Assembly (NCBI GenBank): GCA_003342815.1
Contig: PTEX01000198.1
Location: 592,130 to 656,129 of the forward strand
DNA: 64,000 nucleotides
DNA from: Eudromia elegans
Taxonomy: Eukaryota; Chordata; Aves; Tinamiformes; Tinamidae
Reading direction: 5' to 3'
In this document: positions 1 through 64,000 of the stretch, piece after piece
Position numbering within the stretch: the first letter of the stretch is position 1
Layout of the letters: each line of letters begins with the position of its first letter
Position numbers and translations under genes: made by a program
The notes under the pieces: model-generated
The model's database searches: none
Told to the model about the DNA's origin: nothing
The model's input: only the letters and a program-made list of their open reading frames with translations

Positions 1-3000
1 AAAAAAAAGACAAGAACTGGATAATGACCTTGATTTCCATGATTAAGGCGGCAATGGTAAAAAAGGCCTCAATGCTCAATAGGTTTCTGCAGGACTTGAA
101 GATATTCCCAAGCACCGACAGTAGTGGACTACGCGTTTGTTGGGTCAAAATTCCTTCTTATGTTGTCAGAAACCGTAACACATTATCAATTCAAATTAGT
201 GGCCAATTTTAGCAATCTAAAATATATTCCTGTAATACTTAAACCATGTCTGTGTACAGAGATGTATCTCTGCTGTGTCTTTTCCAAACCCTGTGAACAG
301 CTCACCAACATATTTTTATCATGTCTTACTGCCCTTTACCTGGGCAGGCTGAGACAGGGCTTTCTCAAGTGGCTCTTTTTGTTATTAGAACATAAAGCTT
401 CATTTTAAACTGTGGAAGGCCAAAATCCAAGAGTAGTAGTTCTGTTGCCTTCCTATTCCTCTCCTTTAAAATTTGCTTCCCACTCAGCTTTAACCAAAAC
501 AAAATAGGAATTATCATACTCACTTTTTAACCGTTTTTATTGGAATGTCTTTATTGGCCTGTTCTGTTATCGGAGTTGTAGGTGTCTTGATGTGATATAT
601 CCAGGTCAAGACAAGTGTCACTCATACTACCTCTCTCTGATTTTCCTTAGAACAGATGCACAATTGTGCACTTGTTCATTCACTAACAGATCCCGTCCCG
701 TTAACACCGACAGTATCAGCAGCCCCTCTAGCACAGGCTAACTGCCATCCAGCCTTTAGGTACCTGATAGCACAGGTGGGTATGANTTCCAGATGGGCAC
801 CACTAAGATACAACCACCACTGAGCAGCCACCAAGATGAGCAGCTTTAAAAAACAAGGAATTACAAAATAAATGACATCCCAGCACTACTAAACCTCAGC
901 TTGTAGGAGCAGAGTTACAGCTAACACTGCATCTTTGGATGTGAAGACTGCAGTAATGCTGAACGACTGAGAAGCACAGCAATGAGAGAGAGGAACGGCA
1001 CATTTCAGAGCCCTCTATGCTCAAGCAGGCTTTGGAGACACCAAGTTTGCTTGGTCCTGTAACTCTTCTTGCAGTCACAATTCAAATCCAAGCTCTCTCT
1101 TTCCAGCACAAGAAATAAGCATGTAAAAGAGACAGCATAGTACTTAAACAGAATGAGAAACTTCTAATGCTAAGCAAGGTGATTATGTGAATTATCAGAG
1201 AGAAAAAGGAGAAAGAGCGGTGTGAAGATGGTAACACACATACCTACATTTTCTTCAGATAGAAGCTCTGAAGACACATCAGATGCAACAACAGAGAGGC
1301 AAGAATTGAAAACAAGGGCAAAAAAGTGTCAGGATTTTGGCTGTTTTAGCTAGAACTAATGCCAGAATAACAACATGGATTTCAAGGACCAATGAGAACT
1401 TTTTTGTATCTATCTGAACTAAAAATAACTAGGGCAGAATGCCACTTTCACTCCAATATTGCATACAATGCCTCATGTTCCCTATTGCACTTCCATGCTA
1501 ACTTGCTTTGCATGGCAGAAATCTCAAATCCAAATCTGCATATCAACCCAAATGTTAGAAACACTCTACCAGTGTATGAGAACATAGGCAAATGAAATAA
1601 TTGCAGAAATGAATAGAGTATGGTAGAGAAANAAAATGTTTAGTACAAGTTTATACCAAGGCTTGTAGGAAAGCTATGCAGTCTTGGAAAAGGAAAATAG
1701 ATTATCTCCTTTTTAATATTAATGTTGGTAAGTCTTCAACAGTTGCACAAATCCTTCAGAAATTATCATTCCCTCTGCAGCTGAGCTCCTTCTGCAATGC
1801 AGTTGGAAAGGCTGCTGAATCTCATGTGGCTGCTCATTTAAGCTGTTCCCATTTCTACTCTTAAGAGAGACTAGAATGTCCTAATTCAGTTTAATAAAGA
1901 ACACATTGGATTTGGGGGAAGGGAAAGGAATGTAGGCAGAGGGAGGGGAAACAAGCTATTTCTCCACTTCAATGAAGTTTGGGGAAAAAACGCACAGTAA
2001 AAAATAAGGGTTTGTGATTATCTCAGAAAAGCCTCTAGAAAAGAGGAGAGGAATGGAAGAGAGACAGAAATATTTTCTTCTCCTTTCACTGCGATTTCCA
2101 AGTAAAAAGTACATTATCAGGTACTGCTAATTTAATTTTTCCCCCCACCCCCAACCAGTATAATTCTTGTTATTCAAGAAGAGGTTGACTGTAAATGAAA
2201 CCATTAACTCCACTTAGCACAAGGGAGATAAAGTTGCATGAATTCCAAAGAAATCAAGTAGGTTGTTTCTGTAAATTTGATTATCTTTGTTGTCAGTTAA
2301 ACAATGTTACAGTTTCAAGACGCTCTGAAGGGTTCTCAGAACAGTGACCGAGGCATGTATCACATTTCTCTGTAAAAATGGCAAATACAAAATGATGAGA
2401 TCACCTCACAGTATGAAAAAAAAAAAAAAAAGAGCACCTTTACTACAGCTGGAACAGCATTTGAATTGCAATTTCTATGACTATATAAGTGAAAAGCTTA
2501 CAGAAGACAAAAGCACTGATTACCTGTGATAAAAACATGATTTTTAATATGCAACACTTTATTATTGTATATTCAATCCAGGCTGAAGTGGTCTAGGTCC
2601 TTTCTCTGAAATGTATTCCACTGATCTGAGCTAACTGACTGTTTCTATGAAATAAATTGCAGTATCTTCTGGTAAGCCTTACACCAAGGGCAATACTTTC
2701 ATATGCTTGCTGGAAGAGATACATGTTCTATTATCAAAACTGCCCTCTTTCATATTTTGGTTTATTTCTCTTACTGAATTGATTGCACTGAGTGATTTGT
2801 CTTCCTCCAGCAAGACCCTAGAGCTGTAAGACCTGACAAAAACCTGGCATAGAAGAACTTAAAAGCAGATAGGTTAGATACACAGCTACATTCTTATCTC
2901 TGCTCACTGCTGTTGATGCTGGTTGGATGGCGCAGGACAAGATTTTTATGCCTTTACACACAAGCACCAATCCAACAGTTGCTATTGAGACCACAGCAAT

Positions 3001-4757
3001 GCCCAACATTAATGTAGTATGAGGTGAGCATCCTTACAACACACTTCATCAGCTCTTTCCTGACTTCTACAGTGTTTATGCTCCAAAGCCTGCAATGAGA
3101 CTGCCTTTTGCTGTAACAATAAATATTGTAAATGGTTAGAGGACATATGCTGGGATCTTCAAAAAGAGGAAAGAAGGAAACATTCTGAGAAAGGAAAACA
3201 ATAAAAAAAGGAATACAACAGAAGAAATAGCACATAGGAAACAGCATATGGTTAAGCTTTCAGGAGAGAGGGACAAGTTATTTTGACTTCAGTGTCTCCC
3301 CAACGTGGAACATGACTTTTTAGAAATGCAGCTGCAGAACCACTCTGAAAAGGATTCTTCAACTCTAACAGAAGTCTGTTGAGTTCACGTTGTTCAGTCT
3401 GGCAGACTGAACATCATGGCTTCTTTTTTAATTTTTTTTTTCCCTTTTTCTTCTTTTTTTTTAAAAATCAAGGTAATATCCACTTTGCTTATAGTGGACA
3501 ATAGAGCCAAGTTGAACCTTTAAGAGAGATTTAAAGTGTGGGCATCTCCTGTGGCAATACACATAAGGATACATAAAATAATGTTTCACAGGACCCGAAG
3601 CCAACGCACAAGGTATATTTGAGAAGTCTATCAACAAAGTTACAGGGATGTACAAGATGGTCAACAGGTGTCAAGTCTCATTTAAATAGCCAGCCTCAGA
3701 ATAAGTGGACATACAATGCTGTGATTACCTGACTTGGGAGTATTTGTGAGACTGCTGTTTCTTGCTGTGCTGTCTTCGCCATAATATTTCATGCTGCTTT
3801 CATTTTGTGATCTCAAAGTGATGTATCTAAATATAAAGCAAAAGAACAGAAATTTATTTTTTCCATGTGATTACCTTATAAAATATCATCAGCTTGTCCC
3901 AAGCCATGAACAAACCTGCAAGAATTAGCTTTCTGCTGTAATACAACTAATTATGAACTTCTATTCAATACGGCAACTTCTGCAATAGTGAACTAAGGAA
4001 ATAAGTAGCATGAAGACATTAGCATGGTAACTCCCTTAAAAATCAACGCACACAAATAAAAGCTTCTTTTCCATGTTGATAATGAGTTTGCTTCACTATC
4101 ATAACCTCTCAGATTGAAACTTCCATATTCTTTCAAATTAGACGTTTAAAATTCTTCTTTTCTTATTACTCAGTTTGCTATTTATCTCCAAAAAATGGTT
4201 TATATTGATGCAATAAATAAAACAAGATTGTGCTTCTGCTGCACAGACTGTAAAGATTTCACTGCCTTTTCTGTGTCTTTGCCAAACCCAACGACACACT
4301 CGATGCTTGCACAGGGAAGGATGCATTGCTGGCCCAGAAGTGACAACCTACATGGCAAACATTACACAAACAAGAGAAGGTTCAGCACTCAGGAAGGGAG
4401 GGATTAATGAAAGCCAAAGGTGTGGGAGATACAATCAGGTTGTCACCTGGTTCAGAAAAGATATCCAGACATGGCATCTCAAATTATTTAAATGAAAATA
4501 GCACATTCTTTTTGCAGGTGCTGCTGCCAAAACAGCTTTTGGGTAAGGTCCGGAATGAAACAAGCCTGGAAGCCTAAGTCATGATTCACACGTGGTTCAC
4601 TGATGTCAGGGGGAAATTTTCCATACATGCCAGACCCTAACAGGTTTGGAAAAGTCATTCCAGCCACAAGAGACAACCTTATAAAAGAGAGTTTGAAGGA
4701 GCAAGATGCAGATAACCTCAGGGACCCTGACCAGAAATTTCCTCCTGTCACTCAGGA
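1..4757. other. Gene-free AT-rich unique DNA
   Basis: No frame longer than about 100 codons is open on either strand and no domain or splice-bounded coding segment is recognisable. The stretch holds short A tracts (for example 2409-2424), a pyrimidine-rich run at 3421-3462 and otherwise unstructured AT-rich sequence. Single Ns lie at 786 and 1632. It is compatible with an intron or intergenic spacer. A short exon cannot be excluded by eye. Confidence 0.6.
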
Positions 4758-4787
4758 GGCTGCTTGGCACCTGGCTGCTTGGCACCT
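4758..4787. repeat. Perfect 15-bp tandem duplication
   Basis: The unit GGCTGCTTGGCACCT occurs twice head to tail with no mismatch (4758-4772 and 4773-4787). Identity of the copies suggests a recent slippage or local duplication. No function is implied. Confidence 0.9.
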
Positions 4788-4867
4788 TTACATTAGATTT
4801 ACTGGTTTAAATTATTATTCCAAAATCACTGATAATAAGCTCCAGTCACTGTGATGTAATTACATGC

Positions 4868-4920
4868 TGCAATAATAATAAAAATAGTAATAAAAAACAA
4901 GCTGTTTAATAATAATAAGA
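4868..4920. repeat. AAT-rich low-complexity tract
   Basis: Short runs of AAT/ATA triplets (4870-4880 and about 4908-4919) are separated by A-rich sequence. This is an imperfect trinucleotide low-complexity region. Confidence 0.6.
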
Positions 4921-5148
4921 CTTCCCTCCCCCAAGCAAGCAAGGAAAATAAACCCAAACAACTTCCTTGCCCTGCCCAGCACTAATCTTCGCTTCACATT
5001 CATGTTGCATAAAAGCCAAAACAACAGATCCACAGCACAGACCAAAACACTAACGCATTTGATCAAGATACCCAGCATGGGTGACAAAGCTCCTTATGTA
5101 GAAGCCTAATCTGTTCTCACAAAAGACCTCGCTTAAAGGTAGACATGT

Positions 5149-5196
5149 AGACATGGATTCTCTTGGACACCAAGACATGGATTCTCTTGGATAACA
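5149..5196. repeat. Two-copy 24-bp tandem duplication
   Basis: The 19-bp core AGACATGGATTCTCTTGGA starts at 5149 and again at 5173, giving a 24-bp period. The remaining 5 bases of each unit differ at two positions. It is a small tandem duplication slightly older than the perfect one at 4758. Confidence 0.85.
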
Positions 5197-5199
5197 AGT

Positions 5200-8100
5200 C
5201 CTTGCTTAGGAGATTATGAGGGTGAGTGATAGCAGCTCTGCTTGGTGCATGCCCACCTCTCCTTATTATATGAACTGAAACGCTGCCCATGTCACCGAAA
5301 GTGAAGCTCTTGTGACTTGCTTGTGTCATCGCTGCAGGCTTCAACTCCAATAATTCCACTCTCAATAAATTCCAGCTTTTCTGTTAAACTCCTTTAATGA
5401 ATTTGCATATACATTCAAACAAGATATGTGTTAGGAGGCCACATCTACTTAATGCTGGGTCCAACTTGTTTTATCACGCCAGTATTTAACACCTTTCAAC
5501 TTAAAACAGGTACCCTGGACCTTCAGGATGATGGACAGGCACAACATTACCTTGTGCTTGTAATAGGAAACATTCAGACAGAGAAAACTTGAGGTTAACT
5601 TGGGGGAAGTCAAAGGGAAAGCTTCTCCAGTTTAGCATAGCTGCTTGGAATATGTCACAATCTGTTTAAACACCATTAAGAAATAACTGCTGTATCACAA
5701 GCAGTAGCCAAAGCCAGAGTACATAGTTTTGTTCTGAATTTATCTATCTGCTCTGGAACGGTGAACACTGGCATTAAACCAAAAAATTCCAAGATACACC
5801 AAAGACGAATCACTTCTGGCAGCTTCCAAGAGTAGCCAGGCAGGGAGAGGGATGGAAAAGCAACAGCAGCAATACCCAAGAAAGNCCTTTCCTATTTCTC
5901 TTTTCTATCAGCAGCTTCTCCCACTGTACCACTTTTGTGTTCATTTATGCTTCTGATTCATTCACCTTTACTGTCAAAGCTGCAGAAGTTTATGTATGCC
6001 ACTGTATGCCAATTAGCAGTCATGTGCAAAGCTCATATATAATAACACAACCTAAGAATAAAATGTCATCGGGCATTAGGGAATCAGCAGTAACGAATTA
6101 ATAGCTGATAAATACTTCAAGTAGTTCAAATGTAATTAACGCAGAACGAAACACTGCAAACATACATACAATTCCTAAATAATGTTTTAATTCCTTGACA
6201 ATAGCTTCCATAAAATTTTCATTGTTGGTTTATTAAAAGCAATCTAGATTCATATTCCTTTGCCATGTTCTCCCATTTTATTAATATCCCAGTTTCTAGA
6301 TGCTGTATATAACTTACACTCACTAAGGAGCAGGTGAGTGGTAAAATCTATAGCAGCTTTTACAAATCATGAGCTAAGATACAATCAGTCATCCTGTATA
6401 CAAAATACAAATTATCATTTTTTGTTCTTCATTAAGATTGATGACACTGTTGGAAAATAAGGAGCATATAATAGCATATAATGCCTTTTATGGGAATGTA
6501 AGGCACCAATGAATTAATACAGAGAGAATGCAACTAAATCAATTTCTCATCTCATGATAGTAATGGAGTCAATTTGTTGAACTTTATTATGCTTATAACG
6601 TATTGATCTAATAAGCTTCATCCTGAAAATAAAACTAGATATTTTTCCAGAAAGGAANAAAAAAGAAAAAAAGCAAGCTGGCAGTTNGTTCCAGGCAACA
6701 TATCAAAGGTCAGGGATTTTACCTGTACAAAAACCAGCCACGTTATAGTTCAGAAAAAANNAANNAANNAANNAAAAAAAAANCTCAAAGCTTCCATCCC
6801 CTGGATGTCTCTGCAAGCCACTGCGTGGAGCACTGCAAAGGAAGAGTAAGCCAGCGCACGCATTAGGGAGACCAGGATAGGTCTCCCTATGCTGGGAGAA
6901 TTAGGCCAAGGTGAAGCTTTGTCCAGAAGACTTGATGCAACAAGAAGCCATGATTTGGAGATTTGCCAATGCAAATACTCCATTTGCTCTTCACATTTAT
7001 CCTAGGTCACATACATCCAAGAACAAAGTTACTGCTAAAACTGTGTAGCAGATTTTAGATATCAAAAAACAAAACAGAGCAAAGATAAGGACACAAATAC
7101 CATCTACCAAAGGAAAACAAATATTTCTAACAACATTGGACATGTGCCCTCTGGAATAGCTGCATATACTAAAATAGGATGGACTTACATATCATTTTAT
7201 GTTAGGAATGTAACTGAAGTGTATGGAATAGAAACTAAAACTCCCTGTATATCATCAGAGCACCCAAAATGGGTTTCTGCAGGAATACAAAGCAAACAAG
7301 TCATTGGGAATTTCTCCTCTTCTCCTGCCTAGCGACAGCCCATCTATCCAATCACATACAAATACCAGCTGGAAACCTTCCCATGAACTGAAGACACCTA
7401 AACTATTTTAACTGAGGCACAAGAGCTTTCTTTGCTGTATTTCTCATTATTTCTATTGCTGAGAACATCCTGTCATTTAAACTAGTTGATCATGATTAAA
7501 CAGCATTTAAATTGTTCTCCAAATAAACAAAAAAAAGCCATTTTAAGAAAAAAAAAAGCAAAATAACAGATTACATATATCAAATAAATAAGAACAATAA
7601 TATAAAATGGCAAAAGCATCATGAAAATTAACAAAATACTAGAGCTATAGTCATCAATTTTGTACCATTAATGTGGTTCACTTCTGCAGCTCCNTCAGAA
7701 CAGTCTCTTCCCACATGTCCTAACTCCTCTCTCAATCACCTCTGCGATTTTGTTGCCCTCCCCAGCTCATGTTCTGCTTTTTGGTTGAGCTTTATTTCCT
7801 AGAGAACAGTCAAATTCTCTTCCGAGGACAGGATTCTTCATGCATGCAAGATATTTCCTTTTATGTACTCACTTCTACAGCTTTGAAATGCTTCAGGAAT
7901 ATTGTATTACATTTACTAGCANAGCAAATATCTTAGGCAAATAGCACATCTTACAGATGAGATGCAGTGGCACAAATAAATGATGAATATTAAAATATAT
8001 ACTTTTTTTCTTTTTTTACGGAGAGGACCCAGTGTTTCACATAATATTTTGTACAATGTTAGGTCACATTTAAGACACAGCTTTGACTTGAGACACTCTT

Positions 8101-9889
8101 TAGGTGTCTACCATTTATACAGAGCAAACGAGTGTTCAAAGCAGGAACTAGGAAAAAGCCCCTCATGCAATGGATGAATACCTGGGAGAAGCCTGNTTTA
8201 AAAGACTGCCTCACATGGCTGGTCTATGGTAAAGACAAGGATATAATCCCTTGGGCAGCGTTCAGTTTCTTATCCAGGAGAAAAATATTCTTTCTTTCTT
8301 CAGCACCCTGTATCTTCTACCACGTAAATTCAAACTAGAGCAGAAAATGAACCAGGGATCCACCTCAGCATTCACCTGCAGGAGTCTGATCTATCTTCAC
8401 AGTAGATCTATCTTTAAAGCAAATCTATCACACACGTCAAACAGGACAGGAATTTCGTAGAGGGAGGGGAAAAAAATTAATATAGTTGTTAAGGATTTCT
8501 CATAAAGTGCACTTATGTAAAAGAAGGCCAAACTGAAGTTACAAACTGTACTTTTACTCTGGCATTTAATCTTGAAGAGTGTGGTTTAATATCCCTTTTA
8601 AATGACATCATGTAGATAAGATATTCCATTACATGGTATTGTCTAAAAGCTGGAGTGCTTCTCCAAGCAGTCTGTAATACAGCCGCTACATGCACCAGTC
8701 AAGCTGAGCAGAGTAAATTACAGCAGTAATAGCCTGTCATCCACTGGGAGAAGAAGCACGAGCAGGAGGCTCCTCCAAGTTTGACAAGTATTTGCTGACA
8801 GCAGAATTGTAGATTCCACAAATCGTGTTTCCATGCCCATGTCAGAAGGAAGTGCATTTCTGTAGGCAGAAGTTTGTTTGCCCATTTCCACAGCTCTTGC
8901 ACTGGGCTGCTTCTCTGCTTTCCCTTTCTTCCCTGACCTACTCCTTTCTCCAAAGCTGACTCGGTTTCNGAGACATGTTTTCTACTACAACAGCAAGCTT
9001 CACTCCTTCACTACCAAGTACTCGGTTTTCCTCTGCCTTTATTCAGCTGTCCTTCGTCAGGCTTCTCTCTGAGCTACCTCCTGCCTCCACTCTCTTCTTG
9101 TCNACTCCTCGTGGAATTCGGGTAACCTTCTCACCTGTGGTCTGGGCCCCACTGTAGGCACAAACTTTAAGGTCAAAAGGAAAGCCTTCCCCAGCTCACC
9201 TGGGCATGACATGGTGCAAGTGCCAATGAAGTTCAGCTCCACAGCATACTGAGGGATAGAGGATATTTATTCCCCTAGGACGATTACTCAATTAAGATGC
9301 CAAATTTTCAAGCCCTGCATATCTGACACCGTGCAAGGTTTCTCAAGAATTTGCATGCAGGCCAAAAAACCACCTATGTCCTGAAAGACACTGAAAGGAT
9401 GCAGGAGTGACCATCGTGGTAAGGTAAAGACCATAAAGCCCACATGGCACCAAAACCAGCCTCCAATAGCAGCAAACAGTACATACCAGTGAATGGAGAA
9501 AAGGCAAAGACCTAACAATATTTTGCCTGAACATCTTCCTAACCTCTAGCAACCTGTGCCTCTGTGGGTGAAAGGCAGTATCTTTTGAACTTAGCAGCCT
9601 CTGAACCTGAGCCTTCACTCTCTGCAGCCACCTGATAATGAGCATCCATCGGCTTTTGTTGCAGTTTCTCAGCCTCAGTCACCCAAAGACCCATTTTATT
9701 CTGCTTCCCTCCCATCCTCCCAAGTCTCCTGCAGGGGACACTGGCCATGCCGCCCCACTCCCTTCCTCATGACATTCGTGATCTTGTGGCTTTCTTCTTT
9801 TGCAGCATTAGACATTTTCCCAGCTGACGACTCCTAGCACTTTTTTACTTCTGCAAAGTTCTAGCCTATTTTCTCTGTGTACTTAGTGG

Positions 9890-9892
<3 letters not shown>
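5200..9892. other. Gene-free AT-rich unique DNA
   Basis: No supported gene. About 6030-6620 is very AT-rich, with many ATTA/TAAT cores and few simple repeats, which resembles many vertebrate conserved noncoding elements. That is an impression, since no alignment was available. The 8700-9800 part is less AT-rich, and its open frames (up to about 100 codons) show no recognisable domain. Confidence 0.5.
6766..6783. repeat. A tract interrupted by regularly spaced Ns
   Basis: An A run is broken by NN pairs at a regular 4-base spacing (AANN pattern) and ends in a further N. This looks like unresolved bases in a homopolymer or short A-rich microsatellite, not biology. Confidence 0.7.

Positions 9893-9929
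<37 letters not shown>
9893..9929. repeat. (GA)n microsatellite
   Basis: About 18 uninterrupted GA dinucleotides, followed to about 9960 by degenerate purine-only sequence (GGGAGA, GGAAGAA). It is probably length-polymorphic. Pure purine tracts of this kind can form triplex DNA in vitro. Confidence 0.95.
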
Positions 9930-9931
<2 letters not shown>

Positions 9932-12900
9932 GAGAGAAAAGGGAGAAGGAAGAAGGAAGCAGAGCTGCACACACAGTTAGAGCAGGAGAATATCATCCAT
10001 TTACACAGTGGCACATACATGCTTTCTGTTTTGTTTTCTGTTCTTTCACTAGTGAGCCCTGAGATGCATTTTACTGAGCATTACACTGCCTTTTTTTTTT
10101 TTACAGAACTATTTTAAGCACAAAATGTCCTTCTNGAACCCCAACACCTGGTGCAGAATTCACCATGGGGTATGCAAAGTGACCGTCCTCATCCTCCCAC
10201 ACACTTTACTTTCATTTATCTACGCGCAATTTCCTCTGGCATTTTATCATCCAATCACTTGGTACAGGGAATTCTCCTGCAACGTTTCCNCCAGCTCTTC
10301 TTTTCTCCATCCTAACTACCCAAAGTTCAAAATCCTCCAAAATCCCAGTTCCTTACTTCAGACTATGAAGTGGCTGAGCTGTCCAGGCAAATCACTGGCA
10401 AAACCGGCTGCAGCAAATACCTCTGCTTCCCTGAACACTATTTCTCCAAAATATCCTTTCCCTTAGCAAAGCTCCTGGAAAACAGTCACCTTCGCATGAA
10501 GTTCTCCCATTGATCAGCCCACCATGAAACCAAATTAAGCCCTCTCTGAGCAGCCATTGCCCATAACAAGCTTTAGCCTTCATTCTTTTAGTTTGGCAGT
10601 ATTAAGAACCCCTCAAAAAACAAGATGTTCTGGCACTCCACCCTAAAGAAGATGGAGCAGGAAAGCCACAGCTGAGGAAATGTGATTGCCAGTCAAAAAC
10701 AAAAACCAAACAAACTCCAAACCACCACCAACAGTGAAAAATGCACCCCAAAGAAAACTCCAAACAAATAAGCAAACTAACCTAAAAGTCTTAACAGCTA
10801 CAACTTGGTTCCAAATGTTCTGTGCAGAGATAGGGGCAGAAAGAAGAAAAAAGGGGGGGAAAAAAGGAACTAGAAGCCTTCTCCCTTACAGAATTCTATG
10901 AAGTGCTAAGAACATTTTGAAAGACATGAGATGTATAATAACTTTTCAACTGAATATTCATTTCTGAATTGAAGGGCAACATCTTAAAGGGTGAGTGGGC
11001 GTAAAGAAAGATTCCTCCTCAGAAGCATCACGCTATTTATTAAAGGCAGGGAATACCCACAAGAATTCAGCGTTGGCCTTCTTGCTGTACACTAACAAGC
11101 TTCATTTACTGACATTCACATTGCATATGGAGCTCTTCTCTGAGTTATCCCTTTGAAAGGGACAATTAAAGCAGACAACTGGAGATTGTACAACCAGCAC
11201 AGTTAATTAAATTCTTAAGTTCTGTTGTGCATTTGTCCAAATCTTCATCGCTAGTGTTGCCGAGAAGGGAAACGGGTTGGTTTGGGAGTTTGAGTGAACC
11301 AAAGTACATTTTTTTCCNCCTCCATAGTTACAGATCTGTTTGGAACAAAACTTTAGACACTAAATCAACACAGCCAGTGGTGGAATTCATCTTGTTGTGA
11401 CAGAAATATTCCATTTTCCCTAGCTTACATTGTAAATTGCTTTCTGATATACCAGGTTATTATTTTTTAGCCCCTTTGGTTCCCTACATAATTAAATGCC
11501 ATCCTATTCAACTTTTAGAATTATTTTTACCATTTTCAGAGGAACACTGACACTCAGAAACGTTCTCAACTTTCCGTGAATAATTTATTCCCTACAAGTA
11601 TTAACTCTACTCAGTATCTTCTTATTCATTCAAAGCTCCTACTATCCCTCCTCAAATCTGTTTGCCCGTATAGAAATTTTTCTGCAGAGAAGCTGCAGTA
11701 TTTGCTCAGCCTCAATTTCCTCTCCTAGTATGTCATGTAACTAGAAGTAACAAAAAAAAGGGAAAAGGAGTTTACAGATCATACTTAAAAAAAAAAAAAA
11801 AAAAAAAAATTCCAAAATATCTTCTAGTTATGTTGCTTTTTTCATTTTTGCTCGGTCACTGTAAACGCATAGATACACGGCAAGGCTGGAAAATGTGCTT
11901 CTCCAGCACGGAGCTTGCAAGTTGCCAGGCTCCCTAGTTTAGCTCAAGAGGAGTGATTCCACTCTGAAAGCAGGTCCAGCAGTGCAGCACTNGCTCCAAA
12001 TTTGCCAAATGACAACAAAGCACACAAGACATCTTACAAGAATATTTTACTGATATTAAAGCAACAAAGATGGCATAGATAATTCTGTAAGGAGCAAGTC
12101 CTGCTTGATGCTTATCCTGAGCAAAAGTACAAGCAGGGGAAACCAAATGAGAACAGTTTCTCCTTTTTCCCCAGGTAGGCTAAGGAGAATGTCTATTTTT
12201 CTTCCCTCCCAATGATGTTCTCTTTTTTTGGATAACTGAGTAAAACAAGAGCTAAAGAGAGCCCTAGGGAAAGGGCTTTCTAAATAAATTTAAATAAATT
12301 TACTACTGACAAAACTGCCAGATAGTTTCTTAGCAGAATGGCAGTAAAGAGTTTCCAGAGAGGAGCTAGCAAGCATCAAGAAGAAAACTGTCTCGATTGC
12401 CAGCATAGTATAGTTTGGTAATATTTTCTGGAAAATCATTAAGTCAAAAAAATCAATCACACCTTTAATGAAAAGGACTGTGCCTTGCCATGCTGTACCA
12501 CTTTTGGCTCTGCCACGGACCAGTCGGCCTGTCCTCTTGGACAATTCCCACCAACTGGGAGGCGCTGCCTGCATTTCTTCATGGCCTACGCAGGGACACG
12601 CACAAAGGTGTGGAACTGGGCGCTTTGGAGCACAGAGCCCGAGGCTCATCTCTAATCTCAAGTCCCACTTTTGCCTGCGGTCACAGTGACCTGATTCTAG
12701 CAGGAATGACATATAACCTCCCTCTGAGGAGGTGGATCTCTGCCAACTGTGCCTCATAAAAGTTTTGGTTGCTAGGAGGTAAAACTGGATAANCTGAAGT
12801 CCTGTTTACTTGAGCCATTCAGCTTCCTTTCTGGAATGCCTTCCTCTTTCTGCTCACCAGTTCCTCTTCTTGAGATAACAAACTTCTATTAAAATTTGTG

Positions 12901-15900
12901 ATTTCCCATCTGCTGTCATCTAAAGAAGCCTCTACAAAACATGAGAACAAACTCTCCATTCTTTAAACAAACTAAATAACATGCCTAGCATAAATTCTGC
13001 CCTGTTAAGCCTTGCGCTCAGACACAACCCTTTTCAGATGCCCCCACTCCATGGTCTGAGCTGCAGCGTACTCTTGAGCTCTGAAAGTCGGCCCCACAGA
13101 AAGAGCCATTCTAGAGGCAAGTGCCAGCTAACTCATCATCATTTTATGGAGCTCACCTTCATTTTTCAGTTTTCTCAGTAGATTGTTCTCTCACAGTATT
13201 TTGCAATAACGTGTTTCATTAATTATTTTATGTGGCTATTAAGTTTCAGAGTGCGCTATCTGAAAATCTAGGCTGCTCCAGATCATGCTTTTACAGTGCT
13301 ACTCTATGATTTTCTTATCAGTTTCTATGAGATGTACTTTCTCCTGATTTAGAAGAGTATAAAAGGACCTTCNAAGTCCAATCTAAGCTAAGATTGGACT
13401 TATTCCTCCTACAGAATACCCCATTTCTGCTTAAAAAAAGGTCAGTTGCGTTTGTTTTATGGAAGAAAAAGAGTAAGCAAACACAGACTTTAGTTTTGCA
13501 TCATTTACAGAATTCAAGGTTCATTTATCACCAGACTTGAGTTGAAATGCTAATTAAGAACACAAAGAAAAGGTAATGCTATTTCAATAATTAGTAAGCA
13601 GGCAATTCTGAGAACAGCGCTATCTGATTTATCATGGGATTCTGGAAAGGTGGTGGTGGTGCCAACACACACGTGGTTTCCCTTTTGTTCACTTGTCACT
13701 TACAGCAGACACAAGGTTCTCTGGTATTTCTATCTACCAAGAGATCTGTCTGGAAGAGAGACTGAGACTTGTGAGTTGGAGCAGGATAAGGGGCTCTCCT
13801 CCTCATCCTCGTCACTGATGTACCCTCAGAAACTACCTAAAAACCAGCAGCTACAACCATTGGGAACAACGACTGAGAAATGATTCAATGATCCTCAGGT
13901 ATGTTTACTTCTGACTTGGACTGTGGACTTCTTCATGACTGAAATATGTAACAGATATGCTATTTCTAATAGCCCTCATCGCTGCAAATCCCAGCAAAGA
14001 TAACTTGGTGCTGAGGAGGCAAAGGGGGCGGGCAAGACGTGCTTTGAGTCAATTTAAAAGTTACAATTAAAATGGGAGGCAAACCCAACTGCAACAGAAA
14101 TGAATGGCAGGAGACATCACAAACACGCTGAACAAGTCAGAGTAAAAACAATTCGCACATCACCAAATGAACATACATAGGCCCTGCTTCAGCCTCTGCT
14201 GTCCAGAGGAAGCAATTAAAGCTCTCCCTGGGTTTCCAAGGAGCAGATATGTGGGAACTTCAAATGTGCATGCTAGCAGGAAGAGAAGCCATGGGAATCT
14301 CTCNCACTGTGAAGGAGATCCCCAGAGGAAGCATCAGTGGCACATTCCTAAACGAAGGCTGGTATTACTGCTGTGCACCTAAAAGACTCAGAGAGATGCT
14401 AGAGAGATGCTTGCATTTGTTTTCCTGCACTTAGTTCCNGTGGCACAATGCTTGCACTCTGTGCTAAGGAAACCTTATTACTCTTGATCAAGTCCTGTGG
14501 TCCCTAACCTACAAGCTGGCTGTAACACTGCCTATAGAAACTTTCGCTTTTTGTTTTGTTTTGGTGTTTTTTAGTATTGAAGCAATCTGCAATAGCTCAA
14601 GAAAGGCATCTATTAGCACCTATTTGAAAAAATGAGCTGAACAGCTACATGAAAAATGAATATTGTAACACTGAAGAGAGAAATAAAAAGATAAAAAGCA
14701 ATCTCTCTCAAAAAAATATAGGTCACATAGTACTACTGCACTGTTTGCAAGTTGGGGCTCACTTAGCCAACAGAAAGGTTCACAACCTGCATGCAGCCAC
14801 CGAGCCTTGCCGAGCTGGGACGTTCTGAAATAGCCTCCTGTAAGGCTATGTCTGATGGAGAAAGCATCAACCTACATCAGTGTAACACTGGAGATCAAAG
14901 AGTAGACATATATCTCAAGCACAGACCTCGTGGGGAGAGCTACAACATTATTTTAAGATTGTTCTCGAGAGTATCTACATGTTTTAGCAATACAGATATT
15001 CCTTTATCTTGCACTGGGGAATTCTTATTACCATGCTTAGATAAAAGACAAGAAGAAGAAAGACTGCTAATGCATAATAAAGGAACTGGGCAAACAATTT
15101 TAGGTCAACTCTACATATCTAATTTACAAACATTTGTTTTCCTGCAGATGCTAAGGATTAGACCAGAACAGTTAGTAATATGATTTTGGTTTGGGCAAAA
15201 CAGTGCTTTCGTTTTTAATAAAAAATGGACCAAGCATCCAAAAAAGTCGAATTATCCTTAGGGAAAATTCACAGATGGGGCTTCTTGTAGATAAGAACTT
15301 ATTGTAAAAGACAAAAGATAATTTTAAGAGTATTGTTTTCTGCTGTGTTCTTAATATTTTGGGACTGCAAATTCAAGCTATGGAAAGAAAATCCGTGTAC
15401 CAGACACTATACTCTTTGTTATACTATACTATAAATAGCATAGTAGTCTAAAGAATGCTTTCAAAAAGGGGAAGAATTGTAATAATTTTTTTTTTGATTG
15501 AGATACCTATTATATTTTATTTTCATTTTGGGTTCCCTCCACAGGATTGGTCTAGAGGAAGCACATCCTACAGAAATTTTAAGGCAGTATTTACTCTACT
15601 TTCTAGTGAATCAATGTGTCTCTAGGAGTGTAAGCAGTAATTTTTACGCCAAAGGATTCTAAGTGACCCCATAACATGAATGGGTATGAATGGGCTGTCC
15701 TTATTGCCTAATGTCTTGGAGCTCTCCTATCCTTGTCACAAAATGGCAAAAGGGATGGCATAATGTCTTGTCTCCCTGCAGACACTATTCAATTTTTANT
15801 GGAGGAGAAGAGACCTACGACCGAGTTATGAAACTTTTTGACATTTTCTGTAGCTCTGAAGCATCATTCTCCATACATCCATTAAAAGTGGTCTGGTTCA

Positions 15901-16646
15901 GCTGACCAGATGTGAAGAAAGAACTGCATTTTCACAAACACAGCCGCAGAGGTGCTACAGGATACAGACCACACAGCCACTGATCACTGAGGAGACCTAG
16001 TCTGATACACCTCGATTCTAGCCACTTCCAGTCTCCTCTTTCTTGATATCTGGTCAATGCCCATCTTGTACCAGTGGAGTTACAGTACAAGGAACAATAA
16101 ACGGCAGTGACTGGGATTCAGGAGTTCTTCANTAAAACACCTCATTTGGGAATATGAAGAACGAGTTCCTCAATCACCAGGATCTGCACCTGAACAGAAA
16201 CTAAGGGTCATCTGTCCACTCCAAGACATGATCTCATATGCAACCGAGTCATCACAGGCCACAAATATATCAGGAATAGCCTCAGGAGCTATAGGAATAG
16301 CTGATGGATGAGACAGTCTTAAAATGTTTGCAAAAGATGGAAAACACCTCTTACTCTTTGGTACTCCCCGTACATGGCTAAGTGCACGCATTGCTGAGAT
16401 GGTCTGCCTCTGTTCTTGAGCAAATCAAGGCCTAGGAGACATCATGGCCTGTATTATCCATGTGATAAACAATNATATCCATGAGTCTAATAGCTATGTC
16501 TGTTCCTCTCAAGAGGAACTGAAAATGAGATTTTGATGATTTATGAACCTACAATGAGCATTCCGTAATCTGAACTAGAAAGTCCTGAACCAAAAAATAT
16601 TTCTTACAGTAAAAGATAAACTTAAATTACTAGCAATCTTCTCTGG
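9930..16646. other. Gene-free unique DNA
   Basis: The longest frames are 155 codons at 12290-12757 on the minus strand and 130 codons at 14791-15183 on the plus strand. Neither contains a motif I recognise, and neither reads like a constrained protein. A run of 23 A lies at 11787-11809. A lone GC-box-like GGGGGCGGG occurs near 14025. A patch at about 12490-12560 faintly resembles a MIR core but is too degraded to call. About 13200-13330 has the AT-rich, low-repeat look of a conserved noncoding segment, unverified. Confidence 0.5.
11787..11809. repeat. Poly(A) tract
   Basis: Twenty-three consecutive A residues. No target-site duplication or retrocopy body was recognised upstream, so it is called a simple repeat and not the tail of a processed pseudogene. 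Confidence 0.9.
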
Positions 16647-16778
16647 TCAAATCACATAGGTCAGATTGCAGANACCTCCGGCCTATTAGTTTTAAGGTTT
16701 CACGATATAACTACTTAAATCGTGAAACCTTGAAACTAATAGGTCATAGGTCTCTGCAATCTGACCTATGTGATTTGA
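16647..16778. repeat. Long near-perfect inverted repeat (64-bp arms, 4-nt loop)
   Basis: Arms 16647-16710 and 16715-16778 are reverse complements around the loop CTAC (16711-16714). Of 64 positions I count 58 Watson-Crick pairs, two that would be G-U in RNA (16681/16744 and 16693/16732), one N (16673) and three mismatches (16678/16747, 16679/16746, 16707/16718). Pairing stops abruptly at both outer ends and no target-site duplication is apparent, so a foldback MITE is possible but unsupported. The right arm contains AGGTCA-T-AGGTCT at 16741-16753, which matches a DR1 nuclear-receptor element. Other AGGTCA/TGACCT half-sites lie at 16658 and 16762. Alternatives are a palindrome made by template switching, a hairpin-RNA locus (for either strand) or a read or assembly artefact. 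The mismatches argue somewhat against an artefact. Confidence 0.95.
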
Positions 16779-17518
16779 GATTTCTGTTGAATTTGTCAAA
16801 ATAGGNGAGATCTGAGAATGCTCATATGCCTTCATCCCACTTCATGCCAACTGCGTGCTACATAACTTCACCACTGGTAACTGCCACACACCATCACCGT
16901 TTTTATTTCTTATGGAGTTACACAATTAATTTAGCCTGGGAAAAACTAACAGCATAACCTTGTAGACATCACAGACCAAAAAAGTTAAGATCGTTCANAT
17001 GCAGAATAGTTTTTTTCTGCCCCTAGGCATAGAACACTGTGGTAGCAAGANATTCCTAGCTTATGCTACTTGACATTTCCAGATCCATTGAACCAGTTGC
17101 CTACCTCTTTCGGACGTCTGGTCTATTTCTGAATTTCTTATAGGCTCTTAACAACGAGATGATGCTAAGCAAAAGGAAAATCTTTAGAACGACAACAAAT
17201 TCATTTCTGCTCTAATTTTTGCCATGTCATCAAATGGACAGTCTCATGANTTTTGGTTAAACTTAGAGACAACTTGCCCAGGACTTCAAAATACTACAAT
17301 TTCCATTGAGTTAACGTCTTTTGGGTCTATGTCTAAATTAAAAGACTTTCAACAAGATGGAAACACTGACAGATTTCAGGCTTTTGACTTCATTCCCATA
17401 CTTAAAAGCCCACCATAGAGGGCCAGTTANGGCCTCACATGACTGCTAATCACTGCTGTGCTTCTACTGAGGAAGGAAGATGTTGATAGTTCACATTCCT
17501 AAATTTTGTGAAGGAAGG

Positions 17519-17540
17519 AGAAAACAAACAAACAAACAAA
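17519..17540. repeat. (AAAC)n microsatellite
   Basis: Four to five AAAC tetramers with an A-rich lead-in. Confidence 0.8.
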
Positions 17541-19281
17541 GAACATCTTTCCTGTTTTCACACTACGCATTAATTCAAACTCCTGATTTTTAAAGTAACT
17601 TGCAGCATGATTCATAGCTGATGCATCAAAAAAAATTGTGTCAGTTAACAGAATCGGAAAATTAAATAACTACACATAATTAGAGAAAAGTACATGAGTA
17701 CCATGAATCCTGAGTCTTAAGAATGGATGACACANTGACTGCACCTCCTTAATGTCAGAAAAAAAAACAGATATATAGTGGCAATGCACCAGCCTTTGCA
17801 AAAATTACAAAAATAACATTCTTTACAAGAGATATGAGAGAACTCCATGAACAAAACAGATAATATTAAATTAGTCAACTGAAAAACTGACAAAAATGCC
17901 TTTTACAAATAAAAAGAACACATTGCCTATTTGTTTCCAAATTAGTAACCAACTAGAATTACAAATATTTGCCACTTTGAAGGAAGCAAAGAACCAGAAA
18001 CACAAAAAGATCTGGGTTTGCCCATTTTCTCCAGTACATTGGGTTTTAACATTTATAAAGAACTAAAGAAAATACACTACCTTTTTTCTCTTGAANATTT
18101 GGCACAAAATCTTCATACTCAGAAATCAATTTGGCTAGACAGCAGATGGAGTCTTCCATTGCAGCACAAGTGGCAAAATGTGCCCACCCTTCCAGTCAAA
18201 AACAGCAAATCAATTCTCAGTAACATTTGCCTGAAGATCACAAGATGCTCACANGGACATTTCCCCACAAAACACCATTTCCTTATTCCAACCTAAAAAT
18301 GTTCTTGTCTATACAAGAATGCTATATTAAAAAGAAAGAACAAAGGAAAAAAGGCACTNAAGTATGCTTCCTAATACTGTTCAATTGCTAAGAAAAGTGT
18401 ACTAAAATACTGAGCAAGTCAGAGAGACACANCAGCAGAAGCCTATAGAAGTCCAGTGGAGGATGGGAGCAGCACACCACTNCATGGGGCAGTATCAAGT
18501 GACTATTTAAAGGTAAGCACAAGCCTGGAGGAAGATACGTGGAAATTAAAAGAGAAAGAGACAGAGAGCACATTAATTATAGCAGTTCTGTGGTTCTCCG
18601 GTATTTCAATTGAAACCACTTTATTTACAGCTCTTTACTGCTTCAGCAGTGGGCATTCCAATGACAACATTGCTCATGATGCAATTTCTAACGCAAACAA
18701 AGAGAAGGTAACCNTGGAGTGATTTGTTAACTTATACAATTAAACAAGATAAAAATGGTACAAATGAACGATGATCATGNTAAATGCATTCTGAAACAAA
18801 GCATACGATTCAATTTAAAAAGAAATGTTGCTCCTGTGACAAGTACAGTTAGCACAAAAGAACCACCTAATACAGCTCTTTCTAATACATGAGCGTATTT
18901 CCTACGATATAGTCACTTTTAATTTCAGTAATAATTTAAATTACTTATTCCGTCAAAGTATGAGATTAAGCACATTCTGCACACTCTCAAAACCAACAGA
19001 AGATCACTAGACACAGAAATCTGTTTCAGATGCTGAGCAAATTGACTTTTACTAATTTCAGAGAAGTTAACCCAGAGCTCTAAAGAAAAAAGCTTGGATC
19101 TGCTCAGGCAGGACCCATTTTACTATCTGCAGCTAGAGCAGGATGAGAGGAGAATGGGAGGAATGGAGTAGGGAAATAGGAAAGTGTTTGTTGGAGAAAT
19201 TATTGCACATAAGCAGGTCCCATGCAAGTAAGGTGCCAAAGGCTGGCTAAAATGCCTGATTCCAGAGCAGGTCACCAAGAA

Positions 19282-19318
19282 CTTTCTGTACAAACAGTGT
19301 CTTTCTGTACAAACAGTA
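19282..19318. repeat. Two-copy tandem duplication, about 20-bp period
   Basis: CTTTCTGTACAAACAGT occurs at 19282 and again at about 19301. TCTGTACAAACAGT is itself partly palindromic (CTGT...ACAG). It is a small local duplication. Confidence 0.8.
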
Positions 19319-22300
19319 ACTTCGTAAGCAGAGGCCTCAGGTTTGCAGCTAGATTCCTTCTGGGGAATCTGCAGACCACATTGCACAGTCCTCAAATGAC
19401 AATGAAAACACACATGCACAAAAACAAAATCAAGAAACAACCTCCCTGCAAAGTTTTTTCCTGCTCTTGTGATAAATCTATAACTTTTCTACTGCTGTGA
19501 AGTCTGTGGTAAATATTCAACCTCAGCATTAAAGACCAGATAAACATATTCAGCAAAGAGAATCTCATCCAATTTCACCACATTATTTTTCACAACTGTT
19601 CCAAATGAGAAGAGCCTCTTATAGACCACAGACCTCCGTCAGCCAGCTNCTCGGTCCTGTCCAAGATGCTACACCTTTACCAAAAAGATATAACTTCACA
19701 GGGGAAAACCCCTATAGCAATTTTTCATTCAGTTTTAAAAACAGAAGCAAAGTACATTTTGTCCACACTATCAGTATTTTCTCCCTCCAGATACAAATTT
19801 TTCCATCTTTTGAAATTCACAGGGTTGTGTCAAACTCTCATATATTGTCTCAAACGCTTCCCTGCTCTCCGATTTGTCATTTAAGAAAAACTTAAGAGAA
19901 TTTTTAAAGTATTTATTTAACAGAATGTTTTGAATCAGTTTCTTTCATTGTAGGAAATGTCTATCAGAAGCTGTTAGCCCTGGAGAAGGATTTTTTTTGA
20001 ACACAGAAGCTCATACACTAGTTAGCATTAATCTGAAAGGAGTACAAAAAATGATGCATGACCTTCTGTGGCCCATTTGACTATGAGTAGTTCTACATGA
20101 TATTTTGCTTTTAACAGTGGATAGCTATAGATCTTGTATCATTATGTCCTCGCAGTGGTCAGTTGCATTTACAGAAATAAAGAATGCAGGGATACATTGC
20201 TTGAAGATGTAAGCATTCCTTCTAGAGTATTCCTTTGTTGTAAAAAGTATTAAGCAGGGGGCAAACTGGTTTTTTTGCCAGGGCTTTAAAATGGTACTTT
20301 TAGTATTTCTCTCTGAGAGATTTCCCATCTGACAACCCTGGGAAGAGGGTGCCACTGACCGCACTGCCAGCTTGGCTTCAAGTTTCCGATAGAGCCAATG
20401 TAAAGACAAAGATACTCCAAAGGGTGAGTGAGTACTAAAGTTAAGCTGCTGCTGAGCTGCCCTAAAGAAGGCTCCCCTGTCTCTGTTCATTGTAAATGAA
20501 GCCTAATGAAGCCACTTGATCAGGCAAGAAGCTTGGGACAACCATACCTGGCTATCATTTAAAGCATCACATTGCTAATACTGCTGTCTTGCAGTTTGCA
20601 CCACAAATTCATTTGGTTTTTGGCATTTGGTTTATCTATAGGCAGTTAGAGCCACACGTTGCCAGTGAAGAGAAGTCACAAGGTCCTGAATGTATTGAGG
20701 AAGCGGGCTGTGACAAGGCAGANGCAAGCGATAAAAGGAGGTAGAAGTTACTGCAAAGCCAACACCAAAGATGCAATACTTTGCCATGGCTATGCTGGAG
20801 AGCCAGGAGAGAGCCACCCCTGCAATTTTTACCCCAAGCTAAAACAAACAAAACCCACACACCCGAAAACCCCTCAACACACCCTATACTGAAGCAGGTA
20901 AANCTGCCCGCCCACACCAACCACCCATTAGGAATAGTCACACTGGAAGGAGCTCTGAACATACCAAAGCGTAGCCACAGTTGAGCAGCGCGTTGCCAGC
21001 ATCCCCGTCGCACTGCTAGCACATCCAGGACACCAAGCACTTGAGCACTTTCCCCGGATGCCACTACAAGAAGGAAGTTTTGTAGGAATCTCAGCAGCCC
21101 TTAAAGTGGCTGTCATGCGTCTAAAGAAAATCTAAACGCACAGTACCACTCCCACAAAAAAACGATAGGGCTTCTTCTTATATAAGTATGTATATTATTT
21201 AACACTCAAAAACAACAGTTCTGTCACATCTATGCAAAACCAGAAGTGGTGAGGAGCTGAAGGAGAAAAAGTGAATTTTGTTTCTAATGCATGTATCCAT
21301 CTTGTTTGTTTGCCTCGAGGCAAGGCAAGGGCCCTCAGCACCTTGCAGAACAAGGACCTATACCCATTTTCTTTTTCTTCCTTTGCCGTAGCACAACGTG
21401 ACTGACGTACGTATAATTCATACAGTATTTGCATCTATTATCTCCTAGGAAATTATCTTTTGGATCTAGAAGAAAAAAAAAAAGAGACTACAAAACATCT
21501 TACAACTGAGTTAAAAACCAAATGGATGCCACCATCTTCTCAGCCACACAACTGTTCCTGCTTTTGCACTCCTCTGAATATGAGTTTTGCTCTTCCTTAA
21601 GATGTATGCATTGCTTCTGAGCTAGATGTGAAGGAGAAGGCCTAGGTGACAAAAATAACTTTCAAATAGATGTTAGTATATTCATATTGCAAAGAACATA
21701 AAAGGAGGCAGGAAGCAGAGGAGGGAAGTGTCTCTCTCATATCGCATTTAAGTGACAGTACAAGTAACAGTGACTTTTTTTTTCACTTAACTGCTCACAG
21801 ATATGGGACCATTGCATAATCTTGCAATAATCTTGCAAATTCTATTCACATCTTTTTTTTTGTGTGTGTGAGCAAAACAGGAATTGACAAAATTAAAAGC
21901 AAAAAATATATGATTTTCTTCACTCGTCACTCAAAAGAAACAGATGCAAAGGAGAGTTTTCCTATACAAACAGCTTCGTCCTACTTTATGAACTAGCCGT
22001 TCCTAACTATAACCTCCCCTTGCACAGAATATTATGTAGTGCTAAGAAGTTTCTCAAATCTCTGCAAATGAGGCATGATAAACACATTGGTTTATTGCAA
22101 ATATAAATCCATACACACACAGAAGTGTAACAGCAGGCTGACAGAAGCAGACATGCCTGTCTATCCCCATCTAAACTCACAGGGGCAAGCAGTATTAGAC
22201 AGAGGTACTCAAGGGAAAGGAGAAGACATAACTTGGCACAGAATGGCAAAAGGGGTGAAGGGAAAGCACACATTTTTGAAATATCTTTCTAGTAAAATCT

Positions 22301-23922
22301 TAGGCCAACACAAATTTCTATGACATTTCTGCGAATGGAAGGACAAAAATCTCTGGAGATTCAGTGTGAGAAGTTATTTAAAACATGCACAAATTTCTCA
22401 TGACTCTTAAAACTCAGCCTTTCAGGAAACCTATGTTCTGCACTTCAGTGAAAAAAATGGAGCAGGAGGGAAATTTAAATTCTCCCAAAATGATACAGAA
22501 AAAATAATCAGTTTCCAAAGGTGCTATTTTAGGATCACATGGAAAATTTTCTTAAAGAATACCATCCTTGGTGGCATCTTAGNTGGTCTTTGAAATAAGC
22601 CTGTATCCAACAGGAACATGACAATGCTGGCAATGCAAAGAAACAGTAAAAGCAAATAAAACTCAACTGTACTTGAAAACGTGGCTTTCTGCGATACCAC
22701 AACGACATTTCTTCATTAAAAGAAAAGGGACTTTACATGGCGCACTTTGAGAGTAACAACATAGAGCCTTTGTTATATTCAAAATCCACAGGCAGTCTCC
22801 TTGAACCTCTTCCAAANTATCCTTACACCCTGAATATTTTTTTCCTCTACCCAATGTCTTTTTAAGTTTGGAATTTGCATTCCTGATAGCCCATTACACT
22901 GTTCCATATTCTGGAAGGCTTTTCTAAACTAAATTCCAAATAATGTGCTCCCTAACCAACCCCAGAGCCCTTTTGTCACTTGTACAGGTCCNTTCCTTCC
23001 TTCCAAGTGGTGCCTCCTATTTTTCCATCCAAATGCATTCTTATGTTTTCACCCCTCTAAAGCTTCACTCTAAGAGAAATACTGATCTCCACTTTAAACA
23101 GACTTCTGTTGCAACACTTAAATCAATTTCCTTACCTTGCCTATCTTAATCAATTTCAAATAAACTGATTGGAATGACACTTTTTCCTGTTTCAAGACAA
23201 CATATAAGAGTAAAGTACCTAGAATTGTCCTAGTTAACCATTCAGTTGCATTTTAAAGTAGACTTCAATTCTTATCACCATGTAGTAACGCATATTCCAT
23301 CTTTCACATGCAAGAGACTTCTAGTTTAGAAATAGGACCCACAGGAAAAATACCTTTTAGTACATCGCTGAGTGCATTTTTGAATACATCATATAAAGTC
23401 ATTATAAAAATATGGCACTTCATAATTTCTGAATGTAATCACACAGTATTAGACAATCTTCAATTACAGCAGCATGGCCTATCTCTCCATGTCCCTTTGC
23501 GCTCTCACTTCCTAAGAAGAACATACGTACAGTGGTTTCAAGACAGAATCAATATTGATCTACATGAATGAAGCCCTCTATGCAAAATATACTCAAATTT
23601 GATCAGAAATTGTGTCTTGNGAGGAAAAATTTTTATAACTTAGTTCATATGTTCCAAAGAAACTCAAGATATCCTTCACGTGTTTTATGTAATGTTACCT
23701 TCAACAAAACTCGAATCATCCTTAGTTATTATCATCTTATGCTAATCCAAACNATAGGATAATATAAAGGGAAATAAAACATCTCATAACAAACACAGAT
23801 GTTGGAAGATCACTCATGCTGGGGAGATAAGAAGGCTCCCTGGTATTAATCAGCAAACTTAACTATAGTCAAAACCTTAGTGAACCACACTTTATGGGAG
23901 AGAAACATACATTTATACATTT

Positions 23923-23943
23923 GGGGTGGGGGGTGGGGGGAGG
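23923..23943 (+). repeat. G-rich tract (runs of 4, 6, 6 and 2 G)
   Basis: G runs are separated by single T or A bases. Only three runs reach three or more G, so it does not meet the usual four-run G-quadruplex rule without using a two-tetrad form. A purine triplex or simple low complexity is equally possible. Confidence 0.7.
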
Positions 23944-25390
23944 AAAAATATTAGTCCCTTAACATACTGTTACAACAATATCTATGTTAAACCTCAAAAG
24001 AGTCAAAACCTTCCTTGCAAACAGGGTAACAGCATGGAGGACGCTTATGCCCAGAGCCTAACACTTCTTCCAGAGGCCAAACATTTGCAAAAGTGGCCTA
24101 TACAGGAGACAGGTGTCCTAGCTTCAGATGAAGAATAGGAATTTTCTTAGAAGAAAGACAGGGAGGAAAAGTTGAAGAATCTGCTAGCAGAACAAAATAG
24201 CAANGACTACAAATAAACCACAACTCTTCTTTAGGTAAAGAAATAAGGCTGAACAATTACTGTGGCTGGAATCAGTTTGAAAGAGGGGCAAAAAAGCAGT
24301 TCAGTGCATTCAAAACATACTAATCATATATGAGGATAAGAATATAACAAAGAGCTATGCAAATAAAGGGTCGANCAATAGTGTCCTGAAGATGGAACAG
24401 ATGTAGCCTTGATGCCTATAATTCAAATACTTCTGAACAAGATAATTTTTTCCAAGTCTGGCTTCTCCGACAGAGGTACACTTCCCTGCTTTTTCCTTTG
24501 TTGCTCAAAATTACTTCAGACTTGTTAACAAAAATAGGAATTTAAAAAGGCTGTGAAGCTGACTTGCAAACAGTATTTGACAAAATTCTTTTGAAAGGAT
24601 ACTAAGAAAAATGAATTTTATTAGGGAGAGTGTTTATGCAGATTTGAGACCAGCAGAGAGAAACAGAAAATACACGAAAACAAGAGGATTAGCTTTCAGT
24701 AAGTGAAGAAAAGAGAAGTTTAAGGANGGGACATGTTCAGGTCTGTATGTACCAGAGCAATGCTTTGTATATTCTTGAATGAAGGGATGAGGGCAACACC
24801 TCTCTCCCTTCCTCTCTGAAAACCTGAACAGCTTAAATCCACAGAACACAATGTCACTTACAGTTGGTCAAAACCAGAGACAAATGGAAAGAATTCCGCA
24901 CGAACCACACAAAGCCAAAGAGCAAATTAAATCTACTGCAGGTCAACAGAAAGCAATGTGCACTTAAAAGAACAATATGAACTACTCTAGATTCATTATT
25001 GGGTTTAATAATTTTGTAGAAAATTAATATTTAAACCAAGGTTTCCGCAAATTCATGTTGAAACTGTGCAGCATTACTAACTGTGCAGCTGTGCGGTTTA
25101 GAAATAGTCTCTTTTTTCCCCCATTTTAAAGATGAAAACATTCACATGATTATATAAAGAATAACACTGACAACAGTTATACCACAGTATAAATGAGTAC
25201 GACTTCTCCCTCATAACACTGCATTCAGTCCTTATCATTTGATCTCAAGAAGAGATAGCAGATATAGTACAAGGTTCAGAAAATGAAAACATGAATAGGA
25301 TGAAGAAAGATTTCCATGCTGAAAGAGACCAAAAATTTTGAAATAATTAACAGCAGATGGAGAAAATATCAGGGATATTTAAAAAAAAAA

Positions 25391-25542
25391 NNNNNNNNNN
25401 NNNNNNNNNNNNNNNNNNNNNNNNNNNNNNNNNNNNNNNNNNNNNNNNNNNNNNNNNNNNNNNNNNNNNNNNNNNNNNNNNNNNNNNNNNNNNNNNNNNN
25501 NNNNNNNNNNNNNNNNNNNNNNNNNNNNNNNNNNNNNNNNNN
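25391..25542. other. Assembly gap, 152 N
   Basis: A run of Ns preceded by an A tract (from 25380) and followed by TTGGTTGGTT. The flanking homopolymer probably caused the break. Content is unknown. Confidence 0.98.
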
Positions 25543-28500
25543 TTGGTTGGTTCAGTTCCATAGTGGTGTTCTGTTCTTTATTTTAATTCAGTGCAGAGTT
25601 TGCAGTATCTTTTGCCACAAGCTATGAAGACAACCATCAGCTCATCGTGGGAACACNGAGCTACTTCAGATAGGGAAACATCTTCCCTTTCTCTTTGTAT
25701 TTTCAGGATGTAGTATTTTTAAAGGTGCAGGATCAAACACAAACAAAGCATTGTTCACCTTAGGACAAAGAACAAAGTATCAGGTACTGCCTTCCCAAAT
25801 GGCAGATGTGCAAACGGCCCCCCTTGGCTGCAGCATTAGTCCATTAAGGCACATCTGCAAAACAAATTCTACACAGCAAGGCAGAAAGGATTGGGAACAA
25901 GAGGACATATAATGGTTTGATGTGAAGCTTCAATCTCACAATGCTAGATCCAGGTCAGAGGACCTGAAGACACCGCTCTGCTTGTTCAAAGGTGAATCTG
26001 TAGTTTTTGGAACAAGCAACTTGATTTATTTTTCCAGGAGAGCACTGGCATACTGAAAAAGCTGCTGGGGCTGTGTCAGGGAACTGCCATTGGAGTGGTC
26101 TGGCACATTCCAGCTTCCTCAGCCACTATGCCTCAGCAGTGCTCATGTACGAAGCATTTATAACTGAAGCAAGGTATTTTTGTCACTAAAATTACAATGC
26201 ACATTTTTATCACCTTATTTCTGAGAACATGAGTCCCATATTACATACAGCAGTAAAAGAGATTCTGTATCTAGAAACCGCACGAGAACTAGGTTAGCCT
26301 GGCAGCCTTGCAGCCCAACATTTACATATGAGTCAGTCCTTTTGCAACACAAACATTAATGATGCATTCCCCCTTGTTCTCCTATTTATACTCACTATTT
26401 AACCTCTAGGCATCCCAAGTTAATTAAACAAATCAATCCCATTGAGATAATAGTCTCTCAAGCAAATTAACACAATTATCCTTTTTAAAAGAAAATCCAC
26501 ACACTATCTAATGTATTTCTTCATATAAATCATACACTTGCTCCTTCTCTTCCAGGTTTATGGTCTGTCTTAATATGAAAGATATAATGACACATGAAAC
26601 AGTGGCTAACATTTGTCTGTTATACCAGCAGCTTCTCTGTTTTGCATTATTCATTTGCACTGAAGTCAGAGGCCTCAGTCGGAAATAAAGGTTCTCTGGG
26701 ATGGAAGGATCCCGCTGCACCGAGCTCTTCGCAGAGGTATGATTGTAAAGACAGCCCCTGCTTCAGAGCAGGACNTTACTGCAGCACTCACAACCTCAGC
26801 ACGAAAGCAGCGAGCTCAGCAATGCGCCTATAGAAGAGCTGCAGACGTTCTTTCTTTCCCTATTTAAATGCATAGAAGACCTTCCGGAACAAAATTAAAT
26901 GATTCCACAAATGACACCTTGGTACACAAAAGCCCAACACAGACTGNGCTTGCCTTTGTTTGACTGAGATGCTGAAGGTATATTTGACTCCTGCCTGCAG
27001 ACTTGCAGGACAAGCCTGTGCACAGCTCTTCCAAGGCAAGAGGAAGAGACAAAATGGGAAAGAGGACACAAGGGGTTGCAGGAGAATGGCAGGAGCTGCT
27101 CCACCATGTGGTGGCCTCTCTTGAGGTCTCCTGTTATTTTAAGGGTTGGCTAGGTGCAGCAGATCCCTTCTGCCCAGGATTGCTCTATTTCCAAAGAGAA
27201 AAAAATATAGATGTGAGATGAAATTGGGAAACAGGATAGTTTTTTTTTCAGAGGCCTGCGCCTCCATCCTTCTCATGCAACAAAGGTGCTGTGGCAGTTG
27301 CACCGACACCACCACCCTTAGCTGCCTTTCCCCAGCCTCCTTTCAGCCTTTCCAGGCGTTTTCATTCCCCAGAGCATCCCCTGTCACATTCACTGTCCCA
27401 CATCAGCCTGACTGGAGCACGGGCACCCATCACCTTCCGCTACATCTGGTGAAGGAAGAGGTTATGATGCCTTGGGCTGAAGGCCAAGATACCTTAAGCT
27501 ACTACAGCAAGATTCAACATGGCCAGGCTATGTCAGAGGCCTGACAGAAAAGCCATTCAAAGCATCAAGCACCCTGCAACCAAAAATGGAAAGCTACAAC
27601 ATGAGACTGATGTGCAAAACCACAATCTTGTCAACTGACGGGCCGAACCAGCGCTGCTCTTTCAAAAGCCTTTAAAACATTTTTATGCAATACATTTGTG
27701 ACGAGATGTACTGGGGCTGCACAGTCACCAGCTGCGGTTACTATTTTATCCGGCATTAACCTGTTAACAGCAAGTGCTGCCTGAGCTCAGAAGGCTCCAT
27801 TTTAAAGCTCACGGCAAACTNGAAGAAAGAAACTGTTGAACAGAGGCAGGTAACTGTGTGTGTATGTGTGCACATATGCATAAAAGAGGAAAGAAAGAAA
27901 AGATGTTAGCGAATCTAACCAGTAATAACTGTCTTCTCCTTTCTTTTCACAGATGATTCAACTAAGGGCGAATTTGCTCCTCTCTGTGCCTCCCACTGGC
28001 TGCTAGGCAACTGTAGCAGCGCAAGGGCAGACAGGCATCAAGCATTAACTTGTTTCTCTTTTGAAGGAATTAAAAGACTTAGGAGTGCAGTAACTGCTAG
28101 GAACTATCTGTAGGCCATGCGGCAAACTGGTCCACTACAATGGCCTGGGTGAAACCAAGCCTTTTCCCTGCGTAAATTTATTTTTCTGCCTTGGACCATT
28201 TCAGTGACTTGATATAGAAGGAGTGCACAAGTGATTGAGGTGGCAGATGCAAAGATCCTGCTGGGTGGTGAAGCCATGGACCCCACAATGGCAGAAACTT
28301 TCCTCACGCTCACACGAAGGGTCACAGCGCCAGCAACCAGGCGGCCTCGCCTGCACAGGCAGCTCTACGTGTGAAAATAGCATTTCTCAACACTCTGCTG
28401 GGAAATGGTGGGGAGAGAAGGAGCAGGGAAAGTTGTCTCTTCTGCAGCCTTTCTCCAAGAAGCAGCTCAGCAGGATGTTTAAAGGGCAGCATTAGCATTT

Positions 28501-30060
28501 TGCAAACAGAGAGGCCATGGCTTTANGCTCAGTGCTTCTACTAACTACCTTAAAAAAGCCAGAGAAGTTTCAGTAGTTTCTTGTCAGGGAGCTTACATTG
28601 TAGGAGGACTCTACACAAAATTTGCCTTCAATTATATGCCATTCTGGTTTTACAGATAAGCAAGTGAGGAGGTTAGTTCCAAACCTGCAAAGCCAAACAA
28701 GCAATCAGCACCCAGCTTTTTATAACCAGTCTGAATCCTGCACTACATTTGGCATTTTAATTATCTCAACAAGCCAGTGACAAAACTAGAAACATTTTTT
28801 TCCTTAATAAGAACTAAAGTACTTTCAAAAATATGTACTCTTCCAAAAAGTTGGAAAAAGCAAATGTAACTTGCACGGCACAAAAACCTTCCATTAACTT
28901 GACTTTATACAACCCCAAAATCATAAGATACATAAGATTATTAAAATACTTGCTTCTCATTAGATAATTTAATAGCATGTGAACGCACAACAACCAGCAC
29001 AAATCTTTATTGATATATAGTGGTTATGAGCTAGAGCTGAAATGGTAATACATTCAGCAGGAATATAAAAGGATTTTTTTTTATCAAGGGGCAAAGAAAA
29101 GGGAAAGAGGGTAAAAATCACTACGTACATTTGGAAAAACAGTTGTGTGATACAGGACTCGGAGCACAGACATAGACACCTCGTCACACAGGATTATTTT
29201 TTTTTTTTAACAAACATTCTGCAGAATATTCTGTTTGCTATGAGTTTTATTTTCCCCCTGGCGAGGGTTACTGAGCAGGTACCTGGTGCAGCCCTCCCTC
29301 GTATTCTCGGCNCGGGTCTGGAGACCCAACCATAGGAACAGGCAAGAGGCTGAAGTGCTGCAGTCTGTGCCTCTCTGGGGAAACACAGGCCAATGCTGCT
29401 TTTGGCACTAACATGTGATGGAAATATGTCCCTATTTGTGACAAGATTTAAACAAGCTTCATTTTGCACAGGTAACCAAGCAGTTGCCAAAAGAACATTC
29501 CCAATAGCACTGATAGGGAATGCATCTGAAAAGCTGACCTAAAGATGAAAGGTTCCCAGTGTGTTAAATTCTCATTTTCAAGACCCATGCAACTACCATA
29601 TATTTCACAAAAGACCAAGGGAAAAAAATGTATAAAACTGCCTTGCCATAAGCTTGTTCAGGAAAAGTAGCTGCTTTAAAGGTTTGGTACTTCAGTTTCT
29701 ATTCTGCTTGGGCAGTTCTACTCCTTAAAGATACGAGGAGAGATGCAAAATTTATTTTGCACAACTCCTTTCACCTTCCCGAAAACAAACCAAAAATCCT
29801 TCACACTCAACATGCTGTTGTTGTCACAGATGCCCCTCTTTGCACGCATGTGTAGGCAGGACTCACAAAGGTGAAAACTGAATTCTTTAAGTCGTGAACA
29901 AAAAAGATAGGCAGATTTGGTAAAGAGAAAATAGCAACAACAAAACGAAAAAACAACATGAGATTTCTATAGATGGCATTGACAAGAAATCGGAGCACTT
30001 GCAGAAATGGCAGAGTTGGANTGTGTTTCATTTCACAGGATTAGGTGGTCTTTATCAGTC
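25543..30060. other. Gene-free DNA, moderate GC patches
   Basis: No supported gene. A 132-codon frame at 27146-27544 (+) has no recognisable domain. About 26330-26500 (AT-rich, ATTA/TTAAT cores) and 27600-27800 (mixed composition, few simple repeats) look like possible conserved noncoding segments by texture only. Short TG/TA runs occur at about 27855-27880. Confidence 0.5.
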
Positions 30061-30930
30061 TTTCATAGATTCCAAATGCAGAAGAGACCATAAAGATCAC
30101 TGNTCTCACCTCCTTCACATAGTGAAACTGCGTGCAGATATATTGCTTGTTCAAGTCCATAATATATACATCAGCAATAATCTCCCTAGTTAAAAACATT
30201 TAGTTCCAATTCACAAGGAAATGATCAAGAATCCATTACATCCATAGGGAGCAATTTATCCTATTTAATGAGTGTTACAACTAGCTGAGATGCATCAGGT
30301 TTCCACTTCCAGCTATTCAGTTTCATTATACCTTCTCCTAAACCGAAGACCTCTATGCTTTCCCTTCCCTCTAGAAGGATTTGTAAAATACAATTCTGTC
30401 ACTTAATTTAAATAAGCACACTATTTAAACAAAAAATTCACAGTAATTCAGGATTCCAAATGGTCATAGATCTCTCAGCTCACTTCTAAAACTTTTTCCT
30501 CTTTTAGCATTTCTTCTAAAGCAGGCACATAAGAGCTAGACTCAGTATTCCAGAAAGAGTTTTGTGCCATCATACACTGGTAATACTACATACATCTCCA
30601 GGGCATATTTAGCTTTTGCTAAATATCTATTGCTATTTTTTCTCTTCTTTTTTTTTTTTTTTTAAATCATCATCCCAACTCCAACACAAGTTGCTCCCAG
30701 AATGTAGAAGTCCCTCCCTCTGCATGAAGTACAGACTTGCATTGGTCTGTNCTAACATTCATATCACTCCAATGAACCAATTCAAAAAAGAAAAATCCAG
30801 TCTCTGTGACAGAAATAACGTCATTATCTGCCACGCCCATTACTTCTGGTGCCATTTACAAATTTAACAAGTAATCTTCTTCAGTATGACTAGTGATGAT
30901 TCTCAAATAAAATAACACCAGTTCTACCAT
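30061..30930 (-). mobile_element. Ancient CR1 LINE remnant, 3' part
   Basis: The plus strand reads as the reverse complement of an old amniote CR1, compared with my knowledge of the consensus. Landmarks in order: TCATAGATTCC and AGAAGAGACCATAAAGATCA (30063-30100), the 3'-terminal region; CTTCCAGCTATTC (about 30305); CAGTATTCCAGA (about 30544); GAATGTAGAAGTCCCTCCC (30700-30718); CATTTACAAATTTAACAA (about 30852). The order and spacing match the 3' untranslated region followed by the C-terminal end of the reverse-transcriptase ORF, so the element points to the minus strand. The frames are full of stops, so it cannot move. A T run at 30648-30663 interrupts it. The upstream (5') end is unclear and may extend beyond 30930. 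Family assignment is confident; the subfamily is not. Confidence 0.8.
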
Positions 30931-32119
30931 CCAAAGGCCTGAAGTCACTTCTCCCTGTCATTTCAAATAATTAGATTGATTAAACACTCAATTGTACTCA
31001 CGGCCATTACTTTCCTGCTTTTTCATGCATGTAGACATATATACAGGTGGTAGGAGAGACGCTGTAGCACTTGTCCCCGGTNGCAGAGAAGAGCTCAAGG
31101 GCACCACTATGTCTGATGTCTCTACCAGCAGCCGTATGGCGTTCTGCTGTATCCTGGCTCATTTTCAGTACTGGATACGGTATTTAAATACTATCCTACT
31201 TTCTCCTCACACAAAAGCTTCATCAGTTAAAATATATCCTGGTTAAGTGAATGTAGGACTGTGGTTTGTTGCTTGTTTTTGGTTGTGTTTTTTTTTTCTT
31301 AGTATCTAATAAAGCATCAGCAACATTAACATTATGGTTATTAGTTTACTTAATATGATGATGTTCCATTAGACAAAAGATAATACAATTGTAGGCTGGA
31401 AATTAATTATGGAAACATGTTGATATAGTTACGTGGAGTCATGAAACTTCTTCAAATGAGGGAGCACTGTATCTACAATACACTTTAAACAAGTTAACTT
31501 ATTTCATTTTTATATACATAATAAACTTTTCCTCTCTGCTGTCATCTCAGATACTCATTCTTCTAATACAAAAATGTCTTTAAAAAAAAGACAATTTATG
31601 AATATTAAAAAAAAGTGTGGTAGAATCAGTCAGATCAACTGTTAAAACATAGTAATCCGTGCTTTTCACTTTAAAAAAGGAGGATTATCCTTTTCTTGGT
31701 TTTCTGTAGCAAGAAAACTTCTTAGACAAATGGCATCACCCGAGCAATATTGCACTAGAAAATATGTAGAGAAGGAGGAGCAGAAAGTACAAAATTCACT
31801 GTTCCAATGAGCTTAAAGTCAGTTGATGTTACAGGCTACCTGACACGATTCCCTGAGAAAACTCGGATCTAGAATCAAGACTCGATTATCTGGTGCTGTT
31901 TTGCCCACCTCATTTTATTTAAGTCATCATAATGATTCAACATCGTAATGTAGAGATGGAAGCGTTCCTTTCCTAGGTCAAAATTTGACAGAGCTTTTTT
32001 TTAACAAAGTTCAAATAGGTTTCAATGAATCTTCTCAGATCACATTGCAGAAGTTAAACCAGGGCAGGTCTTTTGGACTAGGGGAATTAATCCCTAGCCA
32101 CTGAACCTTCCCTAGGTCA
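30931..32119. other. Gene-free AT-rich DNA
   Basis: No gene. About 31280-31450 is AT-rich without simple repeats and has several TAAT/ATTA cores, a possible noncoding element by texture only. Short A runs occur at 31580-31615. Confidence 0.5.
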
Positions 32120-32235
32120 TTCAACTGACTACCTGAGAATAAACTTACTAGAAGTCATTAAAAATATATTAATCAGAACTGAACATAGTTCAGAGGGGAT
32201 CACCAGCTTGCCAGTCAGAAGATCTCCTAGATCAT
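32120..32235 (-). mobile_element. Probable degraded CR1 fragment (ORF2 region)
   Basis: ATAAACTTACTAGAAGTCAT, then a TATTAATCAGAACTG-like phrase, then GGGGATCACCAGCTTGCCAG follow the order of the reverse complement of the CR1 reverse-transcriptase C-terminal region. They correspond to a segment upstream of the part preserved at 30061-30930. The match is short and diverged, so the boundaries are approximate and a search is needed to confirm it. Confidence 0.45.
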
Positions 32236-33360
32236 CACACAGCGATTCATATAGAGCCAAGCAAGTCCTCTTGGACTCGCATCTCTAAGAGGAGATTTTT
32301 TTTGCTGTTGTTCTGCTCTCCATCATAAAGCTAAATGGTAACAGTTTCCTCATTTCTGAATGTGTTAGTATGCAAAGCAAGNAAAAGACAGGGAGCCTAA
32401 TTCTCACCTGCTCACAGAAAGTTCACACCTCGCTGTAACTAAAATAACTGAAACACAAGAAGGAGCTCCAGCCATCTGAAACAATGTTCATCTCTGCCCT
32501 TCTCTACAGTCTGGTTTTAAATGAACTCAACGGTTCCACTAAGCCTCCATCAAGCCCAAAGCAAAGAAAAAGCAGAGTCTGAGCAATGTGCTTCTGAATT
32601 TCAGGAAAGAAAGAGAAATTTTGGAAAGGGGGATAAATTCTGGCCAGACCCGGGACAGCTAAAGTCCCTCTTTGCTACACAGTGTGTCTGAACTTCAGTT
32701 TCACAGAGTAGAGCAGATGATAGGCATCACTCAAAAGGAGAGGACACAGCTTAGGAGTGGAGCACTTAAATGGAACAGCTTAAAATGCTGTTAATTGTTA
32801 TTCTGCTGGCAGGCTACATATTGCCTTTTTTTTTTTTTTTTCAGCTTTTGAAGTAGGATCCAATTGACAAAGTAGGCCACAAGACTGTCTCTTTTAATAC
32901 CAAATTTTTAATACAGGTTCTAGCCACTCACTCAGTACTGCACTTGTCTTTGTGGTTTCATGTATTTCCTATTTAAGAAAAGGACTATACCAGTTCCTGG
33001 TTTGTTACATTTTCTTCAAATAAAAAGTTTCAGCAGCAGCTTCCTCTATGATGTATTATTCTATATTGGTGAACATTCTGTTCCCTTTTACCATACGCAG
33101 AAAAACTGAGCCATCTACAAAACGAATTTACAGATAGGAGGCAACAAGATGAAGGATTTCAAAATAACCTCTGTGATGACAGTATATGGGATTTTTCCTC
33201 CATACCTAGATTTCAACCCTCCTTTCTCCATCTGCACTCTCTAGCTCTTTGAAAATAATGAGCAAACGTTTCTCCAGCTCCACAAATCTGGCACATTTCA
33301 TTTTACTTGTCATTTAAGAGATGCACACAAACTATTTGGTATTAATAGTAAGAACACTCT
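32236..33360. other. Gene-free DNA
   Basis: Nothing recognisable apart from a T tract at about 32826-32841. Open frames are short. Confidence 0.5.
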
Positions 33361-33545
33361 GCACCTTATAAAGCTTTATTCAAAGCATTCTGTGATCTTC
33401 TACTGAAAGCATTAATTTAGCACCTTCACGATAATTCTGAGGCATATGTTATAATTCATTCCACAGAGGCAGAAGCTCAGAAGCGCAGCCAGTCATTGGT
33501 CTAAGCAGGAGGAGAACCCACGTCCTGCCTCCCCAAGTTCATTCT
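33361..33545 (-). mobile_element. MIR SINE remnant
   Basis: The plus strand reads as the reverse complement of a MIR. A TAATTTAGCACC...TTCTGAGGC segment is followed by ACAGAGGCAGAAGCTCAGAA (about 33464-33483, the usual 'gaggaaactgaggctcagag' region), then by GGAGAACCCACGTCCTGCC (about 33510-33528), equivalent to the tRNA-derived B-box side. The order and spacing fit, with substantial divergence. Confidence 0.7.
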
Positions 33546-34849
33546 ATGTTTCAGCATTTCTGGGCCAACAATCAAGCCCCACAGTCAACTTCAGAAAAAA
33601 AAAAGTTATCTCTTCTGCCTTCTCTTACCACGTTAACCAAAGTCTCTGGCAGAACTGAAGCTCTGGAGCTTCTAGTTGTACATGACTCACTACTGCTTCA
33701 GACTCTCACGCTGGGATCCACCACCATGACACCTGGGCACAGAGCTCTCCTCCTCATTTCCCAGTAAGTACTTTAATAATCCAAGAGATGGTCTTGTCAT
33801 TAAGGACTGTTAGCTATGGTTTTGCTGAACAGGTGTCCATCCCCACTTTTATCCAAACCTCCTGTAAGGAAAGAATCTAGAAACTACTGGTTGAACTTCA
33901 TGTTATTTTTCAGGTGACCTGTAACACCTCTCCAATCTGAGCTGAAGAACAGGTTTCACTTCCTTTTGCCTCTTGAGTGGTCTTAGAGTGACATAGGAGC
34001 TCTAAACGACTCCAGTCTTTGCTGGGATATTCAGAGTAAGTCATTTTATCTCTGTCATTCCCTAGCAGTCTGCCCAAAAATCACAGAAACAAGAAGAGCC
34101 TCACCTAGCTCCCATCCTCAACCCAAAACTCAAGAATGGCTGGTTTCTGAGTATCATGTGTGGAGCTGCAGAAATGTTTCCTCATATGTGGAGCCACTGT
34201 TCACTGCTGGAGAGATAACACTGATGACTCTGAAGGCTTCTGTAAAAGCTTCCAATTGCACCTTGGCATAAGGCACAAGTTTCCTGGGTAGCACAGTCCA
34301 TCCAAAAGAATTACAAAGAGTTGCGTCACAAACCACAGAGGCACATTCCATGCACATTTTCCACATTTTTTCAGTCTGCAAAAGCCTGCTGGATATCAAG
34401 ACAGCATTGTGTCAAAGAGGTCTACTTCATCTGAGGTTTGTTAGTGGGATTGATGGCGTAACAAGTTCAACTTCAGAGAACACTTTGAGAGAAGACTTAA
34501 TCATCTCCTCTTACTGCTCCAAAAGGGGAGGACATTTTTGGTTGCAAGCTAGCAGAAAAAGGCTTAGACAAAAAAAGACAGGAGAAAATTTGTTCTTTCA
34601 AATTGTCTACTCAGTAAACGTATAGGAAGATCAAATGAGACAGATATCAAGTCCCTTGATTTGTTTGTCTTCTCTTAATAGCACTGATTATGATAAGGGA
34701 CAGTGAGCACACACTTTTCCTTTGAAGAGGAAAAAACATGCAAATATTATCAAACTCCCGGGATCAAAGTGATACCACTAGCATTTAACCCCAAAGGAAA
34801 GTATTCAACACTGTTGAGAAGGTGGCTTTGGTGGGAAGGCACCATTACC
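33546..34849. other. Gene-free DNA
   Basis: No gene. A phrase at about 34030-34070 (CAGAGTAAGTCATTTTATCT) faintly resembles a further MIR core but is not called. Otherwise nothing recognisable. Confidence 0.45.
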
Positions 34850-34965
34850 TGTAGTTCTCAAAGACTTTCTGGGCTGCCTTGAGCAGATTATTCAAGTCAC
34901 TTTACAATGAGCAGAGCACTTTACCAATGCATAAAATGAGGATGTGTACAACATCCCAAAGGAAG
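34850..34965 (+). mobile_element. MIR SINE remnant, core only
   Basis: GCTGCCTTGAGCAGATTATT, then TTCAAGTCACTTTAC and CATAAAATGAGGATG follow the order of the forward MIR core ('cttgggcaagtcacttaacc ... ctgtaaaatggggat'). The head and tail are too diverged to place. Confidence 0.6.
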
Positions 34966-35991
34966 TTAAAGGTTTGACCTTTCTAATGTCTAAAACATGT
35001 TCAAATACTGTACTTACAGAGAATTGTTAATATAAAATAATGAAAAATGAAGCAAGAAAGCAGTACATTATATGATTAAGCCCTGCATTTGGAACCAAAA
35101 ACCTTACACAGTATTAAAGAAATAGCTAACTTTTTTCCCTTGATAAAATAGAGGAGAAAAAAAAATACTGCTATGCATACTTAGCAGAAGAAAAAAAAGT
35201 ATTTTAACAGTTTATTATTTTTGCTTAGTATTTTTTAAAATAATTTCAATGGTATAAGAATTGGAAAATATATCTATAGCAGAAGCAAAAAAGCAATATT
35301 CTATTCCTCCTTGTTATTAAGCAGCACAGAAAAAGCCTCACAGGAAATTGAAAGATATTCATTTATTTTTAGCCAAGTCTTTGGTCTTTACCAAACTGCT
35401 CCTTTTCACTCTCAACTGAAAGTAATATGCAACTGTCTGTTACTTAATCACCATATAAGAACTAGACAAAAAAAGAAGTTATCAGCATTAAATTATACCT
35501 TAAACATTAAAAAGTCTCCAAATGATATGAATTCAGCTCCCTAGAAAAATGTTATTTAGCAAAACTGACAAACAAAAAAATACATATAAACACACATAAA
35601 CACAATATTTAAAAGCAAGATTTTAGAACTGTAATTATGTTATATGCACAAACTCACACTTAAACCGAACAAGAAAGTCCTTAAGAATGACCTCTAGTAA
35701 CCCATGTACCCTCCCTCATCTTTCTATAAACTTTACCAAGGATCAATGAAAACTGATAATAATGTATGCAATATAATAATAACAAATATAATAATCAATA
35801 CCAATGAAAATATGCAATCATTTTTTGTGTAACCTGCACAGCACAAAAGATCCAGAGCAACAACAAAAAAATAAAAAAATAAAAAAGTGAAGCAGATTAT
35901 ATAATTGGTATTTTTTCCAAGTATAATCAATCTCAACAACTGGTTTTAATATAGCAACAACACAAAGTCACACACTTCTAAGAATAAAAAG
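34966..35991. other. Very AT-rich gene-free DNA
   Basis: Contains AT-rich low-complexity sequence, including ATA/AAT-rich runs at 35755-35800 and three AAAAAAT units at 35864-35885. No gene. Confidence 0.6.
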
Positions 35992-36069
35992 AATCATTTG
36001 AGGGATTGCATTCTGGAAGGTAACAGTCTTTAAAAATGACCGAAAAATGAGCGTGGGTCCTGGCAGGCA
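35992..36069. repeat. Local duplication, block 1 of copy A
   Basis: These 78 bp recur at 37268-37346 with one inserted base and one substitution. The copy starts at AATCATTTGAGGG and ends at CCTGGCAGGCA. Outside these limits the two loci are unrelated. Confidence 0.95.
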
Positions 36070-36274
36070 GCATCTAGACAGCAAACTTCCTGTGTGATTC
36101 TGCAGCTAAGTGAGGAAATGTAGCCTCTGGATGGATAAGAACATAATTTGGTATGAGGCAGACAGGGAGAGTCTTAGCTACAAACAGTAGCAGTAAGACC
36201 ATTATAGGAAAATGACATCTATTTCTGATCCCTTCATTCCAGAAAATACCACAAAAACAGCTAAAATTGCAGAA

Positions 36275-36330
36275 AACATAGCATACTTCTGCAAGTTAAA
36301 AAGTGAGCCTGATTGGCTGATCAAAGACTT
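36275..36330. repeat. Local duplication, block 2 of copy A
   Basis: These 56 bp recur at 37347-37402 with a single substitution (GATTGG versus GTTTGG). In copy A they lie 205 bp downstream of block 1; in copy B they are fused directly to it. Confidence 0.95.
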
Positions 36331-37156
36331 ACAAAATGCCTCAACATCTCTTCACAAGCTTGCTTGGAAGATAAGACACACTCTGTCAACACTCTGTCCC
36401 CTGCTCACTACCCTCAAAAGATGCTACTGGGCAGAGAAAGACCTTGTGAAGGGTTCAGAATAAACCTGAAATAAATCATAAATAAATCATATGCACATAA
36501 CCACACTTGATTGATAAGACGTGCAGTATGTTTGAAACTGATTGACAGCAAGCTTGCGAAATGCAAAATCTGCCTGCTATCTTACCCAAATGACTAAAAA
36601 TCTACCCATCCCCTTTGTCACTTACATCTTCATCACTTTGTAGCCATGCAATACATTTGAAAATGCAAATGTTTTGTTGTAGGTCAGCCCATCCAGCAGA
36701 GCTCTTGGAGCACGTCTCTTCAGAAGCACATGCTGCTGCCCACAGCGCTCTGTCACTCTTGACAAAACCCTCCGTTGCCACCACCGTAACCAAGATATAA
36801 GAAATCACACAGCACAAAATTTCATGGGCTGAATTTCTCCTGGAGGGAAGAGAATGCTGTTTACACTCAGAACAAGTTGCATTCTATGTCAGTAACAGAC
36901 AGGAGTGGGTATCTGTGTAATGTAACAACAGAAGTCAAGGATTTACTGCAGAAATTTCCAAGTGAGAGTTTAAGGTCTGCAGTAATAAGATGAGTTGAGC
37001 AGATAACAAAGGACTTTTGAGGGCAAATACCTATAAATATATTTCACTGAATGGTTTCTTGAAAACATAAATCTATTCTGTGGGGTTCAGTAAATCCAAA
37101 AATCACCAATAAACCTCTACAATTTCACAATACCAGACACAAGCGATAGTTATCTC
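36331..37156. other. Gene-free DNA between the duplication copies
   Basis: Unique AT-rich sequence with a duplicated AAATAAATCAT at about 36470-36490. The 36690-36790 part is richer in G+C and holds a 61-codon open frame on the plus strand with no recognisable domain. Confidence 0.5.
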
Positions 37157-37267
37157 TGCCTTCCCAACGGCGGGCTCGGCACCTCTCCCAGTGAGGAGGC
37201 TACGGCTGCCCACCGTGCACAGCCCCACGGCCCCCATCTGTGACACAGGGAGAGCCCGCAGCTCCCT
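37157..37267. other. Short GC-rich block abutting the duplicated copy
   Basis: About 110 bp rich in G+C and CpG (CCCAACGGCGGGCTCGG at its left end) within AT-rich surroundings. It ends where duplication copy B begins at 37268. A 125-codon open frame on the minus strand (37103-37480) crosses it but has no domain I recognise. It may be foreign sequence inserted together with copy B, or a small local GC island. Confidence 0.6.
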
Positions 37268-37402
37268 AATCATTTGAGGGATTGCATTCTGGAAGGTAAC
37301 AGTCTTTAAAAATGAACCGAAAAATGACCGTGGGTCCTGGCAGGCAAACATAGCATACTTCTGCAAGTTAAAAAGTGAGCCTGTTTGGCTGATCAAAGAC
37401 TT
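37268..37402. repeat. Mosaic duplication, copy B (two blocks fused)
   Basis: Positions 37268-37346 match 35992-36069 and 37347-37402 match 36275-36330, in the same order and orientation, with three differences in all over about 134 bp. The 205 bp lying between the blocks in copy A are missing. The missing piece does not have GT...AG ends on either strand (it starts GCATCT and ends GCAGAA), and only one base is shared at the junction. A spliced retrocopy is therefore not supported, and a template-switch or end-joining event is more likely. It could also be that copy A gained a 205-bp insertion. Confidence 0.95.
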
Positions 37403-38024
37403 TAACCAATGGCAGGAAATCACCACATGCAACACTGGGTCAGTTGTGTTTTGTGTGAGACTAACAGCAAAAAAACACACTTCTGTTCTCTTACAAATAC
37501 AAAAGCTCAGTTGGATATCTTAGCTATTTTTTCTTTTAATTTAAATATCTACTTTTTTTTTTTTTAAGTTGAGTTTAATCTTCTATGCAAATTTTATCAT
37601 TTTTTGTTTATTGAACTTCCCTCTGCATCTTCTGCATTATTTTTAGAAAACTTTTGTTGTTGTTGTTGTTGTAGCCAGTAGGTTACTGGTACATTTAAGC
37701 TATACCAACCTCAAAACAGAAGCTCTACTTTGCAACCTGCATTTTTAAGGACAACATCAATACGGAATGAGTATTTAATAAAAAAATGTCAGAACATCTC
37801 TCTATGCCATCAGGAAAGACTTAGTTTAGGACTTCACCGTCTGTTTCAAACACGATTTCCATTTCAATTCCTCGTCACCCTCTCCTCGGTTTATTTAGGA
37901 AGGGGTTGATATGAAGAATAAAGGGTCACATAGAGGAAGGAGAAGGGGAGAGGAAGAAGATGCTCTCCAAATGTTGGCATTGGTGATTAGCACTTTGGTA
38001 TAGAGAGTCAACCTGATTTTTTTT
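37403..38024. other. Gene-free AT-rich DNA
   Basis: Contains a T tract (about 37553-37565) and a (TTG)n microsatellite. No gene. Confidence 0.6.
37653..37673. repeat. (TTG)n microsatellite
   Basis: Seven TTG triplets in a row. Confidence 0.9.
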
Positions 38025-38118
38025 GGAAAAAGGAAAAAGGAAAAAGGAAAAAGGAAAAAGGAAAAAGGAAAAAGGAAAAAGGAAAAAGGAAAAAGGAAAA
38101 AGGAAAAAGGAAAAAAGG
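38025..38118. repeat. Perfect (GGAAAAA)13 heptanucleotide array
   Basis: GG recurs every 7 bp from 38025 to 38109 without error, giving 13 identical units (38025-38115), followed by one six-A spacer and a final GG. The strand is purine-only and mirror-symmetric, the class of sequence that can form intramolecular triplex (H-DNA). Because it is perfect it is probably young and length-variable. It is open in several frames only because the unit lacks stop codons. Confidence 0.98.
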
Positions 38119-38204
38119 CCCCCCAAATCTGCTTTTGCTTTCGGACAGTTACTTAAAAGATATTTAAACAGGCCTCTCTGTACAAACAACAACAATATTG
38201 AAGT

Positions 38205-38395
38205 TTGAAGCACTTTGCATAATAATTACGCATTTTAACAGCAAGTTACAAAGAAAGGAGTATTATCCCCTTTTACTGACAGAGGAGCTGACTCAAAGAG
38301 GACTAAGGGAGTTGCCCAAAACCACAGGCTAGTCATTAGCAGAGCTGCAGTTAGAAGTCACAAGTGTCTAGCTTCCAACTTCATTTTCAAGCCAC
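38205..38395 (-). mobile_element. MIR SINE remnant, near full length
   Basis: The plus strand follows the reverse complement of MIR throughout. It begins with GAAGCACTTTGCATAATAAT (38207), then GTATTATCCCCTTTTACTGA (about 38260). GAGCTGACTCAAAGAGGACT comes next, then GTTGCCCAAAACCACAGGCT (about 38311), then AGTCATTAGCAGAGCTGCAG and a degraded tRNA-derived head. It is the best-preserved SINE in the window. Confidence 0.85.
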
Positions 38396-40098
38396 TGAAA
38401 TTTTCTATCTCTCTACAGATGCAGAGCTGATCTCCACCACATGTGTGCCAGGTAGAAGGGTCACATGCTTCTCATGGCCAGCCTTGTTGCCTGAGACCGC
38501 CCCTCGGTTCCTCCCAGCTCTGGAAAATGACCCACAGCTTCTTCTACACCTCCAGTCACAGCAGCAACATCAGAATGAAAAGATAAATGCACTTATACTC
38601 CCCACAACGCAAGTTTCGGTTTCTTTAAACCCCTACTTTGAGCACCTGAGTCAGAATCCCCACATGTGCTGTTGGAGTGGCAGATGCAAATCGCTGGTCA
38701 GCCCTGGGGACATGGGCATGATGAGACCCATGCCATCCTGACAGACGCACCGAAGGGGCTCCCCATGGGCTTCCTCTGTGTCTGCCAGCCCAGGAAGCCC
38801 AGTTCAGGCGTCTGTCTCTGAGGAAAAGGAAAAGCTACGAGTCGTGTGGGGATCACAGGCTCAAGGGAAGGCCAGAGGAGCAGCAGAGCTGGTACTGGGG
38901 TAGGGTGGGAGTTGGGCAAGTGATCCTGGAGACTGTGATGCTAAACTACGCCCTTCCTTGTTTGTGCCCTAGGTACTCAGAGGGGAACTTCACATCAGTT
39001 CACTTTGTAATCAAGAGCTGAAAACGGCTTTCTCCATTCTAGCCCCACACTCCAACTGTGTGTTGTACAATGCTGATTTCAGTTTCTCTAAGCGCTTGGC
39101 CAAGAGTGCAAACAAAGCTACATATATCTTATACAATCAAGCAGTTCACAGTGTGGCCATACTGGACAACTCACAGAGAAAGCTGGCCTTTCTATAAAAA
39201 TAGTTTCACAAGTATTACCCAGGTTAATTTTCCATCCTGATTTTTATAGAAAAAAAGCACAATCCTTATAACATCAAGCTTGGGAAAACTAGTGCAACAA
39301 AGATGGGAAGGAGGAAGTGAGTATTGCATTTTTAAATTAAAAGCAGAACCAAAGAAANTCTGTTTTCATATCTTGATTAGTCTTAACTATAAACTCACAT
39401 CTAGTTTTTTGCTATAGCAGTTCCATCTATTCTCCTACTTTCTACGTACTGTCTAATGTTAACCTACTTGGAGTTCTTCAAACATTCCTTCTAACTCACT
39501 TTATCCTCTGAGACTGACAGTTAGCTACACATTTAGGCACTGAGGTAATTCATTCTTTCAGAAATGTTAGGCATTTNTGACTTGCAACATCAGAATGTAC
39601 AAATATTCACATTTTCTGGAGGAAAAAGAAAAAAAATTAAGAAAGCATTCACTTAGATATCTACACTTATGCAGACCTTCCCTTCAACCAACTACACCTC
39701 CTGCAAGCTTTGCTATCTAGAGGCTTTGCCCTATCCATGAATGAGTCCCATGACTCTCTGTTTCTTTCCTAATGCTTTCCAAGCAATTTACTTTCCCAAT
39801 ACTCTGACAAACTACGAAAAAACAAAATCCCTCAAGTTACCTGCTACTTTTTAACTGAAATAAGCATTCTTAATTTGAAGTTCTTTCTAAGATGGTTTCT
39901 GTGGAAACAAGAATACACATATGTAAACATANGCCATGTCAAAGGAAATTATTACAACTAATACAGTGGTGACAGAATAATTGTGCACTTGTAGGTATTA
40001 AAACAATAAGAAACCACAATGCATCAGTTTAGACAGAAGTCACTCATTCTTTGACTAAGCCTCAAGTTGGTATCATTGAAATTAGTAGTGCTATTCTC

Positions 40099-40147
40099 AG
40101 TTAAAAAAGAAAAAAAGAAAAGAAAAAGGAAAAAAAAAGAAAAAAAC
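40099..40147. repeat. A-rich purine tract
   Basis: A/G-only sequence of A runs broken by single or paired G, with no consistent period. Confidence 0.8.
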
Positions 40148-40758
40148 TTCAATGAGTTACTGTAGCTCAGAACGTATTAAGGTGGTGTTTTCACTGCCAA
40201 GATTCATTAAAAAAGAACAACCAGAAAATGTTTGCAAAACAAACTGCTATTATAAAATGCATTAACATAGTATGCCCACAGTCATTAATAATAGAATATT
40301 CATCTTTATACTGCTTTTCAGATGATTAATATTAATTGGTGATGTAATTAGACCTCTTAAGACAGGTGATCTTGGAGCTGCAATTCATAAGGTCTAAGGA
40401 AACAAGGGGTACAAAATAGGCCTGAAAACTGTTACTTTCTTATCATTTCCTCCCAAAAAGACATAACAACATTTCAGTGATTAAAGTAATTTTCATCACA
40501 TAAATGTACCTTTGAAAAGGATCACATCTTATAGAATCATTTTGTATTTATGATTCAACTTATCAAGCACGCCCTACGTGAAATTTGACTTGTTCATAAG
40601 GGCATCACACTCTTAAAGGAAAATAGCATAAAGGCGCAGGTAAATATAACGGAAGGAAAAGTATATGCTGGGTGAGAGGTCTGGTACCCGTCAAGATCAG
40701 TGCAACCTCACGAAGTCTCACAATTCATCATGAGGTTTTGGGCATATTAAAACAGCTT

Positions 40759-40785
40759 CTTTTTTGTTGTTGTTGTTGTTTTGTT
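40759..40785. repeat. T-rich (TTG)n microsatellite
   Basis: A short T run followed by five to six TTG triplets and TTTTG. Confidence 0.85.
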
Positions 40786-43765
40786 AGTTTAAGCCAGTCA
40801 CATAAATGACAAGATTTTAGCCAAAAGTTGAGCGCTACAAGACAGTCGTCATGAGTGATCTTTGTTGGATTAAAGCAAGATTATTCTCTGCAAACACAGG
40901 ATCACCTTTCATTGCTTTAAAGGAGGCTAAAAGCTAAAATCCCTTTTATCGCAGTGGCATCATGAAACATGCAGATGTTCAGATGTTTCAGAAGTCCAAT
41001 TCCACCAAAAGAAGCCATGGGAATGGGTCAAGAAATAAATACAACTGTAGGCAACCGAGGGAATACTTGGAGCATGAGATCCAAACAGAATCCAAGGCCT
41101 CTGGGCAACACTGAGACAGGCTCCAGACTCAGCCTAGAAGGACAAGAAGCCACATGTGAAAGAAGAGGGGGGAATGCAAAAAACAGAGAAGAAAGGGGAA
41201 AGCACTGCCAAGGTAGTAANGGGTAGGTGGACATAGAGGTACTCAACAGACTGGGGCCTTGGGAAGAGCATAAACGGGACAGCAGCTTCGCCTGCTTGAC
41301 AAAAGAAGGAAGGAGACAAAGGCACTCCTCCCCACTGGGCCAAAGCAGAAAGAGAAATCAGAATTTCAGAAAGCTGAGAAAACAGAATGTACNAAATACA
41401 TACTCATAGCTTAGGATTAACTTCAACCCTGAAATGATATCATACCAAACAAGGACAGAATCTTTCCTTTTAACGGTGAAAGACAAGAGCCATTGTGCGT
41501 GGCAGGGGGTGGAAACACTATGCTCTGTCTTCAAATCTCCTTTTATATCTGGTCCTGTGATTTCTAGGGATTTGACTCATGATCTCTATGTGCCTTCGGC
41601 TGGCAAAAAAGCCATAGNTACAGAGGTGTGAGTCCTTAAGCAGCAGAAATTGCTTAAGATACAGAGCTCCCTAGATGGTTGTTTTATGAGGCAAAGAGAG
41701 CATGAGCTCACCTTGTCAAAGGCTGTGAAATAGGAACTAGCTGCTGAACTAGAAAAAAAATCCATGTTAAACCATGTAGGTTTATGGATATTCCCTTCAC
41801 AGCAAAGCAGAACATTACCCAAAAAAAACAAAACTACTTAGGCAAATCAAAGAATTATGAGCACTAACATCTTTGGAAAAATATCAGTTGCTCAGCAAAC
41901 ACTAGTGCTACTCCACATGCATACCAACAAGTTGCATTTATATCACATTAACACATTCTTTTCAATTGACAGAACCCATGACACCAAACCAGTCTGAGCA
42001 CAAGCAATTTCAGTTCAGCCCATATCAAATGCTGATTTTAAGCAACAGCACATAACACATGAGCAACGTCCAACAGCGGCACCACCGTGTCTACTTCAGA
42101 GCCTTGAGGCAGAGTGAAAGGAAGCACACCANTGCATGAGGAGCCCTAGCTGAAGCTCCAGCAAAGGCTGGGCACATGCATAGAGCTCCCTAAAGTAATT
42201 TCCATTAAGAGTGCCTGGAACACATGGGGACTGGTTTGAACACGTGCAAGCGAACAAGGTTGTTTACATAATGAGCGAGGTATGCATGCGAGATGCCTTA
42301 TATAATAGCACTTTAGATTACAAGACCTCTCACCTGAAGAGCTGTATTTTAAAAGCCATATACATACAAGGCTGTGTTTGGGTAGTGAGTAAACCATTAA
42401 ATAAAATATTCATAACAGAATTCAACAAAAGTGAGAGGGGGAGCTTGAATGGACAAAGGGGAAAATGCTGGTCGCTCGTGAAAAATTAAGCAGCAAGCAG
42501 GTGTTTAGCTCTTGTATAATCCACACAGTGCTGAGTGGCATTTAGGTTTTCAGTTCTTGCTTGGATAGCCACCCACCAAATGGTAACCCTATTAAGCAAA
42601 CTAAACTGAAATGAAAAACAATCTCCAAACTGTCTGCAAGAGTGTATTCCAGGAAAAGTGGCTTTCGCTCCCGATCCTCATACAATGACCTAATGCATTT
42701 GCATACAATGACATAATGTATATTCTTACCACATACACCAGCCCACAACCCAAGAGAACAATAGGAAATTCTGAGGTCTGTACATGTCAATGTTGAAGTG
42801 GACAATAAACAAAATTAAATAAACAAACAACAGAAATAGAGAGCAACAGACTGGCTCTACAGTGACAGTCTCCCTAAAAACTACATCATACTGCACTATG
42901 TTTAACTATTTGCTCTTTCCATAAGGCTACTGTAACCTACTTTCAGCCCATGGAAGTGTCCAAATCAGACAATGAAAGAAAAATGAAGCAGTTATCAGAA
43001 CATTGCCTTTTAAAAAACACTGCTATTACAAATCAGCAAACATCAGACGTCTCTCAGCACATTTATGACAGTAAATATCAGTTTCAAATTCAAATCTGAG
43101 AAAACTGAAACAAGAAAAAATAGGTTTGAAAGCACAGAAACTAAAGGATCTTAAACATCTTTTCCCTTTTCAAATATCTCAGAGGTTATTTTAACACAGC
43201 CTTATGATGCTAGGATAAGTCTACCTATCCAGTTAACATAGTGGCTCAGAAGATCTGCAAGACGTTTTGTCTCCTAGACTTTGTACATTGTAATTCACCA
43301 GCAGAGAGGATTGGGACAGAAGCTGTGCAGAGTAGAGCTGATACTTGACTGTCTGTTCTGAGGCTTAAAGACAGATGTAACATACAAAGAAATATCTCAG
43401 TTCTTTGCAGGGTNCCATTAGACAGGAAAAGAAATAGGTGCCTTCAGTCAGAAGAAACCAAACAAAACTGTATTTTGTGTAAAAACATTTTTATCTTACC
43501 ATCTCTCTTACCTTACCAGAGGCATCTCCTCACTCTATTCAGAACCCAACAATTCATAAAATTCCATCTGCAATAAAAGGACAAATTCATTAATATCACC
43601 TGATAAGCTTACAACAAAAAAGTTAATTATAACCTCAAGAAAAAAGTTAAATTTCTACTCCCAATTCATTATAATCTATACCCTAGGCAAGTTATCCTCT
43701 CGTCTGCAGTCATCTGAGAAACTGGGATATAAAGGTATTAAAGAGGCTATATCGTGTTTTGTTAA

Positions 43766-43792
43766 AAAAACAAACAAACAAACAAAAAAACA
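43766..43792. repeat. (AAAC)n microsatellite in an A tract
   Basis: An A run followed by four AAAC units and another A run. Confidence 0.8.
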
Positions 43793-44479
43793 CCTCTTCN
43801 TCCTTTGCAATGGATAACATGGCTGAAGTTGCACTCTGGCCAAACTGTACAGGTTGACCTGAGTCATAAATAAGTCTGCAGCACCCCCTCATCAAATTGA
43901 ATGAACATCAAATTATATAATGGGAATGGCTGTAAGACAAGAGCAATGGTAATAGCTAGAAGTAATCACTGTAGTGCTATACATTGTGGCGACAATTTTC
44001 TGTCAGCATATCAAACCTGGAAATGCAGCACCTTTCATCTCCAGGCCAAGAAATTGTCACCAAATGGTCTTTTTAAAATACAGTAAAGTATACAAGAAAC
44101 AGATGAAACAAAGCTCTCATGCACAAGTTTAAATTATGCCTACCTTGACCAAGTACACTTAATTTTTCAACACCCTACAAACTAAACTTTGAATGTAACA
44201 AAGATTTTTTTGTTGTACAAGTTATAGTTTAGTGTATCCAGAATGACTGGAAAAATACTATGCAGCTAACAAAATTGCAGCCCTGAAAGTGTTAACAAAA
44301 ATTACAAAGTCATGCTAAACTTGGGCTTGAAAGAACACTTTTCTTTCCTATGATACTAAGCAAAAGATCTTCAGTCTAACCAGCTACAAAGTCAACAGGG
44401 CAGGAGAAAAACCTCCAGTTAGACACTGGGGAAGCCTAAAAGTCTGTTTAGAGTGAGAAATGTGTACCAAGGATATGCA

Positions 44480-44526
44480 CATATATGATATATATAGAAT
44501 TATATATATATAAAAATATATATATC
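44480..44526. repeat. (TA)n-rich block
   Basis: Several short TA-repeat runs interrupted by GA, GAATT and AAAA. It is self-complementary and likely unstable, and it is variable by nature. Confidence 0.85.
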
Positions 44527-47500
44527 TATTAGTATCACCTCTCTACACAACCTTTTATCTCAACGAGTTCAGCATTCTGCCCAAAAGCCCTAGAAGGCAC
44601 TGTCAGACTAGAAATTCTTAAGTGAAATGGGACACTGAGACAACACTATGCATACTTTTTTTTTTTTTTTTTTAAATCTTCATTTTTCAACCTAGTTATC
44701 TGTGGGAGATATGGCAGGAATGGAAGGATTTAAAGTAAATTATTTTCATGTTTACTTATGTAAAACTTCATGTTTTCTTGCAGTGACAGTACAAAGGGTG
44801 TTCCTGTGCACAGACTACAAAGGGTCAGATATGGGTCTCCGATTTCTACTCTTGCTTTATTTTTTCTTAGACACAGAGCATCCATGGTTCCAGCAGGCCC
44901 AAATGGGAACTGCGCGTGTTCAGCACCCCTGGGAAGTTCGCTCTTTCAACAAGCCAAGCTGCAGTTTTCCCACCAAAATGAGAACACTAGGGCACGTTTA
45001 CCTATCCTGAAGAGCTGCTGAGAGAGCTGACTTCTTAAAAGTACTTTGTAGAATGCTTTGTAGTGTGCGCTGGTGTGCATTTTAAGTGCTAAAAACAAAA
45101 ACATTCATATAGCAAATGCCATTTCCTCATCTTCCACTGACACAATTTACTCACTCTTGTTATTTCCTCTTTCTAGTTGCAATTTGTTTCATTCAGGAAC
45201 GCCTTCACTTGTAAACTCATGGATCGTTTCTTTTTTTGGTGTTACCAGAAAGCCCGTAGCAATGTTACTTCATTCTGGTTTTCCATATGAAGACAAGATC
45301 TTCTGACCACATGACAGAAAGATTTGAGAGAGAGACACTGAATGGAAGCCCTGCTCAAGGCAGCAGTCAAGTTCTCCCACACGCCTATTCCCCTGCCAAC
45401 CCAGTAAAATTCCTCAGAGCACAACCTCTTCCTGGGCTGTTTTCAGAGAAACTGCAGCAATCGGACAAGAACAATGGGGAAGTTTGTTTTACTCAAAGAG
45501 TAAATGTTTTGCAGCTTCCAATGTAAATATTTTTAATTAATGGATTTTTTTTTTAACTCTCTGTTGCCCTACTGGCATTCATGTTCATACAGCTCTGCCA
45601 AAGCAGAAATCAGCATTTGACATCTATAGCAAGGGACAGGGGGAAGAAGGGAAAGGAAGGGAGAGAAGTACAACAGAAAAAGATAGATTAGCTTCATAAA
45701 GGCACATTCATAAATAAATCAAAATTGAGTGGACATTTGCTGGGTGGGATCCAGGAGGAGGAGAATTACAGAAAAACAAGTCCACTCATTTCCTGTGTTA
45801 GGCTAAGGGCTCAGGTTAGCTCTTGCCACAAGAGTGGACCTATTTTAATAGCCAACTTAAAGCAAACCACAACCGAAACAGTTTCCAAAACAGCCTAATG
45901 GCCAGGCTACAAGCAAAGAAGTCTGAGACTGTCTTTTTGCCTGTTGTCAGTACAGCAGCTCCTAGCCTCTCTATACCCTCTTCACTGAAGCATTTGCATC
46001 TTAAAGATTCCTAAATAGTGTATTGACTGAGATGGAAAGTTCAACCACCATAATATGCTGCTAAACTGCTAGAGAAATTACTGCATGGCCTGTTCTAGAG
46101 TGAACAAGTCCCATGCGTGGTAACGTTTCCCTTCCCCTGCTTTTGTCTGAGTGGGAGGTTTTCTTCCTCTTCCAGTGAGCGCACCACTTTTAATTGTTAC
46201 TAGCAACATTTAACAAGGAACTCCATTAAAATTCCCTGCCACTGTTAGCAATATGCATGCTATCCTCTGGGTAAAGCCTTGCCACATCCCTCCAAAGCTA
46301 CAGGTTTTGTGGGCTACTGCCACCTCTGACAAGAGGCTACTTGCATTTGCACTAGACTTGCCAAGTTCTGTGGTTCTCACCACAGCNCATCTGGGAAAAC
46401 AGCTGCTTATCCACCTCTAGAGCACCCCAGCTCTTGTGGCATTTGCCCACCTTCACTGACACAGACAGGAGTGATGGACAGGAGCTATCTTTGACCATCT
46501 TCCCAACGCAGGTCCCACTGACCACAGCAGGAGTGGGAGCTCCCGAATCAGGAGACAAGTCTCCCAGATTCCTGGATTAGGAAATGCGAACTATCAACCG
46601 CTTCTGATCAGGACCTGAGAAATCGGAGGGAAAGAATAAACGTGTAGCTGCTAATTAAGAGACATGTGCTGATTTTGGCAGTGCCAGGAGAGCCTGGGTA
46701 CAATGAGCTATCACTGTTCCTGCACAGGCAATTTTGGTATCAGGGAGCTTGTGCAGGAGGAAGCAGCCATTAGCAGATACCTGCCCCCTTATGGGGTGCA
46801 CGCACCTTAGTATCTGCTCTGTTGAGAGCAAACGGATTTTGAAAAGCAATGCAGAATGAAAGCCTTCCTGCCTTGCAGCAACACTATGTGGAATATTGTG
46901 TATTTGATAGACCTTTTCTGGCCCCAGCAGCCCCACAAAATGAAACTAAAATCTCTTCATCTTGTAATGAAGTGTTATCAATCACTACTATGAGCTTTAG
47001 TTTCCATGCTAGTAAGGACTTAAAAATGAACAGATAAAAAAATATATTCTGTTTCTGAAATGCATTGTCATCAGTATTTCTGGGTATACATGCAGCAGTA
47101 TATCAAAGTTGGAGCCAAAGAAGCAAATATCTCTGCTTAAAGCAGATCTCACACAAATAATCTTATAGTACTTTTCATCAGAGACTGGTGAAGAGTCAGA
47201 CTTTGCATTAAGCCTTCCACATGCACAGACTCTGGAGAAGGAGATAGGCCAGCTAGTGCCCCTACTCTTACAGCGACCTACAGGGACCTCCTCCAACCAC
47301 AGCAGATTTGTGTCAGTCCTTCCACCTTCTGCTCAGATTTCTTCCAGGGAGCCCCATGCTCGGCTTTCCCGAGTGCCTGTTTAACCAGCAGCACACAGCG
47401 CTCACAGCCTTATCAGTTCCTCTGTGGTCTGCTCAGCAGGGCCATGAGGAGAAAGGCTCCCTGAAGGAGCAGCACGTTCTTAATTACCCCATGCTCACGG

Positions 47501-50029
47501 GACAGAAAGGAGAGTGGGAAAAGAACAGATGAATGTTAATGTCTCCTCCTTGCCTCCAGCAGCAGTTTGTGCTCTCCTACGCAGAGAAAAGGGAGGCTAT
47601 ACAAAATGTGGAGGCCAAAGCGTGTGGGAATTAAAAAGTAGATTGAGAGCTGGTGGCGAGTTCCCTTCTATTGCAGTTCCCTCGCTGTGAGGAAAGTGCA
47701 AGGCAGTCACTCATTTGCTGGGGGAAGACCAGACCACAGCATCTTTAAGGGTTGCTTTCAAGCAAGCAGCTTAGCTGGACTATTTAGGATTGTAACTGTT
47801 TAAATATGTTTTAACCTATTTGCTACATAACACATTCTGCTCGCACACTGCAAGCGCTACTTGCACTTTATGACTTTCCTAGGAAAGAAAAGTCCTATTT
47901 TTCTATTTATTATTATGATTATTCTTGACAGATTAAATTTGTTGCCTGATCACAGAAATCCATGGAACACCCAGAAAGGACACAAGATCACTCCATTCTG
48001 AATGTTAACTTAAAACCAACAAACTCTTCTCTGTAATCTGCATGACTCCAAACAGATATTTTTCAAACCCCAGTAAGTAGCTAATAGCCTCCAAGAACAG
48101 TGAGCTCAGGTGGGGAGATACTACTTTTTTTTTTTTAACTAATTCCTCCCTATAACATGTCTTTCAGCAGGCAGTGCTGTACAGGCACCAAACGAAAGCA
48201 TGGGGGAGAGGCTCTGAGCAGGAAACAGCCGCTCACCATAGATTAGCACAGCTCACTCGAGCGTAGTGCTGTGCTCAGATTTGGTTTTGATTTGCAAACC
48301 TTGCTAGCATTGGCCAAAAGGCTCTTTGGAGTTTGGTTACAAAAGAAAAGCTCAGGCACACACTATCACACAGGTGAAGCTGCCCCAGCAGCAGCCCGCG
48401 CTTTTAAGACCTTTCTAAGCTGTATGTTTCTCAGCCCCACTCCACAGCATCCTGCATCCTGCTCTCCTGTCTCNAGCCTTGCTACTGAGTACGGCACAGA
48501 CCAGCAGTGCTTCCCATCCAAGCAGATACGACAAAGCCAGCAACACGAGCACCTGTGTCATGGAGGCCTGGAGCTCATGCCCAGCTCCACAGAATCCCTC
48601 TTGCAGGAGGGCACTCAGTACTGACTGAAGCAAGAAAGGCTCAGCAGCCACAACACCAAAATAGCTCCCAGGTTTTACAGAGATTGTAGCTGGGCTGGCA
48701 GAAGGCTCCTGCCTTTCACCAGTAATTCCAAAATTGAGACCCAGAGTCATCGTACCACCCAAAGGAAAGACAGTAGACCCTGTCCTCAAATGCCGGTGAC
48801 AGCAACATGGCCACAGTTTTGACAGAGCAACTAGTTAGCCCGGTAGGAGCCATGTGGGAAGAGTTTACCTTGTGCCCCGGTTCACAACAAACAACCCAGT
48901 GGCCGAGAAGCTGCAACCAAGAGCTTGATCAAGGGCAAAGTGGAAGCACTGCTGCAAGGCATCTAGAGAAGAAGCTTGAGCCTTAAAAAGAAAACTTTAA
49001 TCNAGTCTGAGGAGCGAACACACTAATTATGTGAGATGGAGACATGCTATTTGTTAATATCTGTGCTTCAACCATCGATAAACAGACAAGAATCTCTTTG
49101 CCTGAGCTCATATTTAAGACTGTTTACCTATGAAATCCAAAATGATGTCCTCATTTTATAAATAATTTGATCTACTGACTACATCAGAAAAAAAAAAAAA
49201 AAAAGAGCAACTTCAGGCTAAATACAGAGGCAAAACACTTGGCTAGTGATGTCTAAACAGGTGGGCAAAGACTAAACATCAGGTTCACTAAAATTCAGCA
49301 AATGGTTTATAGTTAAAGCTAATCACATAACTAACATAGCACATTTTTATTGCGCACTGAGTGCTTTTGCTTATATTCAGACTTCTAAACCTTTGCTTAC
49401 AAGCAAGTTATTCAGAATATTCCTTCTAAATGTAAACATTCAATCTGCCACTTAGAGCTGATCACATAAATGATGTGGTAACGCTTCCCTCCTCCCACTT
49501 GATAAGCAACCATGAAGAGGAGTGCGGAGGAGTCGCAAGGAACATGGACATAGTTCCAAACTTTCCTCTCCTANGAAGGAGGAGAAAAGGCTTCAGAAAA
49601 GATTTACTGGCTGAGTTTGAACTGCACATCTTGTTTTCCTTTATCACATGCTCTCTTATGTGTGCATATACGGTTGTAGCTAGAAGGAGGTGCCATTTCT
49701 TTGAAATCAACCACCTTCTTTGCCAGGGTGGCAGGGGAAAAAACAATCTGCACATAAGAAACTCATTTTTCTATAAAGGAATATTATTTCCAGCTAAAAT
49801 TTGCTATTTACTTCAGTTAAATGCACAACTTTCATTTTCAGTTTTGCTTCTCAGTTGCAACAATACCTGTAAACAGCTGCATAGCAGTAATGCAGGTAGT
49901 CTTAAAAGATGTCCAAGAGGTATTCACTACGAAAATTCTGTCCTGGGTTCCCAAATTTAGTAAATAACATTTTCTTGTAATGTCCCCTACTGTCTGCTGC
50001 AAGTCCCAGTGAGGTCATACTCAGAATAT

Positions 50030-50057
50030 TTTAAAATGAGAGGTTTAAAATGAGAGG
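50030..50057. repeat. Perfect 14-bp tandem duplication
   Basis: TTTAAAATGAGAGG occurs twice in succession (50030-50043 and 50044-50057) with no mismatch. Confidence 0.9.
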
Positions 50058-52584
50058 CAATCAAGAGATCTCTTTTCCAGAAGGAAGGATTGTTCATAAG
50101 ACAACGCACATCTCATTTTGCATAGCAAAATTCTGTGTTACTCATGATAATATAGAACATCAGTAAGATATATCTGAGTACAAAGTCAAATTTGANGCAT
50201 TTCCAAAGATCTGCATTTCTTGTCCAGTGGAGCAATGGGGACTGTAAACATTTAACTTGAAATCAGTGACCACATGTGGTAAGGAAGGCCTGCCAGGATG
50301 TGATCCTTCATTATGACTTCATCCTGCACAGTTCCCTTAAAAAAGAATCANCTGAGACCTCTTGCCGAAAGCAGCCCCTGCACAGTACAGTCGAAGCACA
50401 GAGAAGATGAGGATGCCAAAAATAACAATAAAAGCTTTCCCCTCAAATAATGAGGTACCCTTATAATTCAGCCCTATAAAACCAGATTTGTCAAGTTCTA
50501 AATTAGGTTACAGCAGTATTTCATTACAGCATAAATCTTCCTTACACACTAGTAAAGATGCCTAATGATTTAATATGATATACATATAATATAAATTATA
50601 TATTTGTCTTATATCTGGAACCCTTCAAAAGTCTCCTGAAACAGACTTCTATTTTATAGCCCATTTTCCATATACCTATAGTTTCCAAAATGTAATTGGT
50701 CCAGATTCTTTTCATGGAAAAAAAAAAAATGTTTGTAAAGAGTATTTGCATGTAGAGAAAGAAAGGTTATAATTATCTCTCTTGGGTTTCTTAGATAGGT
50801 CAGTGCACATCTTATAAAGGCTCTGTATTATCCCATGATATTCACTGAGCATCATTTTTTCAGAAAGCAGCAGACCTCCTTGAAAAGAAAAATAATAGGA
50901 TTCCAGACCCAGGACTTTTAGAACATTTATTTTGTTTACTTCTAAGCGATGAAAATAATCACAGCATTTTTGCTGAAATAGATTGCTACACAAAATGCTA
51001 AATTACAACTAAGATTTTAGGGAATAACACACACAAAGCTAACATAAAAATAAAGAAAATAGAAGATATTTAAATGGTCAGGTAAAGAAAAAAGGGAAAG
51101 TAAATACTGCCAGTACTTGATGTTATTAAAATGTATAATTTCAACTCCTTCCTAGCTATTCAGGTCTTTGATACAACAGAAATAATTTCAAAGTAGTTAT
51201 TATAATGTGTCTGTATAAAGCATCACTCTAAGAAGTTAGAAATATGACCACATCAATCCTGTGGAATATGTACATTTTTCCTTCATGAAATTAATATAGC
51301 AAAAGCTGCTACATAATTTAAAGATTGCTTGAAGTCACAAAAAAAGTTATGTCATTTTCTTTTTGTTCCTCAGAAGTATGTGCCATTTACATCCTCACTT
51401 CCTGCTGCCTCTCTTTACTTCTCTCAAAGAAGAAATACATTACTAGCATTATAGCATTTAAGTGTTGGGATAATTGGAGGAAGTTTGGACGTGTCTGTTT
51501 GAATTGCTCTTGAACAACCTGGGTGAGACTTCATAAAACCTACACCACCAATAGTTAAAATGAAAGGTAAACTACCTTTTTTATTTGCCATGCCTTTAGG
51601 GGTATGCATGTAATTTTTTTTTCTTTACTGTATTCAGCCAAGGATCACTGATAGTATATTAAGAAAATAATCCATGGTCCTGATCCTACAAAACATCCTG
51701 CCAAAAGAATGCCTCAGAAAGCTTCTAAATCCAGTAGGCTGCAATTAAGAAATGTTTGACTAGGCAGCTTATCACATGGTTGCACTCCCTGCAGTGGAAT
51801 CTTGATACAGCCTCAAGTCAAGATAGTAAATATCACAACCATTGCGCAGTCTCCTGTCATATCTCTACAAGGCATTTTTTAGGAAAAAGAAGAAGAAAAA
51901 AATACTAGCTGCTTCTTCCACTCCTTTTAAATAGCTAAAATATTTTACACTGGCATAAGACGTTAACAAAANGGTGGTTTAGGTTATTGACTTACTAACT
52001 TCTCCCTCAGATTCAATGATAGGGACCAGTTCCTGAAGAGCTAACCAATTTAAGACCTGTTCACTGCAAGAAAGCTGCTTTTGTATTATCAAAGGCTCAA
52101 GATACTTACCGACCCCTTCTCAGAATAAATCCTTTTGCTTCTCTTTCAGTTCCCACACTGAAACAGCAGATACTCCTTTGCCTTTTTTTTTTTTTTTTTT
52201 CAGTTTCAAAAGTACTAAAGCTTTTTTATTTTTTTTCCCCCCTCTCCAGAAGTCTGAAAATCTGAACTTCATTCACTCTTGTTCATATTAGGGGAGCTGC
52301 AGTAAAGCAAAGGCTGTATGAAGGATTTGCTCAGGCTTCCAGGAGGCTAGTGGCCTTTGTTTTGTTTTGTTGTAGTCAAATGCTAAGACTAATAAGATTG
52401 GTAACAGGAAATTCCTTATTTAACCATTTCTCATTTCTCCTAGCATCCCTAGGAAACAATCTGTCTGAATAGGAGCTTTTTTTTTTTTTTTTTAATTAGA
52501 ATACAGTTATCTGAGATTAACGCAGAGCTTGTTTCCCCACTTTTTTTTAAGAACAGTGTTGGCATTTCCAACCAGTGAAGCTTC

Positions 52585-52665
52585 CACAGAGAGCCCTTGG
52601 GCCTGATGGAGATCAGAATTAACTCCATGAAGCTCAGCAGAATTATTCATGCTGACAGTTTTGCC
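52585..52665. mobile_element. Possible ancient sauropsid interspersed repeat
   Basis: GGGCCTGATGGAGATCAGAA followed by TTAACTCCATGAAGCTCAGC resembles a very common diverged repeat of sauropsid genomes (phrases like 'gggcctgatcctg' and 'ccattgaagtcaatgg'), probably derived from a DNA transposon. Similar phrases occur at about 51678-51700 (TGGTCCTGATCCTACAAAAC) and 60827-60845. The resemblance is short and from memory, so this call is weak. Confidence 0.3.
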
Positions 52666-54056
52666 AATAAATACAAATCCCACTAATAGGGGTCTTCAAA
52701 TATTGAAACTGTTGTACCAGCCTTAAAAGATGCTTCTAGAAGACTTCTGCCAGCTTATGAATTGCCAAGATTTTAGGGAGGCACCCGTCACGTCACGTTC
52801 ATTTCCTCAGGCACCTCACTTAATTAAGTGTATCTATTACCATTGAAGCTTACTTTTGCAAACTTATAAAAACAAAAGTTTACTTTAGTAAACAAATTTT
52901 TANTTCTGTTATCCCGCACAGTGCTTCACACCATCTACAGTTGCACATGTACCAAATGCAGACTAGGTCTCTGTTCTTCAACAAGTAACACATGTTAAAG
53001 TAAACATAATACCTGACACTAGATTACCAAACCACTAACATTTCAAGCAAGGATTTTTATTCAGTCAGCAGTTTTCCTAAAAACAAACAAACAGAAGGCA
53101 ACAATAAAGAAAAAAAAACAGGAAAAAAGAAAAAAACCACCTTTCTGAAGTAGTATCTACTTGCTTAGAATTAATATTTTTCTTAACATGAGTATTTTTA
53201 TAACTGGGAAAACAATACCTAAGAAATGGCTAAATTCATGTGTTAGCCATGTCTGTCGGTTAAAGTATTTCTTCAAGAAAGTTTATCCAACAGTACTACG
53301 CCTAAGATGCACAGTCACGTAAAGAACAGCATCCACAAAATGCTACTAATGCAAACATTTGTATTATAGGCATCAGAAAGATAAGGCAATATTTATCATG
53401 TAGGTAGATCATCTCACCAATCAGACACAGAGGATTTATGGAATTATAATTAAAAGCACATATTTTTAACAATTATAGTCTCGGCTAGTCTTCATACCTG
53501 GCAGAGTGCATCTAGTATTCCCAGTGCACTCAGTCTTCATTTTGAAACCAAGATACACCCATTAAATTATTAAATATATTGACTTCTCTCCCTCTTCTGA
53601 GACCATTTCAAGGCCAAAGAACTGGTTTTGTTATGCCACAGTCCTCTAGACCTTGAACATGCAGAAGTAGCTCAAAATAATTAACAAAAATGAAGAAATA
53701 GGTGTGGAAAAAAATCACCAACTATCAGATTCCAAAGGCTTAGTGAGTTTAAAAGAAGAGGTGCACCCATTCCAAAGGAATGTCCTCCCTCCCTGCCTGT
53801 CTTCATATCAAAAAACATATCTTCACTACCTGTTCCCAGAACTTGCTTTCTAGGTTTTCTTACACAAAGCAGAATGGAACTTGCATCAGCTGATTGTGCA
53901 GGCTGTGATGACTACGTCGCCAAACTAAAAGCCAGGAAATTAGTCACTGTGGAATAGCATCTCAAGGGGACGGTTTGGTGGCTACCAGCAAGATGTGCCT
54001 GGAAGGATGTATGAGAGAGAAGAAAGATCGGCATCTACCACTTCCTCTCTTCAGGC

Positions 54057-54104
54057 AATAAATAAATAAATAAATAAATATACGTGTGTGTATATATATA
54101 TATA
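54057..54104. repeat. (AATA)n then (TG/TA)n microsatellite at a gap edge
   Basis: Six AATA units are followed by GTGTGTG and then TATATATATATATA, running directly into the assembly gap. Confidence 0.9.
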
Positions 54105-54494
54105 NNNNNNNNNNNNNNNNNNNNNNNNNNNNNNNNNNNNNNNNNNNNNNNNNNNNNNNNNNNNNNNNNNNNNNNNNNNNNNNNNNNNNNNNNNNNNNNN
54201 NNNNNNNNNNNNNNNNNNNNNNNNNNNNNNNNNNNNNNNNNNNNNNNNNNNNNNNNNNNNNNNNNNNNNNNNNNNNNNNNNNNNNNNNNNNNNNNNNNNN
54301 NNNNNNNNNNNNNNNNNNNNNNNNNNNNNNNNNNNNNNNNNNNNNNNNNNNNNNNNNNNNNNNNNNNNNNNNNNNNNNNNNNNNNNNNNNNNNNNNNNNN
54401 NNNNNNNNNNNNNNNNNNNNNNNNNNNNNNNNNNNNNNNNNNNNNNNNNNNNNNNNNNNNNNNNNNNNNNNNNNNNNNNNNNNNNNNNNNNNNN
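54105..54494. other. Assembly gap, 390 N
   Basis: Ns lie between a TA-repeat on the left and a purine array on the right, so the missing sequence is probably repeat array. Apparent long open frames across it are artefacts of the Ns. Confidence 0.98.
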
Positions 54495-54628
54495 AGGAAA
54501 GAAAGGAAAGAAAGGAAAGAAAGGAAAGAAAGGAAAGAAAGGAAAGAAAGGAAAGAAAGGAAAGAAAGGAAAGAAAGGAAAGAAAGGAAGAAAGAAAAGA
54601 AAGAAAAGAAAGAAAAGAAAAGAAAAAA
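54495..54628. repeat. (GGAAAGAAA)n purine array at a gap edge
   Basis: Ten perfect 9-bp units (54496-54585) are followed by degenerate GAAA/GAAAA repeats to 54628. It is purine-only on the plus strand. The array starts at the gap, so its true length is unknown. Confidence 0.95.
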
Positions 54629-57600
54629 CCCAGAACATCCTGGAACACAACCTCCCTACAGGAAAGCCATAAAAAATAAACAAACAAACCCACTGTTTTT
54701 CACACAAAGAAAGCAAAAGAGATCCAGGGAATCACCACATCTCAAACCTCTATAGCAAGAGAAATTGCTAGGTGGAACAGTCAACTTCTTTAGGCACCAG
54801 CTCATGCCCCCACCATAGAAAGGAAGACTATGAAATGAAATAGAAATCAAGTCACAAAATCCTTGTCTTTGAGGTATCTTCTTTTGATATCTAATCTAAA
54901 ACAAAAGGAGGAGAGGACNTGAGTGTTTGAGGTAGAGAAACCAACGGCACTGGAAGTATCTGTACACCNCGTTCATCATCTTGTCCCTGCTTGCAGGGAA
55001 TCTGTTGATCCTTTGGAGGGAAGTGACAAGGACTGAGTAGTCAGACAATGCAGCAACCGCTAAGGGAGGATAAAAACTCTTTTGCTGCCTCTGCCAAAGT
55101 ACAAGGTCAAAATAATGGAAATGAAGTGCAAGACTTGCNAACAGCAGTTCTCAGGCATACTGGCCACAGACAAGTTTCCTTCCATATACCACAGATTTGT
55201 CATCTGCTTCCAATACCATTACTAGAGAAGGGTGATGTGGCTTATAGTGGATAGCCCTGTGGGCAGCAAGCAAAAGACCACACTGTTCGCAAAGGAATTT
55301 CAGAAGCTACAGCCACTAGCTCCCCAACAGGTAAACCTGAAGTGCTCCTTTTGGCTTTGATCCAGAGCTAAATTAGAGCTGCTCAACTCTAATCCAAAGG
55401 ATTTTACTGAGTGCAGAAGTCAGGAGCTGGCTCCTCACAGTGCAAGGCCAGCACCCCTCTCAAGCCTGCTCTCCACAGCAACTACAGCANAAGTGACCCA
55501 TGTTCAACTAGAACCACCTGCAAATGGCCAGTACTGCCAGCAAAGTAACAAGCAGCTCATTTTCCCACACAGGACATTTTGGCATCTCTTGAACCCTGCC
55601 AGGCCTGCCCAGCTTCCTAACACAAACATAGCTCTAGGATTTTTTTTTTTTTTCAGGCCATGGCAGGTAAAACAAGCTGCCCAGACTCCATATCCAATAT
55701 GTCCCACATGTCCTGCTGGGGAGGAGAGGACAAAAAAGAGACACCACAACTGCAGGCACAGAGAGAAAAGGAGCATCTCAGCAACATAGTGCTTAGCCCT
55801 TCTTGATGAATGGAGGGGAGTGGAGTAAAGGAGCAGCTGCTACGAGAAACAGACCCCCTCCTGAAACAGTGCCGTGGCACTGGCACACTGCGTGCCGTCC
55901 TGTGCAGGGCCAGGAGGCCAACTCTGGTGCAAATATTTTGTGAAAAACCACCTTCCTCACACCTCCATATCACTCACATAAAACAATAACAGCAAAAAAA
56001 AAAAAAAAATCCATGAAACTGTGAGGAAGAAAGAAATCCTACTGCTAGAACAAAAACATGTCCACACACAAGAAAAAGAGGAGAAANAGAAATCAATGCT
56101 TTGAAACACAGTGTGTTAACAGCTTAGCACACAGCTACACCGTCAACCGATCTGCTGGAAGAGTAGCCAGGGGAAGGACTTCTAAGGAAGTCCTGAAGGT
56201 AGAAAAAAACATGTGCTGCAGGATTCTTAGAGGAGAGAAGGAGACCCTGATCTGCCTTCAGGAACATCATCCTGGGTGATAGCAGAGCCCTGCAGCACCC
56301 TGGCCTAGTGACTGCACTGGGAAGCTCTCAGCCCAACACTTACTTGTGCTACTTTCTCTTGTGTTCTCCTATCATTTATACTTCAAGGTGTATGACACAG
56401 TTGAACTCTCCTTTTCAAATCCAGAACCACCCTTTGGAATAGGTTTTAGCTTCCTTCACTTAAAAAAACGGGGCAGAAAAGTACTTATGTTTTTCAAGCT
56501 TTAATGGTCTTCCTTTAAAGTCTCCACTTTCCAAACACCACCATGAATTTTCCAGTTTCCTACCACATGGTAATTACACAGATTAAAATCCTTATGCTAC
56601 TCAACAGCAAAAGAGCCATGTTAATATTTTTGGTTTTCTGAGTTGTCTGGGACCATTCCTTTGCTCCAACTTAATACAGACAGGAAAGAGAAAATGTATG
56701 CAAGCAACAGCAGCCAAGCAGTGAGGTAGCACTAGATTGGGAATTACTACAAAAAGAAAAAACTGATGAAAGAATAATGCAGAAATGATGAGTTGGGCAA
56801 TTCAGTTATATGCAGGGATGCAACCATGTGACAGGGAACATACTTATACCTCAGAGACATGTTTGCTCAGTTGGAGTTCGGTGTATTTTTGTTTTGCTTT
56901 ATTTGCATAAAATAATGAGTATTTTCAGTAGATACAATTCTCCCCACCCCAAAGGAAAAAAAAAACCCTGCCACAACACAAACCAATGTATAACCTTTTT
57001 TATTTAAAAGTCAATAGTTTCAAGATCAGTCTTGGGGGACTGGAGGATAGACTTGAGGAACACTGCTTCCAATATTTGAGAAGTTTAATCCAGATACAAT
57101 TCCACAAATTATGCCATAAACTCTTCAGTATCACATTTATGGAACAGGAGCACATTTATTTCTTTGCGATAGGAAACATGAAGTAGATGACCATCACATC
57201 ACTGGTGAGAACTACTATGAAATAAAATAATCCATAAGTTTCTCTAACAAGGTACTGTGCACCATGCCAAACAATTCTGATGAATTACACTAGAAACTTA
57301 CAGACTTCTTAGAAATAATTAATTTACANAGAGCTACAAATGCACAGAAATAAACACATATTCACATTTGTGAGGGAAAATAAATTTTGACTTGTTACAT
57401 CACTGTATTTTCATTTGAGACAACATCTGTAGGATTATTAACTTTAAGAAAGCTTTAAAATGGTTGCTAGAATGGTGTCTAATGTCAGCAACAGATATTC
57501 CAAAAACGTATAGAAGCTCAATTCTAGTGCACTATATAAAGGCAAGTTTCAACTGGAAAGCTTTGCTGTGATTTGTGGTATTTTAAAAGCACTGTTGTAA

Positions 57601-57921
57601 CAATTTTAATAGTTTAAGTTTAAAATATCATGAGCTTAGTCCCAAAGAGATATAGCTAGTGCTAAACTGCCATTTTAATGGATTTTTTGCACCCTGTCTC
57701 CATACTCTACTTTATAAATAAACCTCTAGACTTTTTATTGATTTTTTTTAACATGATAGATTGAGCCTCTCTGGCAGAAAGGGCCAAAGAACAGAGCATG
57801 AAAAATTACAGGTTCACAATTTGTGAGAGGGACTACAATAACACACACACAAAAAAAGGGGAAAGCTATTGCAATACAATGCATATGTGTGTATGGTCAT
57901 CGTTTTTCATATCTGCAATGT

Positions 57922-57957
57922 ATATTTATATATTTTATATACATAAAATATAAATAT
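57922..57957. repeat. AT-only imperfect palindrome
   Basis: Arms 57922-57938 and 57943-57957 are reverse complements except for a 2-nt indel, around the loop ATAC. It is cruciform-prone. AT-only palindromes arise easily by chance in AT-rich DNA. Confidence 0.7.
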
Positions 57958-58929
57958 TTTTATAACAAATATATTACTATTAGAAGTAACTGCAGAAATA
58001 TCAAATACAAGCATGTCACATGTTGTACACCTTTTTTAGTTACAAAACTTAAACTTTAGTGTATAGCTTGAATAACTTTGTTATAGAATGGAATGGAATA
58101 TGCCACCAAAATAATCTCAAAATGGAAGAAGACCTGGAGCAGTTTAATGTCTAGGCTCAAAAGACTAAAATGTAAAATCATTCAGTACATTTGCCATGGT
58201 TTTTAACTGATAAATACAGAAACAGCTAACATAATATAATATGGTTAGCAAGCCCTAGAGCCTCTACGGTCCTGTGTCAGACAGCTCATCAGCAAACTGT
58301 TCTGCTGACCCAATTTCAGTAACCAATTGTGCCCATGTGAGTATCACCTAAAACACTTGTGGTCAAGCTGTAAGATCACTACTCCTTCTACAACAAGATT
58401 CAGAAACATATTGCACTGTCAGAATAATAATTCCACCACTCATGTAAATGGATGCAAGTGCAATGGATTTCTAATCCACCAACACATGAAAGACACTCCT
58501 ATTTTTCTCAAAGATAGAGGGATTACTTCAGNTATGCGATCCAATTTTCCATTACCAACATATTTCTAAGGATAAGCAAAATGGCTGCTACCACATTATT
58601 TTCTTATACAGGGAAGAAAAAGGACAACCAGAAAAAAAGGGAAGCACAACAGAATGCAGGCAGCAAAACCTAGACATTTCACTTACTGTAACAGTAGATA
58701 TTTAGCAGCATTATGTTTTTAGCCCATTTGGTTCATCTTTCCTTGCTGCAACATATATATTTCTTTTTAAAATCTGGATTCTGATCCTTATAAATTTGTG
58801 ACCGGATTAAAAAGATTCTTTGAGTACAATGACTATATAATATTTAAATTCTCTGCAGGATCCTGTGAACTCCTGGGTGCATAATTTCAGAAACAAGGAC
58901 AAAAAAAAAATATCCAATGCCCAACAATA

Positions 58930-58951
58930 ATGTTTGCCATATGTTTGCCAT
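58930..58951. repeat. Perfect 11-bp tandem duplication
   Basis: ATGTTTGCCAT is repeated head to tail. Confidence 0.85.
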
Positions 58952-60755
58952 TTCCATATGTGTTCTATATTTTACCAGTCCTTAACCAGGAAAAAAAAAA
59001 AAGATTAAGAGCACTATTTCTTCCCTGACACACTGAAACATAAAATACTTCACCTCTGAATTATCTGCTAGAAATCTGTTACGCCTGGCTAAAAGTTTCT
59101 CAACTGATTTTCAGAGGGATAAGCTATTAAGAGAGCTGTTTATGGAGACATGAAGACAGTGTGACAAAAATACCAGGGATACTGGAGGATTNGGGCCGCA
59201 GAATACCCAAATATAATTTGGGGTAAAGCAGTGGCAGACACCACAACACAAGAGATTTCATTTCACGTCTCTCAGCCGTCCAGACGAGCTCTCACCAAGA
59301 GTGCTGAGCGCATATCCAATACTGCTCCTCTAACTCTGTCCTAAACTCGGCCAAACCAGGTACACAGACCCCAAATCAAAACTATCCACTCTTTCTCAAA
59401 AAAGTCACCTTGCTGCAACTTAATCTGCACTGCCACCAACTGTGTTGCTGTTCTGTGACGAATGTGAACTTTAGAGGCCAAAATATTCAACATAAACTTT
59501 TTGCTGGCACTAAATTCACGCAATTTTTTCCCCCACTTAAAAGTCTGATTTTTAAACATTGCTCTACCTCATCCAGCAAGCATTAATAGAACATATGTAA
59601 GAAACAAGGAATAGCATATGGCTGTACAGACAACTGAAGCAGTGAAATGTTCCTTTCAAACTCCATAAGAGACAATTAATATTACCAGATTTTTCTAGCA
59701 GGCCAACCCACAGCATGCATGATCACTTCCCACTCAAGCAAACATACCGGCTACGACCAGCATGTGGCCTAGATTTTTCCCAGGGCAGGGCCGGGTATTC
59801 AGCTGGTACTCAGCTGTGTGCACGTGCACACTCCTCATCTCTCATGGGCATCTCTTGGTATTTCTCCTTGCAGTCACTTCTAGGTGATTATTACAGAAGA
59901 AAAGCTAGGCAAGAAAAGACATCTAAAAATGCAATGCACATGAATGGATATCATAACCCTTGTATAGCAAGAGCCTGATCCAAAACCGTTCACACAATCC
60001 TTCGTGCTGTGCAAGACCCAAAGACCTCCTCCTCTCACAGCAGAGTACAGCTGATGAAACCCAGAAAGAGAAACAAAATCTCTCCATGCCCCTGTAGCCC
60101 CAAATATTTTATTTTCACTGTATTTAAGTAATTGGGGCCAGTCTCTCCCTTACTGTTTTAGAACTCCCCAAACANCTATGACATTTTACATGTAAGACAC
60201 TATAGCAGGAATTTTAGATGCATGAAAGCCAGGATGATTATTATTCATTTGCTTTGTCTCTGTGTGCACTTGGTGCTAGCACCATCCTAGCACCCAGCCT
60301 GCTACATGAGAGTGCATAAAATTAACATCATACTTCTCCTTTCTCCTTAATATTTCCCTCTGGAAAGGGATTTATTTTAAAAATGGCTTTTTGAATAAAA
60401 AAGGCAGCTATCAACTTCTTCAAATCTCTACTTCAGTTTGATCTGTTTCCTTCCTTCCAGCTCCTCAAGCTACTACAGAAGCCCTCCATATCTCCATTTC
60501 ATGTGTGCTATAGCTGCAGCCATAGTTTGCATCCCAGAAGAGAAATCTGAAGACATTCTTGCTTTTTGTGGAGATGTGGCAGACCTAACTCCTTCTTGCA
60601 GAGCTTGGCCTTGTATATGGCACATTCAGACAAAATCTAAGAGTATTAGCTTTAGTTCAAAAACTTGTCCAGCCTCACACAGGAATTTCTCATCCACACA
60701 ACACAGCAAGCTGAAGATCATATCACCTGGCCAACAAATCTGCAAAAAGACAACT

Positions 60756-60786
60756 GCATATATGGCAATGTCTCTGCCATATATGC
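60756..60786. repeat. Perfect 12-bp inverted repeat, 7-nt loop
   Basis: GCATATATGGCA (60756-60767) and TGCCATATATGC (60775-60786) are exact reverse complements around a 7-nt loop. The stem is too short for a miRNA precursor and no T-run terminator context is meaningful here. It may be chance. Confidence 0.85.
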
Positions 60787-61710
60787 TCTACATCTACGGG
60801 CTCTGACACAGAAATGAATTACACTTCCATTGATTTCAAAAGGCTTTAAAGCCAAAATGTATTTCTCACATTTCATGCTACAAAACTCTGAAGGCCATAA
60901 CCACATTTAAGATGAAGTTATCAATGTTTCAGAAACAGTAGGGAAAGAACCACAGCAAAAAGTTAATACTCTGTTAAAAATCCATCAGAGAGCAGAAATA
61001 GGTCTGAATTTAGCCTGGCTGACATAAGCTGTGATGTCATTTCCATACAAAGGCTAGGGGAGGGGAAAAAAAAAAAATCTTTTTTTCAGATCCAAGATAC
61101 AGAGATATGTAAACCGCTTGGCCTCCATTTCAAATAAATGGTGTGAGATAACCTGAAATTTAATAACTCTCAGCCTTCATTCCTGCTCTTCAGAGGACTT
61201 GAGCGCTACTACGGATCAGATCATTCTGCGAATGCGTAGCCAAACCACTTGTAGAGGCACGTAGCCTTAGCGGAGACCCACCCAGCAGTGCCAGCACAGT
61301 CTCGTTCTCACTCTGCACCCAGATGTTCGGGTTTTTTTTCCTTTGGGAGGAAGTAATTTTAAACAAACTATCAAAAAAGAATCTTGCTGTAACACCTCCA
61401 AAGGAATTTAGGTACAATTCCGCCTGAAATTAACACTTCTCCGAGGACACATAAAAAGAGTCAGTCGAAACAGGTTAAGATCAGAGAGGAAAGGTATCTA
61501 AGAATTAAAAAGGGAAATAAACTTCAGCCAAATAGAAAAGAAGCCATTGAAAGAAAAAGTAGAAAGCACAAACATTTGGTTACTTTATTTTGATAACTGA
61601 GTAAAGGTTGCACTGAGTCTTTCTAAATCTCACTTTTCCTCCCCCTCCAAAGCAACTTCAATACAAACTCTGCCCGAAGTGCTATGCATATCTACAATGC
61701 CAGTAAATAA

Positions 61711-61736
61711 TTTGAGAACTTTGAGAACTTGAGAAC
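61711..61736. repeat. Three-copy 9-bp tandem repeat
   Basis: TTTGAGAAC, TTTGAGAAC and TTGAGAAC in succession. Confidence 0.85.
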
Positions 61737-61897
61737 TTTTATGAGGAAATTCAACCTGGAGGGTAATTTTCCTTCAGTTTTTTGCTTGGCAAATGAAAAT
61801 AGAGCTTTTAATAGATAAATATCCCTCCCTCTAATTGTTATTCTTTTACCATAATGTAAATTGGTGCTTTTTGCCAATGCATCTTGAAAAGGGGGAG

Positions 61898-61916
61898 AAA
61901 AAAAAAAAAAAAAAAA
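61898..61916. repeat. Poly(A) tract between G runs
   Basis: Nineteen A residues flanked by GGGGGAG on the left and GGGG on the right. Confidence 0.85.
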
Positions 61917-64000
61917 GGGGAAGTAATGAAAAAAAAGGCATAAATAAATAAATCAAGCCTACCTGCATAGAACAGGGCAGAACACTACTTAGTACTACTA
62001 ACATGTAAGCACAAGTTTCTTTAAAAAAAAAAAAGTTGTTGCCTAATTTATTCGCTTTCCTACTAGTTTCACAGATTAAGAAAGATAGTAACACCATGAA
62101 ATACCCAAAAGATTGCTTTTGCCCTTAGCTCAGTAATTTACATATCTTCAAGTTTTGTGTTTTTGATGTTGTTTAACGTGCGAATACTGTGGAAATAACA
62201 TTTACCTGAATTCCCACTCCACAAAGGCAGCTAACTGCTCTTTGGTGCAGCTTCACATCTACCAAGCACCATAAAGATTTACAGTAAGTGGTGACTCATC
62301 TGCACAGCATACACTATACATGCATCAGTGAGTCAGCTTGAAAGTTGTTCATTCACTTGAGCACCACTTCTTCCATTCTCTTCTTTCTGATCCATAGACA
62401 GATCAGAAACCCAGCTTCACTTAATTACAGGAGAAATTCTTATCATCTTAATAAGTAATAGATGCAGGTACAAGAACTTAGAGCAATTGTGCAGAACTGA
62501 CCTCAGACAACAGTGACTTGCGTACACTGCACCATCAGAACAAATAACACACCCCACGTTTTCATTCAGCAAGAACTTTTGTGTTTCCAAGGAAGAAGAC
62601 TGCAAAGAGTCTTCCCAGAGGGCACAAACTGACCCTGATACTGAGAAAACTTCCTAGTTCCCACACATAGCTGATAGTCAGGCAATCTGACTGCACAAAG
62701 AGGGCAAGAAATGACAAGTTTAAGTGATCTGGTTTACTGGTAACAAAAACAGCAGCAGAACAACACAGGTACATACTATAGATAACGAGAATGAGCATTG
62801 TGAGGAAACATTAAAATAAGTTGCCTGGCACTTTTGTTCTCTTTTTTTCATTTCTTGCAATTTACATAATTAGCAGTATGGATTTTCCAGAAATAATCTG
62901 AAAGTACATGTTTTACCTGAAAAAAAGGTTTATGCTTTAAATTTGTGGGCTTTAGTTCAAGGATTTTCTTTACATGACTGAAGCACATTGTCTACTTCAC
63001 AATTAATATTTTTTGAATAGGAGAATACAAGAATTATGGAACATAGTTGCAGCTAAGACCTATATCAGCACCAAGATTCAGTCTTGTACTGTCTCCCAAA
63101 TAGTCAAACAACTGATTCAACTGGCTATAGTATAAACAGATATTGCTACAAATGATTTAAAATTGTAAAATTTGCCCCAATACATAATGTACTTATTCCA
63201 AGAGAAGTCTTTCCATCAATCATAGTAATGCAATAATCTATGTATTATTTCCATAAAAGCTGCATTGACACCTTATTAGTTTTGGACCATTGCCTACTGG
63301 CCAAGAGCTAGTCTTTAAAACCAGATGAGCCCATGTTATTTTAATGAACCTCTCCTTTAACTAACGATCACATACTTAGCCTAGGGATGCTAAGAGAGCT
63401 TAGGAAGAAAATATCATTCCTTTCATTAGTCATTCTAATTCTGTGGTATTACTCTATCATTTATATAAGTGCACTCAATATTCAGATTAAAATTTCTTCT
63501 GCAATTTGAAAATGGTTGAAATGAAAATCTGCAATTTGATTGACTCTGTTCATATAGTAGTATCTCACTATACAGGTAGACACATTTGGCTTAACATAGG
63601 TACTTTTCCGTAATAAAACAGGTTTTATCATTTTTTGCTGTGCACCTCCATTTTCAAGTGTATTATTTCTTTAAATCTAAAGCTGTTTCTAACTTCAAAG
63701 GCTAATTTTTACTACAAGCAAAATGAAAGGTAAAATTTATCCTTTGCAACACATCTTTGGTTTTCAAGCATATAAATGGAGAAGCCTTTTTTCTACTTTA
63801 CCTGCAAGGCATATTCTCTTATTCATGCTTTTTCATTATAACAGCAGCACCTTTTGAAAATTATTGAAGTTCATTATAATGTAGCTCTTTAAAAATTTCA
63901 TATTGCTGAAAAATATTTTTCTTCTTTCATATATATTCTGCTTCTCATTTATCAAACATATGGTCAGGCAGCAGTACTTTTTCATCAAGCTCCATGCAGC

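Follow-up and report, generated by a model that had tools for sequence, protein, structure and literature searches.

A near-perfect 132-nt hairpin in a probable TRERF1-like intron of Eudromia elegans, probably an inverted duplication left by a single template switch

A 132-nt stretch of the Eudromia elegans genome (window positions 16647-16778; Table 1) consists of two 64-nt arms in inverted orientation around a 4-nt loop, and we propose that it is probably a single-copy inverted duplication produced by one local template-switch (snap-back) event in DNA synthesis. The window is the whole 64,000-nt stretch analyzed here (C110:592130-656129), taken from a 944-Mb genome of 723 contigs. On the plus strand the arms form 58 Watson-Crick and 2 G-U pairs, with 3 mismatches and 1 pair involving the N at 16673, while the minus strand gives 58 Watson-Crick pairs, 1 G-U pair and 4 mismatches in addition to the N pair. 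The original prediction, made from the letters alone, of a near-perfect hairpin with 64-bp arms, a tetraloop and 58 Watson-Crick plus 2 G-U pairs out of 64 is thus recovered both in its extent and in its plus-strand pairing. The arms align without indels and differ at 5 of 63 comparable sites, and the N is possibly a heterozygous position coded as such in the assembly.

Table 1. Coordinates of the hairpin, its arm differences and the embedded motif (window positions)
Feature	Position	Strand	Remarks
Left arm	16647..16710	+	Agrees with the reverse-complemented right arm at 58/63 comparable positions
Loop, 4 nt, CTAC on the plus strand	16711..16714		Closing stem of 3 bp (TAA/TTA); the A.A mismatch (16707/16718) comes next
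Right arm (left arm copied in inverted orientation)	16715..16778	-	From inverted-repeat search and arm alignment
Single N, left arm	16673		Opposite C16752
Arm difference	16673/16752		N opposite C
Arm difference	16678/16747		C.T
Arm difference	16679/16746		C.A
Arm difference	16681/16744		G.T
Arm difference	16693/16732		T.G
Arm difference	16707/16718		A.A
DR1-like sequence AGGTCATAGGTCT	16741..16753	+	Right arm only; one letter off consensus

That the pairing lies far beyond chance, as had been claimed, is borne out by two measures. From base composition, the chance of at least 58 matches in 63 positions at one center is ~2e-28, or ~1e-17 when scaled to 944 Mb and 60 loop sizes. The computed RNA fold reaches -90.6 to -99.0 kcal/mol (the range reflecting the strand and whether G or A is substituted for the N), against means of -22.8 to -25.0 kcal/mol for shuffled hairpin controls, which places the real fold at z-scores of -17.6 to -21.8 (200 dinucleotide shuffles per case, on both strands and with the N as G or A). 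The proposed long stem from a transcript of either strand is accordingly predicted to be very stable in both orientations. A search for inverted repeats with arms up to 2,000 nt apart returns 56 pairs in the window, and among the 25 listed the next longest arms measure 32 nt (78% complementary) and 31 nt. Furthermore, an ungapped scan for arms of at least 25 nt, loops of at most 60 nt and at least 85% identity found no second hairpin in 273,260 bases (the window, 20 ten-kb loci and 3 short loci that repeat the hairpin site), and a covariance model built from the hairpin matched only itself on both strands of 274,000 bases; the background rate of such hairpins is thus sampled over ~274 kb of the 944-Mb genome.

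Every genome-wide search placed the hairpin at one locus. The whole hairpin returned this locus from a single first-look candidate, the right arm did the same at E-values up to 10, 26-mers from the outer and inner halves found nothing else with up to 3 mismatches, and 1,101 bases of surrounding context likewise mapped to one place. Controls in the same genome behaved as repeats: a CR1-tail-like pattern, which we take to be the avian CR1 tail, gave 1,544 matches (807 forward and 737 reverse, some overlapping in tandem), in keeping with a bird genome, and a 132-base stretch beside one such match, equal in length to the hairpin, yielded 1,020 first-look candidates in the same kind of DNA search; all 40 that were scored matched at 97% identity or above. 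It is important to note that the genome DNA search may miss copies, as two short internal copies of 97-98% identity that are visible by BLAST elsewhere in the window were left unlisted, and a few very diverged relatives of the hairpin could escape these searches. At the hairpin edges no target duplication of at least 4 bp, the lower limit of the test (2-3 bp lies below it), is present when the boundaries are shifted by up to 10 bp each way, in keeping with the absence noted originally; 81 of 1,000 random placements show one by chance under the same conditions.

Only 4 nt separate the second arm from the sequence of which it is the local reverse-complement copy, as expected of a template switch, and this origin is favored by the single locus, the 4-nt loop, the flank-like composition (36-38% G+C in the arms vs. 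40% in the flank) and an arm length inside the published range. In the proposed event the nascent strand, folding back at the tetraloop, would have used its freshly synthesized arm as template for ~60 nt of reverse-complement copying before rejoining the original template. The hairpin would have been close to perfect at first, and later substitutions would have produced the present arm differences. The short inner stem and the mismatch that follows it could be a relic of an imperfect snap-back primer. Microhomology at template-switch points is frequent and not required; here an 8-mer common to the hairpin center and the left flank is unconvincing as a switch-point signature, with 15% of 2,000 random placements doing equally well. 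The event itself and its direction are inferred. Template switching is an already known kind of mutation, and the hairpin, so read, is another instance of it.

The arm differences also allow the proposed event to be placed in time, on the assumption that the arms were identical at birth and evolved neutrally afterwards. Five differences in 63 sites correspond to 0.042 substitutions per site per arm, which at assumed avian rates of 1.5-3e-9 substitutions per site per year gives 14-28 My (Poisson limits across this range of rates, 4-62 My). The template switch would thus be very roughly 4-62 million years old, and the estimate would be too young if the arms had since undergone further template switching or conversion between them.

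The surroundings suggest that the hairpin is probably carried in an intron. A long minus-strand coding exon that starts with MGDQQLYKTNH is found left of the window; a pyrimidine tract and an AG (ending at C110:587,887) precede it, and it has CAG/GTATGT at its 3' boundary. An ELM2 part is found further down the same gene (Pfam PF01448, E 3.7e-11, 44.2 bits vs. a cut-off of 21.7), another downstream exon reads as zinc-finger-like, and we take the gene to be TRERF1. No further matches were returned by Pfam at cut-off for 6 protein-like frames of the window, by NCBIfam for 3 gene pieces or by a PDB sequence search with the Q-rich exon. Beyond the right end of the window, a CpG-rich stretch that contains a run of N (~C110:663,530-665,179) is a candidate promoter of this TRERF1-like gene. 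The splice acceptor and the distant CpG-rich stretch together point to a position of the hairpin in the 5' intron, ~21 kb before the start codon if the CpG-rich stretch is the promoter, so that its minus strand would be carried in the pre-mRNA; a transcription start closer to the coding exon would leave it outside the transcript. Transcription of the hairpin is therefore plausible.

Of the three origins that the original prediction had left open, the template-switch palindrome fits best, the foldback MITE is unsupported at a single locus and the hairpin-RNA gene is without an Rfam match at cut-off. If the hairpin were what remains of a foldback transposon or MITE, with the other copies lost or diverged beyond recognition, its long inverted arms and tiny loop would be accounted for, this being the shape of MITE-derived hairpins such as Made1/mir-548 (PMC1784062), but a transposon should leave copies and usually a target duplication; the genome search with one arm, proposed originally as the check on this option, and the edge test with its 4-bp limit found neither, with the controls working, and we regard a MITE relic as unlikely. 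A hairpin-capped break that was then repaired, or a foreign hairpin end that was inserted, could likewise yield an inverted repeat present once and lacking a clean target duplication; the first of these would be hard to separate from replication template switching by sequence. The arm G+C close to that of the flank nevertheless speaks against both, and a phage source was considered and rejected, as 16500-16950 has no match among phage records (a weak test, restricted to phage); either route appears distinctly improbable. Inverted chimeras are a known occurrence in sequencing libraries, and the palindrome could in principle be such a library or assembly artefact, but a chimera of one molecule should give near-identical arms. 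The 5 substitutions in 63 sites, with no indels, are evidence against it and make an artefact very improbable indeed.

A further alternative is that the hairpin is a lineage-specific functional RNA, a long-stem microRNA or a source of endogenous siRNA, kept in the intron by selection. The very stable fold on either strand and the probable intronic position are consistent with such a role, as is the precedent of a microRNA hairpin with a one-step origin (PMC8794818). Against it, Rfam gives 0 matches at gathering score over the whole window. A permissive search of 16640-16785 returned 27 rows, all of them microRNA families scoring at most 60% of their cut-offs, and one of 16500-16950 returned 6 (4 microRNA and 2 snoRNA), all below cut-off. 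The 27 rows are mostly unrelated to one another, and in the five sub-threshold alignments shown the matches are mostly pairings; membership in a known RNA family was therefore rejected, the rows (MIR837, mir-203 and mir-3036 among them) being scattered over unrelated families. The arm differences show no sign of maintained pairing either: a G-U pair is retained in only 2 of the 5 on the plus strand and 1 on the minus strand, so that pairing is not visibly protected. The 64-bp stem, moreover, exceeds that of the usual microRNA precursor. Taken together, these observations make a selected RNA rather doubtful, and the ~64-bp stem that the minus strand would form most likely has no selected function. 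A transcript of the hairpin may still be processed by Dicer or edited, and given its plausible transcription a hairpin-RNA gene stays a candidate origin. At its most specific, this idea envisages a lineage-specific hairpin-RNA locus born in one step by template switching within a TRERF1-like intron; its RNA would leave the transcript together with that intron and undergo cleavage or editing as long dsRNA. We consider this a long shot, and one that, if true, would be a datable instance of RNA-gene birth in birds.

The DR1 nuclear-receptor motif that had been assigned to the right arm is present there in near-consensus form, at a frequency compatible with chance. It is the only DR1 site within 1 mismatch in the window, against ~0.3 expected by uniform-base arithmetic, and 5 sites lie within 2 mismatches and none is exact; its left-arm counterpart is 3 letters plus the N off the motif. 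With a chance-level frequency and presence in one arm only, the motif was rejected as a functional element.

Several other features of the window and of the genome were recorded alongside. In ~274 kb made up of the window and 21 further ten-kb loci from this genome, single Ns occur at 1.2 per kb; of these 334 Ns, 52% lie in CN or NG contexts vs. 37% for other bases, and such Ns are absent from 10 of the 21 ten-kb loci that lie beyond the window. The Ns could mark heterozygous sites, with N-free tracts reflecting homozygosity; a literature search on assembly coding of heterozygous sites found nothing. Window 37268-37402 is a composite copy of 35992-36069 (78 bp) and 36274-36330 (57 bp), 97-98% identical by BLAST and joined at ~37346. 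The source has no GT after its first segment, so the composite does not look spliced; it is possibly a templated insertion. When a DNA search was run across it, one locus alone was listed, without the internal copies. Two purine-rich tandem arrays are also present, one at 38025-38115 with 13 perfect copies of GGAAAAA and another at 54495-54625 that immediately follows a 390-base stretch of Ns and has 14.7 copies of AGGAAAGAA.

Single-step long hairpins are a proposed route both to new RNA genes and to structure-prone DNA sites, and a unique, moderately diverged hairpin in a probably transcribed intron is datable and can be tested across birds. A literature search with six arm fragments returned only work on cerebellar neurons, and the titles and abstract openings on avian palindromes, chicken hairpin siRNAs and TRERF1 introns hold nothing on this locus. 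More loosely relevant are perfect inverted repeats, whose longest perfect human arms are put at 140 bp (PMC13155455), and the avian microinversions treated in PMC3123225.

The closest likeness is to short-range template switches as described by the four-point model in great apes (PMC7954356), which similarly leave a local reverse-complement copy beside its source, at one locus, and often form inverted repeats; like them, the sequence reported here gives a stable hairpin. Its ~60-nt fragment lies within the maximum of 128 given for that set, but unlike those cases its arm is far above the median of 12, its arms have diverged and its ancestral state is presumed. In a further set, from rRNA, the largest template-switch-like pattern, of 59 bp, failed quality control (PMC8794818). 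The same study ascribes the microRNA hairpin of MIR633 to one template-switch event, and the present hairpin resembles it in that it could have formed in one step and acquired its mismatches later; MIR633, however, is an annotated microRNA with phylogenetic support, whereas ours is known from its sequence alone. The mir-548 family, derived from Made1 elements (PMC1784062), likewise goes back to a short palindrome that can fold as RNA, but the hairpin described here, unlike that family, was found at one locus and has no target duplication of at least 4 bp.
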